Position numbers and translations under genes: made by a program. Under the pieces are notes generated by a model. The model was not told the DNA's origin. It searched no databases and saw only the letters and a program-made list of their open reading frames with translations. Below, one piece after another: positions 1-64,000 of a stretch of 64,000 bases of DNA. The DNA comes from Actinomadura sp. DC4 (GTDB lineage Bacteria; Actinomycetota; Actinomycetes; Streptosporangiales; Streptosporangiaceae), in assembly GCF_030406325.1 (NCBI RefSeq), contig NZ_JAUEQY010000020.1, positions 1-64,000 of the forward strand, read 5' to 3'. How positions within the stretch are numbered: position 1 is the first letter of the stretch; every line of letters begins with the position of its first letter.

Positions 1-69
1 GATCGGTCAGACGGCGCACCCGAACTGGATCTGCCATCCGACCAGCCTCACGGCATAGCGGACACCAAC

Positions 70-114
70 CATGAACATCGACCGGCGTGTCGACCAACCC
101 GGCCAACGTTCATG
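70..114. repeat. Inverted repeat, function unknown
   Basis: CATGAAC at 70-76 is matched by GTTCATG at 108-114. It lies in the first 320 bases, which hold no convincing gene. The function is unknown; it may belong to a gene left of the window. Confidence 0.35.
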
Positions 115-135
115 GACAGAGCACTAGACGCCGAG

Positions 136-192
136 GGCGGCCCCGTACGGGCCGCCGACCAAGGGCGGGGTGCCGACCGGCACCCCGCCCTT
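136..192. terminator. Two consecutive hairpins, probable bidirectional terminator
   Basis: The first hairpin pairs GGCGGCCC (136-143) with GGGCCGCC (149-156). The second is a perfect 14-bp stem: AAGGGCGGGGTGCC (161-174), loop GACC, GGCACCCCGCCCTT (179-192). No gene ends inside the window here, so it most likely ends a transcript coming from the left edge. Confidence 0.6.
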
Positions 193-234
193 CGACATTT
201 CCAAGGGAAGTTCTCTGTCACCTCTTCGCCAGGT

Positions 235-277
235 TGTTTCAAGCTCAATTCCGTGGAAACATTTAACTTGAGTTTGA
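235..277 (+). promoter_or_regulatory. Nested inverted repeats in the hsp20 promoter region
   Basis: TGTTTC (235-240) pairs with GAAACA (256-261). An overlapping pair is TCAAGCTCAA (239-248) and TTGAGTTTGA (268-277), with one mismatch. The CTTGAGT at 267-273 equals one half of the HspR/HAIR operator (CTTGAGT-N7-ACTCAAG), but the second half is not at the canonical distance. The region sits about 45 bases upstream of the Hsp20 start, and an HspR-like gene lies just downstream, so local heat-shock control is plausible but unproven. Confidence 0.4.
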
Positions 278-320
278 GGTTAGTTCTCAGCAAGAGCCCA
301 GGAACCTGGAGGTACCAGCC

Positions 321-734
321 ATGCTGCTGACGTCGATCGACCCGTTCATGCAGGAGTTCGAGCGCCAGTTCGACCGCTTCACCCGCCGGCAGCCCGCCGT
401 CATGCCGATGGACGGCATCCGGCGTAAGGACGAGGTCGTGCTCCGCTTCGACCTGCCCGGCATCGACCCCGGCTCCATCGAGGTGACCGTGGACCGTGGC
501 GTCCTCACGGTCGGCGCGCGCCGCGAGGAGGAGCTCGCCGAGGACGAGCAGCTCTTCGTACGGGAGCGCACGATGGGCACCTACACCCGTCGCGTCTACC
601 TGTCCGAGCACCTCGACGCGTCGGCGGTCGACGCCGCGTACGAGGACGGCGTCCTCGCGGTCCGCATCCCGGTGCTGGAGCAGGCCAAGCCGCGCAAGGT
701 CGAGGTCCAGACCCGCAAGGCGCTCCGCAAGTGA
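321..734 (+). CDS. Hsp20/alpha-crystallin family small heat-shock protein
   Basis: An ATP-independent holdase chaperone of 137 residues, the normal size for the bacterial family. After an N-terminal arm (MLLTSIDPFMQEFERQF) the alpha-crystallin domain spans about residues 35-125, with the class-A-like stretch LRFDLPGIDPGSIEVTVD and the late strand motif AAYEDGVLAVRIPV, matching the family pattern A-x-x-x-n-G-v-L. The C-terminal tail is short and basic. The ATG at 321 follows GGAGGTACC at a normal spacing. The next gene downstream is an HspR-like MerR regulator, but a strong hairpin separates the two, so they may be separately transcribed. Confidence 0.9.
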   Translation: MLLTSIDPFMQEFERQFDRFTRRQPAVMPMDGIRRKDEVVLRFDLPGIDPGSIEVTVDRGVLTVGARREEELAEDEQLFVRERTMGTYTRRVYLSEHLDASAVDAAYEDGVLAVRIPVLEQAKPRKVEVQTRKALRK

Positions 735-741
735 GTGTGAC

Positions 742-782
742 CACCCGGGCGGGCCGCTCCTGTTGGGGCGCCCGCCCGGGTG
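742..782 (+). terminator. Hairpin terminator after hsp20
   Basis: A perfect 13-bp stem, CACCCGGGCGGGC (742-754) with GCCCGCCCGGGTG (770-782), starts 8 bases after the Hsp20 stop. It has no T-tract, as is usual in actinomycetes. It lies 19 bases before the next start codon, so it could also attenuate readthrough into the MerR gene. Confidence 0.7.
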
Positions 783-801
783 CGTGCATGATGGGACCGC
801 C

Positions 802-1110
802 ATGTCTTCACTGCCGATCGATGACAGCCGGGCCGCGCTCTACACCGTCGGCCAGGTCGCGACGATGCTCAGCGTGCAGCAGGCGTTCCTGCGCCGCCTC
901 GACGAGCACGAGGTCGTCCGGCCCAGCCGCTCGTCCGGGGGCCAGCGCCGCTACTCCCGCCACGAGATCACACTCGTTCAGTACGTCGTGCGGCTCGCCG
1001 ACGAGGGGATGACGCTCGCCGCCATCCGCCGTGTGCTGGAGCTCGAACGCGACCTGGAGGCCGCCCACCGGCGCATCGCCGAGCTGGAGGCCGAGCTCCG
1101 CCGCCGGTGA
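802..1110 (+). CDS. MerR-family regulator, HspR-like (paralogue 1)
   Basis: A 102-residue DNA-binding protein. The MerR winged helix runs from YTVGQVATMLSVQQAFLRRL through VVRPSRSSGGQRRYSRHEI, where the family pattern P-x-R-x-x-x-G-x-R-R-Y is intact. It ends in a heptad helix (ELERDLEAAHRRIAELEAEL) suited to dimerisation, and no C-terminal effector domain or cysteine is present. That layout is the HspR type, a heat-shock repressor, and the gene directly follows an hsp20. A close paralogue lies at 9460-9816. The ATG at 802 is chosen because the next upstream in-frame starts lie inside hsp20. Control of hsp20 by this protein is inference. Confidence 0.85.
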   Translation: MSSLPIDDSRAALYTVGQVATMLSVQQAFLRRLDEHEVVRPSRSSGGQRRYSRHEITLVQYVVRLADEGMTLAAIRRVLELERDLEAAHRRIAELEAELRRR

Positions 1111-1113
1111 ACC

Positions 1114-1896
1114 TCACGCGTCGCGGCGGTTCAGCACGAGCAGGCCGCCGGCCAGGGCGGCCGCGGTCCAGGCGAGAAGGATCCCCAGCGCCGTCCACGG
1201 GCCGAAACCGCGGTAGGTGATGAACGACGGGTCCGGCTTCACGACGCGCATCATCACGAGCCCGGCCTGGTCGGGCAGGAACTGCGCGACCGTACGGACC
1301 TTGGGCAGGTTGCCAACGCCCTGGGAGTCCAGGAAGAGCAGCGGGATCAAGATCCCCAGCGAGAGCGCCGTACCGCGCAGCATCGCCGCGACCCCCATCG
1401 CGAAGACGCAGATCAGCGTCAGGTAGACGCAGGCGAACAGCACCGCGCGCAGCACCCCGGGCGCGCCCAGGGACACGCCGTGCGGGCCGAGCGCGGACTG
1501 GGCCGTGAAGAAGGTCACGAAGCCGGTGACCAGCGAGAACACCAGAGCCGTCAGCGTCCCGGCCACGACCTTGGCCCCGTAGAACATGCCCCGCCGCGGC
1601 ACCGCCGTGAGTGAAAGGCGGATCGAGCCGCCGCCGTACTCCCCGGTGACGAGCAGGACGCCGAACACCACGAGCGCGATCTGTCCGATGGTCAGGCTGT
1701 AGAAGCCGGCCACGACCGGGTCGAAGTTGGCCCGCGCCTCCTGGTCCATCCGGCCGAAGCCGCCGCGCAGGGTCAGCCCGAAGAGGAGGCCGAGCCCCGC
1801 GCAGAGCGCGAAGGCCGTCAGCAGGCTCCAGACCGTGGACCGGAGCGTGCGGATCTTCACCCACTCGGCGCGCAGCGCCGCCACCACCGCGCTCAT
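1114..1896 (-). CDS. ABC-2 type transporter permease
   Basis: A 260-residue integral membrane protein with about six hydrophobic segments. It opens with the typical ABC-2 sequence 'LRAEWVKIRTLRSTVWSLL', an amphipathic helix followed by the first membrane span. A large extracytoplasmic part after span 1 and the motif GEYGGGSIRLSLTAVPRR, the cytoplasmic coupling region, match actinobacterial ABC-2 exporters. Its ATG overlaps the stop of the ATPase gene by four bases (ATGA, 1893-1896), so the two form one operon. The substrate cannot be read from sequence. The divergent two-component system suggests export of a toxic or envelope-active compound. Confidence 0.88.
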   Translation of the reverse strand: MSAVVAALRAEWVKIRTLRSTVWSLLTAFALCAGLGLLFGLTLRGGFGRMDQEARANFDPVVAGFYSLTIGQIALVVFGVLLVTGEYGGGSIRLSLTAVPRRGMFYGAKVVAGTLTALVFSLVTGFVTFFTAQSALGPHGVSLGAPGVLRAVLFACVYLTLICVFAMGVAAMLRGTALSLGILIPLLFLDSQGVGNLPKVRTVAQFLPDQAGLVMMRVVKPDPSFITYRGFGPWTALGILLAWTAAALAGGLLVLNRRDA

Positions 1897-2789
1897 CGCG
1901 GACCCCCGGTGAGCCGCATGAAGGCATCCTCCAGCGAGGCCGGGCGGACGGTGACCTCGTGCACCACCAGCCGGTGGGCGGCGGCCAGCTCGCCGACGGC
2001 CGCGGGTTCGGCGGCCTCCGCCTCGAGCGCGCCGTCCGGCGCCTGCCGTACGGTGAGGCCGGCCGCGGTGAGGACGTCGCGCATCCGCTCCGGCTCGGGC
2101 GTGCGGATCCGTACGTGGGAGCTCGTGTTGGCGCCGATGAACTCCGCCATCGAGGTGTCGGCGAGCAGCCGGCCGCGACCGATCACGATCAGGTGGTCGG
2201 CGGTCAGCGCCATCTCGCTCATCAGGTGGCTGGAGACCAACACGGTCCGGCCCTCCGCGGCCAGCCCCTTCATCAGGTTCCGCACCCACCGGATGCCCTC
2301 GGGGTCGAGCCCGTTGACCGGCTCGTCGAGGAGCAGCACCGGCGGGTCGCCGAGCAGGGCCGCGGCGATGCCGAGCCGCTGCGCCATGCCGAGCGACAGG
2401 CCCTTCGCGCGTTTCCGCGCGGCGCCTCCCAGCCCGACCAGGTCCAGCACCTCGCGTACCCGCGTCACCGGGACGCGGTTGCTCCGGGCCAGCCACAGGA
2501 GATGGTCGGCCGCGCGGCGGCCGCGGTGCGCGCCGGTGCTCTCCAGCAGCGCGCCGACCCGGGTGAGGGGCCGCGGCAGGTGCTGGAAGGGCTCGCCGTC
2601 GATCAGAACCCCTCCGCCGGCGGGACGGTCGAGCCCGAGCATGATCCGCATCGTGGTGGACTTTCCCGCGCCGTTGGGTCCGAGGAACCCGGTCACCTGA
2701 CCCGGCCGCACCGTGAAGGACAGCCCGTCGACCGCGACCGTGCCGCCGTATCTCTTTCTGAGGTCTCGTACTTCGATCACCGGATCCAC
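1893..2789 (-). CDS. ABC transporter ATP-binding protein (ABC-2 exporter type)
   Basis: The nucleotide-binding subunit, about 298 residues from the GTG at 2789; a second GTG at 2780 is equally possible and neither has a good ribosome site. Walker A is GPNGAGKST, the signature is LSLGMAQRLGIAAAL, Walker B is VLLLDEPVNGLD, and the H-loop is VSSHLMSEM. The C-terminal 90 residues form the accessory domain found in DrrA/CcmA-like and bacitracin-type exporters, ending SLEDAFMRLTGG. It is the first gene of a two-gene operon with the permease. The divergent sensor kinase/response regulator pair shares its promoter region, as in antibiotic-sensing exporters, and is its likely regulator. Confidence 0.92.
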   Translation of the reverse strand: MDPVIEVRDLRKRYGGTVAVDGLSFTVRPGQVTGFLGPNGAGKSTTMRIMLGLDRPAGGGVLIDGEPFQHLPRPLTRVGALLESTGAHRGRRAADHLLWLARSNRVPVTRVREVLDLVGLGGAARKRAKGLSLGMAQRLGIAAALLGDPPVLLLDEPVNGLDPEGIRWVRNLMKGLAAEGRTVLVSSHLMSEMALTADHLIVIGRGRLLADTSMAEFIGANTSSHVRIRTPEPERMRDVLTAAGLTVRQAPDGALEAEAAEPAAVGELAAAHRLVVHEVTVRPASLEDAFMRLTGGPR

Positions 2790-2821
2790 GCTAGGAACCG
2801 GGCCGGTCGCGGGACAGTCGG

Positions 2822-2849
2822 CGAAAGTCTCCGGCTTCGTCCACTTTCG
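2822..2849. promoter_or_regulatory. Inverted repeat CGAAAGT-N14-ACTTTCG in divergent promoter
   Basis: CGAAAGT (2822-2828) is perfectly matched by ACTTTCG (2843-2849) in the 89-base gap between the ABC exporter operon and the sensor-kinase operon. Its position between divergent genes and its 21-bp half-site spacing suit binding by the adjacent LuxR/NarL-type response regulator. The kinase gene has a TAGCCT hexamer a few bases before its ATG and no ribosome site, so a leaderless transcript is possible. Confidence 0.45.
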
Positions 2850-2878
2850 TCGATCACCCACGCCGTAGCCTGCTGGGC

Positions 2879-4048
2879 ATGGCCCGACACCTTCTCGCCG
2901 CCGCCGTGATCGCGGCCGAGACCGCCCTGTACGCGGCCGGAGGCTCGCCGCCCGTCTGGGGCGTCGTGGCGTACGCGTCGGTGGTCACTCTGGCCGTGGC
3001 GCTGGGCTTCCGGTATCCGGTGGCCGCCTTCGCGCTGACCGTGGCGCTCGCCGTGCCGGTCGGCGGAGCGTACGTCCTGCTGCTGTGGACCGCCTACCAG
3101 GCCGGTCGCCAGGTCGTCTCGGCGCGGGGCACGGCGATCGTCGCCGGCGCGGCGACCGGCGGCCTCGGCATCCTGCTCCTCGCGCGTCCCGGCGACACTC
3201 GCGCCGTTCCCAACCTCGTCTGCGCGTACGTCGTGTTCGTCGGGCTTCCGCTGCTCGTCGGCCGCTACCTCGCCCAGCACCGGCGGCTGCTGTCGGCGCT
3301 CGACCGGCACAACCGCCGGCTGCTGAGCGAGCGCGACCTTCTCGCCGAGCGGGAGCGGCTGCGCGAACGGCTGCGGATCGCCCGTGACATGCACGACTCG
3401 CTCGGCCGCCGCCTCAGCCTCGTGTCGATCCAGGCGGCGGCGCTGGAGGTGTCGGTGCCGGCCGAGCAGCGCGTCGCCGTACGGCGGCTGGCCACGGCGG
3501 CGGGCGGCGCGCTGGACGAGTTGCACGACGTGGTCGGCGAGCTCCGCGGCCGTACGCCCGGCGTCGAGGCGATCGAGGAGGTCGTCGGAGAGTTCCGCTC
3601 GGCGGGTGTGCCGGTGACGCTGCGCCGCGCCGGGGAGCCGCAGCCGGTCACCGCGGCCGCGGGGGAGACGGCGTACCGGGCGGTCGAGGAAGGGCTGACC
3701 AACGCGGCCCGGCACGCCTCCGGCGGGGACGTCACGGTGAGCGTCGGATGGGAGCCCGAAACGCTTCTGATCGGCGTCGTCAACCGTGTCCCACACGCCT
3801 CTGGGACACGTCCCGCGAGCGCCGGCCACGGCCTGGCGGGGCTGGAGGAGCGGGTGCGGGCGGCGGGCGGCCGGCTGGAGCACGGGCCGGGCGAGGGGGA
3901 GTACCGGCTCGCCGTGACGCTGCCCGTCACCCCGGCCGAGGACGACCTTCCGGAGGCCATCGGGATCCGTACGGCGGCGCTCGGGTTCGCCACCGCCGTG
4001 CTGATGTTCGTGGTGCTGCCCGCGGGAATGCTGGTGGGGGTGGGATGA
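2879..4048 (+). CDS. Sensor histidine kinase, NarL/DesK type, with C-terminal membrane segment
   Basis: A 389-residue two-component sensor. About four membrane spans occupy residues 1-130 and are followed by a coiled linker rich in R and E (about 134-166). The HisKA_3 dimerisation box is RIARDMHDSLGRRLS with phospho-acceptor His172. The ATPase domain has the N-box NAARHA and G-box GHGLAGLEERV. Unusually, the last ~28 residues after the ATPase domain (AALGFATAVLMFVVLPAGML) are strongly hydrophobic and look like one more membrane helix, so the catalytic domain would be tethered at both ends. The response regulator starts two bases after its stop. Divergent to the ABC exporter, which it probably controls. 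Confidence 0.9.
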   Translation: MARHLLAAAVIAAETALYAAGGSPPVWGVVAYASVVTLAVALGFRYPVAAFALTVALAVPVGGAYVLLLWTAYQAGRQVVSARGTAIVAGAATGGLGILLLARPGDTRAVPNLVCAYVVFVGLPLLVGRYLAQHRRLLSALDRHNRRLLSERDLLAERERLRERLRIARDMHDSLGRRLSLVSIQAAALEVSVPAEQRVAVRRLATAAGGALDELHDVVGELRGRTPGVEAIEEVVGEFRSAGVPVTLRRAGEPQPVTAAAGETAYRAVEEGLTNAARHASGGDVTVSVGWEPETLLIGVVNRVPHASGTRPASAGHGLAGLEERVRAAGGRLEHGPGEGEYRLAVTLPVTPAEDDLPEAIGIRTAALGFATAVLMFVVLPAGMLVGVG

Positions 4049-4049
4049 G

Positions 4050-4715
4050 GTGATCCGGGTCCTGCTCGCCGACGACGAGCCGCTGATCCTGGCCGGCATC
4101 CGCACCGTGCTGGAGTCGGCGGGCGACATCGAGGTCGTCGCCGAGGCCGGCGACGGCCGGGCGGCCGTGGAGGAGGCGCTCAGGCACCGCGTCGACGTGG
4201 CCCTGGTCGACATCAGCATGCCGGTGCTCGACGGCCTGAGCGCGGTCGAGGAGCTCGCGCGGCAGGCACCCGGCGTACGGGCCGTCGTGCTCACGTCCTT
4301 CGGCGTGGAGTCCAACGTCCAGCGGGCGCTGGCGAGCGGTACGGCCGGGTTCGTCCTGAAGAACTGCCGGCCCGAGGAGCTCATCCGCGCGGTACGCGCG
4401 GCCTACGAGGGCGACGCGTACCTGTCCCCCGCCGTGACCCGCATGGTCCTGGGCATGGTGACGCCCGAGCCTCGGCGGGAGGCCGCCGAGCGGCTGGCGG
4501 CCCTGACCGTACGGGAGGCGGACGTCGTGCACCTCGTAGCGGAGGGACTGTCCAACGCCGAGATCGGCCGCCGGCTGCACATGAGCGAGGCGACCATCAA
4601 GACGTACGTGAGTCGCGTCCTCGCCAAGCTCGGCTGCGTCAACCGCGTCCAGGCGGCGCTCCTGGCCCGCGACGCCGGAGGACCCCCGCCGAGGCGGCGG
4701 CCACCAGAACGATGA
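4050..4715 (+). CDS. LuxR/NarL-family response regulator
   Basis: A 221-residue partner of the preceding kinase. The receiver domain has the acidic pocket DDE at 8-10 and phospho-acceptor Asp54 in VALVDISMP, then a switch region with KNCRPEEL. The C-terminal LuxR helix-turn-helix reads LTVREADVVHLVAEGLSNAE and continues to LHMSEATIKTYVSRVLAKLG. The start is a GTG at 4050, right after the kinase stop. The last 25 residues are proline/arginine-rich and overlap, on the opposite strand, the 3' end of the MFS gene by 77 bases. It likely binds the inverted repeat at 2822-2849. Confidence 0.93.
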   Translation: MIRVLLADDEPLILAGIRTVLESAGDIEVVAEAGDGRAAVEEALRHRVDVALVDISMPVLDGLSAVEELARQAPGVRAVVLTSFGVESNVQRALASGTAGFVLKNCRPEELIRAVRAAYEGDAYLSPAVTRMVLGMVTPEPRREAAERLAALTVREADVVHLVAEGLSNAEIGRRLHMSEATIKTYVSRVLAKLGCVNRVQAALLARDAGGPPPRRRPPER

Positions 4716-5802
4716 CGGCCGCGAGGACCAGGGCGTCCCGGTAGCCGTGGTGGAGCAGGGGAGTCACGATCAGCGGGCCGGCGATCTGGCCGGCGGAGTA
4801 CCCCGCCGTCAGCAGCGCGACGGAGCGGGGGAACCGCAGGTCGGTACCCGCGCCGAGCGCCAGCGTGCTGACCCCGACGAACGTGGCGCCGAACAGGGCC
4901 GCCGAGATCAGCGCCGCCGCCACCCCGCCCAGGAGGGCGGGCGTGGCGATGCCGGCCGCCTGCACGACGAGCGCGGTGACCAGGAGACCGGGACGGGACC
5001 AGCGCCGGTGCAGCCAGGCCCACAGCGCGGAGGAGGGCACGGCCGCCAGGCCGACCAGGGTCCAGGCGGCGCTCCCGATCCAGGCGGGAGCCCGCTGCTC
5101 GATCGCGGCGACCAGGAAGGTGCCCGCGATGATGTAGCCGACGCCCTCCAGCGTGTACGAGACGAACAGCGCGGCGAAGAGGCCCTTCGCCCGGCCGTCT
5201 CCGCTGTCGGCCGGCCGGGGCGCAGGCTCCGGCTCCGGCCGCAGGTTCCACGAGGCGACGGCGAGCAGGACGGTCAGCCCCGCGGCGGCCCACCACGCCG
5301 CGCGCCAGTCCGCGACGGAGCGCAGGACCAGCACCAGCAGCCCGGACAGCGCGATGCCCGCGCCGATGCCGCCGAAGGCCCAGCCCGGTAGGTGCACCGG
5401 GTGGCCGCGCAGGTGGCCGAGCACCGAGCTCACGGCGATGACGAAGATCAGCGCGCTGGCCACACCGGCGAGCAGCCGGAGCCCCAGCCACACCGCGGTC
5501 GCGTGCGTCGACGGCATGGCGGCGAGGGTCGCGACGAGGACCAGCAGCGAGCAGCGCAGGACGGCAGGGGAGCGCACCAGCCGCGGGAGGAGGATGCCGC
5601 CGAGGGCGCCGGCCAGGTAACCGACGTAGTTGGCCGTCGCCAGGCCCGCGCCCGCCCTGGCCGACAGGCCGGCCTGGGCGGTCATGAGCGGAAGGATGGG
5701 CGTGTAGACGAATCGGCCGACGCCCATGCCCGCCGCGAGCACGGCGGCGGCCCGGACGATGTGGCCCCACGGCGCGCCGGCGAGGCCGCGTGCTGGGCGC
5801 AT
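4639..5802 (-). CDS. MFS transporter, YbfB/YjiJ family
   Basis: A 387-residue, 12-span major-facilitator protein. The first loop motif after span 1 is GVGRFVYTPILPLMTAQAGLS, which is characteristic of the YbfB/YjiJ branch, and the WLGLRLLAGVASALIFV segment fits the central pore helices. The ATG at 5802 is preceded by GGAGGAG at ideal spacing, which decides the start against several upstream in-frame codons. The gene has a possible 5' leader of up to 400 bases holding strong hairpins (see 6020-6127). Its final span and tail overlap the end of the convergent response-regulator gene. The substrate is unknown. Confidence 0.88.
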   Translation of the reverse strand: MRPARGLAGAPWGHIVRAAAVLAAGMGVGRFVYTPILPLMTAQAGLSARAGAGLATANYVGYLAGALGGILLPRLVRSPAVLRCSLLVLVATLAAMPSTHATAVWLGLRLLAGVASALIFVIAVSSVLGHLRGHPVHLPGWAFGGIGAGIALSGLLVLVLRSVADWRAAWWAAAGLTVLLAVASWNLRPEPEPAPRPADSGDGRAKGLFAALFVSYTLEGVGYIIAGTFLVAAIEQRAPAWIGSAAWTLVGLAAVPSSALWAWLHRRWSRPGLLVTALVVQAAGIATPALLGGVAAALISAALFGATFVGVSTLALGAGTDLRFPRSVALLTAGYSAGQIAGPLIVTPLLHHGYRDALVLAAVIVLVAAASAGVLRRRGPGAPPGRG

Positions 5803-6019
5803 GGGGCTCCTCCGGCGGTGGGGGACAGGGGAACGACGTCCCGCCGCGGCCGGGGTGCCGGGGCGAGACGCCGTTCGGGGGCGGCTCTCCGCCCGGGGGG
5901 TACGGGGAAGGGACGTGCCGGTCCCGCGTCTCCACAATGCAGGTTCGGTCGGCGGTCATGCCAGGACGGAATTTCTCCCTGCTGGTAGGCGCGGTCTCCC
6001 AACGACCGGCGCGACGAAA

Positions 6020-6127
6020 AACGGCGCTGCCCTCCGCCGCTCTGTAGAGCGGGCGGACGGGCAACGCCGTTCTCTCCTCCGGTGCCCGGCCGGCGGGGGT
6101 CGTGCGGGGGCGGCACCGGAGGAGAGA
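6020..6127. other. Two large hairpins in the 5803-6208 intergenic region
   Basis: A long imperfect hairpin spans 6020-6071 (AACGGCG/CGCCGTT, GCCC/GGGC, TCCGCC/GGGCGGA and GCTC/GAGC around a TGTA loop). Directly abutting it is a perfect 16-bp stem, TCTCTCCTCCGGTGCC (6071-6086) with GGCACCGGAGGAGAGA (6112-6127). They lie downstream of the NlpC/P60 gene and upstream of the MFS gene, both on the minus strand. They could be a terminator for the former, a structured leader for the latter, or both. The rest of 5803-6208 shows no convincing gene. Confidence 0.5.
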
Positions 6128-6208
6128 TGACGCGCCGGCCGGGCGGTGGCCGACGCCGAGGAGCCGAGGGCGGGGGATGGCGCCCCCGCCCTCAGGCTCA
6201 TGGCTTAC

Positions 6209-6805
6209 TCAGCCCACGAGCTTCTTCGGGTGGTAGGCGTGGTACTGGCTGCCCGAGGCCAGGCCGTAGGTACGGGTGCGGTGGTCGGTGCCGTAGCTGC
6301 CGCGCTGCTCGTACTCCCAGTAGGAGGTGTGCTTGCTGTTCGCCCACTTCTCGAAGATGACGACGTGGCGGGTGTTGCTGGTGCCGGTCGCGTCGATGAT
6401 GAGGTCGCCCTGCTTCAGCGCCGACATCTTGATCTTCGTGGTGACGCTGGACTTGGCCAGGCCGACCGTGTTCAGGCCCGGCTTGCCGAGCGCGAGGGCC
6501 ATGGAGGCGTAGCCCGAGCAGTCGGTGCGGTAGCCGCCGTGCGTCTTGGACTGGCTGTACGGAACGCGCGAGGAGGTGTGGGGGTGCCAGGTCTTCGCGT
6601 TGGCGATCACCTTCGCCCGCGTGATGGTCGCGGCGGCGAGGGGCGCCACGTTGTTCTGCGAGGCGGCCTGGACCGCGACGTTGGAGGAGTCCGGCTTGGC
6701 CGAAGTGGACGTCGTGGTGGCGGCGGTGACCCCGTAGACGGCCGCGGCCGCACCGGTCAGCGCGAGGGCGCCGGCACCGACGCGAACGGCGAGTTGCGTA
6801 CGCAT
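6209..6805 (-). CDS. Secreted NlpC/P60-fold cysteine hydrolase
   Basis: A 198-residue exported protein. The signal segment is residues 1-30 (VGAGALALTGAAAAVYGVTA), followed by an S/T/A-rich linker. The catalytic domain starts near residue 70. GYRTDCSGYASMAL holds Cys96 in the NlpC/P60 DCSGY box, KQGDLII is the conserved GDL turn, RHVVIFEKW holds His147, and YWEYEQRG supplies Glu164 or Glu166 as third residue. It probably cleaves a peptide or amide bond in the cell wall. The ATG at 6805 has GGAG at good spacing; an ATG at 6817 is possible. The divergent gene at 7214 carries a clearly homologous domain without these residues. Confidence 0.8.
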   Translation of the reverse strand: MRTQLAVRVGAGALALTGAAAAVYGVTAATTTSTSAKPDSSNVAVQAASQNNVAPLAAATITRAKVIANAKTWHPHTSSRVPYSQSKTHGGYRTDCSGYASMALALGKPGLNTVGLAKSSVTTKIKMSALKQGDLIIDATGTSNTRHVVIFEKWANSKHTSYWEYEQRGSYGTDHRTRTYGLASGSQYHAYHPKKLVG

Positions 6806-6834
6806 GTGTTTCTCCATCTGATCTCGGGTGGGGA

Positions 6835-6867
6835 TGCGGCATTCCGTCAGGTCGTCGGTATGCCGCA
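6835..6867. promoter_or_regulatory. Inverted repeat TGCGGCAT-N17-ATGCCGCA upstream of the NlpC/P60 gene
   Basis: TGCGGCAT (6835-6842) is perfectly matched by ATGCCGCA (6860-6867), 30 to 62 bases upstream of the minus-strand start at 6805. The word GCGGCATT recurs at 7179-7186 in front of the divergent pseudo-hydrolase regulator, suggesting a shared operator. The remainder of the ~400-base gap 6806-7213 shows no other supported feature. Confidence 0.4.
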
Positions 6868-7168
6868 CGGTCCGAACGATGCATAAACGTAGATAGATGC
6901 GCCGTTGTCCGCCAGAGGATCCGTTGGTCCCGGGACGGAAACATCACCCTTCAGCGGGGCGAACAGGGCATACTTCTGCGACATGGGACAACGGTGGGAC
7001 AGAGGGAGGTGGCTTCTGACCAGCGCCAAAGTAGACGGTTACCCCGTCGACCGGCGGTTTCACCATAACGACTACTCCGAGTATTCGCCCCGGTCGAGAT
7101 CCGTGAAATCGGGCCTCCGGGGTGCCGGGCGTGCACTACAAACGTCGCGTCGGCAAACGTGGCGAAAC

Positions 7169-7184
7169 TGCCGAACTGGCGGCA
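7169..7184. promoter_or_regulatory. Inverted repeat TGCCG-N6-CGGCA upstream of the transmembrane regulator
   Basis: TGCCG (7169-7173) pairs with CGGCA (7180-7184), 30-45 bases before the GTG start at 7214. It includes GCGGCATT, also present in the repeat at 6835-6867. A candidate autoregulatory site for the neighbouring helix-turn-helix protein; this is inference. Confidence 0.35.
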
Positions 7185-7213
7185 TTGGAGATGCTTTAGC
7201 GGAAAGGTAGAGA

Positions 7214-8209
7214 GTGAGTCGTAGTCGACAACTCAGTCCGTTGCCGGACGAACTTCCTCATGCGGTTCGCACGCTTCTGGGCGAGCTCCGCCTCCTGAAG
7301 GATCGCTCCGGCTACGATCTGCGCGCGCTCGCGAGCAAGACCCACGCCAGCCGTTCCTCCTGGGGCCGGTGGCTCTCCGGCGAGACCTGGATCCCGCGTG
7401 AGGCCGTGGCGAACATGGCCTCGCTCTGCGCGGGCGACGCCGACCATCTGAACGCCCTGTGGCAGCGTGCCGAGGACGAGCGGCGGGCACGGCAGTTCGC
7501 CGACGCGGCCGTGGTCAACGGTGCCTCCAGCCAGGTGAACGGCGAGGCCGCCACAGACGGGGCGACCCGCACGATGAGGACGGCCGGCGCCACGCTCCCC
7601 GGGGACCTGACGGCGTCCGGCGGGCAGCCGCCGGCGAAGTCACGCCGGAGTTTGATGATCTTCACGGGCATCGTGGTGGGCTGCGCCATCATCGGCGGCG
7701 CCGCGGGACTCGGCATCGGCCTGTCCCTGAGGGGCGGCCCGGCACAGGGCCCGCGTCCGTACACCCAGTGGCTGGCCAGACCCGAGGTGCTCTCGCGGCT
7801 CCAGATGTGGCACCCGCACAGCGACCAGCGGGTCCCGTACAGTCAGAGCCGCTCCTTCCAGGGGTACCGCACGGACGGCTCCGGCTACGCCTCGATGGCC
7901 CTCGGCCTCCCGACGCCGGGCCCGAACTCCCCGGACCTCGCGTCGGGTCAGTACAGCCACCGGATCACGCCCGCCGAGCTCCTGTCGGGCGACCTGATCA
8001 TCAATCCGACGGGCGACGCCGGGACCCGCCAGGTCATGATCTTCGACAAGTGGCTGGACGGCGACCGCAAGAAGTACTGGGTGTACCAGCAGAGACGCGG
8101 ATACGGCACCGACCACCTGGCGGTTTCCTTTCCGCTGGACGGGAGCAGTCAGTACCACGCGTACCGTCCACTCAACATCCACGACGTCGGCACACCCGGA
8201 CCGCCATGA
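7214..8209 (+). CDS. Membrane-anchored XRE-type regulator with inactive NlpC/P60 domain
   Basis: A 331-residue protein in three parts. Residues ~15-75 are an XRE-like helix-turn-helix (YDLRALASKTHASRSSWGRW) of the actinobacterial type. Residues 147-170 are a single membrane span after a basic stop (AKSRRS), placing the helix-turn-helix inside. Residues ~185-320 are outside and closely resemble the divergent hydrolase: MWHPHSDQRVPYSQ, GYRTDGSGYASMAL, SGDLIINPTG, RQVMIFDKW. The catalytic cysteine is Gly222, the histidine Gln273, and both candidate glutamates are Val290 and Gln292. It therefore cannot act as a hydrolase and probably serves as a ligand or wall-fragment sensor. The GTG start at 7214 follows a purine-rich stretch. 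Confidence 0.8.
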   Translation: MSRSRQLSPLPDELPHAVRTLLGELRLLKDRSGYDLRALASKTHASRSSWGRWLSGETWIPREAVANMASLCAGDADHLNALWQRAEDERRARQFADAAVVNGASSQVNGEAATDGATRTMRTAGATLPGDLTASGGQPPAKSRRSLMIFTGIVVGCAIIGGAAGLGIGLSLRGGPAQGPRPYTQWLARPEVLSRLQMWHPHSDQRVPYSQSRSFQGYRTDGSGYASMALGLPTPGPNSPDLASGQYSHRITPAELLSGDLIINPTGDAGTRQVMIFDKWLDGDRKKYWVYQQRRGYGTDHLAVSFPLDGSSQYHAYRPLNIHDVGTPGPP

Positions 8210-8353
8210 CGGTAATAGCGACTATGGTCGTTTATGGAATGCCGGGTTATGCTCTCGCTGCGATCGCGAAACGCACTTCTACGACTCCGCATAGGACGTC
8301 CGTCAATGGACCGCTCCCATGCCTATCCGCACTGTGAGTCAGGAGAGATGTCA

Positions 8354-8611
8354 ATGCCTGTTTCCCTGCGATCGCGCATCCGGGGCCGCTGGGTCGCCAA
8401 GGCTTCGGCCGCGACGATGGCCGCCGGCCTGGCCGTCGGCATGTTCGCCGGTCCCGCCTCGGCCGCGAACAACTCCTACTGGAGCACCTACTCGTCATTG
8501 TCGGCCTGCCGTGCGGAAGGCAACTACCTGGTGGCGCACCACATCGCGGTGAGCTGGGATTGCGAGCACGAGACGTCCACCTATTACTCCCTCTGGTACA
8601 CGCCCGCGTAG
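8354..8611 (+). CDS. Small secreted protein of unknown function
   Basis: An 85-residue precursor. A clear Sec signal has a basic N-region (RSRIRGRWVAK), a hydrophobic core and a PASA cleavage site at about residue 37, leaving a ~48-residue mature peptide. The mature part is rich in Tyr, Ser and Trp and has two cysteines (SACRAEG and SWDCEHE), which could form one disulfide. The ATG at 8354 is preferred over 8348 because GGAG at 8342 is then eight bases away. It lies 144 bases after the pseudo-hydrolase regulator on the same strand, so it may be controlled with it. No family is recognised. Confidence 0.75.
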   Translation: MPVSLRSRIRGRWVAKASAATMAAGLAVGMFAGPASAANNSYWSTYSSLSACRAEGNYLVAHHIAVSWDCEHETSTYYSLWYTPA

Positions 8612-8624
8612 CATTTCGGAAATT

Positions 8625-8654
8625 GAGCGGTCGCGGGGAAAACCGCGACCGCTC
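8625..8654. terminator. Bidirectional terminator between convergent genes
   Basis: A perfect 12-bp stem GAGCGGTCGCGG (8625-8636), loop GGAAAA, CCGCGACCGCTC (8643-8654). It lies between the small secreted protein and the convergent membrane protein, touching the stop codon of the latter. Confidence 0.8.
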
Positions 8655-9225
8655 ATCCGGTCGTCATGACGTTCCGGTTCTGGAAGGCGAACGGCGCGAG
8701 CCCGAGCAGGAACAGAACGGCCGACTCGGGAATGTAGTCCAGGTCGGCCGCGACGGTGGCGGTACCCGCCAGAATCAGGACCGGGGCCCACCAGGGGGCG
8801 ATCCGCGCCCGTGCGGTCGCCAGCAGGACGAGCAGCCCCAGCACGCCGACGTAGAAGAACACCGGCACGACGGTGTAGACGAGCGGTGTCAGCCCGGGGA
8901 CGCCCTGGATCCGTTCGCTGTAGTGGTGCTTGGCCGCCGCGTCCTCGGACAGCAGGCCGACGACGATGTCGATGCCGAACTGCACGCACGTCGCGACCAG
9001 CCCGACGGCGCCGATCGCGGCGAGGGCGTTCGCCGCGAGTCCGGGCGGGGCGAGCCGTCGCAGCCCGGCGATCACCCAGGCGAACAGGACCAGGCCGGCC
9101 AGCATCAGCGAATGCCCGAACGTCCAGCCGAATCCCGGCCCGTGCTGACCGCCCATCAGCCGGACCACGCCGTACGCGCCCATCAGGGCCGGGGCGGCGA
9201 GGTAGGAGACCTTGGTGAGGTTCAT
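8653..9225 (-). CDS. Multi-spanning membrane protein, unknown family
   Basis: A 190-residue protein with about six hydrophobic helices and short loops, beginning MNLTKVSYLAAPALMGAYGV. One longer extracytoplasmic loop (SEDAAAKHHYSERIQGVPG) is charged. No catalytic or transporter motif is visible. It resembles the small actinobacterial membrane proteins often annotated only as hypothetical. The ATG at 9225 is preceded by GGAG with seven bases spacing, rejecting a longer in-frame reading upstream. It is divergent from the second HspR-like regulator, which may control it. Confidence 0.72.
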   Translation of the reverse strand: MNLTKVSYLAAPALMGAYGVVRLMGGQHGPGFGWTFGHSLMLAGLVLFAWVIAGLRRLAPPGLAANALAAIGAVGLVATCVQFGIDIVVGLLSEDAAAKHHYSERIQGVPGLTPLVYTVVPVFFYVGVLGLLVLLATARARIAPWWAPVLILAGTATVAADLDYIPESAVLFLLGLAPFAFQNRNVMTTG

Positions 9226-9393
9226 GATGACTCTCCAGGAGGAACGAGGATCGATGCCCTCATCCTCGGGACGCGGCGGCCGCCTGTGATCGCCGGTGCG
9301 GGCGATCTTCGGTACTCCCTCGCGCGGGGGAGCCGGGCCGTTCTTCTCGTCGTGGGCGTGAATGAGATCGCAATGACCGGGGCCGCTCCACGC

Positions 9394-9408
9394 CTCTTGG
9401 TTAAAGAG
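9394..9408. promoter_or_regulatory. Palindrome CTCTT-N5-AAGAG upstream of MerR paralogue 2
   Basis: CTCTT (9394-9398) and AAGAG (9404-9408) flank GGTTA, about 50 bases before the MerR start at 9460. A candidate autoregulatory site in the divergent region 9226-9459, which holds no other supported feature. Confidence 0.35.
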
Positions 9409-9459
9409 CTCACAACCACAGGCGTGTGCGGGTCGTCGCCGGGCGCGGAGCATGCTGCG

Positions 9460-9816
9460 ATGTCTCGCGCGATGCTCACCGACGAAGAACACCTGCCGCG
9501 CTACTCGGTCGGCCAGGCGGCACAGATGCTCCGTACCCGGCCCAGGTTCCTGCACCGTCTCGACAGCTACGAGGTCGTCCGCCCCAGCCGTACGCCGGGC
9601 GGGCACCGGAGGTACTCCCGCCACGAGATAGGCCGGATCCGCCGCGTGATCCAGCTTGCCCAGGAGGGCATCACGCTCGTGGCCATCCGGCACATCGTCG
9701 TGCTGGAGAGAAGGGTCCGCGAGCTGGAGGCCCAGCGCGACGCCGCCTGGGAACGACTCACCGAACGCGACTCCCGCCAGCCCAAGATGCGAAGATCGCG
9801 CGTCCCTCCGATCTGA
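9460..9816 (+). CDS. MerR-family regulator, HspR-like (paralogue 2)
   Basis: A 118-residue regulator closely similar over its whole length to the protein at 802-1110: YSVGQAAQMLRTRPRFLHRL, VVRPSRTPGGHRRYSRHEI, LAQEGITLVAIRHIV and a leucine-rich C-terminal helix RRVRELEAQRDAAWERL. No effector domain or cysteines. Unlike paralogue 1 it has no chaperone gene beside it; its neighbours are membrane proteins. The ATG at 9460 has GGAG ten bases upstream; ATG 9472 is the alternative. The duplication suggests two heat- or envelope-stress regulators with diverged targets. Confidence 0.85.
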   Translation: MSRAMLTDEEHLPRYSVGQAAQMLRTRPRFLHRLDSYEVVRPSRTPGGHRRYSRHEIGRIRRVIQLAQEGITLVAIRHIVVLERRVRELEAQRDAAWERLTERDSRQPKMRRSRVPPI

Positions 9817-9825
9817 GGCGGTGGG

Positions 9826-10089
9826 TCACGGGCGTCGCTCGGCGGGGCAGAGGTCGTGCCGATGCATCCAGCGATGGGCGCGACCGTACGGGGGTCCGTG
9901 ATGACGCCGTGGCCACAGCCGGTCCGACTCGGGCGCGACGGCGGACGGCCGCGTGCTCGCCGGGCGGTTGTGCGCCATGATCACGGCGTTGAAGATCGGC
10001 CCGAGCGCCGTGATGACCGCGGTGACAATGACCAGAACGGCGCCATTGACGGCGCCTTTGCACGAAGTTGAGTCGTCGGGACCAGCCAT
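9826..10089 (-). CDS. Small single-span membrane protein
   Basis: An 87-residue hypothetical protein. One hydrophobic helix lies near the N-terminus (GAVLVIVTAVITALGPIFNA), after a short acidic start with one cysteine (DDSTSCKG), and a basic, proline- and arginine-rich tail follows. AAGGAAG precedes the ATG at 10089 (a GTG at 10092 also fits). It has no recognisable domain. Support is the membrane helix, ribosome site and lack of any better gene in the interval. It overlaps nothing and converges with the MerR gene. Confidence 0.5.
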   Translation of the reverse strand: MAGPDDSTSCKGAVNGAVLVIVTAVITALGPIFNAVIMAHNRPASTRPSAVAPESDRLWPRRHHGPPYGRAHRWMHRHDLCPAERRP

Positions 10090-10188
10090 CACGCTTCCTT
10101 GTACGGATTAGGATGGCCGATGATATCCAGCCGGTCGACTCTGTCGGCTGACGAACATCCAAACGCGTGGCATTGTACGAAAGATCGG

Positions 10189-10413
10189 TTATGTGTTGCC
10201 CAATTCATCCGATCTCGTCGCGCGGAAGGTATGTCCGACTACACCCCCAAGGGGGATATAAGCCAATAGGCTGCCGAAGAGTAGGAAGAACGCCCAGGTG
10301 GGAGCTTTTTGGCTGTACGCCAGGCACAGGCCGATCGTGGTGGAAACCGTCGCGCCTAACGTCAGGGCGTAGAAGATGGACCCGATTGTTCGCACTCGTG
10401 AGCGGCTCGCCAT
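10189..10413 (-). CDS. Small two-span membrane protein
   Basis: A 74-residue protein with two hydrophobic helices (YALTLGATVSTTIGLCLAY and WAFFLLFGSLLAYIPLGGVV) joined by a short SQKAPT turn, a basic N-terminus (ASRSRVRT) and a polar tail. It is too small for a family call. Base composition is less GC-rich than the neighbours, and the ribosome site is weak. The bases 10414-10568 upstream hold no gene but are relatively AT-rich and probably contain its promoter. Confidence 0.5.
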   Translation of the reverse strand: MASRSRVRTIGSIFYALTLGATVSTTIGLCLAYSQKAPTWAFFLLFGSLLAYIPLGGVVGHTFRATRSDELGNT

Positions 10414-10568
10414 GGGCTCGACTTTCTGTCTCGGGGAGTGTGGGGGATTACACCTACATGGGCGGGCTTGACTGTAGTAGTGCTGAAGATCTTTAACGGC
10501 GAAAACGGCACATGAGGATGGCTTTATGCCGTGATTCGCGTGCGATGTCGCGGTTTTCTGGCAGAGGA

Positions 10569-11096
10569 TCAGGGCGTACGGGACGCGTAGTGGCGGCGGG
10601 CCTTCGTGCGGTTGCCGCAGCGGCGCATCGAGCACCACTGGCGGTTGCGGGCCGGGGAGCGGTCGGCGAAGCGGATGCCGCAGTCGTCCGCCGCGCACAC
10701 GCGGAGCAGCTCGTTCCCCGTCAGCAGGTCGATCGCGTCCAGGGCCACCTGGCCCAGGGCGCTCGCCGCCGACCACGACGGTGGCACCGGTACGACGCGG
10801 CTCTCGTTCACCGTGATCCGGGGGCCGCGCGGCGCGTCCGCCGCCATCGCGTTCACCACCGCCGCGTCGGCCTCTTCCGGCGTCGCGAACGCCAGCGCGT
10901 CGATCGCTGCGCGCAGCCGCCGGGCGGCGTTCAGGGCGGCCTCGTCGACCGGGGCGTCCAGCAGGTCCGCCTCGCGCAGCCACCGGGCGAGGTCCTCCGG
11001 CGTGCGCAGGGTCTCCCGTGGGCCGATCACCCGGTCGCGGGCGGTGTTGAGGAGGTCGATGCTCGGCCGGCCGCCGTCCCATACCCAGTCGCCCAT
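10569..11096 (-). CDS. ABATE/CGNR zinc-finger transcriptional regulator
   Basis: A 175-residue protein with an N-terminal ABATE-like stress-sensing domain, beginning with the family sequence WVWDGGRPSIDLLNT. The C-terminal CGNR zinc finger has four ordered cysteines in RVCAADDCGIRF and QWCSMRRCGNRTKARRHY. This family acts as ligand-responsive DNA-binding regulators in actinomycetes. The ATG at 11096 lies inside the inverted repeat shared with the divergent alpha/beta hydrolase gene, which is its likely target. Confidence 0.88.
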   Translation of the reverse strand: MGDWVWDGGRPSIDLLNTARDRVIGPRETLRTPEDLARWLREADLLDAPVDEAALNAARRLRAAIDALAFATPEEADAAVVNAMAADAPRGPRITVNESRVVPVPPSWSAASALGQVALDAIDLLTGNELLRVCAADDCGIRFADRSPARNRQWCSMRRCGNRTKARRHYASRTP

Positions 11097-11144
11097 AACC
11101 CCATCATAGGGTTAGGGTCACTTCTAACCGTATAAGGAGGTTAG
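11096..11144. promoter_or_regulatory. Cluster of GGTTAG half-sites between CGNR regulator and hydrolase
   Basis: The 49-base divergent gap contains TAACCC (11096-11101), GGGTTA (11109-11114), CTAACC (11124-11129) and GGTTAG (11139-11144). They form overlapping inverted repeats TAACCC-N7-GGGTTA and GGTTAG-N8-CTAACC. The last copy overlaps the ribosome site AAGGAGG of the hydrolase. This is a strong candidate operator for the CGNR regulator, repressing both genes. Confidence 0.55.
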
Positions 11145-11145
11145 C

Positions 11146-11979
11146 ATGCCGATCGCCATCGTCAACGGGATCCGGATGTACTACCGGCAGCAGGGTGAGG
11201 GGCCGCTCCTCGTCCTCCTGCACGGCTGGCCGCAGACCGGGCACTGCTGGCGTCACCTCGTCGGCCCGCTCAGCCGTACGCACACCGTCGTCGTCCCCGA
11301 CCTGCGCGGATACGGCCGCAGCGAGATGACGCGCGACGGCCACGACAAGCGCACCAAGGCCGAGGATCTCCATCAGCTCATCCGGGCGCTCGGCCACGAG
11401 CGGGCGACCGTCGTCGGGCACGACCGCGGCGCGCGCGTGGCGCACCGGTGGGCGCTCGACCACCCCGGGGACGTCGAGCGGCTCGTCGTGATGGACATCA
11501 TCCCGACCCGCGAGATGTGGCGCCGCATGGACGCGGACCTCGCCCGCGGCACCTGGCACTGGCTCTTTCACCTGCAGCCCGACCTGCCCGAACTCCTCGC
11601 CGGCGCGAACGTCGGCGCCTACCTGAGGTACCTCATCGACGCCTGGTCCCACGTGCCGCTGCCGGAGGAGGACATCGCCGAGTACGTACGCGCGTTCGAG
11701 CGGCCGGGCGCGCTGCGGGCCGGCTTCGACGACTACCGCGCGGCCTTCCCCGCGGACGCCGAGCAGGACGACGCCGACCACGGAAGGAAGATCACCATGC
11801 CGCTGCTGGCCCTGTGGGGCGAGCACAGCTTCCTCCACTCGATCGACGCGCTGGAGGTCTGGCGCGACTACGCCGAAGACGTCAGCGGCGCGATGATCGA
11901 GGGCTGCGGCCACTTCCTCGCCGAGGAGCGCCCCGAGGCCGTGCTCGGGCGCCTGGAGGCGTTCCTCGGTGAGGAGTAA
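11146..11979 (+). CDS. Alpha/beta hydrolase, epoxide hydrolase / haloacetate dehalogenase-like
   Basis: A 277-residue cytosolic hydrolase. The oxyanion motif is LHGWPQT, the nucleophile elbow GHDRGARVAHR carries Asp in the GxDxG form typical of epoxide hydrolases and dehalogenases rather than esterases (Ser), and the late histidine is in EGCGHFLAEE. A cap domain rich in Trp lies between about 130 and 210. AAGGAGG precedes the ATG. It is divergent from the CGNR regulator and probably induced by its substrate through that protein. The true substrate is not readable. Confidence 0.88.
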   Translation: MPIAIVNGIRMYYRQQGEGPLLVLLHGWPQTGHCWRHLVGPLSRTHTVVVPDLRGYGRSEMTRDGHDKRTKAEDLHQLIRALGHERATVVGHDRGARVAHRWALDHPGDVERLVVMDIIPTREMWRRMDADLARGTWHWLFHLQPDLPELLAGANVGAYLRYLIDAWSHVPLPEEDIAEYVRAFERPGALRAGFDDYRAAFPADAEQDDADHGRKITMPLLALWGEHSFLHSIDALEVWRDYAEDVSGAMIEGCGHFLAEERPEAVLGRLEAFLGEE

Positions 11980-11982
11980 GAC

Positions 11983-13869
11983 TCACCCGACCGTACGGTG
12001 GACGTTCTCGACCTCGGACGGGCCCGGCTCGGCCTCGGCGATCCACGGGCCCGGGATCGACGGGTCGATGACGCCCTCCTCCTGCCAGGTGTAGCGGCCC
12101 TCCATGACCTTCTTGGCCAGCTTGGCGTCGAGGTCGTCCGTGTTGTTCCAGAGCTGGTCGAACAGCCGGCCGACGCGCACCTGCGCCTGCGCGCAGAAGA
12201 CCTCGGCCAGTTCGCATGCCTCCGGCCGGTCGTCGGCCTTGGCGCGGACGCAGACCGCACTCATCGCGAACAGCTCGGCGCCGATGTCGACCATCCGGCC
12301 GAGGAAGCCCTGCTTGCGCTCCAGCTTTCCCTGCCAGCGCCCGGCCGCGTAGAAGATCGAGCGCGCGAGCTTGCGCGAGGTGCGCTCGACGTAGCGCAGG
12401 TGCTTGGCCAGCGCCCCGAACTCGCCGTACGCGCCGGGCCGCTGCCCGGCGCCGGTGACCAGCGTCGGCAGCCACTTGGCGTAGAAACCACCCGCCTTGC
12501 GTACGGCCGCGGCCTTCTTGGGCAGGTCGGCGTCGGGGTCGATGATGTCGCCGGCCACCGACAGGTGCGCGTCCACCGCCTCGCGGGCGATGAGCAGCCG
12601 CATGATCTCCGACGAACCCTCGAAGATCCGGTTGATGCGCATGTCGCGGGCGAGCTGCTCGACCGGCACGCCGCGCTCGCCGCGGGCGGCGAGTGACTCG
12701 GCGGTCTCGTAGCCGCGTCCGCCGCGGATCTGGACCAGCTCGTCGGCGATGAGGAAGCCCATCTCCGAGGCGTACAGCTTGGCCAGCGCCGCCTCGATCC
12801 GGATGTCGCCGCGCTCCTCGTCCGCGAGCGTGCTGGACAGGTCGAGCATCGCCTCCAGCGCGTACGACGTCGCGGCGATGAAGGAGATCTTGGACGCGAC
12901 CGCCTCGTGCTCGCCGACCGGACGGCCCCACTGGACCCGTACGGCGGACCACTCGCGCGCGATCATCGTGCTCCACTTGGCCGCGCCGGCGCACATGGCA
13001 GGCAGCGAGAGGCGCCCGGTGTTCAGCGTGGTCAGGGCGATCTTCAGCCCCTGGCCCTCCTTGCCGATGCGGTTCGCGGCGGGCACGCGCACCTTGTGGA
13101 GGCGCGTGACGCCGTTCTCGATGCCGCGCAGGCCCATGAAGGCGTTGCGGTTCTCCACGGTGATGCCCTCCGCGGTCGCCTCGACGACGAACGCGGTGAT
13201 GCCGCCGCGGTGCTCCTCGGACTTGGGCACGCGGGCCATGACGACGAGCAGGTCCGCGACGACGCCGTTGGTGGTCCACAGCTTGACGCCGTCGAGCACG
13301 TAGTCGTCGCCGTCCGGGACCGCGCTCGTCCGCAGCCGCGCCGGGTCCGACCCGACGTCCGGCTCGGTGAGCAGGAACGCGCTGATCTCGTTCGCGCAGC
13401 GGGGCAGGTAGGTGCGCTTCTGTTCCTCGCTGCCGAACATCTTGACCGGCTGCGGCACGCCGATGGACTGGTGGGCCGACAGCATGGCGCCGAGCGCCGG
13501 GTGCGCGGACCCGAAGAGCATCAGCGCCCGGTTGTAGTAGAGCTGGCTGAGCCCGAGGCCCCCGTACTCCTCGGGGATCTTCATCCCGAACGCGCCGAGC
13601 GCCTTCAGCCCCTTGACGACGTCATCGGGGATGCGGGAGTCGTGTTCGATGATCCGGGCGTCCACCTTGGTCTCGCAGAACTCCCGGACGCGGGAGAGGT
13701 AGTCCTCTCCCTTGCGCCGCATCTCGTCCGAGCCCTCGGGATGCGGGTGGATCAGATCCAGCCGGAAGTCGCCGAGGAAGAGCTGCTTGCCGAAACTGGG
13801 CAGTTCCCACTCCGTCTGGCGGGCCTCTTCGGCCACACGCCGGGCGGTGCGTTCATCCACGTGTGTCAC
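11983..13869 (-). CDS. Acyl-CoA dehydrogenase, large FadE type with C-terminal extension
   Basis: An FAD-dependent beta-oxidation enzyme of about 628 residues, larger than the usual ~390 because of an extra C-terminal helical domain, as in very-long-chain acyl-CoA dehydrogenases. Visible are the FAD/substrate motif FLLTEPDVGSDPA, the loop DGVKLWTTNG, and the late signature IRGGRGYETAESLAARG followed by RDMRINRIFEGSSEIMRLLI. The start is taken as GTG 13869, with GAGG seven bases upstream; GTG 13878 is the alternative. The upstream gap 13870-13926 contains TACT-N4-AGTA and is shared with the divergent TMEM175 gene. Confidence 0.92.
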   Translation of the reverse strand: MTHVDERTARRVAEEARQTEWELPSFGKQLFLGDFRLDLIHPHPEGSDEMRRKGEDYLSRVREFCETKVDARIIEHDSRIPDDVVKGLKALGAFGMKIPEEYGGLGLSQLYYNRALMLFGSAHPALGAMLSAHQSIGVPQPVKMFGSEEQKRTYLPRCANEISAFLLTEPDVGSDPARLRTSAVPDGDDYVLDGVKLWTTNGVVADLLVVMARVPKSEEHRGGITAFVVEATAEGITVENRNAFMGLRGIENGVTRLHKVRVPAANRIGKEGQGLKIALTTLNTGRLSLPAMCAGAAKWSTMIAREWSAVRVQWGRPVGEHEAVASKISFIAATSYALEAMLDLSSTLADEERGDIRIEAALAKLYASEMGFLIADELVQIRGGRGYETAESLAARGERGVPVEQLARDMRINRIFEGSSEIMRLLIAREAVDAHLSVAGDIIDPDADLPKKAAAVRKAGGFYAKWLPTLVTGAGQRPGAYGEFGALAKHLRYVERTSRKLARSIFYAAGRWQGKLERKQGFLGRMVDIGAELFAMSAVCVRAKADDRPEACELAEVFCAQAQVRVGRLFDQLWNNTDDLDAKLAKKVMEGRYTWQEEGVIDPSIPGPWIAEAEPGPSEVENVHRTVG

Positions 13870-13926
13870 GACGATCACCTCACAAGGGAAGTTACTAGTC
13901 AGTACTTACCCGTGAGTAGCAAGAGC

Positions 13927-14577
13927 ATGCGACAAACTCCTCCCATGGATGGGAAACGGGCAGAAGCCTTCAGTGACGGCGTGTTCGCCGTGGCGATCAC
14001 CCTGCTCGTGCTGGAGCTCAAGGTGCCCGGCGGCGAGGGCACGCTGCTGCACCGGCTGCTGGAGATCTGGCCGTCCTACCTCGCGTACGCGGTGAGCTTC
14101 CTGACCGTCGGCATCATGTGGCTCAACCACCACACGATGTTCGCCCACATCGTCCGGGTGACCCGGCCGGTGCTGCTGCTCAACCTGCTGCTGCTCATGG
14201 TCGTCGCGATGGTGCCGTTCCCGACGGCGGTGATCGGCGAAGAGCTGGGCGAGCACCTGCGCGGCGACGACGCCAAGACCATCACGGTCGCGTACGGCCT
14301 GCTGATGATCGTCATGTCGATGTGCTTCTCCGCGGTGTGGTGGTACGTCGTGTTCCACCCGGGGATGCTCGACGAGCGGCTGACGCCGGAGGACGTACGC
14401 CGGTCGATCCCGAAGTTCGGATTCGGGCTGTTCGGCTACGTCCTCGCCACGGTCATGGGGCTCTTCTCACCGCTGACCTCGCTCGTACTCCTTGGTGTGC
14501 TCGGGCTGTACTACGCCTTCGAGCACCTGCCCACCCCGCGGAAGCTCGATCCGGACCCCGGTGCCGGTACCGGGTGA
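13927..14577 (+). CDS. TMEM175-family potassium channel-like protein
   Basis: A 216-residue membrane protein with about six spans. The diagnostic motif RAEAFSDGVFAVAITLLVLEL holds the F-S-D triplet that lines the pore in TMEM175 channels. The next conserved element is VGIMWLNHHTMF. Bacterial members have a single six-helix repeat and assemble as tetramers conducting potassium. The start could be 13927 or 13945; neither has a strong ribosome site. Its last 37 codons overlap, on the other strand, the 3' end of the histidine-kinase gene by 111 bases. Confidence 0.88.
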   Translation: MRQTPPMDGKRAEAFSDGVFAVAITLLVLELKVPGGEGTLLHRLLEIWPSYLAYAVSFLTVGIMWLNHHTMFAHIVRVTRPVLLLNLLLLMVVAMVPFPTAVIGEELGEHLRGDDAKTITVAYGLLMIVMSMCFSAVWWYVVFHPGMLDERLTPEDVRRSIPKFGFGLFGYVLATVMGLFSPLTSLVLLGVLGLYYAFEHLPTPRKLDPDPGAGTG

Positions 14578-15849
14578 GGACCTGAGCCTGGCCCGCCCGC
14601 CGTGCGCCGCCGCGATTGCGGCCACGATCGCCAGCCCGAGCCCCGTACCCTCACCGCCCGACGTGTGGTGGAACCGGTCGAACGCGCGGGCGGCCTCGTC
14701 CGGCGCCATCCCCGGCCCCTCGTCCGCGACCTCGATGATCATCGTGGTCGCCGTCTGGGTGAGCCGTACGAGCGCCGGGGTCCCGGCCGGAGTGTGCGCC
14801 CGTACGTTGGCCAGAAGGTTGGCCAGCACCTGCCGGATCCGGCCCTCGTCGGCCATGGCGCTCAGGTGCTCGGGCGCGTCGAGCGTCAGCGGCCGGTCCG
14901 GCTCGACCGCCGCGGCGTCGGCCACCGCGTCACGCGCCAGCGCGGCGAGGTCGACGCGCTCCATCGTCAGCGCCGAGCCCTTGTCGAGACGGGCCAGTTC
15001 GAGGAGCTCCTCGACCAGCCGGCGCATCCGCTCACTCTCGGAGGAGATCCGGCGCATCGCCTCGTCGGCGTCGACCGCGCCCTGCTCGTACAGCTCGGAG
15101 TAGCCCCGGATCGTCGTGAGCGGAGTGCGCAGCTCGTGCGAGGCGTCCGCGGCGAACTCCCGTACCTTCGCCTCCGAGCGCACCCGCGCCACGAAGGCCT
15201 GCTCGATCCGGTCGAGCATGACGTTGATCGCCCCGGCCAGCCGCCCCACCTCCGAGTCCGACACCTCCATCCGCGCGCGCAGGTCACCGCCGCTCGCGAT
15301 GCCCTGCGCGGTCGTGGCCATCCGCGACACCGGGGCGAGCCCGCGCCGGATCAGCCAGCGCCCGAGCAGGGCCAGCACACCGAGGATGAACGCGCTGGTG
15401 AGCAGCTCGCTGACGATCAGCCAGGCCAGCGAGGCGCGGATCTCCCCGAGCGGCGCCACGACGATCACGACCCGCCCGCGCGGACCCAGCCGGGCGACCG
15501 CGCGCATCGAGCCCATCGCGAACGGCCGCCCGCCGGCCGCCCGGTCGAAGAAGGGGCCGGGGCCCATGCGCCGCGCCTGCTCCAGAGCGGCGGCCGGGTC
15601 GGGGTCGTCGCCGCTGACCGCGCGCACGGTCCCGTCGGGGGCCATGTTGAGGATGATGTAGCGGGCCGGGGCCACGCTGTCACCCGTCCTCGCCAGGGCC
15701 GGCTTCTTCTGTACGGCCTGGAGCTGGCCGTTCACCCGGTGCATGAGGTAGCCGCGCAGCGCCGCCGTGCTGATCAACGCCATCAGCACCATGCCGATCG
15801 CGGTGACCGCGAGCATCCCCGCCATCAGGCGGGCGTTGAGCGACCTCAT
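14467..15849 (-). CDS. Sensor histidine kinase, OmpR-system type
   Basis: A 460-residue sensor with two membrane spans (about 9-30 and 143-165) enclosing a ~110-residue extracytoplasmic domain. A HAMP region follows (LAPVSRMATTAQGI to EQAF). The H-box is ASHELRTPLTTIRGYSELYEQ with phospho-acceptor His239, then the ATPase domain with NLLANVRAHTPAG, DEGPGMAPDE and GEGTGLGLAIV. Its ATG overlaps the stop of the response regulator by four bases. The C-terminal ~25 residues beyond the conserved domain are encoded antisense to the TMEM175 tail. The signal is unknown. Confidence 0.93.
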   Translation of the reverse strand: MRSLNARLMAGMLAVTAIGMVLMALISTAALRGYLMHRVNGQLQAVQKKPALARTGDSVAPARYIILNMAPDGTVRAVSGDDPDPAAALEQARRMGPGPFFDRAAGGRPFAMGSMRAVARLGPRGRVVIVVAPLGEIRASLAWLIVSELLTSAFILGVLALLGRWLIRRGLAPVSRMATTAQGIASGGDLRARMEVSDSEVGRLAGAINVMLDRIEQAFVARVRSEAKVREFAADASHELRTPLTTIRGYSELYEQGAVDADEAMRRISSESERMRRLVEELLELARLDKGSALTMERVDLAALARDAVADAAAVEPDRPLTLDAPEHLSAMADEGRIRQVLANLLANVRAHTPAGTPALVRLTQTATTMIIEVADEGPGMAPDEAARAFDRFHHTSGGEGTGLGLAIVAAIAAAHGGRARLRSSPGTGTGVRIELPRGGQVLEGVVQPEHTKEYERGQR

Positions 15850-16520
15850 GACGGCGGCCGCAGGGCGTACCCGACGCCGCGCTGCGTGTGGATGAGATCC
15901 GGCCCGATCTTGCGCCGCAGGTAGCTGACGTAGGTCTCGACGACGGGGGAGGAGGGGGAGTGGTCCCAGCCCCACACGTTCTCCAGGAGCTGGACGCGCG
16001 TCAGCACCCTCCCCGGGTTGCGCATGAGGTAGGCCAGCAGGCGGAACTCCGTCGGGGACAGCTCGATCTCCGTACCCGCCCGCCGTACGGTCCAGCGCGC
16101 CTCGTCCAGCTCGAGGTCGGCGACACGGAGGATCTCCTCGGCCGGCCCGCCCCCGGCCCGCCGCAGCACCGCGCGTACGCGGGCGACCAGTGCGTCCACC
16201 GAGAAGGGCTTGGTGACGTAGTCGTCGCCGCCGAGCGTCAGCCCGGTGACGGTGTCCGTGGGCGTGTCCCGCGCGGTGAGGAAGACGACGGGCGTCTCGT
16301 CACCGCGCTCGCGCAGCCGCCGGCACACCTCGAACCCGTCGAGGTCGGGCAGCATGACGTCGAGCACGATGAGCCGCGGGCCGTCGTCCTGCGCACGCTT
16401 CAGCGCCTCACCGCCCGTACCGGCGGTGATCACCTCGAACCCGTGGAAGCGCAGCGCGACCTGCACGAGGTCCCGGATGTTCGGCTCGTCGTCGACGACG
16501 AGTACACGTGGATTGTCCAT
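15846..16520 (-). CDS. OmpR/PhoB-family response regulator
   Basis: A 224-residue regulator. The receiver domain has DDE at 10-12, phospho-acceptor Asp54 in IVLDVMLPDLDGFEV, and Lys in VTKPFSVDALVARV. The C-terminal winged helix has the typical ELSPTEFRLLAYLMRNPGRV and ends with SYLRRKIGPDLIHTQRGVGY. It is the first gene of the operon with the kinase. A strong terminator (16540-16576) separates it from the upstream secreted-protein gene. Confidence 0.95.
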   Translation of the reverse strand: MDNPRVLVVDDEPNIRDLVQVALRFHGFEVITAGTGGEALKRAQDDGPRLIVLDVMLPDLDGFEVCRRLRERGDETPVVFLTARDTPTDTVTGLTLGGDDYVTKPFSVDALVARVRAVLRRAGGGPAEEILRVADLELDEARWTVRRAGTEIELSPTEFRLLAYLMRNPGRVLTRVQLLENVWGWDHSPSSPVVETYVSYLRRKIGPDLIHTQRGVGYALRPPS

Positions 16521-16539
16521 CGGTCCCCATCATGTACGG

Positions 16540-16576
16540 CGCGGCGCCCCCCGGGGATTCACCGGGGGGCGCCGCG
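16540..16576 (-). terminator. Strong hairpin terminator
   Basis: A perfect 15-bp stem, CGCGGCGCCCCCCGG (16540-16554) with CCGGGGGGCGCCGCG (16562-16576), loop GGATTCA. It lies 11 bases after the stop of the secreted-protein gene at 16587. Confidence 0.82.
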
Positions 16577-16586
16577 TCCGCGCGGG

Positions 16587-17129
16587 TCAGCTCTTGGTGG
16601 GTGCCGGCGTGGGCGACTGGGTCGCCTTGGCCGGCACCTTCTTGGGCACGATCACGGCCCTGGCGCTGTGCTTGTTGCCGGGGCCGACCGTACCGGCGAT
16701 GACGACGAAGTCGTTGCCCGCCAGGTTCGTGGTCGAGGACTTCTGCCCGTCCTTCCGGACACGCGTGTTCTTGACGGTCGTCCACTGCCACACCGTGCCG
16801 TCGAGGCTGCGTACGGTCAGGGTGCCACCGCTCTTGGCGGTCACCTGCCCGCGCTGCCACGCGATCTGGACGAAGCCCTTCTTCGTACGGACCGAGGCCT
16901 CGCCGTGCACGCCGCGCTGGGCCAGCCGCCTGATGCGGGAGCGCTTCTTCTGGCCGGGCTTCTGGCTCTTGTCCGCGGCCGGCCGGCCCGCCACTTGGTC
17001 CGCCACCTGCTGCGACGCCGCCGCGAGCTCGGTGTCGCCGCCCGCGGAGGCCGGACCCGCGAGGTAGATTCCGGTGCCGACGGCTCCGACCGCGAGCGCG
17101 GACGCGCCACCGATGACCAGCTTCTTCAT
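16587..17129 (-). CDS. Exported protein of unknown function, upstream of two-component operon
   Basis: A 180-residue protein with a Sec signal peptide (KKLVIGGASALAVGAVGTG, cleavage near GPASA-GG at about 28). Then comes a basic linker (KKRSRIRRLAQRG) and a compact beta-rich domain (EASVRTKKGFVQIAWQRG, TLTVRSLDGTVWQW) resembling the DUF5666-like small beta-barrel found in bacterial secreted proteins. It ends in a Pro/Thr-rich tail. AGGAGGA before the ATG at 17129 fixes the start. The adjacent kinase could sense or control it, as secreted proteins of this kind often accompany such systems. Confidence 0.72.
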   Translation of the reverse strand: MKKLVIGGASALAVGAVGTGIYLAGPASAGGDTELAAASQQVADQVAGRPAADKSQKPGQKKRSRIRRLAQRGVHGEASVRTKKGFVQIAWQRGQVTAKSGGTLTVRSLDGTVWQWTTVKNTRVRKDGQKSSTTNLAGNDFVVIAGTVGPGNKHSARAVIVPKKVPAKATQSPTPAPTKS

Positions 17130-17314
17130 CTTTGATTCCTCCTGAGGTCGACGCTCCTCACTCAAGCGGACCGATTTGTGGAAGCCGATGGAGAAGTCTG
17201 GGAGTTCGATGGGAGTGCGCGTTCGTACGGGCCGTACCCGGTCTGTGGATAGACTGACGGCCGCCCGCAGCCGTAGCCGGGATCCCGACGTCGTCGACAT
17301 CAGCGAGTGATCGC

Positions 17315-18118
17315 ATGCCATCAGGCCAGAAGAATTCCGTCGCCAGCTCTCTCCTCGGTCTGCTCGGCAGCCGCCGCCGGGACACTCCGGACACGTTCGA
17401 CGGCGAGCACCAGCCAGCCGCCGGCGAGGGCCAGCTGGAGAACCACCTCGGCGGTGACGAGGCGCGCAACTACCGCCAGTACGAGTACGACATGGTGGCG
17501 CCGCACGTCGGCACGTCACTGCTGGAGGTCGGCTCCGGCCTCGGCCACTTCTCCGAGCAGTTCGCCGGGCGGCTCGACTACCTCGTCGTCAGCGACAACG
17601 ACGCCTACTGCGTGGAGCAGCTGACCAAGCGCTACGCCGGCAACGACGACGTCGAGGTCCTCGACCTGGCCCTGCCCGCCGAGATCAACATCCGGCGCAA
17701 GGTCGACACGGTCGTGATGATGAACGTCCTGGAGCACATCAAGGACGACGTCCAGGCCCTGAAGGACCTCGCCTCCGTGGTGGAGCCCGGCGGCCGCATC
17801 GTGATCTGGGTACCCGGTTACATGCAGCTGTACGGCGACTTCGACCGCAAGGTCGGCCACGTGACCCGCTACACGCCGAAGACCCTGGAAGCCACGGTCA
17901 CGGGCGCTGGGCTGGGCATCGACGTGCTGAAGCCGATCAACTTCCTGGGCGGCATCGCCTGGTGGGCCGCCGTCCGCCGAGGCGGCGCCGGCTACCCGGA
18001 CCCGAAACTGGTAAAGATCTACGACCGGACCGTGGTCCCGACGACCCGGGCGATCGAACGCTTCATCCGACCCCCGTTCGGCCAGACCGTCTTCTGCGTC
18101 GCCCGCGTCCCGGAGTAG
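17315..18118 (+). CDS. Class I SAM-dependent methyltransferase
   Basis: A 267-residue soluble enzyme. SAM-binding motif I is LLEVGSGLGHFSEQ, acidic loop motif II is LVVSDNDAYCVEQL, and the post-I region reads VMMNVLEHIKDDVQALKDL, the Methyltransf_11/23 type. The C-terminal part has GHVTRYTPKTL, common in methyltransferases linked to glycosyltransferase or lipid loci. The ATG at 17315 comes after a weak ribosome site. It stands alone, with its stop seven bases from the convergent LAL regulator. The substrate is unknown. Confidence 0.88.
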   Translation: MPSGQKNSVASSLLGLLGSRRRDTPDTFDGEHQPAAGEGQLENHLGGDEARNYRQYEYDMVAPHVGTSLLEVGSGLGHFSEQFAGRLDYLVVSDNDAYCVEQLTKRYAGNDDVEVLDLALPAEINIRRKVDTVVMMNVLEHIKDDVQALKDLASVVEPGGRIVIWVPGYMQLYGDFDRKVGHVTRYTPKTLEATVTGAGLGIDVLKPINFLGGIAWWAAVRRGGAGYPDPKLVKIYDRTVVPTTRAIERFIRPPFGQTVFCVARVPE

Positions 18119-18125
18119 CCGGGGC

Positions 18126-21014
18126 CTAGGTGAGGCGGAGGCGGTGGGCGGTGGCGGCCGCCTCGCCGCGGCTGGACACGCTCAGTTTGGCCAGGATGTT
18201 GGACACGTGCACGCTGGCGGTCTTGGCCGAGATGAACAGTTCCTCGGCGATGTCGCGGTTGCTCCGGCCGTCGGCGACCAGGCGCAGGACCTCCTGTTCC
18301 CGCGTCGTCAGGCCGAAGGCCGCGTGGCCGGTCCTGGCGCCCGCCACCGTCAGCCGCGAGCGCCGGGCCACGAGGTCGATCTCCGCGCGCAGCGGCCGGG
18401 CGCCCAGGCGGTCGGTCAGCTCGGCGGCGCGGCTCAGCGAGACGGCCGCCGACTCCCGGTCGCCCTCCGCGACCGCGGCCTCCGCCGACCTCAGCAGCGC
18501 GTACGCCAGCGGATACGGATAGCCCAGCGCGTCCCAGGCCGCGACCGCCGCGGACCATGCCGGGCGGTCCACGGCCCCCTCGGCGCGGGTGGACTCGGCG
18601 ATCACGGTCAGGCGGCGAGCCGTCATGACCGGGCCGTGGGCCGGGGTCGCGTCCGCGACGGCGCGTACCTTCGCGGCCAGGGCCGCATCGCGCTGGGCGG
18701 CGCAGGCCCGCATGCCGGCGACGAGGATCGGCCACGCGTGGCGGACGTCGCGGTGGAGGTCCTGCTCGGTGATGGCGCGGCGGGTGGCGTCGACCGCGCC
18801 GGGCACGTCGCCCTCGGCCAGCCGCCACTCGATCACCAGGCTGGCCAGCGGCAGGAGCTGCTGCGGGTACGGGTCGTCGGCCGCGTACAGCGCCCGGAGC
18901 TCCTCCACGATCGCCGCCGCGACCGCGCTCTCACCACGGGCGGCGGCGATCTCGCCGCGGTTCAGCAGGTGCTGGCCGCGCAGGCCGGGCGGCGGTGAGA
19001 GCTCCGCCGCCCGCTCGAACGTCTCGACCGCGTCGTCCCAGCGGCCCAGGGAGATCTGCGCCTCGGTCAGGTTGTTGGCCGCGAAGATCCCCTTCGTACG
19101 GGCGCGGCCGAGCGACTCGGCCAAAGTGAGCGTCCGCTGGGCGACCTCGAGGGCGGCCTCGGGGTCCCCGTACGCCTCCAGGGCGTCGGCCGTGTTGACC
19201 ATCGACCGCAGGACGGTGTCGCCGTCGTGAGCGTGTTCGGCCTGGGCCCGTGCGGTCTCCAGCCGGGCCATCGCGTCGGTGAACCGGCCGTCGATCGACT
19301 CGGCGATGGCGAGGTTGTTGTGGGCGTCCGCGGCGGTGCACTCGTCGTCGAACCGCTCGGCCAGCTCCAGCGTCTCCTCGCTGATCGGGCGCGCCTCGTC
19401 GTGCCGCCCGAGCAGGACCAGCGCGCGGCCCAGCGGCGCCAGCACCTCCGCCCGTACGACGGAGGCCGACGGCACCAGGCTCAGCGCCCGGCGCAGGTCA
19501 TCGACGCCACCGGCACGCCCCAGGACGAACACGAGCGCGGCGCGCCGGCGGAGGAGCAGCGCGACGCGTTCGGGGTCGGTCCTCTCGTCGGTCTCGGCGA
19601 GGGCGGCGCGTACGAAGGCGAGGCCACGGTCCGGTTCGCCGCAGGCGCCGGCGGCCTGCGCGGCCCGCTGCAGCACGCTGACGTGGTCGGTACCGATCCG
19701 GGTCTCGGCGTCGGGCACCCGGTCCCACAGCTCCAGCACGCGTTCGAGCATCTGCAGCTGCTCGGCGTACGCGAACGCCGAGGCCGACTCACCGGCCGCC
19801 TTCCACGCCGCGGGCAGGGCGCGTTCGTGGTCGTGCGACTTGGCCCAGTGCATGGTGATCTCGACGGCGGGACGCCCGGCCAGGCTCAGCGACGGGTTCG
19901 CCTCCAGTGCCTCGGCGAACCGCCGGTGGGCCCGTCCGTGCTCGCCGGGCAGCAGATCGTCGTGGATCGCCTCCCAGATCAGCGCGTGCCGGAAGGCGTA
20001 CGCCTCCTCGTCGGCCAGGAGGACGTTCGCGTCGACGGCCGGGCGCAGCGCCGCGGACAGCGCCGTGTCGCTCAGGCCCGCGACCTCCGACAGCACCGTG
20101 TGCCCGAAGCGGACCCCGCCGGTGCTGGCCAGGCGCAGCAGGTCCTGGGTGTCCTCGGGCAGGCGGTTCACGCCGGCGAGGACCAGGTCGCGTACGGACT
20201 GGGGCATCCCGCAGTCCGGCGTCTCGGCGGTCGCCTCGATGAGCAGCGGGATGCCGGAGCTGCGCTCGTAGACCATCGCGATGAGTGTCGCGTCCGGAGC
20301 GTGCCCGATGATGCCGGCGAGCTGCCCGGCCGTCTCGGCACGGGTCAGGCGCGGCAGGTCGAGCCGTACGACGCCCTCGATGCGTTCGAGCTCGGCGATC
20401 ACCGGCCGCATCGGGTGGCCGCGGTGCAGCTCGTCGGAGCGGAACGTGATGATCACCAGTACGGCGGTGTGCCGCAGGTTGCGGAGGAGGAAGACCAGCA
20501 GGTCACGGGTCGACCGGTCGGCCCAGTGCGCGTCCTCGATGACCAGGATCAGCGGGCGGCGTTCGGCGAGGCGTTCGAGCAGGACGAGCATCTGCTCGAA
20601 CAGGCGGGCCCGCGCGGTGTCCGGGTCGCGGTCGGCGGGCGCCTCGCCGAACTCCGGGAGCAGCCGGGCCAGGTCGCGGGCGCCGTCGCGGGGCATCAGG
20701 GCGGCGATCTCGGCGGCGCCGGCCTCCCGTACGAGCTGGCGCAGCGCCGCGGTGAACGGGGCGTACGGGAAACCGGCGGTGCTGAGCTCAAGGCAGCCGC
20801 CGGCCAGGACGAGCGTGTCGTCGCACACGCGGGCGGCGAACTCGTCCACGAGCCGGGTCTTGCCGCCGCCCGCCTCGCCACCGAGCAGGACGGCACCGGG
20901 GGTGCCACCCCGCGCCCGGTCACAGGCGTCGGTGAGCGTCGCCAGCTCCGCTTTGCGGCCGACGAAGGCGGGGCTCACCTCATGTGCGCGCACGCCTCCC
21001 AGCATGCCAGGCAT
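18126..21014 (-). CDS. LAL-type LuxR-family regulator with AAA ATPase domain (paralogue 1)
   Basis: A 962-residue transcriptional activator of the large ATP-binding LuxR (MalT-like) class. Near the N-terminus are VGRKAELATL, Walker A GGEAGGGKTRLV and Walker B LILVIEDAHWADRSTRD. The middle ~550 residues form helical TPR-like repeats, a ligand or partner platform. The C-terminal LuxR domain has LTTREQEVLRLVADGRSNRD and FISAKTASVHVSNILAKL. A close paralogue lies at 23140. A 49-residue gene ends seven bases upstream and is probably co-transcribed. ATP-dependent activation of nearby or distant operons is expected from the family. Confidence 0.92.
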   Translation of the reverse strand: MPGMLGGVRAHEVSPAFVGRKAELATLTDACDRARGGTPGAVLLGGEAGGGKTRLVDEFAARVCDDTLVLAGGCLELSTAGFPYAPFTAALRQLVREAGAAEIAALMPRDGARDLARLLPEFGEAPADRDPDTARARLFEQMLVLLERLAERRPLILVIEDAHWADRSTRDLLVFLLRNLRHTAVLVIITFRSDELHRGHPMRPVIAELERIEGVVRLDLPRLTRAETAGQLAGIIGHAPDATLIAMVYERSSGIPLLIEATAETPDCGMPQSVRDLVLAGVNRLPEDTQDLLRLASTGGVRFGHTVLSEVAGLSDTALSAALRPAVDANVLLADEEAYAFRHALIWEAIHDDLLPGEHGRAHRRFAEALEANPSLSLAGRPAVEITMHWAKSHDHERALPAAWKAAGESASAFAYAEQLQMLERVLELWDRVPDAETRIGTDHVSVLQRAAQAAGACGEPDRGLAFVRAALAETDERTDPERVALLLRRRAALVFVLGRAGGVDDLRRALSLVPSASVVRAEVLAPLGRALVLLGRHDEARPISEETLELAERFDDECTAADAHNNLAIAESIDGRFTDAMARLETARAQAEHAHDGDTVLRSMVNTADALEAYGDPEAALEVAQRTLTLAESLGRARTKGIFAANNLTEAQISLGRWDDAVETFERAAELSPPPGLRGQHLLNRGEIAAARGESAVAAAIVEELRALYAADDPYPQQLLPLASLVIEWRLAEGDVPGAVDATRRAITEQDLHRDVRHAWPILVAGMRACAAQRDAALAAKVRAVADATPAHGPVMTARRLTVIAESTRAEGAVDRPAWSAAVAAWDALGYPYPLAYALLRSAEAAVAEGDRESAAVSLSRAAELTDRLGARPLRAEIDLVARRSRLTVAGARTGHAAFGLTTREQEVLRLVADGRSNRDIAEELFISAKTASVHVSNILAKLSVSSRGEAAATAHRLRLT

Positions 21015-21020
21015 CGCGGG

Positions 21021-21170
21021 TCATACCGTCCTGGTCTTCCAGGCGGTACGCGGTCGCGCGTCGCGGAACGGCCACAGCGGCCGGCGAGTGCCGTGCTCAC
21101 GCACGGCGGCGGACGCCTGGGCCTCGCGGACACGCTCGTTCATCAGTGCTCGGACGATCTCGGGATGCAT
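21021..21170 (-). CDS. Small 49-residue protein upstream of LAL regulator
   Basis: A short gene with all expected signals: ribosome site GGAGGA five bases before the ATG at 21170, and a stop (TGA) six bases before the regulator start at 21014. The product begins MHPEIVRALMNERVREAQAS, a charged amphipathic helix, and ends with a basic RPRTAWKTRTV tail. It has no membrane segment or cysteine. Small proteins starting MHPEI-x-R-x-L-x-x-E-R are common in actinobacteria without assigned function, so it is likely real. Co-transcription suggests a role with the LAL regulator. Confidence 0.68.
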   Translation of the reverse strand: MHPEIVRALMNERVREAQASAAVREHGTRRPLWPFRDARPRTAWKTRTV

Positions 21171-21389
21171 GGTGTCCTCCTGCTTTCTTTACGACGCCCC
21201 TTACCTTCGCCGTAAGGCGGACCCCGCCACATCCGGCGAGTGCCCTATCTCCCGCCCCGGCGCGGCCCCGGCCGCCGTAAGCACCACCTGAGTGGCTTAG
21301 GGCGAGGTTTTCTCGGGAGGTTTCGCATGTAACGTCGGCCGTCTTGCGGCCACTTCGTGGTGTATCTGTCCCCGAAGACGGGAGAGCAA

Positions 21390-21905
21390 GTGGACGCCGA
21401 CAAGGAACGGTTCACCGCCCTTTACGACGCCCACAGGACGCGGGTGTGGGCGTACGCCGCCAGCCGGGTCGGCGGTCAGGCCGCCGACGAGGTCGTGAGC
21501 GAGACCTTCATGGTGGCGTGGCGGCGCTTCGCGGAGATGCCGTCCGCGTCGCTGCCCTGGCTCCTTGGCGTGGCCCGCAACGTCATCCGGAACTCGGCGC
21601 GGGCGCAGACGCGACGCGACTCCCTCGCCGCCGAACTCCGTACCTGGACCGAGGGTGCCGAGTCCGATGTCGCCGACGGCGTCGTCGACCGGATCACGCT
21701 GCTGCGCGCCCTCACCAGGCTGTCCGACGCCGACCGCGAGGTGCTCACGCTCGTGGCCTGGCACGGGCTGAGCGCCAAGGAGGCCGCCCGCGTCGTCGGA
21801 TGCACCACCGCGGCGCTGGGGGTCCGGCTGCATCGGGCGCGTAAGCGCCTGATGGACGAGGCACGGCGTCGCCCGAGCCTTACGAAGGAAATGGAGTGGT
21901 CGTGA
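21390..21905 (+). CDS. ECF-type RNA polymerase sigma factor
   Basis: A 171-residue sigma-70 family protein. Region 2 spans FTALYDAHRTRVWAYAASRV, EVVSETFMVAWRRFAEM and LLGVARNVIRNSARAQ. Region 4 is LLRALTRLSDADREVLTLVA followed by LSAKEAARVVGCTTAALGVRLHRARKRL. Regions 1 and 3 are absent. The GTG at 21390 with GGAG upstream is preferred over an earlier in-frame GTG. It overlaps the next gene by four bases (GTGA). Such sigma factors are usually controlled by the membrane protein encoded downstream. The hairpin-like sequence and GTAACGTC near 21275-21340 may be part of its promoter. Confidence 0.9.
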   Translation: MDADKERFTALYDAHRTRVWAYAASRVGGQAADEVVSETFMVAWRRFAEMPSASLPWLLGVARNVIRNSARAQTRRDSLAAELRTWTEGAESDVADGVVDRITLLRALTRLSDADREVLTLVAWHGLSAKEAARVVGCTTAALGVRLHRARKRLMDEARRRPSLTKEMEWS

Positions 21906-23056
21906 AGGACATCATCGAGCAGTTGGCCGAGGCCAGGCCGGACCACCTCGACGGCACGGGCCAGGTCGACCGGTCCACCCGTACGAGCGAGCTGAACCGG
22001 GCGTTCGCCCAGCCCCGGACCGCCCGGCGGCGGAGGCGCGGGCGGCTGGTCCTGCCGCTCGTGGCGGTGGGCGCGGCCGGGGCGGTCCTGATCGCGGTCT
22101 CCGACACCAGGCCCGCCCGGACCGGCCACAACGCGCCCTCGCCGCGGGCGCTCAGCGGGATCCTGCTCGCGGCCCACAACGCGGAGGCGCTGCCGACGGG
22201 TAAGTACTGGTTCGCCGACGAGGTTCTGGCGGACTCCTACGTAGTGAAGGCCAAGACCGGTGACTACGCGGTCTCCGCGTTCGGCAGTGAGGACTTCCGT
22301 TGGACCGCGTCCACGGTCGGCGGAGGCGACGGCGGCGCCAGCCGTGACCTGCCGTTCCGGCCCGTGTCCGCCGCCGACGCCGCCGCCTGGCGGCGGGCCG
22401 GCTCGCCGGCGACCCTCCGGGTCCGGGTGGACGACCACTACGACACCCTGCGTTCGGTGACCGGCCGGTGGACGACGTGGAAGTCGAAGTTGCTGGGCGG
22501 GACCTCCGACTCGTCGGGCGGACGCTTCCAGCTGGGCCTGACCGTCGAGCAGCTCGAGAAGCTGCCCACCGATCAGGAGAAGCTGGCCACGCTGCTGTTC
22601 CAGTCGAAACGCCTTTTCGGGAAAAGGCTCATGTCCTCCGGCGAGTCAGCGAGCACGAAATGGGCCCCGCTGGACCAGCTCAACCTCGTACGGGCGCTGC
22701 TCAGCGGGCCGTTGCCGCCCCGGACGCAGGCGGCCTTGATGCGGGTGCTCAAGGCACGACCCGGGATCCGGGAGATCGGTGGCGTCACCGACCCGCTCGG
22801 CCGGAAGGGCGTCGCGCTGGCCGTCGAGTTCCCCGCCGAGATCCGCGGGAGCTCGGAGAAGATGCCCTGGGGTTCCCGGCTGCAACTGGTCTTCGACGTG
22901 GAGACCGGGAAGTACCTGGGCTACCAGGAGATCCTGACCCGGCCGGGCGACAGGTACGCCTCGACGAAGCCCGGCTTCGTCATCCGCTACGACGTGACGA
23001 GCGAATCCGGCTGGACGAACACGAGGCCGACGCCACCGGCCGGGCCGCCGCGCTGA
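21902..23056 (+). CDS. CU044_5270-type membrane protein, partner of ECF sigma
   Basis: A 384-residue protein with a cytoplasmic N-terminus of ~55 residues, a basic stretch (ARRRRRGR), a single membrane span (LVLPLVAVGAAGAVLIAV) and a large outside domain that includes GKYWFADEVLADSYVV and ends in a proline-rich tail. This arrangement is the CU044_5270 family, commonly co-encoded with SigE-like ECF factors and probably acting as anti-sigma or sensor; no zinc-binding HXXXCXXC motif is present. The GTG at 21902 has GGAG five bases upstream and overlaps the sigma stop, showing translational coupling. Confidence 0.82.
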   Translation: MKDIIEQLAEARPDHLDGTGQVDRSTRTSELNRAFAQPRTARRRRRGRLVLPLVAVGAAGAVLIAVSDTRPARTGHNAPSPRALSGILLAAHNAEALPTGKYWFADEVLADSYVVKAKTGDYAVSAFGSEDFRWTASTVGGGDGGASRDLPFRPVSAADAAAWRRAGSPATLRVRVDDHYDTLRSVTGRWTTWKSKLLGGTSDSSGGRFQLGLTVEQLEKLPTDQEKLATLLFQSKRLFGKRLMSSGESASTKWAPLDQLNLVRALLSGPLPPRTQAALMRVLKARPGIREIGGVTDPLGRKGVALAVEFPAEIRGSSEKMPWGSRLQLVFDVETGKYLGYQEILTRPGDRYASTKPGFVIRYDVTSESGWTNTRPTPPAGPPR

Positions 23057-23121
23057 GAGCACCCGCCGTAGGGCCGCCGCGGCCCGAACCTGGTCGGCAG
23101 GGAGGCCGGTCGTGGGTACTC

Positions 23122-23139
23122 CCGGACCTCGCGGTCCGG
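23122..23139. terminator. Hairpin between convergent genes
   Basis: CCGGACC (23122-23128), loop TCGC, GGTCCGG (23133-23139). It abuts the stop of the second LAL gene and lies 65 bases after the CU044_5270-type gene, so it can serve both. Confidence 0.6.
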
Positions 23140-26010
23140 TCAGACCAGGCCCATCCTGTGCGCCGTCGCGGCGGCCTCGCCCCGGCTCGTCACCTCCAGC
23201 TTGGCCAGGATGTTGGAGACGTGCACGCTGGCGGTCTTGGCCGAGATGAACAGCTCGCCGGCGATCTCGCGGTTGCTGCGGCCGTCCGCCACCAGGCGGA
23301 GCACCTCGCGCTCGCGCGGGGTCAGGCCGAGCGAGTGGCCGCCGGCCAGGCCGCCGAGCGGGACGCGGGCCCGCCGGGCGGACGCCTCGATGCGCTCCCG
23401 CAGCGGCCGGGCGCCCAGGCCGCCGGCCAGCTCGGCGGCGCGCCGCAGGCGTACGGCGGCCTCCTCGCGGTCGGCCGCGGCGCTCGCGGCCCGCCACAGC
23501 GCGTACGACAGCGGGTGCGGCTCGCTCAGGTCCTCCCAGGCGGCGGCGACCTCGTCCCATCGTGCCTGCTCGGAGATGCCTTCGGCGCGGTCGGCCTCCG
23601 CCTCGAACACGAGACGGCGCGCGAGCTGGGGCCGCCCGCGCGCGGGCATCTTCTCCGCCTCGTCGCGCAGTAGGCCCAGCAGCCGGGCCGAACGCTCGCC
23701 GGGCGCCTCGGCGCAGGCGTGCGCCGCCGCGGCGATCAGCGGCCAGCCGTACCGGGCGTTGACCGACGGATGCAGCTCGGTGACCACCTGCTCCACGACG
23801 TCGAGCGCCCCGGTGAGATCACCCTCGGCCACCCGCAGGTCGAGCCGGAGCCGTACGGAGGGGAAGAGCTCCTGGGTACGGGAGAACGTCGGTGCCAGGA
23901 CGGCGTCGAGCGCGGCGGCCGCGCGTGCGGCGGCGACGAGGTCGCCGCGGTTGAGCGCGATGTCGCCGAGCGCGTAGTGGAGAGAGGCGCGGGTGAGCGG
24001 CGGCGGCGACAGCTCCAGCGCGTGTTCGGTCATCTCCAGGACCTCGTCCCAGCGGCCCAGCGCGTGCAGCGGCTCGGTCACGTTGATCGTGAGGAACGCG
24101 CCGGACGTGCGGGCCTGGCCGTGCTTGCGCGCCAGGGCGATGCCGCGCTGGGCGGTCTCGATGGCGCGTTCGTGCTCGCCGATGCTCTCCAGGACGTGGG
24201 ACTCGTTGGTCGCCACGCGCAGCATCGCGGAGTCGTCGGCGCCGCGCCGGTAGACCTCGGCCGCCTCGGCCAGGAGCTCCAGGTGGCGTTCGCTGTCGGT
24301 CTCGGTGAAGTCGCAGGCGGCGATCGTGGTGAGCGCGTGCGCCTCGACCGTGGCGTCGCCGGACTCGCGGGCCACCTCCAGCGCCTCGGCGGCCAGCGCC
24401 CGCCCCTCGTCCGCGCCGTTCGGCAGCAGGTAGAGGTGCTGCGCCAGCGTGGACAGCACGCGGGCGCGGGTGACGCTGGGCGGGTCGACGGGTACGAGAC
24501 GGGCGGCCTCGCGCAGGTCGTCCAGCGCCGTACGGTGGCCGAGCCGGATCTTGAGCCGGCCGCGCTGCTCGAGTACGCCTGCGGCGCACAGCGGGTCGTC
24601 GATCTCCTTGAGCGCCTCCTTGGCGAAGGCCACACCGCGCTCGGTCTCGCCCGCGAGGTCGGCGGCCTCGATCGCCTTTTCCAGCACGTCGGAGTGGCCG
24701 ACGCCGAGCCGCTCGGCCGCGTCGGGCACCCGGTCCCACAGCGTGAGGACACGGTCGATCATGCGCAGCCACTCGGTGTAGGCGGTCGCCTCCTTGGCCA
24801 CCTGCGCCGCCTGCCAGGCGCTGACGAGCGCCCAGGTCATGTCGTGCGCGGAGTACCAGTGGTGGGCCAGCTCGGCGGCGGCACGACCCGGCGGCACGAG
24901 CGCCGGGTCGCCCTCCAGCGCCTCGGCGAACCGCGTGTGCGTACGGGTGTGCTCGCCGGGCAGCAGGTCGCCGTGGATCGCCTCACGCATGAGCGCGTGC
25001 CGGAAGGCGTACGCCTCGCCGTCCACGACCAGGACGTTCGCCGCGACGGCGGGCCGCAGCACCCGGGTCAGCCCGGTGTCGTCCAGCCCGCTGACCGCGG
25101 CCAGCAGCGCGTGCTCGACCCGGTCGCCGCCCGCGCTGGCCACGCGGAGGATCTCCTGGGTCTCCTCGGGCAGCCGCTGCACGCTGCCCAGGATCAAGTC
25201 ACGGAGCGACTCGGGAAGCTCGCAGTTGATCTCGCCGTCGCGGCCGAGCAGGGCCTCCACGAACAGCGGATTGCCCTCGCTGCGCTCGTACACCTCATCG
25301 AGGAGCCGCGCGGCGGGGTCACGCCCGAGGATGCCGCGCGCCTGCTGGGCGACGGCGCGCCGGGGGAGCCGGTCGAGGTCGAGGCGGCGCACCCAGCCGG
25401 CCCGGTCGAGCTCGGCGAGCAGCGGCCGCAGCGGATGGCTGCGGTGCAGTTCGTCGGAGCGATAGGTGACGATCACCAGCAGGCCCGGCGGCAGGTTGCG
25501 GATCATGTAGCTGAGCAGGTCGCGGGTCGATCGTTCGGCCCAGTGGGCGTCCTCGATCACCAGGACGGCGGGCGTCTCCTCGGTCAGCCGCTCGAACAGC
25601 AGCAGGACGTGGTCGAACAATCGCGTACGTGCCTCGGTGGTGGCCGCCTCGGTGTCCGGCTCGCCGAACTCCGGCAGCAGCCGGGCCAGCCCGCCGGGGT
25701 TGCCGCCGGGCAGGAGCGCCGTGACGCCGTCGACGCCGATCTCGCGCACGAGCCCGCGGAGCACCGCGCTGAACGGCGCGAACGGCAGGCCCTCGGAACT
25801 GATCTGCAGGCACCCGCCGATGAGGACCCGCAGGCCGGGCGTCTTACGCCGCGCATTGTCGAGGAACTCCCGGATCAGCCGGGTCTTGCCGACCCCCGCC
25901 TCGCCTCCGACGAGCAGCGCGGCCGGGGTGTCCCGCAGGGCGGCGTCGAGAAAAGCCAGCTCACTGGAGCGGCCGACCATGACCGCGCTGATCCCCTGCT
26001 GATTCGGCAC
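23140..26010 (-). CDS. LAL-type LuxR-family regulator with AAA ATPase domain (paralogue 2)
   Basis: A 956-residue relative of the regulator at 18126, collinear in domains: VGRSSELAFL, Walker A GGEAGVGKTRLI, Walker B AVLVIEDAHWAERSTRDLLS, a long TPR-like helical centre, and the LuxR domain LTPREREVLRLVADGRSNRE with FISAKTASVHVSNILAKLEV. The GTG at 26010 is used; an ATG at 25980 directly before VGRSSEL is possible. The two LAL genes share orientation and bracket the sigma operon. Whether this is duplication of one regulator or two sensors of different ligands cannot be read from sequence. Confidence 0.92.
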   Translation of the reverse strand: MPNQQGISAVMVGRSSELAFLDAALRDTPAALLVGGEAGVGKTRLIREFLDNARRKTPGLRVLIGGCLQISSEGLPFAPFSAVLRGLVREIGVDGVTALLPGGNPGGLARLLPEFGEPDTEAATTEARTRLFDHVLLLFERLTEETPAVLVIEDAHWAERSTRDLLSYMIRNLPPGLLVIVTYRSDELHRSHPLRPLLAELDRAGWVRRLDLDRLPRRAVAQQARGILGRDPAARLLDEVYERSEGNPLFVEALLGRDGEINCELPESLRDLILGSVQRLPEETQEILRVASAGGDRVEHALLAAVSGLDDTGLTRVLRPAVAANVLVVDGEAYAFRHALMREAIHGDLLPGEHTRTHTRFAEALEGDPALVPPGRAAAELAHHWYSAHDMTWALVSAWQAAQVAKEATAYTEWLRMIDRVLTLWDRVPDAAERLGVGHSDVLEKAIEAADLAGETERGVAFAKEALKEIDDPLCAAGVLEQRGRLKIRLGHRTALDDLREAARLVPVDPPSVTRARVLSTLAQHLYLLPNGADEGRALAAEALEVARESGDATVEAHALTTIAACDFTETDSERHLELLAEAAEVYRRGADDSAMLRVATNESHVLESIGEHERAIETAQRGIALARKHGQARTSGAFLTINVTEPLHALGRWDEVLEMTEHALELSPPPLTRASLHYALGDIALNRGDLVAAARAAAALDAVLAPTFSRTQELFPSVRLRLDLRVAEGDLTGALDVVEQVVTELHPSVNARYGWPLIAAAAHACAEAPGERSARLLGLLRDEAEKMPARGRPQLARRLVFEAEADRAEGISEQARWDEVAAAWEDLSEPHPLSYALWRAASAAADREEAAVRLRRAAELAGGLGARPLRERIEASARRARVPLGGLAGGHSLGLTPREREVLRLVADGRSNREIAGELFISAKTASVHVSNILAKLEVTSRGEAAATAHRMGLV

Positions 26011-26063
26011 AGGTTCAGGATGCCATCAAGGTCGGACAAAACAGACTCAATATCCTGTGCGGC

Positions 26064-26486
26064 ATGCCGCATACGATGCCGGACCTGCCGGCGGACCTGT
26101 TCGCGTACGGCACGCTGCGGTTCCCCGACGTCCTGGAGGCGCTGCTGGGCCGGGTGCCGGAGCACTCGCCGGCCATCGCCCCGGGCTGGCGGGTCGCCGC
26201 GCTGGACGGGCGCGTGTATCCGGTGCTGGTCCCGGGCCCGGGCGCGGCGGGCGGAATCCTGATCTCCGGCCTGACGGCGGAGGAGTGGCAGGTCATCGAC
26301 GCGTACGAGGACTCCTTCTATTCGCTGGAACGCGTCTCCTTGGTGGGCGGCCGCGCGGGGTGGGCGTACCTGACCCGCGACGGTACGACCGGGCTGCCGT
26401 CTGACTGGTCGCCGGACGACTTCACCCTCCGGCATCTGGACGGCTTCACCGGCGCGTGCCGGGAGTGGCGCCGCGCGTACGGCTAG
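26064..26486 (+). CDS. Gamma-glutamylcyclotransferase-family (AIG2-like) protein
   Basis: A 140-residue protein of the AIG2/BtrG fold. The signature DLFAYGTLRFPDVLEALLGR matches the Y-G-T/S-L-R substrate-binding loop, and the catalytic glutamate is expected in IDAYEDSFYSLERVSL. The C-terminal part W-x-x-x-DF-x-LRHLDGF fits the family. It likely removes gamma-glutamyl groups as 5-oxoproline or a related cyclic product. It stands alone after the LAL gene in divergent orientation, with no clear ribosome site at the ATG; start 26064 follows a GGCATGCCGC palindrome. Confidence 0.85.
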   Translation: MPHTMPDLPADLFAYGTLRFPDVLEALLGRVPEHSPAIAPGWRVAALDGRVYPVLVPGPGAAGGILISGLTAEEWQVIDAYEDSFYSLERVSLVGGRAGWAYLTRDGTTGLPSDWSPDDFTLRHLDGFTGACREWRRAYG

Positions 26487-26561
26487 CCGGGACATTCGTC
26501 CTGTCCGGCCGTGGATCGATGGCTCTGCCGCGCCGGCCGCACGAGCCGGAGACTCGGAGCC

Positions 26562-27389
26562 ATGACTCTGCGACGGTTCCCCTTCGTCACGGCGGCGGTC
26601 TTCGGCGTCACCCTGACGGCGAACCTCCTGCTGTTCGCCGTGCACGGCCTGCTGGGACGCATGGAGCGTTCACCGGCCGGGCTGCACGGCGACTGGTGGC
26701 GTACGGTCACCGCCTTGTCCGGCCAGGACGGCGGCGTGGCCGGGACGGTGTCCAACCTGGCGTTCCTGGTCGTGATCGGCGCCATCGCCGAACAGCTCAC
26801 CTCCCGGCCGCGCTGGCTGTTGTGCTACTTCGGCACGGGCCTGGTGGGGGAGTTCGCGGGTTACGGCTGGCAGCCGTACGGGGCGGGAAACTCGGTGGCG
26901 ATCTGCGGCCTGGCGGGCGTCGTGGCGGTGGCGCTGTGGTCGGACGCGAAACGGGTGCCGTCGCTCGGCCCGGGCGTACTGCTGGTCTGGTGCGGCGCGC
27001 TGCTGGCGTACTTCTGGTCTCCGCTGGTCGTGCTGGGGGTGGTGGCCGGCCTGCTGACGAGAGGCCGAGCCCCGCGCTGGACGGCCGCGGCGGCATTGGC
27101 GACCGGCGTGACGTTGACGGCCGCCGAGAACCTCCACGGCGCCGCACTACTGGCCGGCCTGACCCTCGCGACCCTCCTGACCCGTCCTGCACGCGCCGGC
27201 GTCCACGGGGCCGTGCCGTCGGGTTCGGCGACTGGTCACGACCGTTCGCTTCGGCGGCTCACCTCTTTCGCCGTACTGCCCGGGATCGAGGACGACCAGC
27301 GGCCGGCGGGAGAACGGCCCGCCCGGCTCACGTCGCCGGGGTGGGTTCCGGGAGTGCGGCGACGCCGACCGCCAGCAGATTCAGTGTGA
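26562..27389 (+). CDS. Rhomboid-like intramembrane serine protease
   Basis: A 275-residue membrane protein with about six spans. The rhomboid pattern is visible: LHGDWWRTVTAL (after span 1), the helix YGAGNSVAICGLAG with candidate nucleophile Ser111, and AAENLHGAALLAG with His192 as catalytic base. The usual G-x-S-G is G-N-S-V here, so activity is likely but not certain. The ~55-residue C-terminal tail is polar and Arg-rich and overlaps the convergent gene by 62 bases. Start 26562 (MTLRRFPF) is chosen because the upstream codons are unlike a membrane-protein N-terminus. Confidence 0.72.
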   Translation: MTLRRFPFVTAAVFGVTLTANLLLFAVHGLLGRMERSPAGLHGDWWRTVTALSGQDGGVAGTVSNLAFLVVIGAIAEQLTSRPRWLLCYFGTGLVGEFAGYGWQPYGAGNSVAICGLAGVVAVALWSDAKRVPSLGPGVLLVWCGALLAYFWSPLVVLGVVAGLLTRGRAPRWTAAAALATGVTLTAAENLHGAALLAGLTLATLLTRPARAGVHGAVPSGSATGHDRSLRRLTSFAVLPGIEDDQRPAGERPARLTSPGWVPGVRRRRPPADSV

Positions 27390-28053
27390 TCAGTACCAGG
27401 AGGTCGTCCAACGGCAGGGGGCCGTTGGCGTCGAGGAGGGTGGTGACGCCGACGAGGATCGAGCCGCGGGACCGTGCGAGGTCGGCGGTGGACGGGGGGA
27501 TCGTGATGTTCGGCCACTCATGGCGGGCCGGGGTGCCGACGGTGACGGAGATCCGTTCCCCGTCGATGCGGGCGGTGAGCTCGGGCGTCGGCGTGGTCGA
27601 GGTGAGCGTCGTGAGGCCGTGCGCGAAACCAGAGGCCCGGAAGATGTCCTGCGTGGCCATCCGCCATGCGCCGTCGTCGTCGCGGTGCAGGGGCATCGCC
27701 TCGTACGCCGGATTGACCAGGAAGAACGGCACATCGTCAGTGAGCAGAGCGGGTGCCACCTCGGCCGGCAGCGTGAAGGCCCCGGCCCGCCAGGTCAGGT
27801 GCGGCACACCGCCCGGCGACCGGTACGGCTCGTCGTGCCAGCCGGCCGGATGGCAGCGGCCGTGATGGATTAACGCGATCGCCACCGGCCCGTCGGCGTA
27901 GACCGCGAGTGCGGGGGTCTGCCATCGGCGGAACCGCCGGCCGCAGGTCTGGCAGTCCACCGGCCGTAGCTGCGTGCGCAGTTCGTTCAGAACCTTCTCG
28001 CCGAGCCGGGCACGGGTCGTCGCTTCGGTGCGGAGCCTGATCCTGATCGCCAT
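27328..28053 (-). CDS. Conserved hypothetical protein with Cys pair
   Basis: A 241-residue soluble protein of no recognised family. CQTCGRRFRRW near residue 34 looks like half of a zinc ribbon, with a further HHGRCH about 25 residues on, so a metal site C-x2-C...H-x3-C is plausible. The rest is mixed alpha/beta with DGAWRMATQDIF and a Pro/Thr-rich end. GGGAGAG precedes the ATG at 28053, supporting this start. It overlaps the rhomboid tail on the other strand and shares orientation with the TetR gene upstream, separated by 68 bases. Confidence 0.62.
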   Translation of the reverse strand: MAIRIRLRTEATTRARLGEKVLNELRTQLRPVDCQTCGRRFRRWQTPALAVYADGPVAIALIHHGRCHPAGWHDEPYRSPGGVPHLTWRAGAFTLPAEVAPALLTDDVPFFLVNPAYEAMPLHRDDDGAWRMATQDIFRASGFAHGLTTLTSTTPTPELTARIDGERISVTVGTPARHEWPNITIPPSTADLARSRGSILVGVTTLLDANGPLPLDDLLVLITLNLLAVGVAALPEPTPAT

Positions 28054-28121
28054 ACCGCGCTCTCCCACTCGCTCGCGACCGGACGCCGGGCCGGCGTCCG
28101 TCGGACGATAGCGGTCTGGGG

Positions 28122-28757
28122 TCACGGCCGGCGCGTGCGGTGAGCGGTGACCTCGGCGGCGGAGCGGGCGGCGGCCTCAGCGGTGTCGCCGGCGCCGGTC
28201 GCGAGCTTCATGCCCAGTGGCAGGAGGATCTGCTCGACGCCGTCTCCGCCGAAGTAGCCCGCGATCTCCAGCAGCACGTACCCGTGGATGGCGCTCCAGA
28301 TCTGGGCCGCCGCGCGTGCCGGGTCCTCCTCGCGGGCTCGGCCGGACTCGATGATCCGGGTCACCGCCTTGACGAGGTGGGCGAACGCCGCCTCGCCCTC
28401 CGGCAGGTCGTCCGCCAGCCGGTTGCCGGCGGTGGCGGTCACGCCGAACATCAGGCGGTAGAGCTGCGGGTTCTCCACGGCGTGATCGCGATAGGCCAGG
28501 CCCAGGTCGAGCAGGTCGGCGACGGGATCGTCGCCGTGCGGCGACGACTCCAGGCGGCGGCCCAGGCGGATGAAGCCCTCCCGCGCGATCGCCCGGATCA
28601 GCTGGGGCATTCCGCCGAAGTGCGTGTAGACGGCCATGGTCGACATGCCCGACTCCGCCGCCAGCCGGCGTGCCTGCAGGCTCTCGGGGCCGGCCTCGGA
28701 CAGCAGCCGGATCGCGGTCTCCAGTAGCCGGATCGCGGGTTCCTTCACTCTTGCCAT
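28122..28757 (-). CDS. TetR-family repressor
   Basis: A 211-residue regulator. The N-terminal helix-turn-helix is LQARRLAAESGMSTMAVYTHFGGMPQLI, a canonical TetR recognition region. The C-terminal ligand-binding domain resembles the TetR_C_13/AcrR-like helical type, with the FAHLVKAVTRIIESG and AAAQIWSAIHGYVLLEIAGYF helices. It is divergent from a carotenoid oxygenase gene; two palindromes in the 52-base gap are excellent operators. It probably represses both genes until an apocarotenoid or related hydrophobic ligand binds. Confidence 0.92.
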   Translation of the reverse strand: MARVKEPAIRLLETAIRLLSEAGPESLQARRLAAESGMSTMAVYTHFGGMPQLIRAIAREGFIRLGRRLESSPHGDDPVADLLDLGLAYRDHAVENPQLYRLMFGVTATAGNRLADDLPEGEAAFAHLVKAVTRIIESGRAREEDPARAAAQIWSAIHGYVLLEIAGYFGGDGVEQILLPLGMKLATGAGDTAEAAARSAAEVTAHRTRRP

Positions 28758-28763
28758 TCAACC

Positions 28764-28797
28764 ATAACAATGTTATTCCTATCCATAACAACGTTAT
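28764..28797. promoter_or_regulatory. Twin TetR operators between tetR and carotenoid oxygenase
   Basis: Two palindromes, ATAACAATGTTAT (28764-28776) and ATAACAACGTTAT (28785-28797), lie in the divergent gap, 21 bp apart start to start (two helical turns, same DNA face). Both are preceded by CC. They are far more AT-rich than the neighbourhood. The arrangement suits cooperative binding of two TetR dimers. Confidence 0.75.
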
Positions 28798-28809
28798 AGG
28801 GAGGATGTC

Positions 28810-30249
28810 GTGCGCAATCCGTACCTTGAGGGGAACTTCGCGCCGGTCCGCCAGGAGCACACGATCACCGACCTGGACGTGACGGGGACGATCCCCGGGC
28901 ATCTGGACGGCAGATACCTGCGCAACGGGCCCAATCCGGCCGCCGAGGTCGATCCCGGCGCGTACCACTGGTTCATGGGTGACGGCATGGTGCACGGCGT
29001 ACGCATCCGCGACGGCCGGGCCGAGTGGTACCGCAACCGCTGGGTGCGCTCGGAGCACATCGCCGCCACCCTCGGCGAGCCGTACGACCTGCGTCCCTCG
29101 AGCGCGCCGATCCAGAGCCTGAGCGCCAACACCAATGTGATCGGCCACGCCGGCCGTACGCTCGCGCTGGTCGAGGCCGGGGCGGCCAACTACGAACTCT
29201 CCGACGAACTGGACACGGTCGGGCCGTGCGACTTCGACGGCACGATGCCCGGCGGCTTCACCGCCCATCCGCAGCGCGACCCGGAGACCGGCGAACTGCA
29301 CGCCGTGTCGTACTTCTTCGGCTGGGGCGACCGCGTCCGCTACTCGGTGATCGACGCCGAGGGGCACCTGCGCCGTACGGTCGACGTCCAGGTCACCGGC
29401 AGCCCGATGATGCATGACTTCTCCCTCACCGAGTCGTATGTCGTCTTCTACGACCTGCCGGTGACGTTCGACACGGCCCCGGCCGTACGGACGAGCACGC
29501 CGCGTCTGATGCGCGGCCCGGCCCAGCTCGTCATGTCCGCGCTCATCGGAAAGATCCGCATCCCCGACCCGATCAGCGCGATCGTCGGCCGGAAGGTCCC
29601 CGGGAACAGCCAGATGCCCTACCGGTGGAACCCGGACTATCCCGCACGCATCGGCATCATGCCGCGTACGGGCGACGCTTCCGACGTGCGGTGGTACGAG
29701 GTGGAGCCGTGCTACGTCTTCCACCCGCTCAACGCGTACGAGGAGGGCGACGCGGTCGTGCTGGAGGTGGTCCGCCACGAGAGGGTCTTCGACCAGAACC
29801 TGCACGGCGCCTCCGACAGCCTGCCCACGCTGGCCCGGTGGACGGTCGAGGGCGGAAAGGTACGGGAGGAGACGCTGGACGACCGGGCCCAGGAGTTCCC
29901 GCGGATCGACGAGCGCCGGCTCGGCCGCCGGCACCGGTACGGCTACGCGGTCGGCATCGCGGACGAGGAGGGGACCCCGTCGGACGCGGTGTACCGGCAT
30001 GACCTCGTACGCGGCACGACGACGGCGCGCGGCCTGGGGAAGGGCCGGGAGACCGGGGAGTTCGTCTTCGAACCCCGCTCGGCGGACGCGCCGGAGGACG
30101 ACGGCGTGCTGATGGGCTTCGTGTACGACGCGGCGACCCGGCGCAGCGACCTGATGATCCTCGACGCCGCCACCCTGGAGACCGTGGCCGCCATCCACCT
30201 GCCCGACCGCGTCCCCCACGGCTTCCACGGCAACTGGATCCCCGCTTAG
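28810..30249 (+). CDS. Carotenoid cleavage oxygenase (RPE65/CCD family)
   Basis: A 479-residue non-haem iron dioxygenase. The propeller signature RYLRNGPNPAAEVDP and WFMGDGMVHGVRI is at the N-terminus. Iron-ligand histidines are expected in TAHPQRDPETGELHAVSY, MMHDFSLTESYVVFY, VFHPLNAYEEGDAVV and the terminal HGFHGNWIP; all four positions are present. It would cleave a carotenoid or apocarotenoid, or, as in some bacterial relatives, a stilbene-like double bond. The GTG at 28810 has GGGAGG five bases upstream. The adjacent TetR gene and twin operators indicate substrate-induced expression. Confidence 0.93.
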   Translation: MRNPYLEGNFAPVRQEHTITDLDVTGTIPGHLDGRYLRNGPNPAAEVDPGAYHWFMGDGMVHGVRIRDGRAEWYRNRWVRSEHIAATLGEPYDLRPSSAPIQSLSANTNVIGHAGRTLALVEAGAANYELSDELDTVGPCDFDGTMPGGFTAHPQRDPETGELHAVSYFFGWGDRVRYSVIDAEGHLRRTVDVQVTGSPMMHDFSLTESYVVFYDLPVTFDTAPAVRTSTPRLMRGPAQLVMSALIGKIRIPDPISAIVGRKVPGNSQMPYRWNPDYPARIGIMPRTGDASDVRWYEVEPCYVFHPLNAYEEGDAVVLEVVRHERVFDQNLHGASDSLPTLARWTVEGGKVREETLDDRAQEFPRIDERRLGRRHRYGYAVGIADEEGTPSDAVYRHDLVRGTTTARGLGKGRETGEFVFEPRSADAPEDDGVLMGFVYDAATRRSDLMILDAATLETVAAIHLPDRVPHGFHGNWIPA

Positions 30250-30284
30250 GCCTGTCTCGAGGGCAGCGGGACTTCGACAGGCCT
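30248..30284. terminator. Bidirectional terminator
   Basis: AGGCCTGTC (30248-30256) pairs with GACAGGCCT (30276-30284), extended by a CGA/TCG pairing. It spans the stops of the convergent oxygenase and phosphotransferase genes. Confidence 0.65.
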
Positions 30285-31165
30285 TAACCGTTCCGGAGGT
30301 CGGCGACGAACTCGTCGAGGCGGTGCCCGGCCTCGCCCGGGGAGGGCAGGCACGCGGTCAGGCCCCAGGCGCGGCCGCGGGCCCAGGTCGCGTCGTCCAC
30401 TCCGAGCGCGGCGCGGAAGGTCTCGCGTGCCTCGGCCGGCACGAACGTCCATGCCGCGATCAGGTCGCACGCCGGGTCGCCCACGGCCAGCGTGCCGAAG
30501 TCGATGACCGCGCTCAGCCGGCCGTCGCGCGCCAGGAGGTTGGCAGGGGCCGGGTCGCCGTGGATCCACACGGGCGGCCCGGTCCACGCCGGGGCGGCGA
30601 GCGCGGCCTCCCACACGGCCGTGACGCCCTCGGTGTCGGCGAGGCCCTCCAGTGCCGCGATCCGGGGACGGACGCGCGTCTCCACGGTCGCGGAGTCGCG
30701 TTCGTCGCCCAGGGGCACGCCGCGGAAGCCGTTGCTCCACTCCGGCGGAGGCCCGTCCGACGCGTCGATGCCCCGCAGCGCGGCGAGGAACCCGGCCAGC
30801 TCGACCGCCGCCGCACGCGGATCGGCGATGCGGTCACCCGTGGCGTTCTCTCCGTCCAGCCACCGGTGGACCGACCACGGGAACGGGTAGCCCTCGCCGG
30901 GCTCGCCCCGCGCGACCGGGACCGGGATCGGCAGGGGCAACCGCGGGGCCAGCCACGGCAGCCACCGCTGCTCCCGCGCGACCTGCCCGACCCACCGGGG
31001 CAGACGCGGCAGCCGTACGGACAGGTCCTCGCCCAGCCGGTACGTCGCGTTGTCCAGGCCGGAGGCGTCGACCGGCCGGACCGGCAGTTCCGTCCACTGG
31101 GGGAACTGCGCCGCGACCAGGCGGCGTACGAGCGCGGTGTCGATGGGCACCTCGCCTGGGCGCAT
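30284..31165 (-). CDS. Aminoglycoside phosphotransferase-family kinase
   Basis: A 293-residue APH/choline-kinase-fold protein. The nucleotide lobe has SGLDNATYRLGEDLSVRLPR. The catalytic loop is WIHGDPAPANLLARDGRL (Brenner motif with Asp and Asn), and the metal-binding segment is VIDFGTLAVGDPACDL. This subgroup is widespread and phosphorylates small alcohols or antibiotics; resistance is not implied without tests. GAGGGAG precedes the ATG at 31165, preferred over an in-frame ATG at 31228. It is divergent from the PadR operon. Confidence 0.88.
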   Translation of the reverse strand: MRPGEVPIDTALVRRLVAAQFPQWTELPVRPVDASGLDNATYRLGEDLSVRLPRLPRWVGQVAREQRWLPWLAPRLPLPIPVPVARGEPGEGYPFPWSVHRWLDGENATGDRIADPRAAAVELAGFLAALRGIDASDGPPPEWSNGFRGVPLGDERDSATVETRVRPRIAALEGLADTEGVTAVWEAALAAPAWTGPPVWIHGDPAPANLLARDGRLSAVIDFGTLAVGDPACDLIAAWTFVPAEARETFRAALGVDDATWARGRAWGLTACLPSPGEAGHRLDEFVADLRNG

Positions 31166-31245
31166 GAACACTCCCTCGATGGATGGAGGGCCCATGACAT
31201 CCGGCCACACCAGGAGATGTCCACTCATTTGACGACCGACATGGC

Positions 31246-31273
31246 TAGCCGTTATCTATATGTCTAACGGTTA
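31246..31273. promoter_or_regulatory. PadR operator candidate
   Basis: TAGCCGTTA (31246-31254) and TAACGGTTA (31265-31273) form an inverted repeat with one mismatch and a 10-base spacer, an arrangement typical of PadR-family boxes. It lies 13 bases before the PadR start codon and so would give autoregulation of the whole transporter operon. Confidence 0.6.
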
Positions 31274-31286
31274 GAGGTGATCACGA

Positions 31287-31799
31287 GTGCAAGACGTCCT
31301 GCTCGCGTTGCTGGCGAAGGAGCCCTCCCACGGCTACGAGCTGCGGGCCCGGCTCCAGGAGGCCCTGGGGCCGCTCCAAGACGCGCTCAACGCCGGCCAG
31401 GTGTACGTGACGCTGACCCGGCTGGAGCGGTCCGGCCTGGTCACCGCCGAACGCGTCGGCCAGGCCGACCGGCCGGACCGGAAGGTCTACGCGCTGACGG
31501 CGGAGGGCCAGCGGCGCGTCCAGACCTGGCTGGCCGACATGAGCTGGGCCAAGCCGGCCGACTTCCACCTCAAGCTGGTCGCCGCGGCGGCGGCCCGGCT
31601 GGCCGACCCGGTCGACGTCGTCGAGGCCCAGCGCCGCGAGCTGCTGCGCCGGCTGGCCGACGTCCAGCGCGCCGCTCTCACCGAGCCGGACGGTTCGGCG
31701 GCGGCGCTGCTGCTCGACGGCGTCGTCCTCCGCCTGGAGGCCGACCTGCGCTGGCTCGACGCCTGCGCCCGCTACTGGGATCGAAGGGGAACACCATGA
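31287..31799 (+). CDS. PadR-family transcriptional regulator
   Basis: A 170-residue regulator with an N-terminal winged helix: VLLALLAKEPSHGYELRARL, then TLTRLERSGLVTAERV and RKVYALTAEGQRRV, where the wing strands are intact. A C-terminal helical dimerisation region of the Vir_act_alpha_C type follows. The start is a GTG at 31287. It is first in an operon with an ABC ATPase (4-base ATGA overlap) and FtsX-like permease, so it most likely represses the exporter until an inducer binds, as PadR proteins such as LmrR do. Confidence 0.92.
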   Translation: MQDVLLALLAKEPSHGYELRARLQEALGPLQDALNAGQVYVTLTRLERSGLVTAERVGQADRPDRKVYALTAEGQRRVQTWLADMSWAKPADFHLKLVAAAAARLADPVDVVEAQRRELLRRLADVQRAALTEPDGSAAALLLDGVVLRLEADLRWLDACARYWDRRGTP

Positions 31800-32518
31800 C
31801 AGTGCTGCGGGCCGTGGGGCTGCGCAAGGAGTACGGCCGGGGGCCGGCGCTGGTGCGCGCCGTCGACCGGTTCGACCTCGCGGTCGAGGCGGGCGAGACC
31901 GTGGCCGTCGTCGGCGCGAGCGGCTGCGGCAAGTCGACGCTGCTCAACATGCTCGGCGGGCTCGAACGGCCCAGCGGCGGCGAGGTGCACCTGGCCGGCC
32001 GGCGCCTCGACCGGATGTCGGAGACCGAGCTGACCCGGCTCCGCAGGGACGCGATCGGCTATGTCTTCCAGGCGTTCCAGCTGGTCGACGAGCTCACCGC
32101 GCGGGAGAACGTCGAGCTGCCCGCGCTGCTGGCCGGGACGCCCCGGCGCGTGGCCCGGCAGCGGGCCGCCGCGCTCCTCGAACGGGTGGGCCTGGCCGAC
32201 CGCGCCGGCCACCTGCCCGCTGCGTTGTCCGGCGGGCAGCGCCAGCGCGTCGCGGTCGCCCGCGCGCTCGTCGGCCGCCCGCTCGTCGTCCTCGCCGACG
32301 AGCCCACCGGCAACCTCGACAGCGCGGCGACGACGGCCGTGCTGCGGCTGTTCGCCGCGCTGCGCTCCGAAGGGCACACCCTCGTGATCGTCAGCCACGA
32401 CTCCCGCGTCGCCGCGACGGCCGACCGGGTCCTGACCATGCGCGACGGCATGCTCGTCGGCCAGACCCGGCTGAGCGGCGGCGGCGGTCTCGGGGCCCTC
32501 GCCGGGATGGAGGGCTGA
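31796..32518 (+). CDS. ABC transporter ATP-binding protein, LolD/MacB type
   Basis: A 240-residue ATPase. Walker A is GASGCGKSTLLNMLGGLERP, the Q-loop is GYVFQAFQLVDELTARENVE, the signature LSGGQRQRVAVARAL, and Walker B VVLADEPTGNLDS with the H-loop IVSHDSRVA. The EPTGNLD string marks the MacB/LolD/FtsE branch that works as a mechanotransmission machine or exporter. It overlaps the PadR gene by four bases and touches the permease gene by one base (TGATG), indicating strict operon coupling. Confidence 0.95.
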   Translation: MTVLRAVGLRKEYGRGPALVRAVDRFDLAVEAGETVAVVGASGCGKSTLLNMLGGLERPSGGEVHLAGRRLDRMSETELTRLRRDAIGYVFQAFQLVDELTARENVELPALLAGTPRRVARQRAAALLERVGLADRAGHLPAALSGGQRQRVAVARALVGRPLVVLADEPTGNLDSAATTAVLRLFAALRSEGHTLVIVSHDSRVAATADRVLTMRDGMLVGQTRLSGGGGLGALAGMEG

Positions 32519-34248
32519 TGGGCGTCCTGGGTCTGGTGGCCCGCCTCGCCCTCCGCGACCTGCGGCGTCGCCGTACGGAGGCGGTCCTGCTGCTCGTCGC
32601 CATCGCCGCGACGACGACCACGCTGACCGTCGGCCTGGCCGTACGCGGCGTGACCGAACGCCCCTGGGATCGTACGCGCGCCGCCACGGCGGGCCCGGAC
32701 GCGGTGGCGACCTCCGGGCGTACGGCTCCGCTGGCGGCCCTGGCCCACGCGCCCGGCGTGACCGGAACGGCCGGGCCGTACCCCGCGCTGTCCACCGATC
32801 TGCGGGTGCGCGGCGTCCGGGTCCAGGCCTCCGTGCAGGGCCGGGACGCCGCCGAGGGCGCGGTCGACCGGCCGCAGATCACCGGCGGGACCTGGGTACG
32901 ACGCGGCGGCGCCGTCTTCGAGCGGGCCTTCGCCCGGGCGCTGGGCGTACGGCCGGGCGAGGAGGTCGTGCTGGCGGGCCACCGGTTCCGCGTGGCCGGC
33001 ATCGCGATCACCTCCGCCCACGTGCCGTACCCCTCCAGCACCCCCGGCCTCATCTGGACGACGCGGGCCGACCTGCCCCGTCTCGGCCGGCCGACGTCGC
33101 AGGTCATGCCGCTGAGGCTCGCCGACCCCGCCGCCGCGCCGTCCTTCGCCGCCGCGCACCCCGGCGTGCGTTCGTGGCAGGACATGGGCACGTACGCCAC
33201 CGCCGAGCTGCGCCTGGTGAACGGCGCGCTGCTGACCGGCACCTGGGCGCTCGCGCTGCTCGCCGTGGCCTGTGTGGCCGTTCTCGTCGGCGGACGCCTC
33301 GCCGACCAGACGCGGCGGGTCGGCCTGCTCAAGGCGGTGGGCGCGACGCCGCGCTTCGTCGCCGTGGTCCTGCTCGCCGAGCACGTGGCCCTCGCCCTGG
33401 CCGCGACGGCGTGCGGCCTGGTCGCGGGGTGGGCGCTCGCGCCATGGCTCGTACGGCCGAGCAGCGGCCTGCTCGCCGCGGGCCGTCCCTCGGTGAGCCT
33501 CGCGTCGGCGCTGCTGGTCGCGCTCGTCGCGGTGGGGGTGGTGTGCGCCGCGACGCTGTTTCCCGCGGTCCGGGGCGCGCGGACCAGCACCGTACGGGCG
33601 CTGTCCGGCCCGGCGAGGCCGCCCCGGCGCTCGCCGGCGTTGATCGCGCTGTCGGCGAGCCTGCCGGTGCCGTTCCTGCTGGGCGTACGGCTGGCGGCCC
33701 GCCGTCCGCGCCGGTCGGCCCTGGCGATGGTGAGCCTGGCCATCACCGTGGCGATGGTCGTCGCGGCGATCGCGATGCACGGCGACCTCACGCGCAAGGA
33801 CGCGACGGCGAGCGGCCCGGACTTCGTGCCCGGCGTCCGCAATCCGGTGACCGAGCAACTGGGCCAGGTCGTGTTCGTCCTGACGGTGGCGCTGCTGATC
33901 CTCGCGGCCGTGAACGCCGTCCTCATCGCCTGGTCGACCTCGCTCGACGCACGGCGCCTCACCGGCCTGGCCCGGGCGCTCGGCGCGACCCCGCGCCAGG
34001 TCACGGCGGGCCTGTCGGCGGCGCAACTCCTTCCCGCCACCGGTGCGGCGGTCCTGGGCATCCCGCTGGGACTGCTGGTCTACGCCGCCGCGCGCGCGGC
34101 CGGCGGTGCGTCGGGGACCGCCGTGACCCCGTACGGCGAGCTACCGGCCGTCATCCCGGGAACGTTGCTGGTCGTGGCCCTCCTGACCGCCCTGCCGATC
34201 CGCGCCGTCTGCCGGCGGCCGATCGTGGAGGTCCTGAGCGCCGACTGA
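32518..34248 (+). CDS. FtsX-like ABC transporter permease
   Basis: A 576-residue membrane protein. It has an N-terminal span with the characteristic ALRDLRRRRTEAVLLLVAIA start, a ~180-residue extracytoplasmic MacB-like domain, then two FtsX cores: spans near 240-350 with GLLKAVGATPRFVAVVLLAE and near 400-570 with GLARALGATPRQVTAGLSAA. The duplicated G-x-x-x-A-x-G-A-T-P motif is the family hallmark. It works with the preceding ATPase, probably exporting an amphiphile or antimicrobial or acting in envelope stress. The last 36 codons overlap the antisense arsC tail. Confidence 0.92.
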   Translation: MGVLGLVARLALRDLRRRRTEAVLLLVAIAATTTTLTVGLAVRGVTERPWDRTRAATAGPDAVATSGRTAPLAALAHAPGVTGTAGPYPALSTDLRVRGVRVQASVQGRDAAEGAVDRPQITGGTWVRRGGAVFERAFARALGVRPGEEVVLAGHRFRVAGIAITSAHVPYPSSTPGLIWTTRADLPRLGRPTSQVMPLRLADPAAAPSFAAAHPGVRSWQDMGTYATAELRLVNGALLTGTWALALLAVACVAVLVGGRLADQTRRVGLLKAVGATPRFVAVVLLAEHVALALAATACGLVAGWALAPWLVRPSSGLLAAGRPSVSLASALLVALVAVGVVCAATLFPAVRGARTSTVRALSGPARPPRRSPALIALSASLPVPFLLGVRLAARRPRRSALAMVSLAITVAMVVAAIAMHGDLTRKDATASGPDFVPGVRNPVTEQLGQVVFVLTVALLILAAVNAVLIAWSTSLDARRLTGLARALGATPRQVTAGLSAAQLLPATGAAVLGIPLGLLVYAAARAAGGASGTAVTPYGELPAVIPGTLLVVALLTALPIRAVCRRPIVEVLSAD

Positions 34249-34641
34249 CATGAGTTCGGTCAAGAGGGCGCGGACCCGGCGGTCGATCTCGTCGCGGATG
34301 ACGCGGACCTCCTCGACGGGGCGACCGGCCGGGTCGTCCAGCGCCCAGTCGAGATGGCGCCTGCCGGGAGAGACCGGGCAGACGTCGCCGCAGCCCATCG
34401 TGATGACGACGTCGGCGGTCCGCACGGCCTCGGTGGTCAGCGGCTTGGGGAACTCCCGGCGCAGGTCGAGGCCGAGTTCGCCCATCGCGGCGACGACGGC
34501 CGGGTTGAGGGTCGCGGCCGGGTCGGAGCCCGCGGAACGGACCCGTACGCGGCCGGCGGCGTGGTGGTCCAGCAGGGCGGCGGCCATCTGCGAACGGCCG
34601 GCGTTGTGCACGCAGACGAACAGGACCTCGGGCGTGGTCAC
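34141..34641 (-). CDS. arsC: Arsenate reductase, low-molecular-weight phosphatase type
   Basis: A 166-residue enzyme of the thioredoxin/mycothiol-linked ArsC class. The P-loop is VCVHNAGRSQMAAALL, with the catalytic cysteine in C-x5-R-S. The later VITMGCGDVCPVSPGRRHLDW provides the redox cysteines and the family G-C-G-D/x-C-P motif. It reduces arsenate to arsenite. The GTG at 34641 overlaps the arsR stop by four bases. The family domain ends near LLTELMSV; the additional ~30 residues, rich in D, R and Q, are antisense to the permease gene and probably not functional. Confidence 0.88.
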   Translation of the reverse strand: MTTPEVLFVCVHNAGRSQMAAALLDHHAAGRVRVRSAGSDPAATLNPAVVAAMGELGLDLRREFPKPLTTEAVRTADVVITMGCGDVCPVSPGRRHLDWALDDPAGRPVEEVRVIRDEIDRRVRALLTELMSVGAQDLHDRPPADGADRQGGQEGHDQQRSRDDGR

Positions 34642-34982
34642 GCGGTGACCAGGCCCGCGCCGGGGCCGAGGATCGCCGAGAGGCGGCTCAGCGCGGTCGG
34701 CTCGATCCAGTAGTAGACCCACGTGCCGCGTCGTTCGGAGTCGATCAGGCCGGCCTGCTTGAGCACCTTCAGGTGGTGGCTGATGGTCGGCGCGGTCAGC
34801 GCGAAGGCGCCGGTCAGGTCGCACACGCACGCCTCGCCGCCCTCGTGGCAGCCGATCATCGACAGCAGCCGCAGCCGTACCGGGTCCGCGAGCGCCTTGA
34901 ACAGGGGTGCGAGCTCTTCCGCCTCGGCCGCGTCCAGCGGCCGGGCGGCGAGCGGGGCGCAGCAGCCGCCTTGATTCGACAT
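34638..34982 (-). CDS. arsR: ArsR/SmtB-family arsenic-responsive repressor
   Basis: A 114-residue winged-helix repressor. The recognition region is LTAPTISHHLKVLKQAGLI, with wing GTWVYYWIEP. The metal site has ACVCDLTGAF, the C-V-C-D-L motif of As(III)-sensing ArsR, plus an upstream cysteine in IGCHEGGEAC; N-terminal GGCC may add ligands. The ATG at 34982 follows AGAGG. It is co-transcribed with arsC and divergent from arsI, with a likely operator in the 77-base gap. Confidence 0.92.
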   Translation of the reverse strand: MSNQGGCCAPLAARPLDAAEAEELAPLFKALADPVRLRLLSMIGCHEGGEACVCDLTGAFALTAPTISHHLKVLKQAGLIDSERRGTWVYYWIEPTALSRLSAILGPGAGLVTA

Positions 34983-34991
34983 ACCTCTAAT

Positions 34992-35046
34992 TTGACACCT
35001 GTCTATGCGGGAGCGCAAACTGGACTTACTTAGAAGTTCATCTAAG
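34992..35046. promoter_or_regulatory. Divergent ars promoter with ArsR-like palindrome
   Basis: A TTGACA -35-like hexamer starts at 34992 on the plus strand. CTTAG (35029-35033) and CTAAG (35042-35046) form an inverted repeat around an 8-base spacer, just upstream of the ribosome site AAGGAGGG of the arsI-like gene. Its position suits ArsR repression of arsI and possibly of arsRC. Confidence 0.5.
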
Positions 35047-35059
35047 CAAGGAGGGTTTC

Positions 35060-35476
35060 ATGTCGCGTGTCCAGCTCGCTCTGCGCGTCGCCGACCTGGA
35101 GGGCTCGATCGCCTTCTACGCCGGACTCTTCGGCGCCGAGCCCGCCAAGCGCCGCCCGGGGTACGCCAACTTCGCCATCGCCGAACCGCCGCTGAAGCTC
35201 GTCCTCATCGAGGGCGAGGCGGGCGAGGCGACCCGCATGGACCACCTCGGCGTCGAGGTCGAGGACTCCGGCCAGGTCACGGCCGCCACCCGGCGCCTCC
35301 AGGACGCGGGCCTGGCGACCTTCGAGGAGAACGACACGTCCTGCTGTTACGCCCTCCAGGACAAGGTCTGGGTCCACGGGCCGGGCCGGGAGCCCTGGGA
35401 GGTCTACACGGTGAAGGCCGACGCCGGCACGCTGGAGAGCGCCGACGGCTCCCGCTGCTGCGCGACGCCGGGCTGA
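35060..35476 (+). CDS. arsI: ArsI/CadI-family vicinal-oxygen-chelate protein, putative C-As lyase
   Basis: A 138-residue glyoxalase-fold enzyme. The family hallmarks are SRVQLALRVADLEGSIAFY at the start and NDTSCCYALQDKVWVHGPG with the vicinal cysteine pair (~residues 95-96) that binds trivalent organoarsenicals, then EPWEVYTVKADA with the metal-ligand glutamate. Known ArsI proteins use Fe(II) to split methylarsenite to arsenite; CadI is the cadmium-induced relative. Placement opposite arsR-arsC favours ArsI. The C-terminal GSRCCATPG adds two more cysteines. No arsM or arsenite pump is present in the window. Confidence 0.82.
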   Translation: MSRVQLALRVADLEGSIAFYAGLFGAEPAKRRPGYANFAIAEPPLKLVLIEGEAGEATRMDHLGVEVEDSGQVTAATRRLQDAGLATFEENDTSCCYALQDKVWVHGPGREPWEVYTVKADAGTLESADGSRCCATPG

Positions 35477-35574
35477 CCTCTCGCTCGCTGGCCGGGTACG
35501 GCCAGGCGGACGATCTTCGCGCGGGCCGGCTGCGAGGAGTGTTTGAGTAGCGGTTCCCCGAGAAAGGGGGACCG

Positions 35575-36222
35575 ATGCCCAGTGTTCGCGCGTACATCAA
35601 GAAGGACGGAACCCGGGTCAGGGGCTACTGGAGGAAAAGTCCCTCCAAGCTGCTGGGGGTGGCGGTGAGCGTCGTCGTCGGGGCGGGCGCCTTCGCGAGC
35701 TCCGGCCCGTCGACACCCGCCCGGGCGAAACCGGCGAATCCGCCGAGCCGTGGCCGTTCGCCGAAGGTCACGGTCCCGGCCGACGCGCAGGCCGGCTTCA
35801 AGCAGGCCGAGGCCAGACTCTCGGCCAGAGGCTTCACGACCAGGCCCGAAACGAAGCTCGACACCGACTGCGCCGCGAAATCCTACGGCAGGGTGCACGA
35901 CTTCTTCGTGGCCAATCCGTGTAAGTGGCTGGCGCGCGCGTACCTGCAGATCGGCGACTCCGAGGTGCTGGTCGCCATCTCCTGGGTCGGGATGCCCACC
36001 GAGGAGATGGCGGCGGCCTACAAACGGCTGGTCGACACGCCCGGCGCCGGCAACGTCACCGAGCTTTCCCGTGAGAAGAAGCTCTATCGGAAGATCGATT
36101 ATGCGGGAAGTGCCCATTCGTCCGGCATTGACGGCACCGCGGTGTGGAACGTTCAAGTGAAGCCGGTCTTCCCGCGTCCGAACACCCTGGTCGCCACGAT
36201 TCTCACCGACTCGCGGCAGTAG
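35575..36222 (+). CDS. Membrane-anchored protein of unknown family, tandem copy 1
   Basis: A 215-residue protein that I cannot assign. The N-terminus VRAYIKKDGTRVRGYWRKSP is highly basic and inside, followed by one membrane span (~27-45), a linker rich in Pro/Arg/Lys, and a ~140-residue outside domain. Conserved with copy 2 are AGF-(K/R)-x-(A/S)-E, the string KLDT(D/E)CAA(K/N)SYGRV, the second cysteine in (N/H)PC(K/D)WLARAYLQIG, VLVAISWVGMP, IDTPGAG-type and GTAVWNVQV. The cysteines probably form a disulfide. GGGGGACC precedes the ATG. A 90-base gap separates it from copy 2. Confidence 0.72.
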   Translation: MPSVRAYIKKDGTRVRGYWRKSPSKLLGVAVSVVVGAGAFASSGPSTPARAKPANPPSRGRSPKVTVPADAQAGFKQAEARLSARGFTTRPETKLDTDCAAKSYGRVHDFFVANPCKWLARAYLQIGDSEVLVAISWVGMPTEEMAAAYKRLVDTPGAGNVTELSREKKLYRKIDYAGSAHSSGIDGTAVWNVQVKPVFPRPNTLVATILTDSRQ

Positions 36223-36311
36223 TTTCGTACGTGTGTCAAACCGCACCGAGGTCTCTTCGGCGCGCGGTTATCGTCGCCTTCTCGACGCCGATTTATAGAC
36301 GGGGAACGGCG

Positions 36312-36941
36312 ATGACGAATGTGCGCGGGTATTTCAGGAAGGACGGAACCTGGGTAAGGGCCCACCAGCGGAGCGCGCCACGCCGGATCGGCCTGGCCGC
36401 GACCGCGACCTTCACCGCCGGCGGAATCGCCGTGGTGGCGGTGACCTTACCGCCGGGCGGCCATGCACCGAAGCAGGCGCGTGTCCAGGCGATCCCCGCC
36501 GTGGCCGAGGCCGGCTTCAGGCGGTCGGAGACGACGCTCGCGGCCGCCGGATATCGGACCGTTCTGGCGAAGAAACTCGACACCGAATGCGCGGCGAACT
36601 CCTACGGAAGGGTACGCGCGTTCTTCAGACGCCACCCGTGCGACTGGCTGGCTCGCGCGTACCTTCAGATAGGCGAGTCGGAGATACTCGTCGCCATTTC
36701 CTGGGTGGGCATGCCGAGCGCGTCACTGGCGGGAGAGTACAAGCATCTGATCGACACGCCGGGCGCCGGCGGCGTCACCGAACTCTCCCGTGCCGTCAAG
36801 CTGTACCGATACCTCGACTACGCGAGCAGCGCCCACACTTCGGGCAACGGCGGCACCGCCGTGTGGAACGTCCAGGTAAGGCCGGTCTACCCAAGACCCC
36901 CCGCCGAGATCACCAAGGTCCTCCTCGCCGCCCGGCAGTAA
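36312..36941 (+). CDS. Membrane-anchored protein of unknown family, tandem copy 2
   Basis: A 209-residue paralogue of the preceding gene, alike from end to end: basic start VRGYFRKDGTWVRAHQRSAP, a single membrane span (IGLAATATFTAGGIAVVAVT), then the outside domain with KLDTECAANSYGRV, HPCDWLARAYLQIGESE, LVAISWVGMPSASL and GNGGTAVWNVQVRPVYPRP. The N-terminal Y-x-(R/K)-K-D-G-T-x-V-R motif is shared and unusually long for a positive-inside signal, so it may bind something in the cytoplasm. GGGGAA five bases before the ATG at 36312 decides the start. The tandem arrangement shows recent duplication. Confidence 0.72.
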   Translation: MTNVRGYFRKDGTWVRAHQRSAPRRIGLAATATFTAGGIAVVAVTLPPGGHAPKQARVQAIPAVAEAGFRRSETTLAAAGYRTVLAKKLDTECAANSYGRVRAFFRRHPCDWLARAYLQIGESEILVAISWVGMPSASLAGEYKHLIDTPGAGGVTELSRAVKLYRYLDYASSAHTSGNGGTAVWNVQVRPVYPRPPAEITKVLLAARQ

Positions 36942-37243
36942 CCCGGTCCGACGGTGATGCTGATGCGACGCCCCAGGCGTGGGACATCACATGGAGGCGG
37001 TCGTTCGGCTCTTCTTCCAGATTGCGGATCCATCCAGTCGGCCGGCCCGCCTTGTCCTGGACGAAGCGGGGCGACCGCGGTGTCGATCAAAAGCCCGGCC
37101 GATGGTGGCTGTTCGGTCCCGAACGAACGTCGAACACCCAGGTCGGGCATGGCGTTGACGACGCCTTCGGTGAGGGTGACGCTGACCGGGTAGGGCCGGG
37201 TCGAACGCTGGGCCGGCCGGCGGGGCCTCTGGAGGTGCTTGAG
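36942..37243. other. About 300 bases with possible gene remnant
   Basis: No intact gene is supported. Read on the minus strand, 37100-37190 has strong coding-like third-position GC and gives YPVSVTLTEGVVNAMPDLG, and in a neighbouring frame further left VQDKAGRPTGWIRNLEEEPN. These may be pieces of a decayed, frameshifted gene, but I recognise no family. A short plus-strand frame 36954-37193 has an unconvincing composition. Confidence 0.25.
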
Positions 37244-38929
37244 GTGCGGTTCGCGATCTTTTACGAGCACCAGTTGCCGCGGCCGTGGGACGACGGGGCC
37301 GAGCAGCGGCTCTACCAGGACGCCCTCGAGCAGGTGGAGATCGCCGACCGGGCCGGGTTCGACTACGTCTGGGAGGTCGAGCACCACTTCCTGGAGGAGT
37401 ACTCCCACTCCAGCGCTCCCGAGGTCTTCCTCGCCGCCGCCTCGCAGCGGACGAAGCGCATCCGGCTCGGCCACGGCATCGTCCAGGTTCCGCCGCCCGT
37501 CAACCATCCCGCCCGGGTCGCCGAACGTATCGCGGCGCTCGACCTCGTCTCCGGCGGCCGGGTCGACCTCGGCACCGGAGAGGCCAGTTCGATGGCCGAG
37601 CTCGGCGGGTTCGGGGTCCCGCGCGGGCGGAAACGCGCCATGTGGCAGGACGCCATGGACGCGCTCACCCGCATGTTCGTCGAGGAGCCCTTCGCCGGCT
37701 GGGACTCGGAATACCTCCGGATGCCGCCGCGCAATGTCATCCCCAAAACGGTGCAGAAACCGCATCCGCCCCTCTGGGTCGCCTGTTCCCGGCGCGAGAC
37801 GATCCATTTCGCCGCCCGCAACGGGATCGGCGCGCTGTCGTTCTCCTTCACCGAGCCCGAGGACGCCGGCGTCTGGGTGGATGAGTACTACCGGCTGCTC
37901 GCCTCCGAGGAGTGCGTGCCGGCCGGGTTCGCGGTCAACCCCAACGTCGCGGTCGTGCTGCCGATGATGTGCCACGAGGACGAGGCCACCGCGATCGAGC
38001 GGGGCATCGACGGGGCGCACTTCTTCGGGTTCGCGCTCGCGCACTACTACGGCACCTCGCCGCACGAGCCGGGGCGTACGGACGTCTGGGCCGACTTCGT
38101 GCGCCGAAGGGAGGAGAACGGCTTCTCGCGCGAGATCGTGAGCGCCGACGACGCGCCGCTCGGCGTACGGATCATGCAGCGGGGGCTCGGGTCGCTGCGC
38201 GGGGCGATCGGCACGCCGGACCAGGTCGCCGAGCTCGTACGGCGGTACGAGGCGGCCGGCGTCGACCAGGTCATCTTCGTCATGCAGGCCGGCCCGAACC
38301 TCCACGAGCACATCTGCGAGAGCCTCGAACTCGTCGGCGAGCAGGTCATCCCGCGCTTCGCCGAAGGACGCGAGGAACGCGAGAAGGCCAAGGCCGAGCG
38401 GCTCGCGCCCGCCGTCGAGGCGGCTCTCGCCCGGCGGAGCCCGGCCCGGCCGCCCGTCCCGTACCTCATCGACGAGACGGCCGAACTCGCCCGCGCCGGC
38501 CGCCGCAGTACGGGCGTCAGAGCGCTCGGGCGGCGTACGTTCGCGCGGCTCGTCGCGGGGCGCGGCGACGCGGAGCTCGAACGCCGGTTCGGCCCGGCGG
38601 CCCAGCGCGTCTTCTTCACCGCGATGGCCCGTGCCTTCGACGCGGAGGCGGCCATGGGGTTCGAGGGCGAGATCGAGATCCGGTTGCGCCGCGTGAGCGA
38701 GGAGACCGCGTGGACGTTCCGGATCGAGGCCAAGAAGGCGCGGGTACGGGCCGGTGCGGCCGGCGACCCGGTGGTGAGCGTCCGGACCGGCGCGGCGGAC
38801 TTCCTGCGGCTCGTGGCCGGTGAGGCGCAGCCGCCGGCGCTCGCGCTCGACGGGCGGCTGGACGTCGCCGGCGACCTCGCGATGGCGCCCCGGATCGGCG
38901 AGATGTTCGGCGGCCCCTCGCCGTACTGA
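37244..38929 (+). CDS. LLM-class flavin-dependent oxidoreductase fused to SCP2-like domain
   Basis: A 561-residue two-domain protein. Residues ~1-370 are a bacterial luciferase-like TIM barrel: FAIFYEHQLPRPW, FDYVWEVEHHFLEEYSHS, RIRLGHGIVQVPP, GRVDLGTGEASS, and ending with AGVDQVIFVMQAGP. These enzymes use FMN or F420 with reduced cofactor. Residues ~450-555 resemble a sterol-carrier-protein-2 / alkyl-sulfatase C-terminal fold (AMGFEGEIEIRLRR, DPVVSVRTGAADFLRLVAGE, LALDGRLDVAGDLAMA), suggesting a hydrophobic substrate is held for the barrel. The GTG at 37244 has GGAGG eight bases upstream. It appears monocistronic. Confidence 0.88.
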   Translation: MRFAIFYEHQLPRPWDDGAEQRLYQDALEQVEIADRAGFDYVWEVEHHFLEEYSHSSAPEVFLAAASQRTKRIRLGHGIVQVPPPVNHPARVAERIAALDLVSGGRVDLGTGEASSMAELGGFGVPRGRKRAMWQDAMDALTRMFVEEPFAGWDSEYLRMPPRNVIPKTVQKPHPPLWVACSRRETIHFAARNGIGALSFSFTEPEDAGVWVDEYYRLLASEECVPAGFAVNPNVAVVLPMMCHEDEATAIERGIDGAHFFGFALAHYYGTSPHEPGRTDVWADFVRRREENGFSREIVSADDAPLGVRIMQRGLGSLRGAIGTPDQVAELVRRYEAAGVDQVIFVMQAGPNLHEHICESLELVGEQVIPRFAEGREEREKAKAERLAPAVEAALARRSPARPPVPYLIDETAELARAGRRSTGVRALGRRTFARLVAGRGDAELERRFGPAAQRVFFTAMARAFDAEAAMGFEGEIEIRLRRVSEETAWTFRIEAKKARVRAGAAGDPVVSVRTGAADFLRLVAGEAQPPALALDGRLDVAGDLAMAPRIGEMFGGPSPY

Positions 38930-39090
38930 TGCGTCAGATATCGACACAGAGTCACCGAGACAGTCGAATTCGTAAATTTCGTCCGTAATCCTTAAATGCT
39001 TTGCCAACCGTTCACGCCATAGCGGCGTCAGGTTCATATGGCGCTCGGCGATGGAGCCGGGCGTGAATTCGGGGCAATGGAGGACAACGG
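38930..39090 (+). promoter_or_regulatory. AT-richer promoter region of the WAVG-repeat genes
   Basis: This 161-base gap is clearly richer in A and T than its surroundings (CGTAAATTTCGTCCGTAATC, CCTTAAATGC). It lies directly before the first of two secreted-protein genes and probably carries their promoter, but no -10/-35 pair can be assigned with confidence. Confidence 0.35.
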
Positions 39091-40197
39091 ATGCGAAAGT
39101 CGCTGCTCACCGTCGGCCTTGCGGCAGTGGTACTCGCCGCCGGATCGGCATCTGCCACCGCGGAGAGCCAACCGGGCTGGCGGGTAACGTACGTGAGCCC
39201 CGACACCGGATACGACGATTTCGGTCTCTACGACGTCGCGGCCACCGGCCCGCAGGACGCCTGGGCGGTCGGATCGCGGCAGCAGGGCGCCGGCGCCACC
39301 GGTGCGCTCGAGCACTGGAACGGCCAGGGCTGGTCCGACGTGACCGTCCCGGGCAGCACGGGCTCGTTCAACCACGTCGACGGCTCGTCGCCGAACAACG
39401 TCTGGGTGACGGGTGCCACCTACAACGGCGCCCAGATGGCATGGCACTGGAACGGCACGACCTGGACGTCCACCCCCCTCGGTGCGTTCAACGCCGCGGA
39501 CGTCGCCGTCATCGGCCCGAACAACGCCTGGGCCGTCGGCAACGCCGACGAGGGGTCCGACACCGGCACGGCGCGCCACTGGAACGGCACGACCTGGCAG
39601 ACCGTCCCGATGCCCTTCGTCGCCCGGCGCATCGCCGCCGCCTCCGCGAGGGACATCTGGGCGGTCGGTGAGAACGCCGACCAGCCGCTCGCCGAGCACT
39701 GGGACGGCACGGCGTGGACGTCCGTGGAGCTCCCGCAGGTGCCCATCCCGGATGGCCAGAGCGGTTTCGCCTACTTCAACGACATCGTCGCGAACTCCTC
39801 CACCAACGTCTGGGCGGTCGGCCGGCTCTACTACGGCAGCGGCGGCGAGGAGCTCAAGGCCGAGGAGTCCGAGCACAACCAGGCCGTGCTCATGCACTGG
39901 AACGGCAAGAAGTGGAAGCTGCAGCTCGGCCCCGACGGCGACTTCGCGCTGAGCGCGAGCCCGGACGGCGCGGGCGGCATCTGGTACTCCACCTTCGAGC
40001 ACACCTTCGTGCACCTCGCGAAGGGCGGCGCCACCACGACCGAGCCCGTGGCGAAGACGTCCGACGGCCGCCAGGCGCCCAGCATCCGGCAGCTCGCCGG
40101 AGTTCCGGGCACGTCGACCGTCCTGGCCGTCGGAGAGGTCGCGCCCGCGCCGGGCGACGACGAGTCCTGGGACGCGCTCATCGAGCAGTACCACTGA
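39091..40197 (+). CDS. Secreted WAVG-repeat beta-propeller protein, tandem copy 1
   Basis: A 368-residue exported protein. Signal peptide 1-25 (LLTVGLAAVVLAAGSASA). The rest consists of repeated blades of about 45-50 residues: an H-W-N/D-G-x-x-W strand pair followed by a turn and D/N-x-W-A-V-G. Visible cores are QDAWAVG, NNVWVTG, NNAWAVG, RDIWAVG and TNVWAVG, with HWNG or HWDG in each. This is a kelch/BNR-like propeller seen in secreted actinobacterial proteins of unknown role, probably binding a polymer or protein. GGAGG precedes the ATG. The next gene is a paralogue 20 bases downstream. Confidence 0.82.
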   Translation: MRKSLLTVGLAAVVLAAGSASATAESQPGWRVTYVSPDTGYDDFGLYDVAATGPQDAWAVGSRQQGAGATGALEHWNGQGWSDVTVPGSTGSFNHVDGSSPNNVWVTGATYNGAQMAWHWNGTTWTSTPLGAFNAADVAVIGPNNAWAVGNADEGSDTGTARHWNGTTWQTVPMPFVARRIAAASARDIWAVGENADQPLAEHWDGTAWTSVELPQVPIPDGQSGFAYFNDIVANSSTNVWAVGRLYYGSGGEELKAEESEHNQAVLMHWNGKKWKLQLGPDGDFALSASPDGAGGIWYSTFEHTFVHLAKGGATTTEPVAKTSDGRQAPSIRQLAGVPGTSTVLAVGEVAPAPGDDESWDALIEQYH

Positions 40198-40217
40198 TCC
40201 CCCGAAAGGAATCCTGA

Positions 40218-41318
40218 ATGCGAAAATCGATCACCGGGCTCACGGCGGCGGCCGCCGTGACCGCGCTGCTCGCCGCGGTGAGCCACGCGGACGCGGCCGG
40301 CCTGCCCGCCGCGGCCGCAGCGGGCGACTGGAGCGTCGCCCAGACCAACACCCTGGCGGGCGAGGACGGGATCAAGCAGATCACCGTCGCGCCGACCGGC
40401 AGCACGTGGGCGGCCGGCTACCAGGCCTCGGGCGGCAAGAGCGTCCCGCTCGTCCAGCACCTGCTGAGCGGCAAGTGGACCACGGTGAAGAGCCCGAGCA
40501 GCACGCTCGGCGAGGTCAGCGCGCTGTCCGCCTCCTCCAGCAAGAGCGTCTGGGCGTTCGGCACGACCGACCCGGGCACCTTCGCGGCGCGCTGGAACGG
40601 CACCGCGTGGACCCGTAGCACCATGTCGACCGGGCACTACTTCATCCAGGACGCGAGCGCCCTCAGCGCCTCCAACGTCTGGGCGGTCGGCGGGGACCAG
40701 ACGAAGAACTCCTTCCACTGGACGGGCAAGGCCTGGAAGAAGGTCGCCCTTCCGGCGCCCGCGCGGGCGATCGCCGGCGTCTCCACCAACCACGTCTACG
40801 CGGCCGGCACGTACAAGAGCCAGCCGGCCGTCATGCACTGGACCGGGACGGCGTGGAAGCTCGCCGCCACCCCGAAGCTCAAGCTGCCGAACGCGGACGC
40901 CGTCGGTGTGCTCAACGACATCTACGCGCCCTCGCTCGGCGACGTGTGGGCGGCCGGCGGGTGGGACTGGAGCTGCGGCGAGGACGGTGACGACGTCTGC
41001 AACCAGCCGTTCCTGCTGCACTGGAACGGCAAGGCGTGGTCCTCGACGACCTTCGACCAGGGCTACGGGGCCTTCTCGAAGGTCACCGGTGACGGTTCCG
41101 GCGGCCTGTGGCTCCTCCGTGGCGGCTGGAACCCCCAGCTCGTGCACATCTCGGGCGAGTCGGTCACGAGCGTGGCGGCGCCGCGCCCGTCCGGGCACGA
41201 CATCAGCATCACCGCCCTGGCCCTCCAGGCCTCGACCGTCTGGGCGGGCGGCGTCGCCTTCCCCGAGGGCGACCCGGACGACCCGACCGGGAACGGCCTG
41301 TACCTCCGTACCGGCTGA
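40218..41318 (+). CDS. Secreted WAVG-repeat beta-propeller protein, tandem copy 2
   Basis: A 366-residue paralogue starting with the same MRKS. Signal peptide 1-28 with a long Ala-rich region. Repeats: WNGTAWTRSTM, NVWAVGGDQ, HWTGKAWKK, NHVYAAGTYK, HWTGTAWKLAATP, DVWAAGGWDW, HWNGKAWSSTTF and STVWAGGVAF. A pair of cysteines in SCGEDGDDVCN sits in one blade loop and could be disulfide-bonded or bind calcium through its acidic residues. It is co-transcribed with copy 1 and ended by a strong terminator at 41335-41370. Copy 1 lacks the acidic cysteine loop. Confidence 0.82.
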   Translation: MRKSITGLTAAAAVTALLAAVSHADAAGLPAAAAAGDWSVAQTNTLAGEDGIKQITVAPTGSTWAAGYQASGGKSVPLVQHLLSGKWTTVKSPSSTLGEVSALSASSSKSVWAFGTTDPGTFAARWNGTAWTRSTMSTGHYFIQDASALSASNVWAVGGDQTKNSFHWTGKAWKKVALPAPARAIAGVSTNHVYAAGTYKSQPAVMHWTGTAWKLAATPKLKLPNADAVGVLNDIYAPSLGDVWAAGGWDWSCGEDGDDVCNQPFLLHWNGKAWSSTTFDQGYGAFSKVTGDGSGGLWLLRGGWNPQLVHISGESVTSVAAPRPSGHDISITALALQASTVWAGGVAFPEGDPDDPTGNGLYLRTG

Positions 41319-41334
41319 TTTCCCACAACCTGCC

Positions 41335-41370
41335 AAAACAGGCCCGGTGCGCTCGTACCGGGCCTGTTTT
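41335..41370 (+). terminator. Strong intrinsic terminator
   Basis: A perfect 14-bp stem AAAACAGGCCCGGT (41335-41348), 8-base loop, ACCGGGCCTGTTTT (41357-41370). The 3' arm ends in a T-run, giving a textbook rho-independent terminator 16 bases after the second propeller gene. Confidence 0.9.
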
Positions 41371-41385
41371 GTGCCCAGGCGTCCC

Positions 41386-42333
41386 ATGAGCGATGCTGTG
41401 AGCGTGTCAACGGAGACTCTTACCGGCGCCGCCGAGCTGCGCCGCTTCCTGCACGGCCTGCCGGGCGTCGACCAGGTGGGCGCCGAGGAGCGGGCCGCAC
41501 GCCTCGCCACCAGGTCGATCAAGAAGTCGGCCAAGGCGGAGGCGATCGACCTCGCCATCGCGATGGTCGACCTGACGACGCTCGAAGGCGCCGACACCCC
41601 CGGCAAGGTCCGCGCGCTCTGCGCGAAGGCGATCCATCCCGACCCGGCCGACGCGAGCGTGCCCAAGGTGGCCGCGATCTGCGTCTACTCCGACCTCGTC
41701 GCCGAGGCCGTACGCGCGCTGGAGGGCAGCGGCGTCGGCGTGGCGAGCGTCGCGACGTCCTTCCCGTCGGGGCGGGCGCCGCTGGACGCCAAGCTCGCCG
41801 ACACCCGCCGCGCGGTCGAGGACGGCGCGGCCGAGATCGACATGGTGATCGACCGGGGCGCCTTCCTCTCCGGCGACTACGCCAAGGTCCACGACGAGAT
41901 CGTCGCGATCAAGGCCGAGTGCGGCGAGGCCCACCTGAAAGTGATCCTGGAGACCGGCGAGCTGGTCACCTACGACAACGTACGCCGGGCGTCCTGGCTG
42001 GCAATGATGGCCGGCGCCGACTTCATCAAGACCTCGACCGGCAAGGTCAGCCCGGCCGCGACGCTCCCGGTCACACTCGTGATGCTGGAGGCCGTACGCG
42101 ACTTCCGCTCCCGTACGGGCCGCCAGGTCGGGGTCAAGCCGGCGGGCGGCATCCGGACGACCAAGGACGCGATCAAGTACCTCGTGCTGGTCAACGAGAC
42201 CGCGGGGCCCGACTGGCTGACGCCGGAGTGGTTCCGCCTGGGGGCCTCCTCCCTCCTCAACGACCTGCTGATGCAGCGTCGCAAGCTCGCGACCGGTGTG
42301 TACTCCGGTCCCGACTACTTCACCCTCGACTAA
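41386..42333 (+). CDS. deoC: Deoxyribose-phosphate aldolase
   Basis: A 315-residue class I aldolase that splits 2-deoxyribose-5-phosphate into glyceraldehyde-3-phosphate and acetaldehyde. Active-site segments are clear: VDLTTLEGADTPGKV, VATSFPSG, AAEIDMVIDRGAFLSGDY, the Schiff-base lysine in ADFIKTSTGKV and the second lysine in GVKPAGGIRTTKDA. It is longer than the ~220-residue E. coli-type enzyme at the N-terminus, like other actinobacterial and animal forms. The ATG at 41386 lacks a ribosome site; a GTG at 41398 is possible. It is first in an operon with two aldehyde dehydrogenase genes that can remove the acetaldehyde. Confidence 0.93.
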   Translation: MSDAVSVSTETLTGAAELRRFLHGLPGVDQVGAEERAARLATRSIKKSAKAEAIDLAIAMVDLTTLEGADTPGKVRALCAKAIHPDPADASVPKVAAICVYSDLVAEAVRALEGSGVGVASVATSFPSGRAPLDAKLADTRRAVEDGAAEIDMVIDRGAFLSGDYAKVHDEIVAIKAECGEAHLKVILETGELVTYDNVRRASWLAMMAGADFIKTSTGKVSPAATLPVTLVMLEAVRDFRSRTGRQVGVKPAGGIRTTKDAIKYLVLVNETAGPDWLTPEWFRLGASSLLNDLLMQRRKLATGVYSGPDYFTLD

Positions 42334-42345
42334 GGGAGCCCGGAG

Positions 42346-43761
42346 ATGTTCGAGTACGCTCCCGCGCCCGAGTCGCGCGACATCGTCGACATCAAGGCCT
42401 CCTACGGCCTGTTCATCGACGGCGAGTTCGTCGACGCCGACTCGTCCTTCAAGACGGTCGACCCGGCCAGCGAGGAGGTCCTCGCCGAGATCGCCGAGGC
42501 CGACGCGACCGACGTCGACCGGGCCGTCACCGCCGCCCGGAAGGCCTACGAGAGCGTCTGGTCCCAGCTCCCGGCCACCGAGCGCGCCAAGTACCTCTTC
42601 CGGATCGCCCGGATCATCCAGGAACGCTCGCGTGAGCTGGCGGTCCTGGAGTCGATCGACAACGGCAAGCCGATCCGCGAGTCGCGCGACGTCGACATCC
42701 CCCTCGTCGCGGCGCACTTCTTCTACTACGCGGGCTGGGCGGACAAGCTGGAGTTCGCCGTCCGCGACCCCCGGCCCATCGGCGTGGCCGCCCAGGTCAT
42801 CCCGTGGAACTTTCCGCTGCTCATGCTGGCCTGGAAGATCGCGCCGGCGCTCGCCTGCGGCAACACCGTCGTGCTCAAGCCCGCCGAGACGACGCCGCTG
42901 ACCGCGCTGGCGTTCGCGGAGATCTGCCGCCAGGCCGACCTGCCGCCCGGCGTCGTCAACATCGTCACCGGCGCGGGGGAGACCGGCCGCGCCCTCGTCG
43001 AGCACGAGGGCGTCGACAAGGTCGCCTTCACCGGCTCGACCGACGTCGGCCGCCAGATCGCGCGGTCCGTCGCCGGTACGGCGAAGCGGCTCACGCTCGA
43101 ACTCGGCGGCAAGGCCGCCAACGTGATCTTCGACGACGCCCCGGTCGACCAGGCCGTCGAGGGCATCGTGAACGGCATCTTCTTCAACCAGGGCCACGTC
43201 TGCTGCGCCGGGTCGCGGCTCCTCGTGCAGGAGTCGATCGCCGAGGAGCTCCTCGACCGCCTCAAGACCCGCATGGCGACGTTGCGGGTCGGCGACCCCC
43301 TCGACAAGAACACCGACATCGGCGCGATCAACTCGGCCGCGCAGCTCGAGAAGATCCGGACGCTGTCGGCGGCCGGTGAGGAGGAGGGCGCGACCCGCTG
43401 GTCGCCGCCCTGCGAGCTGCCCGACCGCGGCTTCTGGTTCGCCCCGACCATCTTCACGGGAGTGGCGCAGTCCCACCGCATCGCGCGGGAGGAGATCTTC
43501 GGCCCGGTCCTTTCGGTGCTGACCTTCCGCACGCCGCAGGAGGCCGTGGAGAAGGCCAACAACACGCCGTACGGGCTGTCGGCGGGGGTGTGGACCGAAA
43601 AGGGCTCACGCATCCTGTGGATGGCGGAGCGGCTGCGCGCCGGGGTGGTGTGGGCGAACACCTTCAACAAGTTCGACCCGGCCTCGCCGTTCGGCGGGTA
43701 CAAGGAGTCCGGCTTCGGCCGTGAGGGCGGACGGCACGGACTGGAGGCCTACCTGCGATGA
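42346..43761 (+). CDS. Aldehyde dehydrogenase, full length
   Basis: A 471-residue NAD(P)-dependent enzyme. Cofactor and catalytic parts are complete: VIPWNFPLLMLAWKIAPALA, KPAETTPLTAL, FTGSTDVGRQIA, the general base in LELGGKAANVIF and the nucleophile cysteine in FFNQGHVCCAGSRLLV. The end has the motif GGYKESGFGREGGRHGLEAY. It follows deoC by 12 bases with GGGAGCCCGGAG before the ATG, so it likely oxidises acetaldehyde from deoxyribose breakdown. It overlaps the half-size aldehyde dehydrogenase gene by four bases; together they match the two-domain ALDH16 plan (see findings). Confidence 0.94.
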   Translation: MFEYAPAPESRDIVDIKASYGLFIDGEFVDADSSFKTVDPASEEVLAEIAEADATDVDRAVTAARKAYESVWSQLPATERAKYLFRIARIIQERSRELAVLESIDNGKPIRESRDVDIPLVAAHFFYYAGWADKLEFAVRDPRPIGVAAQVIPWNFPLLMLAWKIAPALACGNTVVLKPAETTPLTALAFAEICRQADLPPGVVNIVTGAGETGRALVEHEGVDKVAFTGSTDVGRQIARSVAGTAKRLTLELGGKAANVIFDDAPVDQAVEGIVNGIFFNQGHVCCAGSRLLVQESIAEELLDRLKTRMATLRVGDPLDKNTDIGAINSAAQLEKIRTLSAAGEEEGATRWSPPCELPDRGFWFAPTIFTGVAQSHRIAREEIFGPVLSVLTFRTPQEAVEKANNTPYGLSAGVWTEKGSRILWMAERLRAGVVWANTFNKFDPASPFGGYKESGFGREGGRHGLEAYLR

Positions 43762-44621
43762 GCGACCGGCTGAGCGTACGAAAGACCTACAAGCTGTACA
43801 TCGGCGGAGCTTTCCCGCGATCGGAATCCGGTAGGTCCTACACCGTGGACGACGCAAAGGGCAACTTCCTCGCCAACGCCTCCCGCGCCTCGCGCAAGGA
43901 CGTACGGGACGCGGTGGTGGCGGCACGCAAGGCGCAGTCCGGCTGGGCGGGCCGCACCCCGTACAACCGGGGACAGATCCTCTATCGCGTCGCGGAGATG
44001 CTGGAGGGGCGCCACGACCAGTTCACCGACGAGCTGCGCGGCACCGGCCTGTCCAAGGCCGCCGCGCGCGCCGAGGTGGACGCCGCCGTCGACCGCTGGG
44101 TCTGGTACGCCGGGTGGGCGGACAAGATCGCGCAGGTCACGGGGTCGGCCAACCCCGTCTCGGGGCCGTTCTTCAACTTCTCCACGCCCGAGCCGAGCGG
44201 CGTCATCGGGATCCTCGCGCCCGACGGCCCGCTGCTGGGACTGGTGTCGGTGCTCGCCCCCGCGATCGTCTGCGGCAACACCGCCGTGCTCGTCGCCGCC
44301 GAGCCGTCGCCGCTGCCCGCCATCACGCTCGGCGAGGTGCTCGCCACGTCCGACCTGCCGGGCGGCGTCGTCAACATCCTCACCGGGCACCGCGCCGAGC
44401 TGGCGCCGTGGCTCGCCTCGCACATGGACGTGAACGGGCTCGACCTCACCGGCCTCGCCGGGCTCGACGGCGACCTCGCGACCGAGTGCGAACGGGCGGC
44501 GGCGGAGAACCTCAAACGCGTGCTGCGACCGGCGGAAGAGGACTGGACCGCGGGGCCGGGCATCGATCGGATGACCACATTCCTGGAAACAAAGACCGTC
44601 TGGCACCCGGTCGGCGTGTAG
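43758..44621 (+). CDS. Half-size aldehyde dehydrogenase-like protein lacking the catalytic domain
   Basis: A 287-residue protein with the NAD-binding half of the aldehyde dehydrogenase fold (YKLYIGGAFPRSESGRSYTV, GVIGILAPDGPLLGLVSVLA, GNTAVLVAAEPSPLPAI, LPGGVVNILTGHRAELAPWL). It stops where the catalytic cysteine domain should begin, ending ENLKRVLRPAEEDWTAGPGI and TKTVWHPVGV. It is not a random truncation: the sequence ends with a defined tail. The cysteine and the G-G-K base motif are absent. It is co-translated with the full enzyme through an ATGA overlap and probably forms a complex with it. Confidence 0.85.
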   Translation: MSDRLSVRKTYKLYIGGAFPRSESGRSYTVDDAKGNFLANASRASRKDVRDAVVAARKAQSGWAGRTPYNRGQILYRVAEMLEGRHDQFTDELRGTGLSKAAARAEVDAAVDRWVWYAGWADKIAQVTGSANPVSGPFFNFSTPEPSGVIGILAPDGPLLGLVSVLAPAIVCGNTAVLVAAEPSPLPAITLGEVLATSDLPGGVVNILTGHRAELAPWLASHMDVNGLDLTGLAGLDGDLATECERAAAENLKRVLRPAEEDWTAGPGIDRMTTFLETKTVWHPVGV

Positions 44622-44680
44622 ATCTTCGCCATTTGTGGAATAGATCCACCCGAAGCTGATCGACACGGGGGGATGGATCA

Positions 44681-45421
44681 GTGCCCACTAATACATTGAC
44701 GCGTTCGACCGCCCGCCGTACAACGGCGAGCACGAGCCGTGCGAAGTCCGGCACGGCGAAGAAGACCGCGAACGCGAAGAAGACGACCAGCGGCACGGCG
44801 CGTAAGACCGCGTCCAAGCCGGCCAAATCAACGACACGGTCCGCGTCGAAGTCGACCCGGTCCACGACGGCCGGCAAGTCGTCGGTCACTCCGGCCGCAG
44901 CGGCGACGCGGGTGTCGTCGGCGGCGACCAAGGTGTCGTCCGCGGCGACCAAGATGACCGACGCGGCGAGCAAGGCGACCACCTCGGCGCAGGCGATGAA
45001 CACCGCGATGAAGACGATGAACACCGCGACCAAGGCGCTCGCGACCGCGGCCGAGGCGCTCACCAAGGCGGCCAAGACCATCTCGGCCATCAAACCGCCG
45101 GCGGCCGCCGCGGCCAAGCCCGCCACGTCCGCCCGCCGCACCACGGCGCGCAAGACGACCGCGGCGGGCAAGACCGCCAAGTCGAAGACCACGGCGGCGG
45201 CCAAGAAGACCACGTCCACGGCAAGGACCACCGCGAAGAAGACCACGGCCAAGGCGAGCACGGCGGCGAAGAAGGCGACGTCCAAACCGAGGGCGTCCAA
45301 GCCGAAGGCGGCCCAGACGGCGTCCACCGGGAGCAGCACCACCGTCGCCCGGCCGTCGTCGTCGGACAGCGGCTCCGGGGGATTCCTGAACGGTCTGGTC
45401 GGCAGCCGCAGCCCGCTGTAG
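44681..45421 (+). CDS. Lys/Ala/Thr-rich histone H1-like protein
   Basis: A 246-residue low-complexity basic protein. Both ends (about 1-70 and 145-215) consist of short K-K-T/A-A-K-T-type repeats like eukaryotic H1 tails and the tails of actinobacterial HupS/histone-like proteins. The middle (~75-140) is a heptad helix (TKVSSAATKMTDAASKATTS, ALATAAEALTKAAKTI), possibly a coiled coil. The C-terminus is Ser/Gly-rich and ends GGFLNGLVGSRSPL. It likely binds and compacts nucleic acid. No globular HU domain is present. GTG start at 44681 after GGGGGGATGG. The codon pattern fits the genome. Confidence 0.75.
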   Translation: MPTNTLTRSTARRTTASTSRAKSGTAKKTANAKKTTSGTARKTASKPAKSTTRSASKSTRSTTAGKSSVTPAAAATRVSSAATKVSSAATKMTDAASKATTSAQAMNTAMKTMNTATKALATAAEALTKAAKTISAIKPPAAAAAKPATSARRTTARKTTAAGKTAKSKTTAAAKKTTSTARTTAKKTTAKASTAAKKATSKPRASKPKAAQTASTGSSTTVARPSSSDSGSGGFLNGLVGSRSPL

Positions 45422-45438
45422 GTCGTTTCCGTCGCAGG

Positions 45439-45464
45439 CCGGGTCCACCGTGGACGGGACCCGG
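45439..45464 (+). terminator. Hairpin after the histone-like gene
   Basis: CCGGGTCC (45439-45446) pairs with GGACCCGG (45457-45464), 18 bases after the stop at 45421. Probable terminator. Confidence 0.6.
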
Positions 45465-45581
45465 TCGGCCCGGGAGCGAGCAGGGGGTGGTGAGAGAGGC
45501 GAGCCGATCTTCAGAGCTCCGGCGGCGGTGTGCGGCGCACGGGGAGAAGCTGTCACACTGTCGTCTTGAGGTGATCTGAAG

Positions 45582-45827
45582 ATGCAGGACAGCGAGATAT
45601 ACGGGCGGATCAACAACCTGGTGGACGAGGAGCACACGCTCCGCGAACGCCTGCAGAAGGGCGCTCTGACCGCCGACGAGGAGCACCAGCGGCTCAGGAG
45701 CCTCGAAGAGGAGCTCGACCAGTGCTGGGACCTCCTGCGGCAGCGGCGGGCCCGTCGCGAGGTCGGGGAGAACCCCGACGACGCCGCGTCCCGTCCGCCG
45801 GGTGAGGTCGAGGGCTACCTTCAGTAA
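45582..45827 (+). CDS. DUF2630 family protein
   Basis: An 81-residue helical protein that matches the actinobacterial DUF2630 family along its length: INNLVDEEHTLRERLQKG, then EEELDQCWDLLRQRRARRE and the conserved end VEGYLQ. It is predicted as a two-helix hairpin with no membrane span. The function is unknown in the family. The ATG at 45582 follows AGGTGATCTGAAG. The last seven bases overlap the end of the convergent glutamate-cysteine ligase-type gene. Confidence 0.9.
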   Translation: MQDSEIYGRINNLVDEEHTLRERLQKGALTADEEHQRLRSLEEELDQCWDLLRQRRARREVGENPDDAASRPPGEVEGYLQ

Positions 45828-47290
45828 CCGATCGGCCAGGTGTGCACGGGAGCGTTGGTGTGCATGTGCTCGATGTAGCGCTGCACCATCAGCCGTAGCG
45901 CCTCAGGCCGCTCGCCGCCCAGGGAGCGCACCGTCCTGGTCTGCCACGCGGCGCCGTTCTGCCCGGCCAGGCACCGCTGCTCGATGATGCCGAGCAGCCG
46001 GTCCCGTACGACTCCGTCGACGCCCCACCGGTCCAGCCCGGCGGCGGCCTTGGGCAGCAGCCATCTCAGCACCAGCTCGGTCACCGGCAGCTCGCCGACG
46101 CCGGGCCAGTAGACCATGGCGGTGATCCCGTGGCGCGCGCCGTTGCGCAGGTTGGCGGCGGCGAGGGGGAATGACATGTCGTGCCACGGGGCCGGCCGTT
46201 CGTCGGCCAGGGCGCGGACGAGGCCGTAGTAGAACGCGCCGTTCGCCATGGTGTCGGCGACGGTGGGCCCGGCGGGCAGCACGCGGTTCTCCACCCGGAG
46301 ATGCGGCTGACCCTGGGCGATGTCGTAGACGGGTCGGTTCCAGCGGTAGATCGTGCCATTGTGAAGCGTCAGCTCCGCCAGGCCGGGCACCTCGCCGCGC
46401 GCGATCTGATCCAGGGGCTCGGCCTCGTCGAAGACCGGCAGGAGCGAGGAGTAGTAGCGGCTGTTCTCCTCGAACAGGTCCAGGACCGAGGTGATCCAGC
46501 GCTCGCCGAACCACACGCGCGGCCGTACGCCCTGCTCCCTGAGCTCTCGCGTACGCGTGTCGGTGGCCTGCTCGAACAGCGGTATCCGGGTCTCGGCCCA
46601 CAGCTCGCGGCCGAGCAGGAACGGCGAGTTGGCGGCGAGCGCGGCCTGGACGCCGGCGATCATCTGCGCGGCGTTCCAGTAAGCGCCGAAGTCTCGCGGG
46701 CCGACCTGGAGGTGGTACTGCACGCTCGTGCACGCCGCCTCCGGCGAGATGCTGTCCGCGAAGATCCGCAGGTGCTCCTCGCCCTCGATGTCCAGGTGGA
46801 ACACCTCGCCCCGCGCCGCCAGGATCTGCTCGTTCAGCAGGCGGTAGCGGGGGTTGGCGGACAGCGCCGCCTCATTCACGTCGGTCTCCCGCAGCGTCGG
46901 CAGGATGCCGACCAGCATGAGCCGGGCGTCGTGCCGCCGCGCACGCGCGTCGGCGTGGTTGAGGGCGTCGCGTACGGTCTGCTCGAGCGCGCCGAGCGAC
47001 TTGGCCGCCAGCGGGAACGGCGGGAGGTTCACCTCGATGTTGAACTGCGCCAGCTCCGTGGACCACAGATCATCGTCGATGGCGTCCAGGACGGCCGCGT
47101 TCCGCATGGCGGGAAGCCCCGCGTCGTCGACGAGGTTGAGCTCGATCTCCATCCCCATACTTGGCGTTTCCGCTGCGAATCGGTCCTCTCGCAGCATCGC
47201 TGCGAACGCCTCCAGGCAGCGCTGCACCTTTTCGCGATACCGTCGCCGGTCCTCCATGGAGACGGTGATCGCCGATACGTCCCTGCCCAT
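45821..47290 (-). CDS. Glutamate-cysteine ligase-family (GCS2) enzyme
   Basis: A 489-residue ATP-grasp-like carboxylate-amine ligase. The N-terminal GMEIELNLVDDAGLP is the first substrate/Mg-binding strand of GCS2 enzymes, then AQFNIEVNLPPFPL and a middle block TSVQYHLQVGPRDFGAYWNA; the late HLRVENRVLPAGPT holds the typical R-V-E-x-R. Known relatives make gamma-glutamylcysteine or similar gamma-glutamyl amides, including EgtA of ergothioneine synthesis; no egtBCD genes are nearby, so the true acceptor is open. The ATG at 47290 is used. Confidence 0.85.
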   Translation of the reverse strand: MGRDVSAITVSMEDRRRYREKVQRCLEAFAAMLREDRFAAETPSMGMEIELNLVDDAGLPAMRNAAVLDAIDDDLWSTELAQFNIEVNLPPFPLAAKSLGALEQTVRDALNHADARARRHDARLMLVGILPTLRETDVNEAALSANPRYRLLNEQILAARGEVFHLDIEGEEHLRIFADSISPEAACTSVQYHLQVGPRDFGAYWNAAQMIAGVQAALAANSPFLLGRELWAETRIPLFEQATDTRTRELREQGVRPRVWFGERWITSVLDLFEENSRYYSSLLPVFDEAEPLDQIARGEVPGLAELTLHNGTIYRWNRPVYDIAQGQPHLRVENRVLPAGPTVADTMANGAFYYGLVRALADERPAPWHDMSFPLAAANLRNGARHGITAMVYWPGVGELPVTELVLRWLLPKAAAGLDRWGVDGVVRDRLLGIIEQRCLAGQNGAAWQTRTVRSLGGERPEALRLMVQRYIEHMHTNAPVHTWPIGY

Positions 47291-47341
47291 ACGCGCCTCC
47301 GGGATGTTGCTCTCACAGTGGCACGAATACCCGTAAATCTC

Positions 47342-48862
47342 CTAGGTCAAGACGGTGAGGATCGCCTCTCGGTCCGCAGCGGCGGCTTCGGCGAGTTTTA
47401 TGTGGCTGTTGTGGCATTCTTTCAGCGCACCGGAAATTGTTGCCGCCTGCCGGGCCAGCCGGTCTTTGTCCAGTTCCGCAGCCGTTCGCGCCTTCTTGCG
47501 GTCGACGAAAAGCTTGATCCAGATACCGGCGCCCACGGCGATCATCAAACCGGCCAGAACGGCGAGCAGCGGCAGCCCGGCGGCGATCGTGAGCACCAGC
47601 ACCACGACGCCCACGGTCCCCACCGCCATCCCGAGCCGCTCCCCGGCCGGGCTGATCGCCGCGTCGCGGTCGATCTTCGCCTGGGCCTCCGCCAGCGCCG
47701 GCGCGCCGTTCGGCCCGACTCGCAGGGGATGGCCGGACAGGCGCAGGTCGAGCTCGTCCGGCGGCCGTACGCTCGCCCGCCGGGCCAGGCCGTCCGCGAT
47801 CGAGGAGAGCCAGCGTCCGCCGACCTTGGCGGCCAGGGCGCGCGGGCCGGGCGCGGACCGCTCGAACATGTCGCCGCGCAGGAGCGCGAGCGTCTCTCCG
47901 GCCGGGGCGTCCCAGGCCGGGGGCCGCTCGGTGCCGCCGGTCTCGATGATCTGCCGCAGCTCGCGGGCGCGGGCGACCAGGGTCTGCTCCTCGGGCGCGC
48001 CCTCGTCGACGAGGGTGTTCAGCAGACCGGAGAAGTCCGAGGCCGGCGCGGCGTCGAAGGGCTGCAGCGCCGCCTCCACCCGGGTCCGCAACATCGTGAG
48101 CCGCGTGGCCATCAGCGGCGGCTCGGTCAGCGCCTTCTCGTTCTGCAGCTCGCGGGGCAGGGACGCACGCTTCTTGCCTCCGGAGACCGCCTGCCGCCAG
48201 TTGGCGCGCTGCTGCTCACCGGCCTCGGCGGGCATCTCGTCGAGGAGTTCGGTCAGCCGGCGCTGGATGTGCTCGCGGCCGGGCTCCCCGAACGCGCCGT
48301 CGGCGCAGGCGATCCAGAGCTGCCGCTGCACGGCGGTGACCGTGGTGCCGAGGGCGGGCAGCGAGCGGGACAGCCAGGGCACCGCTTCGGCGTAGCGGCC
48401 GGCCGCCGCGAGGCCGAGCGTGAGGAAAAGCGTCGTACGGTCCTCGTCGCGCTCGATCGCCTCCGAGGTGAACTTCTCGGCCACCACGTCGCCGCGTACG
48501 AGGGCGGACAGGGCCTCGGCGGCCGGCTTCAGCCAGTAGCCGGGGCAGTCGTCCAGGCCGAGCGGCGGCGGGTCGGTGGCGCCCTGCGCGAGCCCCATGA
48601 GGAGGCGCCGCGTGCGGTGGCGTACGGCCGCCTCCCGGTCGAAGACGGCCAGCTCCAGCCTGATGTCCGACAGCTCGACGAAGGCGTCGAAGGACCGGGC
48701 CAGCCGGTCGAGCCGCCGCTCCAGCGTGCCCTGGACCTGGGACAACCTCGACTGCAGCGCCCGCGACCGCGACGCGGCGTAGCCGTAGGCGGCGTCGACC
48801 TCGCCCTGCAGCTCCCTGATCCGGCGGTTCTGCCGGTAGTCGGTCCACCAGTCGTCGCTCAC
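47342..48862 (-). CDS. Large protein with N-terminal coiled coil and C-terminal two-span anchor, unknown
   Basis: A 506-residue protein of no known family. Residues ~10-65 are a coiled coil (IRELQGEVDAAYGYAASRSR). A long alpha-helical region follows with tetratricopeptide-like character (FLTLGLAAAGRYAEAVPWLS). Near the C-terminus are two adjacent membrane spans (VVVLVLTIAAGLPLLAVLAG and the following GIWIKLF), then a soluble helical tail of 50 residues. GGAGGGG precedes the GTG at 48862. It lies between the ligase gene and argS, same strand as both. A scaffold or envelope-associated role is possible, but nothing in the sequence states it. Confidence 0.7.
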   Translation of the reverse strand: MSDDWWTDYRQNRRIRELQGEVDAAYGYAASRSRALQSRLSQVQGTLERRLDRLARSFDAFVELSDIRLELAVFDREAAVRHRTRRLLMGLAQGATDPPPLGLDDCPGYWLKPAAEALSALVRGDVVAEKFTSEAIERDEDRTTLFLTLGLAAAGRYAEAVPWLSRSLPALGTTVTAVQRQLWIACADGAFGEPGREHIQRRLTELLDEMPAEAGEQQRANWRQAVSGGKKRASLPRELQNEKALTEPPLMATRLTMLRTRVEAALQPFDAAPASDFSGLLNTLVDEGAPEEQTLVARARELRQIIETGGTERPPAWDAPAGETLALLRGDMFERSAPGPRALAAKVGGRWLSSIADGLARRASVRPPDELDLRLSGHPLRVGPNGAPALAEAQAKIDRDAAISPAGERLGMAVGTVGVVVLVLTIAAGLPLLAVLAGLMIAVGAGIWIKLFVDRKKARTAAELDKDRLARQAATISGALKECHNSHIKLAEAAAADREAILTVLT

Positions 48863-48967
48863 GGCCCCTCCTTCGTGGGGAGGCCGAGCCTGGCGATTCG
48901 CTCGCGCACCTGCCCTCCCTCGCGTCGTCGTGGGACAACCGTCCCGGTTTATGCGACGCGAGAGGTG

Positions 48968-50704
48968 CTACATGCGTTCCGGAGTGATGACGCCCAGAAG
49001 GTCGAGTCCCTTGCTCAGGGTGCGCAGGGTCAGGGCGCACAGCGCGAGCCGGGACGTGCGGGTGTCCTCGTCCGGCGCCTTGAGCACCGGGCAGTTCTCG
49101 TAGAACGTGGTGTAGGCCGAGGCGAGGTCGAACAGGTAGGCGCACAGCCGGTGCGGCTCGGCGGCCTCCGCCGCCGTGGCCAGCGCGGCGCCGAAGCCGA
49201 GCAGGTGCAGGGCCAGCGCGCGCTCGGCGGTGTGCTCGACGGAGATCGGGCCGATGGCGTCCTCCGGCGCGACGCCGCCCTTGCGGAAGATCGAGCGGAT
49301 CCGCGCGGTGGCGTACTGGAGGTACGGGCCGGTGTTGCCCCGGAAGGAGATCATCCGGTCGAAGTCGAAGACGTACTCGCTGTCGCGCGCCACCGACAGG
49401 TCGGCGTACTTGACCGCGCCGATGCCGACCGCCTCGACCACCTCGCGCCGGGCGACCTCGTCGAACGGCTCGTCGTGCGGCACGTCGTCGAAGGCCGCGC
49501 CGGCCCGCTCGACGGCCTCGTCCAGCAGCTCGGTCAGTTTGATCGACTTGCCGCTGCGGGTCCGGAAGATCTTGCCGTCGGAGCCGAGGACGTTGCCGAT
49601 CTGGGCGTGCTCGGCGCGTACGCCGTCCGGCAGCCAGCCCGCCATCCGCGCCACCGCGAACAGCATCTGGAAGTGCAGCGCCTGCTGCGAACCGACGACG
49701 TAGATCATCCGGTCGACGGTCAGCTTGTCCACGCGGTAGCGGATCGTGGCCAGGTCGGAGCTGGAGTAGTTGTAGCCGCCGTCGCTCTTGCGGATGATCA
49801 TCGGCAGCGGGTCGCCGTCGCGGCCGGTGAACCCGGGTGGGAAGGCGCACAGCGCGCCGTCGCTGATGGTCGCGACGCCGCTCGCGGCGAGCTCGTCGGC
49901 GGTCTCGGCGAGCATGTCGTTGTAGAAGCTCTCACCGCGGATGTCGTCGTCGGTGAGCGTGACCCCGAGCCGCCGGTAGATCGTGTTGAGGTAGACCTTC
50001 GACAGGTCGACCAGACGCTCCCAGTGGCGCATCGTCTCGGGGTCGCCGGCCTGCAGGCTCACGACCCGCCGCCGCGCCCGCTCGGCGAACGTCTCGTCGC
50101 CGTCGAACTTGGCCCGCGCCGCCTGGTAGAAGGCGTTCGGGTCGGTCTCCAGCAGCAGCGCCTCGGGGGAGTCCTCGCCGACGTCGAGCAGGTGCTCGAT
50201 CAGCATGCCGTAGGGCGTGCCCCAGTCGCCGAGGTGGTTGTCGCGTACGACGTTGTGGCCGAGGAACTCCAGGACCCGCGCGACCGCGTCCCCGACGATC
50301 GTCGTGCGCAGGTGGCCGACGTGCATCTCCTTGGCCACGTTGGGCGAGGAGTACTCGACGACGGTCGTCTGCGGCGCCGCGGTGGGCTCGACGGACAGCC
50401 GCTCGTCGCCGTGCATGATCTGCGCCTGCCCGGCGATCCACTCGTCGCGCAGGGTCACGTTGATGAAGCCGGGCCCGCTGATCTCCACCTTCTCGCACAT
50501 GTCGGCGACGTCGAGCCGCTCGACGATCTCCGCCGCGAGGTCGCGCGGCTTTCGGCCGAGCTTCTTGGCCAGCGGCAACGCCACGTTGGCCTGGAAGTCG
50601 GCGAACTGCGACGGCCGGATCACCGGATCGGCGTCGGGCTCCCCGAAGGCCGCACCGAGGGCGGCCTGGAACCGGGCGGAGAGAACATGTTGCGGGTCGG
50701 ACAT
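48968..50704 (-). CDS. argS: Arginyl-tRNA synthetase
   Basis: A 578-residue class I aminoacyl-tRNA synthetase that charges tRNA-Arg. The N-terminal Add1 domain is followed by the HIGH-type motif EMHVGHLRTTIVGDAVARVL, the region DNHLGDWGTPYGML, then KSDGGYNYSSSDLATIRYRV. Like many ArgRS the KMSKS loop is degenerate, here GKIFRTRSGKSIKLTEL. The DALR anticodon-binding domain ends the protein with TTFYENCPVL and the usual terminal GVITPERM. The ATG at 50704 has GAGGA six bases upstream, preferred over the ATG at 50716. An essential single-copy gene in most actinomycetes. Confidence 0.96.
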   Translation of the reverse strand: MSDPQHVLSARFQAALGAAFGEPDADPVIRPSQFADFQANVALPLAKKLGRKPRDLAAEIVERLDVADMCEKVEISGPGFINVTLRDEWIAGQAQIMHGDERLSVEPTAAPQTTVVEYSSPNVAKEMHVGHLRTTIVGDAVARVLEFLGHNVVRDNHLGDWGTPYGMLIEHLLDVGEDSPEALLLETDPNAFYQAARAKFDGDETFAERARRRVVSLQAGDPETMRHWERLVDLSKVYLNTIYRRLGVTLTDDDIRGESFYNDMLAETADELAASGVATISDGALCAFPPGFTGRDGDPLPMIIRKSDGGYNYSSSDLATIRYRVDKLTVDRMIYVVGSQQALHFQMLFAVARMAGWLPDGVRAEHAQIGNVLGSDGKIFRTRSGKSIKLTELLDEAVERAGAAFDDVPHDEPFDEVARREVVEAVGIGAVKYADLSVARDSEYVFDFDRMISFRGNTGPYLQYATARIRSIFRKGGVAPEDAIGPISVEHTAERALALHLLGFGAALATAAEAAEPHRLCAYLFDLASAYTTFYENCPVLKAPDEDTRTSRLALCALTLRTLSKGLDLLGVITPERM

Positions 50705-50805
50705 GAAGATCCTCATGACGGCGTGTGGCAGCTCACGCTGCGAAGTCCCTCAAAGCCTATCGGCGGAACCCCGCGACCCCGACCGAATATCGTTCACCTC
50801 GCGGG

Positions 50806-50997
50806 TCATCGCCTCCCCGCGGGCATGGCGGCGGTGTCGAGCGTGACCTCGACCGGCGCGGGCAGCGCGAGCCGCCCACCGGCCGGGATCGGGGTCGCCT
50901 GCCGGTAGTCCCCGTCACCCGGCTCGGCGAACAGCGTGAGCGACGGCGTGCCGGCGCGTGCCTCCTCTTCTACGTACGGTTCCGTTCTGATAACGGA
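50806..50997 (-). pseudogene. C-terminal remnant of an Uma2-family endonuclease
   Basis: Reading the minus strand toward a TGA at 50806-50808 gives about 60 codons ending TPSLTLFAEPGDGDYRQATP, then LALPAPVEVTLDTAAMPAG. This matches the C-terminus of Uma2 (DUF820) restriction-endonuclease-like proteins, where P-S-L-T-V-F is followed by G-x-Y and L-P-x-P-x-x-V-x-L-D. The frame has no start or N-terminal catalytic part before the neighbouring gene at 51022, so it is a truncated remnant. The rest of 50705-51021 shows nothing else. Confidence 0.6.
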
Positions 50998-51021
50998 GCG
51001 TGCGCAGGGGGTCTGACAGGA

Positions 51022-52179
51022 CTACGGGCGCCTGCCGACGACGGAGAAGGTCATGCCGGCTCGCTGGAGGCGGGGCAGGAGGGCGTCGCCCATCGCCTCG
51101 GCCGTGGTGACCTGGCCCGCCGTCTTCGGCAGGTCGTCGTAGGCCAGGGACATCGCCGACTCCGCCAGCATCTTCGCCGTCTCGTCATAGCCCGGGTCGC
51201 CGCCGGTGACCTTGGTGACCACCTTCTCGCCGCCCGCCTCGCCGGCGAAGTGCACGCTGAACCAGCTCTTCGCCCGCCGCTCGGACGACGGGCCCTCGCC
51301 CGGCTGGATGCGGCCCAGCAGCCAGTTGCGCACCGGCGGCACCTGGGCCGCGGTCACCAGGCCCGCCGCCCCGGCGGCCAGGCCGGCCGCCGACGGCAGG
51401 TGCTTCACCGCGACGAAGTGGCTGTAGGAGAAGTCCGGCCCGTACGACGGCAGGGCGACGGCCGAGCGCCGGACGACGTCCGGGTCGATGGTGGGCAGCG
51501 GCAGGGCCCAGGCGCCGAGGCCGGCGTTGCGGTGCGGGCGGCCCTGCACCGCGCGGGCGCGGCGTCCCTCCAGCGGGGGCTCGGCCCGGCGCCGCCGGCG
51601 ATGGGCCCGCATCGTCTCCCGGCCGCGGGAGAACGCGGTGAGCGCGGACCGGTACGTGCCGCCGGAGACCGTGGCGCTCACGCGGACGTACCCGCTGACG
51701 TGCACGGGCACGTCCGCGGGCAGCCGCTGGACCGTGAAGTAGACCCCCAGGTCGTGAGGGATCGAGTCGAACCCGCAGGCGTGCACGAGGCGCGCGCCGG
51801 TCTCGACGGCGCGCGCGTGGTGCTTCAGGTACATCAGGTCCACGAACTCCGGCTCACCGGTCAGGTCGGCGTAGTGCGTACCGGCCTCGGCGCAGGCGGC
51901 CACGAGCGGCTCGCCGTAGTCGATGTACGGGCCGACCGTCGTGGCGACGACGCGCGTCGACTCGGCCAGTTCGCGCAGGGAGCCGGCGTCGGTCACGTCG
52001 GCCCGCAGCAGCGGCACGTCGAAGCCGAGCCGGTCGCGTACCGCCTCGAGCCGCTCCAGGTTGCGGCCTGCCAGGGCCCAGCGGCCGTCCGCCGGCATGT
52101 TGGCGGCCAGATAGTCCGCGGTGAGCCCGCCGGTGAATCCGGTCGCGCCCAGCAGCACGATGTCGAATGACCGCTCCAT
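51022..52179 (-). CDS. Saccharopine dehydrogenase-like / trans-acting enoyl reductase family protein
   Basis: A 385-residue Rossmann-fold protein. The nucleotide-binding motif IVLLGATGFTGGLTADYLA is at the N-terminus. Further family strings are RWALAGRNLERLEAVRDRLG, VVATTVGPYIDYGEPLVAAC and HYADLTGEPEFVDLMYLKHH with ACGFDSIPHDLG. In mycobacteria, relatives act as trans enoyl reductases for lipid (phthiocerol/phenolphthiocerol) synthesis; others are unassigned. The ATG at 52179 follows a GGGAGGACTCC ribosome site. It lies next to plsX, in keeping with a lipid role, but it is not in the same operon as judged from the 92-base gap. Confidence 0.88.
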   Translation of the reverse strand: MERSFDIVLLGATGFTGGLTADYLAANMPADGRWALAGRNLERLEAVRDRLGFDVPLLRADVTDAGSLRELAESTRVVATTVGPYIDYGEPLVAACAEAGTHYADLTGEPEFVDLMYLKHHARAVETGARLVHACGFDSIPHDLGVYFTVQRLPADVPVHVSGYVRVSATVSGGTYRSALTAFSRGRETMRAHRRRRRAEPPLEGRRARAVQGRPHRNAGLGAWALPLPTIDPDVVRRSAVALPSYGPDFSYSHFVAVKHLPSAAGLAAGAAGLVTAAQVPPVRNWLLGRIQPGEGPSSERRAKSWFSVHFAGEAGGEKVVTKVTGGDPGYDETAKMLAESAMSLAYDDLPKTAGQVTTAEAMGDALLPRLQRAGMTFSVVGRRP

Positions 52180-52271
52180 GGAGTCCTCCCGGATCGTTAC
52201 CGGTGAGTTAACTTAGAGCCTTGAGACGGCCCGGGTCACGTACGGCGACTCACAATCTCATCACGGCACGC

Positions 52272-53324
52272 TCAGCGCGGGTCCTCACGGCGGGGGAGCC
52301 GGTGCGGGCGTGTCGCCGCGATGCCCTCGCCGATCTGGTCGATGATCCGGCTGTCCGCCAGGTCGCGGGCCAGGACGCAGGCCGCCGACACGCCGGGCGC
52401 CCGCGAGGCGCCGTGGGCGATCACGACCGTGCCGTTGAGGCCCAGGAGCACACCGCCGCCGTACGTCTCAGAGTCCAGCCGGTCCCGCAGCACCCGCAGG
52501 CGCCGCCGCTGGAGCAGCGCGCCGAACTTGGCGGTACGGCTTGCGGTGACCGCGTCCCGCATCTCGGCGACCACGAGGCGTACGGCCCCCTCGACCGTCT
52601 TGAGCGCGACGTTTCCGGTGAAACCGTCCGTCACCACGACGTCCACCTTGCCGGTGAGCAGGTCGGAACCCTCGATGTTCCCGGCGAACCGGACGCCCTC
52701 CACGTCACCGCTCAGCAGCTCGTGCGCCCGGCGGGTCAGCTTGTCGCCCTTGCCCGCCTCCTCGCCGATGGTCAGCAGCCCGACCTGCGGCGCGTCGACG
52801 CCGAGCCGGATGCGGGCGTACGCCGTGCCGAGCATCGCGAACTGCACCAGCATCTCCGGCTTGGCGTCAGCCGTGGCGCCGGCGTCCAGCAGGACGGTCG
52901 GCCGGGGCCGCGTCGGGAGAACGACGGCGATCGCGGGCCTCGCGACGCCGGGCTGCCCGCGAAGCCGCAGCCGGGACGTCGCGACCACGCCGCCGGTCGA
53001 CCCGGCCGAGACCAGCGCGGACGCGTGGCCCCGGCGGATCACCCGGCACGCGACGGCCACCGACGAACGCGGCCGGCGCAGGCCCGCGAGCGCGCCCTCG
53101 TCCATCCCGACGACGTCCTCGGCGTTGACGATCGGGATCTCGCCGAGGGCCTCGTGGTCGGCCAGGAGGTCGCGGAGCCTCGGCGCCTGGCCGACGAGGA
53201 TGGGCCGTACGCCGTGCTCGCGGGCGGCCAGGACCGTGCCGGCCACCACCTCCTCCGGCGCGTTGTCCCCGCCCATCGCGTCCACGACGATGCGCTTGCT
53301 CTGAGTTTCGGTCCGCTGGCTCAC
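52272..53324 (-). CDS. plsX: Phosphate acyltransferase PlsX
   Basis: A ~350-residue enzyme that converts acyl-ACP to acyl-phosphate in phospholipid synthesis. The hallmark IVVDAMGGDNAPEEVV is at the start, then ALVSAGSTGGVVA, LLDAGATADAKPEML and VVVTDGFTGNVALKTVEGAVR, all canonical PlsX motifs. The GTG at 53324 gives the expected family length; an ATG at 53357 would add eleven residues, and neither has a ribosome site. No plsY, rpmF or rnc is adjacent, unlike in many bacteria. It is the last gene before the lipoprotein operon on the same strand. Confidence 0.93.
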   Translation of the reverse strand: MSQRTETQSKRIVVDAMGGDNAPEEVVAGTVLAAREHGVRPILVGQAPRLRDLLADHEALGEIPIVNAEDVVGMDEGALAGLRRPRSSVAVACRVIRRGHASALVSAGSTGGVVATSRLRLRGQPGVARPAIAVVLPTRPRPTVLLDAGATADAKPEMLVQFAMLGTAYARIRLGVDAPQVGLLTIGEEAGKGDKLTRRAHELLSGDVEGVRFAGNIEGSDLLTGKVDVVVTDGFTGNVALKTVEGAVRLVVAEMRDAVTASRTAKFGALLQRRRLRVLRDRLDSETYGGGVLLGLNGTVVIAHGASRAPGVSAACVLARDLADSRIIDQIGEGIAATRPHRLPRREDPR

Positions 53325-53391
53325 ACGGCGGCCCGGTCCGGCGGCTCGAACTCGCATGCGCGAAACGTACCGTGATGATCGGCGGGCGCGT

Positions 53392-53757
53392 TCACCGGTC
53401 GCGGTCCTGGCAGCCCCGGCCCAGGCAGTGGGTGCGGACGATCTCACGGCCGCTCACCGTGATCACGAACTCCTGGCGCGGGTGCGCGGAAGCGGCGTCG
53501 GAGGCCACGGCGTCCACCCGTACGGGCTCCTCGTGAGCCGTGTGGCCGAGGCACTGGACCCGTACGACGGACATGGTGTCGGCGGACAGCGTCCGGCAGC
53601 GCATGCCCCGCTTGATCGTGTAGCCGAGCCCGCGCATCTCCTCGGTCGCCCCGCGGGCGGTCGCGTTGCGGAGCGAGCTCTCGGAGACCTTGCGCACCGG
53701 GTCGGTGCACCCCGCGACGGCGAGGAGCACCAGGAACAGGAGCAGGAGACGCTTCAC
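53392..53757 (-). CDS. Small lipoprotein of unknown function
   Basis: A 121-residue protein with a lipoprotein signal: KRLLLLFLVLLAVAGCTDP, with lipobox A-V-A-G-C and Cys17 as the likely diacylglycerol site. The mature domain (~100 residues) is basic and carries four further cysteines (RGMRCRTL, VRVQCLGH, THCLGRGCQD), which could give two disulfides, and the strand VRVDAVASDA. No family is recognised. The GTG at 53757 overlaps the hydrolase stop by four bases, so it is the third gene of an operon with the hydrolase and a DUF998 protein. Confidence 0.75.
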   Translation of the reverse strand: MKRLLLLFLVLLAVAGCTDPVRKVSESSLRNATARGATEEMRGLGYTIKRGMRCRTLSADTMSVVRVQCLGHTAHEEPVRVDAVASDAASAHPRQEFVITVSGREIVRTHCLGRGCQDRDR

Positions 53758-54590
53758 AGGCCGTCCACCGCCTCGGCGACGACCTCGGGCCGGTCGATCT
53801 GCACCATGTGACCGGTACGGGGGAGCACGATCTGCCGCCCGTACGGGCTGAGCGCGGCGAGCTGGGCGTGAACGCGCTCCCAGCCCGGCCCGGCGTCGCC
53901 CAGCGCCGTGATCACCCGGAGCGGTACGGGGGGAAACGCGGTGGATGAGCGCAGGGCGAGCAGATCGGCGGCGAACTGCCGGTAGGTGGCGTGCTCGGCG
54001 AGGATCGCGCCGAGCACGTGCGGCTGCGTGTAGACGGCGCGGGCGTACGCGGGCGGTGCCGTGTCGCCGCGCTCGGTCATGCGCCGCATCACCATGCCGC
54101 GGATGCGGGGGCCGAAGCGGGGGAGCCCGGTCACCCCGGCGGCCCACCCGGCGATCCCGGCGGCCGACGCGAGCCGGCCCAGCCGGCGGGCGTGCCGCGG
54201 CTCGTCCGGCTCGGCGCTGGGGTCGACCAGCACCAGACCGTGGACCAGCCCGGGGTGGAGCCGGGCGAACGCCTCGGCGTGGAACCCGGCGATGGAGTGC
54301 GCCAGCACGGTCACCGGCGGCCCGGCCCAGCGGGCGAGCGCGGCCAGGCGGTCCGCCTCGTCCCGGAGCCCGGCGGTCCGGCGTACGGGCGGGCTTCCGC
54401 CGAGCCCGGGCCGGTCGAAGGTGACGACGCGATGCCGGTCGCGCAGAAGCTCGGTCACCGGGATCCAGTCGAACCACGCGCCGCCGGCCCCGGAGCTGAC
54501 CAGGACGGTAGGCGAGCCGGCTCCTTCGTCGACGACGTAGAGGCGATCGCCGCCGACGTCGGCGAGCTCGCCCGGAAACTTCGCGTTCAC
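53754..54590 (-). CDS. Alpha/beta hydrolase
   Basis: A 278-residue hydrolase. The oxyanion region VLVSSGAGGAWFDW leads to the strand VVTFDRPGLGGSPPV, and the nucleophile elbow is VTVLAHSIAGFHAEAFARL with Ser in S-I-A-G (a variation of G-x-S-x-G where the first Gly is Ala). The acid is likely in LVDPSAEPD, and the catalytic histidine is in LPRTGHMVQID. A lid rich in Arg and Met lies in between (FGPRIRGMVMRRMTERGD). It starts with GTG, overlapping the DUF998 gene stop. The substrate is unknown. Confidence 0.87.
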   Translation of the reverse strand: MNAKFPGELADVGGDRLYVVDEGAGSPTVLVSSGAGGAWFDWIPVTELLRDRHRVVTFDRPGLGGSPPVRRTAGLRDEADRLAALARWAGPPVTVLAHSIAGFHAEAFARLHPGLVHGLVLVDPSAEPDEPRHARRLGRLASAAGIAGWAAGVTGLPRFGPRIRGMVMRRMTERGDTAPPAYARAVYTQPHVLGAILAEHATYRQFAADLLALRSSTAFPPVPLRVITALGDAGPGWERVHAQLAALSPYGRQIVLPRTGHMVQIDRPEVVAEAVDGL

Positions 54591-55390
54591 GTCCGCGCGG
54601 CCTTCTCCCAGGCGCCGTCGTCCGGCCCGTTACGCCGTTCCGGCCGCAACCCGGGGCCCACGGTCCACCGGGCCGGCACGGTGCGGGCCGGCGACCCGGC
54701 CCGGTGAGCGCGCCGCCGGTCGGCGCGGAGCTGCGCGGCGATGACGAACAGCCAGATCGAGATCATGGCCACCTGGGCCCGCTCGACCACGCCGAGCAGG
54801 ACGCCGGCGTACATCAGGGGCAGCGTCGCCACGGCCGTCACGGTCTCGATCACCAGCAGCAGCCAGCTCCACCGAGCGATCACCGGCCAGCGGCGGTCGC
54901 GGCGGGACGCGATGGTCAGCGCGATGAGGCTGATGATCCCGGCCGTCACCACGCACACGCTCGTCACGCTGTGGAACTGGTGGGCGAACGACACCTTGCC
55001 GGCGCGCTCCCGCAGGGCGCAGGTCGTGTCGGAGTTCGGCGCGCAGTCCATGGCGAACAGCGAGTCGGCGATCGAGAACGCGCCGAACACGACGAGCGCC
55101 AGCCAGCCCGCCAGCGCGCAGCCCCGCGGGCGCACCGACCGCAGCACGGCGGTCACGACCACGATCGTCAGCAGGCCCGAGACGAAGTCGCCGGCGGCGA
55201 AGAGATAGTGGAGCGGCTGGTCGCTCGCCGACAGCTCACTGACGTAGCCGTTCACCGGGTCGAGGCCGGGGTTGAGGGGGAACTGCAGCACCCACGAGGC
55301 GTAGGTGACCCCCGCGAGGGCGGCAAGCCACCACGCGAATGCCGGCACCGTCCCCGGCTCGCGCGAACCCCCGTTCGAGCGCACAGTCAT
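54587..55390 (-). CDS. DUF998 family membrane protein
   Basis: A 267-residue, six- or seven-span membrane protein. The DUF998 pattern is visible: after span 1 comes NPGLDPVNGYVSELSASDQP, the extracytoplasmic loop typical of this family, then LHYLFAAGDFVSG. A further loop has two cysteines (MDCAPNSDTTCAL), probably oxidised. The C-terminal 40 residues are a basic cytoplasmic tail. The ATG at 55390 follows GGGGGG and is preferred to an ATG at 55414. It is first in a three-gene operon with a hydrolase and a lipoprotein; function unknown. Confidence 0.85.
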   Translation of the reverse strand: MTVRSNGGSREPGTVPAFAWWLAALAGVTYASWVLQFPLNPGLDPVNGYVSELSASDQPLHYLFAAGDFVSGLLTIVVVTAVLRSVRPRGCALAGWLALVVFGAFSIADSLFAMDCAPNSDTTCALRERAGKVSFAHQFHSVTSVCVVTAGIISLIALTIASRRDRRWPVIARWSWLLLVIETVTAVATLPLMYAGVLLGVVERAQVAMISIWLFVIAAQLRADRRRAHRAGSPARTVPARWTVGPGLRPERRNGPDDGAWEKAART

Positions 55391-55485
55391 CCAGGCCCCC
55401 CAAGGTCCAAGCATAGGTACCCCGGGGGGCCGGGGGCGACCGCGTCAGCGCCGTGACCTGCTCCGACGTCAGGCGGTACGGGGCG

Positions 55486-56625
55486 TCAGAAGCCTTGGAA
55501 GATCTTCGTGAAGACTCCGGCGTCCTCGTCCAGGCCGCTGCAGGTGTCGCTCGTGACGTTGGTGTCCGACGTGCAGGGCGCGTCACGGGTGAGCGACCAC
55601 ATCGAGAGCCGTCCGAGGCCGTGGGCGGCGGCCCACGCGACCACCTGCCGGGCGTCGGAGGGGCGGAACTGCGCCCCGACGCCCGCCACGCCGATCACCG
55701 GTGTGAGGCCCATGCGCTGCCACACCTCGGCGTCGCTCTGGCGGTAGAGCCGCTGGAGCTGGCCGTGCGCGACGGTCGCCGAGGCGGTCACCGACTGCCC
55801 GGCGCCGTCCGCGGGGACGAGGTTGACGAGCGAGACCTGGAGGCCGGCCGCGGCGGCCGAGCGCAGCGCGTCCAGGCCGGCCGCCGACAGGCCGGACCCG
55901 TGCAGCGGCAGCGTGATCGACAGCGGCAGGGCGTGGTCCTTCTGGAGCCGCGCCAGGGCCTCCGTACGGCGCTGGGCGGACGCGGTGTCGGACAGCGCGG
56001 CCTCGGTCAGGTAGAAGTCGAGCCCGGCGGGGTCGGTGGCGTCCACGGCCTTGCGGTACTGCTCGACCAGGTCGTCGACGCTGTCGCAGTCCTGCGCGAG
56101 CTCGACGCCGTGCGGGCCGCCGAAGGACACGACGACCTTGCCGGGCACGTTCTTGACTCGCTTGACGGCGAACGACGCGTCGACCGGGGACATGCCGCCC
56201 CAGGCGGCCGAGCAGCCGCCGCCCGCCGCGACGAAGCCCATCGTGTAGTCCTTCACGCCCTTGGGAAGCGTGAGGGGCGGCCAGGTGAGCACGTCGGCGT
56301 AGGGCGCGAACGCGATGCGCGGTCCGGACGAGGCCGAGGGCGACGCGGACGGAGTGGGCGTACGGGGAGCCGGCGCCGAGGGCGAGGCGGACGCCCCCGC
56401 GGGGGCGTGCGACCCGGCCTTCACCGCCGTGCCGGGCCGTGCGTCGTCCCGGGGTCTGGAGGGGCCGGCCGTGAGCCCTCCGGAGTCGCCGGTGGCGGCG
56501 TACACCACGGCTCCACCGGTCAGCGGGACCAGCAGGCCGGCCGAGACCAGCGCGACGCGGCGACCGGCTCGGCTGCGATGGCGCCTCTGTTGGGGTCGCC
56601 CTTGCCGTTTGCGGTGTTTACCCAC
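55486..56625 (-). CDS. Secreted or membrane-anchored GH18-like protein with altered catalytic motif
   Basis: A 379-residue protein. The basic N-terminus (RQGRPQQRRHRSRAGRR) precedes a membrane/signal segment (VALVSAGLLVPLTGGAVVYA) and a ~60-residue Ser/Pro/Ala linker. The C-terminal ~300 residues resemble the bacterial GH18 chitinase barrel: FAPYADVLTW, GFVAAGGGCSAAWGG, KVVVSFGGPHG. The usual D-G-x-D-x-D-x-E is AGLDFYLTEAAL here, so the third Asp is Tyr, and the acid is shifted or lost. It may bind chitin or peptidoglycan-like glycan without normal hydrolysis. GGAG precedes the GTG at 56625. Confidence 0.72.
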   Translation of the reverse strand: MGKHRKRQGRPQQRRHRSRAGRRVALVSAGLLVPLTGGAVVYAATGDSGGLTAGPSRPRDDARPGTAVKAGSHAPAGASASPSAPAPRTPTPSASPSASSGPRIAFAPYADVLTWPPLTLPKGVKDYTMGFVAAGGGCSAAWGGMSPVDASFAVKRVKNVPGKVVVSFGGPHGVELAQDCDSVDDLVEQYRKAVDATDPAGLDFYLTEAALSDTASAQRRTEALARLQKDHALPLSITLPLHGSGLSAAGLDALRSAAAAGLQVSLVNLVPADGAGQSVTASATVAHGQLQRLYRQSDAEVWQRMGLTPVIGVAGVGAQFRPSDARQVVAWAAAHGLGRLSMWSLTRDAPCTSDTNVTSDTCSGLDEDAGVFTKIFQGF

Positions 56626-57013
56626 GATCTCTCCACGTGGGGCGGCAGCGTCACAGTGGGGCCAGAGTGACATCTGTCGCGTAGCGGGACTTGTCCTTAC
56701 AGAGTATGTCGCAGAACTCTTACAAAGATCTTGTCTGCGGCGCGTGTCGAGCTGACACTTCCGGGCGCTCTGTGACGTTGAGGGGTCAGTGCCCCGCGCG
56801 TACGCGTATCGATAAGCACCCACGCGGGTATCAGATTCGTAAGAAACGGGAGATTCAGGGTTCAATGGGGTGGGGAGCGTAGCGGCGCCGCGAGCTGCGG
56901 CGCCGTAGCCGACTGTGAAGGAGTGACACGACCTGACAGCGACCGTCCGTACGCCTGCCTGGGCGAGTGCGGCGCGTCGCACGCCTTCCCTCGAGTCAAA
57001 GGAGCAACAACAC
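56626..57013. promoter_or_regulatory. Long divergent intergenic region between GH18-like and KamA-like genes
   Basis: This 388-base gap holds no convincing gene. It contains CTTACAGAG and CTTACAAAG about 30 bases apart near 56697-56730, a candidate promoter zone, and a perfect hairpin CGGCGCCG (56883-56890), loop CGAGCTG, CGGCGCCG (56898-56905). The hairpin would lie in the 5' leader of the KamA-like gene (start 57014). Attenuation is possible. Confidence 0.4.
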
Positions 57014-58393
57014 GTGACCTTGGTCAATGACGCGGTGCCGGCCGCCGTGCGACCCACCGGCCGCCGATTCCGCGCCTACACGGCGAAACACCTGGACGAG
57101 CTCACCGCTCGCGCCGGGTTGACCGCCGAGCAGCGCCTGGGCACCAGGGCCGTCGCCACGGTGCTGCCCTTTCGGACGAACAGCTACGTCCTCGACGAGC
57201 TGATTGACTGGTCCGCGGCCCCTGACGATCCGATCTACCGGCTCGTCTTCCCCCAAGAGGACATGCTGCCCGCCGATGACGTGGCGCGGCTGTCCGACCT
57301 CCTGCGCCGAGACGCCCCCAAGGCGGACATCGAGGCGGTCGCGCACGAGGTGCGCATGAAGCTCAACCCCCACCCGGCCGGTCAGCTGCAGCTCAACATC
57401 CCGAGCTTCCACGAGGAGCCGATGCCGGGAGTGCAGCACAAGTACCACGAGACCGTGCTGTTCTTCCCCAAGCAGGGACAGACCTGCCACGCGTACTGCA
57501 CGTACTGCTTCCGCTGGGCGCAGTTCGTGGGCGAGCCCGACCTCAAGATGGCCGCCGACGACATCGAGCGCCTGAAGAAGTACCTCGCCGGTCACCCCGA
57601 GGTGACCAGCATCCTGTTCACCGGCGGAGACCCGATGATCATGGGCGAGTCGGTGCTGCGCCGCTATATCGAGCCGCTGCTCGAGGTCGAGCAGATCGAG
57701 TCCATCCGCATCGGCACCAAGGCGCTGGCGTACTGGCCGCAGCGCTGGGTGACCGACCCGGACGCGGACGACACCCTGCGGCTGTTCGAGCGGGTCGCCG
57801 AGTCGGGCAAGTCGCTCGCGTTCATGGCCCACTTCACTCACCCGCGTGAGCTGGAGCCGGCGATGGTCGGCGAGGCGGTGCGCCGCATCCGCGACACGGG
57901 CGCCGTCATCCGCACCCAGGCGCCGCTGATCCGTACGATCAACGACTCCCCGGAGATCTGGGAGACGATGTGGCGCAAGCAGCTACGCATGGGCATGGTG
58001 CCCTACTACATGTTCGTGGAGCGTGACACGGGACCGCAGGACTACTTCGCGGTGACGCTCGCCCATGCTTACGAGGTCTTCCGCGACGCGTACAAGAACG
58101 TCTCCGGTCTGTGCCGTACGGTCCGCGGTCCCTCCATGTCCGCGACGCCGGGCAAGGTCTGCGTCGACGGCGTGGTCGAGGTCGGCGGCGAAAAGCTCTT
58201 CGTCCTGCACTTCATCCAGTGCCGTGACCCGGAGTTCGTGAACAAGCCCTTCTTCGCCAAGTACGACCCCGAGGCCGTCTGGCTGACGGACCTCAAGCCG
58301 GCGCTCGGCGCGGAGCGGTTCCCCTTCCAGGGGATCGTCCTCGGCGGCGACACCTCGGCGCACGATCTGGCGGCGACCGGTCCGTCCGTGTGA
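57014..58393 (+). CDS. KamA-family radical SAM enzyme (lysine 2,3-aminomutase-like)
   Basis: A 459-residue radical SAM enzyme. The [4Fe-4S] cysteines are Cys158, Cys162 and Cys165 in TCHAYCTYCFRWAQ. The SAM-binding SILFTGGDPMIM and IRIGTKALAYWPQR follow, as in lysine 2,3-aminomutase. The usual PLP-lysine motif P-G-G-G-G-K is not present; instead RGPSMSATPGKVCVDG occupies that region, so PLP use and substrate must be treated as open. GTG start at 57014 with AAAGGAG nine bases upstream. It stands alone after a long leader. The product may be a beta-amino acid; no biosynthetic genes adjoin it. Confidence 0.85.
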   Translation: MTLVNDAVPAAVRPTGRRFRAYTAKHLDELTARAGLTAEQRLGTRAVATVLPFRTNSYVLDELIDWSAAPDDPIYRLVFPQEDMLPADDVARLSDLLRRDAPKADIEAVAHEVRMKLNPHPAGQLQLNIPSFHEEPMPGVQHKYHETVLFFPKQGQTCHAYCTYCFRWAQFVGEPDLKMAADDIERLKKYLAGHPEVTSILFTGGDPMIMGESVLRRYIEPLLEVEQIESIRIGTKALAYWPQRWVTDPDADDTLRLFERVAESGKSLAFMAHFTHPRELEPAMVGEAVRRIRDTGAVIRTQAPLIRTINDSPEIWETMWRKQLRMGMVPYYMFVERDTGPQDYFAVTLAHAYEVFRDAYKNVSGLCRTVRGPSMSATPGKVCVDGVVEVGGEKLFVLHFIQCRDPEFVNKPFFAKYDPEAVWLTDLKPALGAERFPFQGIVLGGDTSAHDLAATGPSV

Positions 58394-58613
58394 CCTTCGT
58401 ATCGGCCGGGCCTCGCGCCGACCGATAGCGGACTCGAAGCGGAACGATTGCGCCGTGCTCCATCATGAGAATGGCCTGGGTCGGTGTGTGAACGGCGGCC
58501 CGGGTCCTGATGTGGCGGCGGCAGGCGTTCCCGGGGGTCCGGAGGTGACCAACGGGGCCGGGACCCGGCCGGCGCGTCGCATGGTTCCGCGGGGTGCGCC
58601 GACGGGACCGAGG

Positions 58614-58651
58614 TTTCGGGGCCGTGCTCAGCGATGAGTACGGCCCCGAAA
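58614..58651 (-). terminator. Hairpin terminator in the 58394-58658 intergenic region
   Basis: TTTCGGGGCCGT (58614-58625) pairs perfectly with ACGGCCCCGAAA (58640-58651). It lies directly after the PEBP stop at 58659. Seen from the PEBP gene the second arm ends in AAACC, with T residues before the first arm. The remaining bases 58394-58613 show no supported gene. Confidence 0.7.
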
Positions 58652-58658
58652 ACATTTC

Positions 58659-59192
58659 TCAGCTCTCGTACTCTGGGACGATCTGCGCCCGGGCCAGCGT
58701 GTGCGCGGTGACGTTGAAGCCCACGACCGCCGGCGCGGTGTCGTCGGGCAGCCCCAGCGACTCGGTGTCGAGGGCGTGCACCGTGAAGACGTAGCGGTGC
58801 GGGACACCGGGTGGCGGCGCCGCCCCGCCGAACTCCTTGTTGCCGTAGTCGTTGCGGGCGTGCAGGGCGCCCTTCGGCAGCCCTGTGAAGTCACCGCCGC
58901 CGGCGCCGGAGGGGAGTTCGGTCACCGACGCCGGGACGTCGTACAGCACCCAGTGCCAGAAACCGCTGCCGGTGGGCGCGTCGGGGTCGTAGCAGGTGAC
59001 GGCGAAGCTCTTGGTCTCGGCGGGAAAGTCACTCCAGCTCAGCTGGGGTGAGACGTTGTCGCCGCTGAACCCCCAGTCGTTGAAGACGTGGGCGTTGGAG
59101 AGACGCTCGCCGTCCGTGACGTCGTCGCTGGTCACGGTGAAGGAGGGAACCGGGGGGAGAAAGTCGTGCGGAAGGGGTGGCCTGCCGGCCAT
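58659..59192 (-). CDS. YbhB/YbcL family PEBP-like protein
   Basis: A 177-residue phosphatidylethanolamine-binding-protein fold, bacterial YbhB/YbcL type. The ligand-site strings are [41 protein letters not shown] with the conserved D-P-D-A-P and H-W, and [14 protein letters not shown]. There is no signal peptide. The biological ligand is unknown for most members. AGGAGGT before the ATG at 59192 decides the start. It is downstream of the ABC importer operon on the same strand but behind a hairpin (59223-59270). Confidence 0.93.
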
Positions 59193-59222
59193 GCCAACCT
59201 CCTGAGATCGCGGGTGGTCCAC

Positions 59223-59270
59223 GGCGCCCGGCCGCATGAAACGGGCCCGGTGGCCCGGTCGCCGGGCGCC
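59223..59270 (-). terminator. Hairpin terminator of the ABC importer operon
   Basis: GGCGCCCGGC (59223-59232) pairs perfectly with GCCGGGCGCC (59261-59270), with an inner GGCCC-rich loop, 16 bases after the stop of the last permease gene. Confidence 0.6.
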
Positions 59271-59285
59271 TCTCCCTAAGTCCTA

Positions 59286-60179
59286 TCAGGAGTCCGGCTG
59301 ATCCCTGTTCGTCCCTGCCGCAAGAACCGCCACGAACCAGTCGAGGACCAGGCCGCACACGACCGCGAGGGGGATCGCCACGAACACCGCGCCGGTCTGC
59401 ACCGACCGCCAGAGCATCGGGTCGCCGTCGCCCAGCCGCGCCGGCAGGCCGGTGCTCACCGGCATCCGGGAGCCCGACCACACGAACGTCAGCGCGTACG
59501 TGAACTCCCCGGCGGCCAGCGTGAACGTCAGCACCACCACCGCGGCGATCCCCGGCAGGGCCAGCGGCGCGACGACGCGCAGGAAGGCGCCGAGACGGCT
59601 GTGCCCGTCCACCATCGCCTGCTCTTCGAGGTCCACCGGCACCGCGCGCAGGAACCCGGCGAGCAGCCACACCGACACCGGCACGGTCACCGTCGGGTAG
59701 ACCAGGACCAGCGACCAGAAGGAGTCGGCCAGGCCCAGCGTCGCCACGATGCGCGACAGCGACAGGAACAGCAGCGGCGAGGGCACCAGGGCCACGAGCA
59801 GGATCGCGAGCGCGGCCGGGCGCCCCCACGCGCGGTTCAGCCGGGACAGCGCGTACGCCGCCGGCAGTGCCAGCACCAGCGTGACCACCACGACGAGCCC
59901 GCCGACGACCAGGGTGTTCACGACGAGGGTCGCGAACGGCGTCGAGTGGAACAGCAGCCGTACGTGCTCGGTGGTCGGGCCCGGACGTTCCCGCGGCGAG
60001 TCGCTCGCGTCGTGCTCGAACGCCGTGACCAGGCCCCACAGGAAGGGCGCCGCGCACAGCAGCGCCGCGCCCGCCGCGGCGGAGTAGACGACCACGCGGG
60101 CCAGCGCGTGCTGCGCCGCCGCCATCCGCCGCTGCCGCCCCATCTCCCGCGCCGCCGTACGGGCGGCCATGCCGTTCAC
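59286..60179 (-). CDS. Carbohydrate-type ABC importer permease 2 (MalG-like)
   Basis: A 297-residue membrane subunit with six spans. The N-terminus is basic (AREMGRQRRM), and the long loop after span 1 (HDASDSPRERPGPTTEHVRL) is typical of MalG-type. The conserved EAA loop for ATPase contact is LEEQAMVDGHSRLGAFLRVV. The GTG at 60179 overlaps the stop of permease 1 by four bases, which decides it over the ATG at 60170. It belongs to the operon 62169-59286, which has no binding-protein gene. Confidence 0.9.
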   Translation of the reverse strand: MNGMAARTAAREMGRQRRMAAAQHALARVVVYSAAAGAALLCAAPFLWGLVTAFEHDASDSPRERPGPTTEHVRLLFHSTPFATLVVNTLVVGGLVVVVTLVLALPAAYALSRLNRAWGRPAALAILLVALVPSPLLFLSLSRIVATLGLADSFWSLVLVYPTVTVPVSVWLLAGFLRAVPVDLEEQAMVDGHSRLGAFLRVVAPLALPGIAAVVVLTFTLAAGEFTYALTFVWSGSRMPVSTGLPARLGDGDPMLWRSVQTGAVFVAIPLAVVCGLVLDWFVAVLAAGTNRDQPDS

Positions 60180-61093
60180 GATCGGGCGTCCATGCGCCGT
60201 ACGATCCGCAAGATCACGATCACGCCCGCGAGGAACAGCGGGAACAGGAACAGGGCGATCGCCGCGCCGTTGCCGATGTCGCCGCGCTCGACGCCGCGCA
60301 GGTAGGCCAGTGCCGGCAGCACCTGCGTGGCGTCGCCGGGCCCGCCGCCGGTCAGCACGCGCACCACGGCCATGTCCGCGAACGTCATGGCCGCGGTGAA
60401 CACCGCCGCCACGGCCGTCACCGGCAACGTCAGCGGCACGGTCACGCCGAAGACGCGCCGCCAGAAGCCCGCGCCGTCGAGCCGCGCGGCGTCCCACACC
60501 TCGCGCGGGATCGCGGTCAGCCCGGCCATCACGATGACCGCCGCGAGCGGCGTCATCCGCCAGACGTGCACGGCGACGACCGAGGCCGTCGCCAGAGACG
60601 TACGGCCGAGCGGCGACTCGCCGCCGTGCAGCAGCGACGTCTCCCGCAGGAGCCGGTCCACCGGGGAGCCCGCCGAGCCGAGCAGCCACCGCCACGAGAT
60701 CGCCGACAGCGCGACGGGCGTCGTCCACGGCAGCAGGACCAGCACCCGGACCGTACGGCGATGGCGGAAGTCGGCCAGCAGCAGGTTGGCCAGCACCGTG
60801 CCGAGCACCACGACCAAGACGACCGCGATGCCCGTCAGCGCGAGCGTGTCGGCGAGCGAGCGCCAGAACACGTGGTCGCCGAAGACCGCGCGGAAGTTGC
60901 GCAGCCCGGCGAAGCGGTACGACGGCGCGTCGCTGGTCGAACGCGAGAACGCGAACGCCACCGTCAGGCCGAACGGCGCCACCACCAGCGCGGTCAGGTA
61001 GACGATCGAGGGCAGCAGGAACGCCCAGGCCAAGAAGCCCTCGCGGTCGGCCAGGCGGGTCTTGTGCCCGGCGCGCCGCCCGGTGGCCGCCAC
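60176..61093 (-). CDS. Carbohydrate-type ABC importer permease 1 (MalF-like)
   Basis: A 305-residue membrane subunit with six spans. It begins with a cytoplasmic tail (TGRRAGHKTRLADREGFLAW) and a span with FLLPSIVYLTALVVAPFGLT, typical of UgpA/MalF-type permeases. The EAA loop is IPREVWDAARLDGAGFWRRV, contacting the ATPase. It starts with a GTG five bases after the ATPase stop and is coupled to permease 2. Substrate class sugar or glycerol-phosphate is inferred from the family only. Confidence 0.9.
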   Translation of the reverse strand: MAATGRRAGHKTRLADREGFLAWAFLLPSIVYLTALVVAPFGLTVAFAFSRSTSDAPSYRFAGLRNFRAVFGDHVFWRSLADTLALTGIAVVLVVVLGTVLANLLLADFRHRRTVRVLVLLPWTTPVALSAISWRWLLGSAGSPVDRLLRETSLLHGGESPLGRTSLATASVVAVHVWRMTPLAAVIVMAGLTAIPREVWDAARLDGAGFWRRVFGVTVPLTLPVTAVAAVFTAAMTFADMAVVRVLTGGGPGDATQVLPALAYLRGVERGDIGNGAAIALFLFPLFLAGVIVILRIVRRMDARS

Positions 61094-61098
61094 GCCCC

Positions 61099-62169
61099 TC
61101 AGCCGCCGATCCGCACGGGCGCCGCGCGGGTGCCGTACTCCGCGTCGAAGAACCGCAGCCGGTCGGTCGGCACCGCGAACTCGTGCGTCTCCCCGACCGC
61201 CAGCGGCGTGATGACCGTCGCGGGCAGCCGGGCGATCACGCGCGTCTCCTGGCCGATCCTGGTGACGGAACCGTAGATGTGCCGGTCGCCCGACAGGTAC
61301 TCCATCCGCTCGACCCGCAGCGGCATCGTGACCCGCGACTCGTACGCGACGTTCTCCTCCGGCAGCAGGTGCTCGGGGCGGAAGCCGACGAGCCGGTCGC
61401 CGCGCTGGACGAGGTTCATCGGCGGCGACCCGACGAACGTCGCGACGAACGTGTCGGCCGGTTCGTCGTAGATGTCGCGTGGGGTGCCGACCTGGCGCAG
61501 CCGGCCGGCGTCCAGCACGGCCACGCGGTCGCCGAGCCCCATGGCCTCTTCCTGGTCGTGCGTCACGTAGATCGTCGAGGTGCCGATCTGCCGCTGGAAG
61601 CGCTTGAGCTCGTCGCGGGTCGTGACGCGCAGCTTGGCGTCCAGGCCGGACAGCGGCTCGTCGAGCAGGAACACCGCAGGCTCGCGTACGAGCGCGCGGG
61701 CCAGGGCGACCCGCTGGCGTTCGCCGCCGGACAGCTGCCGCGGCCGGCGGCTCAGCAGGTCGGGGATGTCGAGCAGGTCGGCCGCCCACTTGACCTTGCG
61801 TTCGCGCAGGTGGCGTGGGACGTGCTCGGCCTTCAGCGGAAACTCGATGTTGCTGCGGACGGTCTTGTGCGGATAGAGGGCGTAGGACTGCAGCACCATC
61901 GCGACGCGGCGGATCCTCGGCGGCAGCCCGTTCACGAGCTGGCCGTCGATGAACACCTCGCCCTGGGTGGGCCGGTCCAGGCCGGCGATGGTGCGCAGCA
62001 GGGTCGTCTTGCCGCAGCCCGACGGGCCGAGCAACACGAGGAACTCCCCGTGGCCGGAGGTCAGGTCCACGCCGTCGAGAGCGCGGACGCGGGAGCGTTG
62101 GTACACCTTGACGAGACCTCGGGCCTCAACGGCCTTCGTGGCCGCTGCCGCCTCGTCGCGGCGCCTCAA
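61099..62169 (-). CDS. Carbohydrate-type ABC importer ATPase (MalK/UgpC-like)
   Basis: A ~356-residue ATPase. Walker A is GPSGCGKTTLLRTIAGLDRP, the Q-loop VLQSYALYPHKTV, the signature LSGGERQRVALARALVR, Walker B VFLLDEPLSGLDAKLR, and the H-loop YVTHDQEEAMGLGDRVAVL. A C-terminal TOBE regulatory domain follows. Only a TTG at 62169 gives the usual length; no ATG or GTG is in frame between the domain start and the far upstream TTG 62355. The start codon is thus uncertain. It is the first gene of a three-gene operon with permeases 1 and 2. Such ATPases can be shared between several importers. Confidence 0.88.
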   Translation of the reverse strand: MRRRDEAAAATKAVEARGLVKVYQRSRVRALDGVDLTSGHGEFLVLLGPSGCGKTTLLRTIAGLDRPTQGEVFIDGQLVNGLPPRIRRVAMVLQSYALYPHKTVRSNIEFPLKAEHVPRHLRERKVKWAADLLDIPDLLSRRPRQLSGGERQRVALARALVREPAVFLLDEPLSGLDAKLRVTTRDELKRFQRQIGTSTIYVTHDQEEAMGLGDRVAVLDAGRLRQVGTPRDIYDEPADTFVATFVGSPPMNLVQRGDRLVGFRPEHLLPEENVAYESRVTMPLRVERMEYLSGDRHIYGSVTRIGQETRVIARLPATVITPLAVGETHEFAVPTDRLRFFDAEYGTRAAPVRIGG

Positions 62170-62419
62170 GGACGGCTCGCCCGCCGGCCGAGCCGGCCAC
62201 TGTGTTCGCCGGGCTGTGCGCCGGGCCGTTCGGTGCTCGGTCCCAACCCCCCGCCTTCCCCGGAAGAGGTGTCTCCTCTGAAAGTAGATCGCCGGGGGGC
62301 GCTGATCCAGGGGCAGTTCGCCGAAGCCGCGCGCGAGACGGTTTTCTCGTCCCAATCATGTTATTTACGTGATCGGCACGCTACAGTCCGTCATCGTGTT
62401 GACGTTGAGGAGAGCCCCC

Positions 62420-63589
62420 ATGCGCCGAGTCACCGCCCTCGCGGCCGGCGCGGCCGCCTTCGCGGGCGCGCTGATCGCCGCCCCGGGCGCCGGCGGTGCC
62501 ACGCTGCCGGCCGCCGTACGACGGCAGCCGTCCACCTCGGTCGTGTTCAACGTCCCCTCCGGATCGGTGGAGGAGCAGAACGCCATCGCCTCTCACATCG
62601 ACGCGCTGGCCGCCGGGACGCCGCGCGGGGCGCTGATCCGCATCGCGGTCTACCGGTTCACCTCGCCGGCGTTCGCGCAGACCCTGCTCGACGCGAGCGA
62701 ACGCGGGGTCCGCATCCAACTGGTGCTCGACGCGAGCGCCCGGCACAGCGCGACGTACCGCAGGCTCGCCGCCGCCCTCGGCACCGTCCGCGGCGGCTCG
62801 TCGTGGGTGACCGCCTGCAACCGGGGCTGCGTCGGCGACCGGCTCATGCACGACAAGTTCTTCCTGTTCTCCCGCACCGGGTCCGAGAGCGACGTCATCG
62901 TGCAGTCGTCGGCCAACCTCACCACGACCAACCGGGTCAACGCCTGGAACAACGCGGTGACGTTCAGCGACGCGCGGCTCTACCGGGCGTACGGCCGCTA
63001 CTTCGCCGCGCTGGCCGCCCGGCGTCACTACGCCTACCACGCGACCCGCAGCGGCCACCGCACGCTCTCCACCTTCCCGCGCGCCGGCCGGACGCAGAAG
63101 AGCGACACGCTCTACACGCAGCTCGGCCACGTCGGCTGTGCCGCCCGTACATCGGTGCACGTGACGGCGTTCTCACTCACCCGCGCCGGCGTCGCCCGGC
63201 GGCTGTGGTCGCTCGCCCACCAGGGCTGCGACGTACGGGTGATCTACACCAACCTGGGAAAGGGCGCCCGGAGGATCCTCCGGCGGAAGGGCGGGCCGCG
63301 GATGCTGAGCAGCCACTACAGCTACTTCGACCTGTCGGCCGGCGATGAGGTGGAGGCCTACGTGCACTCCAAGTACGTCGCGATCGGTGGCACATACGCC
63401 GGGCACGGCCGGCGGCTGGTCATCACCGGCAGCCCGAACTACACCGTGTCCGGGCTGCGTCACAACGACGAGGCGACGCTCGCGATCGAGGACGCGAGCG
63501 TCTACGGGGCGTACGAGAGCAACTTTCTCCGGCTGTGGCGCACCGTGGCGAACCGCCTGCCGCTGGGTGGCCACGTGCCGGAGAAGTGA
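62420..63589 (+). CDS. Secreted phospholipase D-family protein
   Basis: A 389-residue exported protein with a signal peptide (1-30, ALAAGAAAFAGALIAAPGAGG). Two HKD motifs are recognisable: LMHDKFFLFSRTG with SSANLTTTNRVNAWNN, and YVHSKYVAIGG with TGSPNYTVSGLRHNDEATL. In both, H-x-K is followed by the S/G-x-x-N element, so the enzyme has both halves of the active site. It may cleave phospholipids or nucleic acid; the family does not settle this. Two cysteine pairs (ACNRGC and GC...GC) are likely disulfides. GAGGAGAG precedes the ATG at 62420. Confidence 0.88.
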   Translation: MRRVTALAAGAAAFAGALIAAPGAGGATLPAAVRRQPSTSVVFNVPSGSVEEQNAIASHIDALAAGTPRGALIRIAVYRFTSPAFAQTLLDASERGVRIQLVLDASARHSATYRRLAAALGTVRGGSSWVTACNRGCVGDRLMHDKFFLFSRTGSESDVIVQSSANLTTTNRVNAWNNAVTFSDARLYRAYGRYFAALAARRHYAYHATRSGHRTLSTFPRAGRTQKSDTLYTQLGHVGCAARTSVHVTAFSLTRAGVARRLWSLAHQGCDVRVIYTNLGKGARRILRRKGGPRMLSSHYSYFDLSAGDEVEAYVHSKYVAIGGTYAGHGRRLVITGSPNYTVSGLRHNDEATLAIEDASVYGAYESNFLRLWRTVANRLPLGGHVPEK

Positions 63590-63596
63590 CTCACAT

Positions 63597-64000
63597 CTAC
63601 TTGCCGGTCGCCTCGATGTAGGCGTCGACCACCGCGTCGGTCTCGCCGTCCATCACGAGCGTGCCCTCGTCGATCCACAGAACCCGGTTGCACATCTCCT
63701 TGATGGAGTCGAGCTGGTGGGCTACGAGGAAGACCGCGCCCGCCTCGGCGCGCAGCTCGTCGATCTTCTTGGCGCTCTTGCGGCGGAACTTCGCGTCGCC
63801 GGTGGCCAGCGCCTCGTCGATGAGCAGCACGTCGTGGGACTTGGACGCGGCGATCGCGAACCGCAGCCGCGAGCCCATGCCGGAGGAGTAGGCCCGCATG
63901 GGGAGCTGGATGAAGCCCTCCTTGAGCCCGGCGAACTTAACGATCTCGTCGTACTTCTTCTTGACCTCTTCGGGCGTCATGCCCATGGCCAGGCAGCCGA
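63597..64000 (-). CDS. ABC transporter ATP-binding protein, polysaccharide/teichoic acid export type (partial)
   Basis: The 3' part of a gene cut by the window edge; the last 133 codons are visible. The signature region YSSGMGSRLRFAIAASKSHDV and Walker B LLIDEALATGDAKFRRKS match Wzt/TagH/RfbB-type exporters, where the signature is S-S-G-M-x-x-R-L. The H-loop is FLVAHQLDSIKEMCNRVLWI. It ends with IEATGK and a TAG. The N-terminal part with Walker A is outside the window. Its permease should lie upstream, to the right. Confidence 0.88.
   Translation of the reverse strand, partial: GCLAMGMTPEEVKKKYDEIVKFAGLKEGFIQLPMRAYSSGMGSRLRFAIAASKSHDVLLIDEALATGDAKFRRKSAKKIDELRAEAGAVFLVAHQLDSIKEMCNRVLWIDEGTLVMDGETDAVVDAYIEATGK

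What the first reader, a model, noticed from the sequence alone, without database searches (positions are those of the whole stretch)
7214..8209. Transmembrane helix-turn-helix protein carrying a catalytically dead NlpC/P60 domain, beside its active relative
The outside domain of this protein aligns along its length with the secreted hydrolase at 6209-6805 (WHPH, VPYSQS, GYRTD-x-SGYASMAL, GDLII, WVYQQRRGYGTDH). Yet the catalytic Cys is Gly222, His is Gln273, and the Glu candidates are Val290/Gln292. Every catalytic position is replaced while the surrounding fold is kept, which points to selection for binding, not activity. With an inside XRE helix-turn-helix and one membrane span, it looks like a one-component sensor in which a dead peptidase domain reads a cell-wall fragment and the DNA-binding domain acts directly. 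I do not know a described system of this type. The live enzyme and the sensor are divergent, with shared GCGGCATT sites.
Basis: partly seen in the sequence, partly recalled or inferred. Interest (0 to 1): 0.74.

Follow-up and report, generated by a model that had tools for sequence, protein, structure and literature searches.

The report
Membrane regulator with dead wall-enzyme domain
Soil actinobacteria carry a membrane-anchored DNA-binding protein whose outer part is an inactivated copy of the cell-wall-cutting enzyme encoded next to it, and the pattern across species suggests it senses the cell wall and controls that enzyme's gene directly.

Summary
ORF 7214-8209 is an HTH_31 domain, one membrane span and an NlpC/P60-fold outer domain with catalytic Cys, His and Glu replaced (G222, Q273, Q292); the divergent enzyme at 6209-6805 keeps all three. 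Among loci I opened, 27 genomes (four genera by the tool's labels) carry an intact fusion: in 27 of 27 Cys is Gly, Glu is Gln, His is lost, and a live enzyme lies divergently beside it. The dead domain has one origin and is under purifying selection. In A. soli, where the HTH frame is broken, enzyme and repeats are absent. In two genera the secreted enzyme carries the same dead domain, and in 4 of 5 of those genomes so does a further, muramidase-like protein; in two genomes the three copies differ by at most one base in 366. Best reading: a one-component wall sensor controlling its live paralogue. RipD, RsgI6 and BlaR1 are precedents for parts. Binding and regulation are inferred, not shown.

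The parts
7214..8209 (+). Membrane regulator (sensor) CDS, 331 aa, GTG start
   Evidence: homologues
7256..7498 (+). Inner HTH_31 (XRE-like) domain, residues 15-95, with ASRSSWGRWL
   Evidence: Pfam HTH_31 E=3e-9, residues 23-82; pLDDT 86-97 by block; lambda-repressor-like and RodZ-like fold matches
7655..7723 (+). Single transmembrane span, about residues 148-170, preceded by Lys/Arg
   Evidence: Kyte-Doolittle peak 2.11 in the window protein; dominant peak 1.48-2.43 in 27 of 27 sensors, second-best windows 0.65-1.45
7760..8188 (+). Outer dead NlpC/P60 domain, residues about 183-325
   Evidence: dN/dS
7877..7879 (+). Codon G222 in place of catalytic Cys (Gly in 27 of 27 sensors)
8030..8032 (+). 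Codon Q273 in place of catalytic His (E 18, Q 4, A 3, M 2 of 27)
8087..8089 (+). Codon Q292 in place of the Glu of the triad (Gln in 27 of 27)
6209..6805 (-). Divergent secreted live NlpC/P60 enzyme (Cys, His, Glu kept)
   Evidence: NLPC_P60 E=3.3e-5
6932..6937 (+). GGGACG, left member of the conserved repeat set (64 bp from the right one)
6985..6990 (+). GGGACA repeat
6996..7001 (+). GGGACA repeat, right member
7017..7024 (+). TGACCAGC, element often found with the repeats (TGACC[T/A]G in 21 of 27 loci)
   Evidence: not specific genome-wide

Best explanation
A one-component, membrane-anchored transcription regulator. The outer dead NlpC/P60 domain binds the cell-wall element that its live relatives bind, most likely a peptidoglycan stem peptide, without cutting it. 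Binding changes the clustering or position of the protein in the membrane. The inner HTH domain engages repeated GGGAC[A/G] sites between the divergent genes and sets transcription of the secreted hydrolase, and probably of itself. Shown: architecture, loss of the triad, single origin, purifying selection, conserved divergent pairing, conserved repeats at fixed distance from the enzyme gene, joint absence in A. soli, and sharing of the same dead module with secreted hydrolases in two genera. Inferred: the ligand, DNA contact with these repeats, and the sign. I guess activation of the enzyme, because the first repeat lies 94-129 bp upstream of its start codon in the 20 loci measured.
For: 27 of 27 opened intact fusions have C->G, E->Q and no His, each with a divergent C/H/E enzyme. 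One origin of 37 dead domains (support 95/89; 96% of 200 bootstrap trees). Ectodomain dN/dS 0.11-0.41 in 11 of 12 pairs, linker 0.30-0.92 in 11 of 12. GGGAC[A/G] at least twice in 27 of 27 intergenic regions; 67 GGGACA forward against 5 reverse; a pair 62-64 bp apart in 24 of 27 (200 shuffles: mean 0.11 loci, at most 2); 0 of 9 enzyme-only controls have such a pair. Left repeat to enzyme start 124.1 +/- 2.5 bp, right repeat to sensor start 171.9 +/- 27.9 bp, 15 loci; 94-100 bp to the enzyme start in 5 further loci (lengths and positions). A. soli: HTH frame broken, no live enzyme beside it, no repeat. Same dead module in the sensor and as second domain of the enzyme in 5 genomes, and in a muramidase-like protein in 4 of them; exact copies of 343-394 bp in two genomes that differ from each other by 13%. 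RipD: dead NlpC/P60 that binds peptidoglycan (PMC12067865, passages).
Against: No binding, expression or structural experiment. The link between HTH and repeats is by association only; the species are related, so counts are not independent. All fusion searches were seeded with the window protein or its kin. The HTH also fits RodZ, which is a scaffold (recalled). Foldseek gave no PDB match at E<=0.001. L057, L058 and L068 lack the 62-64 bp pair. The composite repeat pattern fits the locus in only 6 of the 12 searched genomes with an intact fusion and also occurs elsewhere. One close pair gives ectodomain dN/dS 0.71 (dS only 0.08). In G213 and G156 sensor and enzyme copies of the dead domain have diverged, and in G205 and G213 the third protein's copy is only 60-64% like the others. 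A. soli is one lineage, and its broken frame could be a sequencing fault.
Confidence: 0.66

Rival explanations
1. RodZ-like scaffold: the HTH domain binds an inner protein, not DNA, and the dead domain ties the cytoskeleton or division machinery to the wall.
Confidence: 0.1
2. Partner pseudoenzyme: the dead domain mainly binds or shields the live enzyme or its substrate at the membrane (activator, inhibitor or anchor), and DNA binding only sets its own level.
For: Constant pairing with a live paralogue; dead and live domains sit in one polypeptide in 5 genomes. Dead paralogues that regulate live ones are known (start of the abstract of PMC5201418 in the listing).
Against: The repeats keep their distance to the enzyme start, not to the sensor start, which points to control of the enzyme gene. 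In two genomes a nearly identical dead copy is fused to a muramidase-like protein, which fits a wall-binding module better than a partner of one enzyme.
Confidence: 0.15
3. The repeats belong to another regulator; the fusion controls other genes or none.
For: Association only; other HTH_31-TM proteins exist in related genomes.
Against: Repeats co-occur with the intact fusion in 27 of 27 loci and are missing at A. soli; 9 enzyme-only loci have 3 single GGGACA in 4050 bp. A short GGGACA pair is hardly enriched genome-wide in G000 (17 against 12 for the control pattern), so it is not a common genome-wide site there.
Confidence: 0.12
4. Decaying enzyme fused by chance, without function.
For: Catalytic residues lost; in A. 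soli the gene is broken.
Against: Single origin, 27 genomes, invariant Gly222 and Gln292, ectodomain dN/dS at most 0.41 in 11 of 12 pairs.
Confidence: 0.02

Closest known systems
RipD (Rv1566c), non-catalytic NlpC/P60 protein
   Different: Not described in those passages as a membrane-anchored or DNA-binding protein; different substitutions (here Gly, then Gln/Glu/Ala/Met, then Gln).
RsgI6 anti-sigma factor of Clostridium thermocellum
   Same: Transmembrane regulator whose outer sensing module is a GH10 domain of very low activity that still binds its carbohydrate and is 57% identical to Xyn10D (PMC4711584, passages).
   Different: Works through an anti-sigma domain and a sigma factor, here a DNA-binding domain in the same chain; plant polysaccharide instead of (probably) the cell's own wall.
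BlaR1/MecR1
   Same: Membrane sensor whose outer domain is related to an enzyme (class D beta-lactamases) and controls divergon genes including a hydrolase (PMC9834060, passages).
   Different: Covalent acylation, inner metalloprotease and a separate repressor BlaI.
ToxR/CadC family of membrane-integrated regulators
   Same: One polypeptide with inner DNA-binding domain, one span, outer sensor (starts of abstracts in the listing: PMC7496328, PMC3096576, PMC6320335).
   Different: ToxR/CadC use a winged helix (recalled); here an HTH_31 domain and a dead peptidase ectodomain.
Other actinobacterial HTH_31-TM proteins
   Same: Similar inner chassis: HTH, linker, one hydrophobic span by eye.
   Different: Other outer domains, e.g. 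a PG_binding_1-like one (name recalled) in G057 (L110).
RodZ
   Same: HTH-TM-outer domain order (recalled); HTH fold match.
   Different: Scaffold of the MreB system (recalled).

Membership tests
NlpC/P60 peptidase (active enzyme) | Catalytic Cys-His-polar triad | tested here: not met
   G222/Q273/Q292; 27 of 27 sensors lack Cys, His and Glu at these columns
NlpC/P60 fold family (non-catalytic member) | NlpC/P60 fold and sequence kinship | tested here: met
RipD-like peptidoglycan-binding pseudo-NlpC/P60 | Binds peptidoglycan without cutting it | not testable with these tools
   needs a binding assay
HTH_31 / XRE-type DNA-binding proteins | HTH_31 profile above the curated cut-off | tested here: met
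   37.5 bits against cut-off 27; also L008, L057, L059, L095
Membrane-integrated one-component regulators (ToxR-like logic) | Inner DNA-binding domain, single span, outer domain in one chain | tested here: met
   resemblance of design, not kinship to ToxR; the orientation in the membrane is inferred
Membrane-integrated one-component regulators (ToxR-like logic) | Binds DNA at its target promoter while in the membrane | not testable with these tools
   indirect: repeats in 27 of 27 loci
ToxR/CadC family proper | Winged-helix Trans_reg_C domain (recalled) | tested here: not met
   Pfam scan at E<=1 gives HTH_31 and a sub-threshold Aca2_YdiL match only
RsgI anti-sigma factors | RsgI_N anti-sigma domain | tested here: not met
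   Pfam scan shows HTH_31 instead
BlaR1/MecR1 | Membrane metalloprotease domain and beta-lactam-binding sensor | tested here: not met
   Pfam scan; one dominant span
RodZ | Binds MreB; HTH not used for DNA (recalled) | not testable with these tools
   fold match only

The most novel reading that the evidence does not exclude
A previously undescribed class of wall-homeostasis switch. A dead copy of a peptidoglycan hydrolase domain, put on a membrane DNA-binding protein, directly reads the substrate of the live hydrolase and sets that hydrolase's transcription through helically phased GGGAC[A/G] repeats. In some genera the same dead module also targets the secreted hydrolases, and gene conversion keeps the sensor's copy and the enzymes' copies alike, so that sensor and enzymes read the same wall site.
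Probability: 0.42. Interest if true: 0.85.

Novelty: new variant of a known kind. Interest (0 to 1): 0.72.

Why it matters
How bacteria measure the state of their own wall and match hydrolase production to it is only partly understood. This locus offers a compact, testable system: one sensor, one enzyme, one short intergenic region, with natural variants (A. soli without enzyme and repeats; enzyme-only relatives; tandem-domain relatives). It also suggests a pseudoenzyme domain used both as a sensor and as a secreted targeting module, homogenised by gene conversion in some genomes.

Tried and rejected
GCGGCATT as operator: rejected, not conserved in G006 and a similar site present in G003, where no fusion was found. 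A sigma-70 promoter and terminator scan of 6700-8400 found nothing. Rfam on 6700-7400: no match. Profile of the live enzymes against PDB sequences: no match at E<=0.001, so the catalytic columns rest on alignment with live paralogues, the Pfam match and the Cys-His-Glu triad reported for RipA/RipB. The enzyme's structure model was poor (mean pLDDT 61.8) and was not used. NCBIfam: nothing for the fusion; for the enzyme a match far below cut-off to the MepS model PRK10838 (E=4.1e-4). PADLOC: nothing for the fusion, two weak matches (E>=0.012) for the enzyme.

Search for a regulon: the composite repeat pattern GGGACRN{41,50}GGGACRN{2,5}GGGACR matches 13 of 14 genomes searched. It lies at the locus in 6 of the 12 with an intact fusion (G000, G006, G074, G236, G269, G272) and elsewhere too, mostly GGGACG copies. 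In G000 it has two matches, this locus and C64:14369, which has only GGGACG copies and lies between two divergent genes; I treat that one as chance. TGACC[T/A]GC followed by GGGAC: 97 matches in G000 against 57 for the control, not specific.

Other HTH_31-TM proteins: the ones read carry other ectodomains; no HTH-TM fusion with a live NlpC/P60 domain was seen in what I opened. The two G342 hits and the G293 hit (L128-L130) are not sensors by motif scan or reading; other weak hits (for example G297, G333) were not opened. In some searches only the best 7 or 8 candidates per genome were scored. Outside the family I searched few genomes, and one genome per species.

Not-in-print checks: searches returned no paper, one, two, 120 (20 listed), 190 (10 listed); none of the listed titles describes such a protein. 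The library lacks most subscription journals.

Full report

THE DEAD SITE. In 19 aligned live enzymes Cys, His and Glu are invariant. A recent review describes a Cys-His-Glu triad for RipA/RipB (PMC12067865, passages). In the fusion these are Gly222, Gln273 and Gln292. I opened loci from several searches: 60 relatives, 8 genus members, GTDB contigs (14 loci), 250 genomes of the family, 297 of the order. The scan used two peptides of the HTH part, so the loss of the triad in its 14 of 14 loci is not built in. I dropped second copies: ten recognised by equal contig length (L101, L102, L106-L109, L118, L119, L121, L122), and the genus-search copies of A. spadix, A. purpureus and A. soli. That leaves 27 distinct genomes with an intact fusion, plus the broken one of A. 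soli. They are 4 Actinoallomurus, 18 of the Actinomadura/Spirillospora group, 2 of unnamed genus g66 and 3 of unnamed genus g53. In 27 of 27 position 222 is Gly and 292 is Gln; 273 is Glu in 18, Gln in 4, Ala in 3, Met in 2. In 27 of 27 a live C/H/E enzyme lies divergently beside it. In one search, 53 of 297 genomes matched at E<=1e-8. All but one lie in this family, and the exception, G039, matched only in the HTH part; but most genomes listed there are of this family, so the outer limit of the fusion is not well tested.

ORIGIN AND SELECTION. In a tree of 74 domain copies (142 columns) the 37 dead ones form one side of a branch (95/89; 96% of 200 bootstrap trees); the bootstrap had not fully settled. 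Nei-Gojobori dN/dS by my own script, 12 chosen pairs: HTH 0.10-0.32 in 11, ectodomain 0.11-0.41 in 11, linker 0.30-0.92 in 11. The remaining pair, L105-L120, has very low dS (0.03-0.08) and gives 0.76, 0.71 and 2.61. So the dead domain is maintained.

THE CIS-ELEMENT. Overrepresented words in 15 intergenic regions point to GGGACA (41 against 3.1 expected). Over the 27 loci, with regions cut at fixed offsets from the two coding motifs: at least two GGGAC[A/G] in 27 of 27, 67 GGGACA on the sensor strand against 5 on the other in 9377 bp, and a pair 62-64 bp apart (about six helical turns) in 24 of 27, against a mean of 0.11 loci and at most 2 in 200 shuffles; L057, L058 and L068 lack it. The related genomes are not independent, but the inner spacing differs between groups (8, 11 or 19 bp) while the outer spacing mostly stays. 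Controls: 9 live enzymes without a fusion beside them have 3 GGGACA in 4050 bp and 0 of 9 such pairs. The set is locked to the enzyme: the left repeat lies 124.1 +/- 2.5 bp (120-129) from its start codon, while the right repeat lies 171.9 +/- 27.9 bp (126-212) from the sensor's, in 15 loci. There the pair was taken at 62-72 bp, an extra copy at 24 bp in L057 was passed over, and for L068 the first and last sites were used. In the five g53/g66 loci the first repeat lies 94-100 bp from the enzyme start (lengths and positions). In Actinoallomurus soli the HTH reading frame is disrupted, no live enzyme lies beside the gene, and no GGGACA is found in 600 bp upstream. G003 has a live enzyme but no detected fusion, and lacks the repeat pair.

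A SHARED MODULE. In g66 and g53 (5 genomes) the divergent enzyme has two NlpC/P60 domains, the first live and the second dead. In 4 of these 5 a further secreted protein carries another dead copy behind a domain that looks alike in the four and matches a muramidase in the one tested (G074; PDB 8b2h, E=8.5e-11). In G074 and in G116 the three dead copies differ by at most one base in 366 nt, while G074 and G116 differ by 13% (third codon positions by 22-23%). Exact repeats reach 394, 360 and 363 bp in G074, 344, 343 and 384 bp in G116 and 150 bp in G205. In G213 and G156 the sensor and enzyme copies have diverged (81 and 78% DNA identity), and in G205 and G213 the third protein's copy is only 60-64% like the other two. 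This is concerted evolution, strong in g66, patchy or absent in g53. It argues that the dead domain is a targeting module that should recognise the same wall feature in sensor and enzymes (inference). These assemblies are drafts, and assembly of repeats could exaggerate identity.

HOW IT MOST LIKELY WORKS. Outer dead domain binds wall substrate; clustering or conformational change through one span (inferred); HTH units on GGGAC[A/G] repeats, largely on one face of the DNA, control the hydrolase promoter. Because the sites lie upstream of the enzyme start at fixed distance and at variable distance from the sensor start, I favour activation of the enzyme (inference, weak on the sign). Rivals are a RodZ-like scaffold, a partner pseudoenzyme, or another regulator on the repeats.

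COMPARISON. RipD shows that a dead NlpC/P60 domain can serve peptidoglycan binding (passages). RsgI6 shows a membrane regulator with a weakly active, binding glycoside hydrolase outside (passages). BlaR1 shows an enzyme-related sensor controlling a divergon (passages). ToxR/CadC show the one-chain membrane regulator (starts of abstracts). The combination here - a wall-hydrolase domain killed, fused to a DNA-binding chassis, paired with its live paralogue and a conserved repeat set - was not among the papers listed. Related HTH_31-TM proteins with other ectodomains suggest a general chassis with exchangeable sensors. I file it as a new variant of a known kind.

Noticed in passing
window 8348-8611 (+), within ORF 8234-8611: Small secreted-looking protein of unknown kind directly downstream of the regulator (signal-peptide-like start, then about 50 residues with two Cys).
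   Followed up: no
L070 (Actinoallomurus soli), 6001-7227: The fusion gene has its HTH region out of frame beside a short duplicated stretch; the live enzyme gene and the GGGACA repeats are absent nearby.
   Followed up: partly
L095 2853-4001 (-); also L096, L097, L098: Secreted-looking protein with a muramidase-like domain (PDB 8b2h, E=8.5e-11 for L095) followed by a dead NlpC/P60 domain, beside the regulator locus; no Pfam hit for the two examined (L095, L097).
   Followed up: partly
L110 3751-6037: Two neighbouring HTH-TM genes in G057, one with a peptidoglycan-binding-like outer domain (name recalled): a similar chassis with another possibly wall-related sensor.
   Followed up: partly
L059-L069 sensors: Two cysteines (SYCR and CRP/CHP motifs) occur in the ectodomains of all 11 named Actinomadura/Spirillospora sensors but not in the 4 Actinoallomurus ones (alignment A3); a possible disulfide.
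   Followed up: no
L131 2870-2933 (G000:C64:14369-14432): The only other match in the own genome to the composite repeat pattern, with GGGACG copies only, between two divergent genes.
   Followed up: partly
L100, L103, L104: Live NlpC/P60 enzymes with an extra conserved C-terminal domain (WVDTF..GYREPN..NYVYC) in relatives without the fusion beside them.
   Followed up: no
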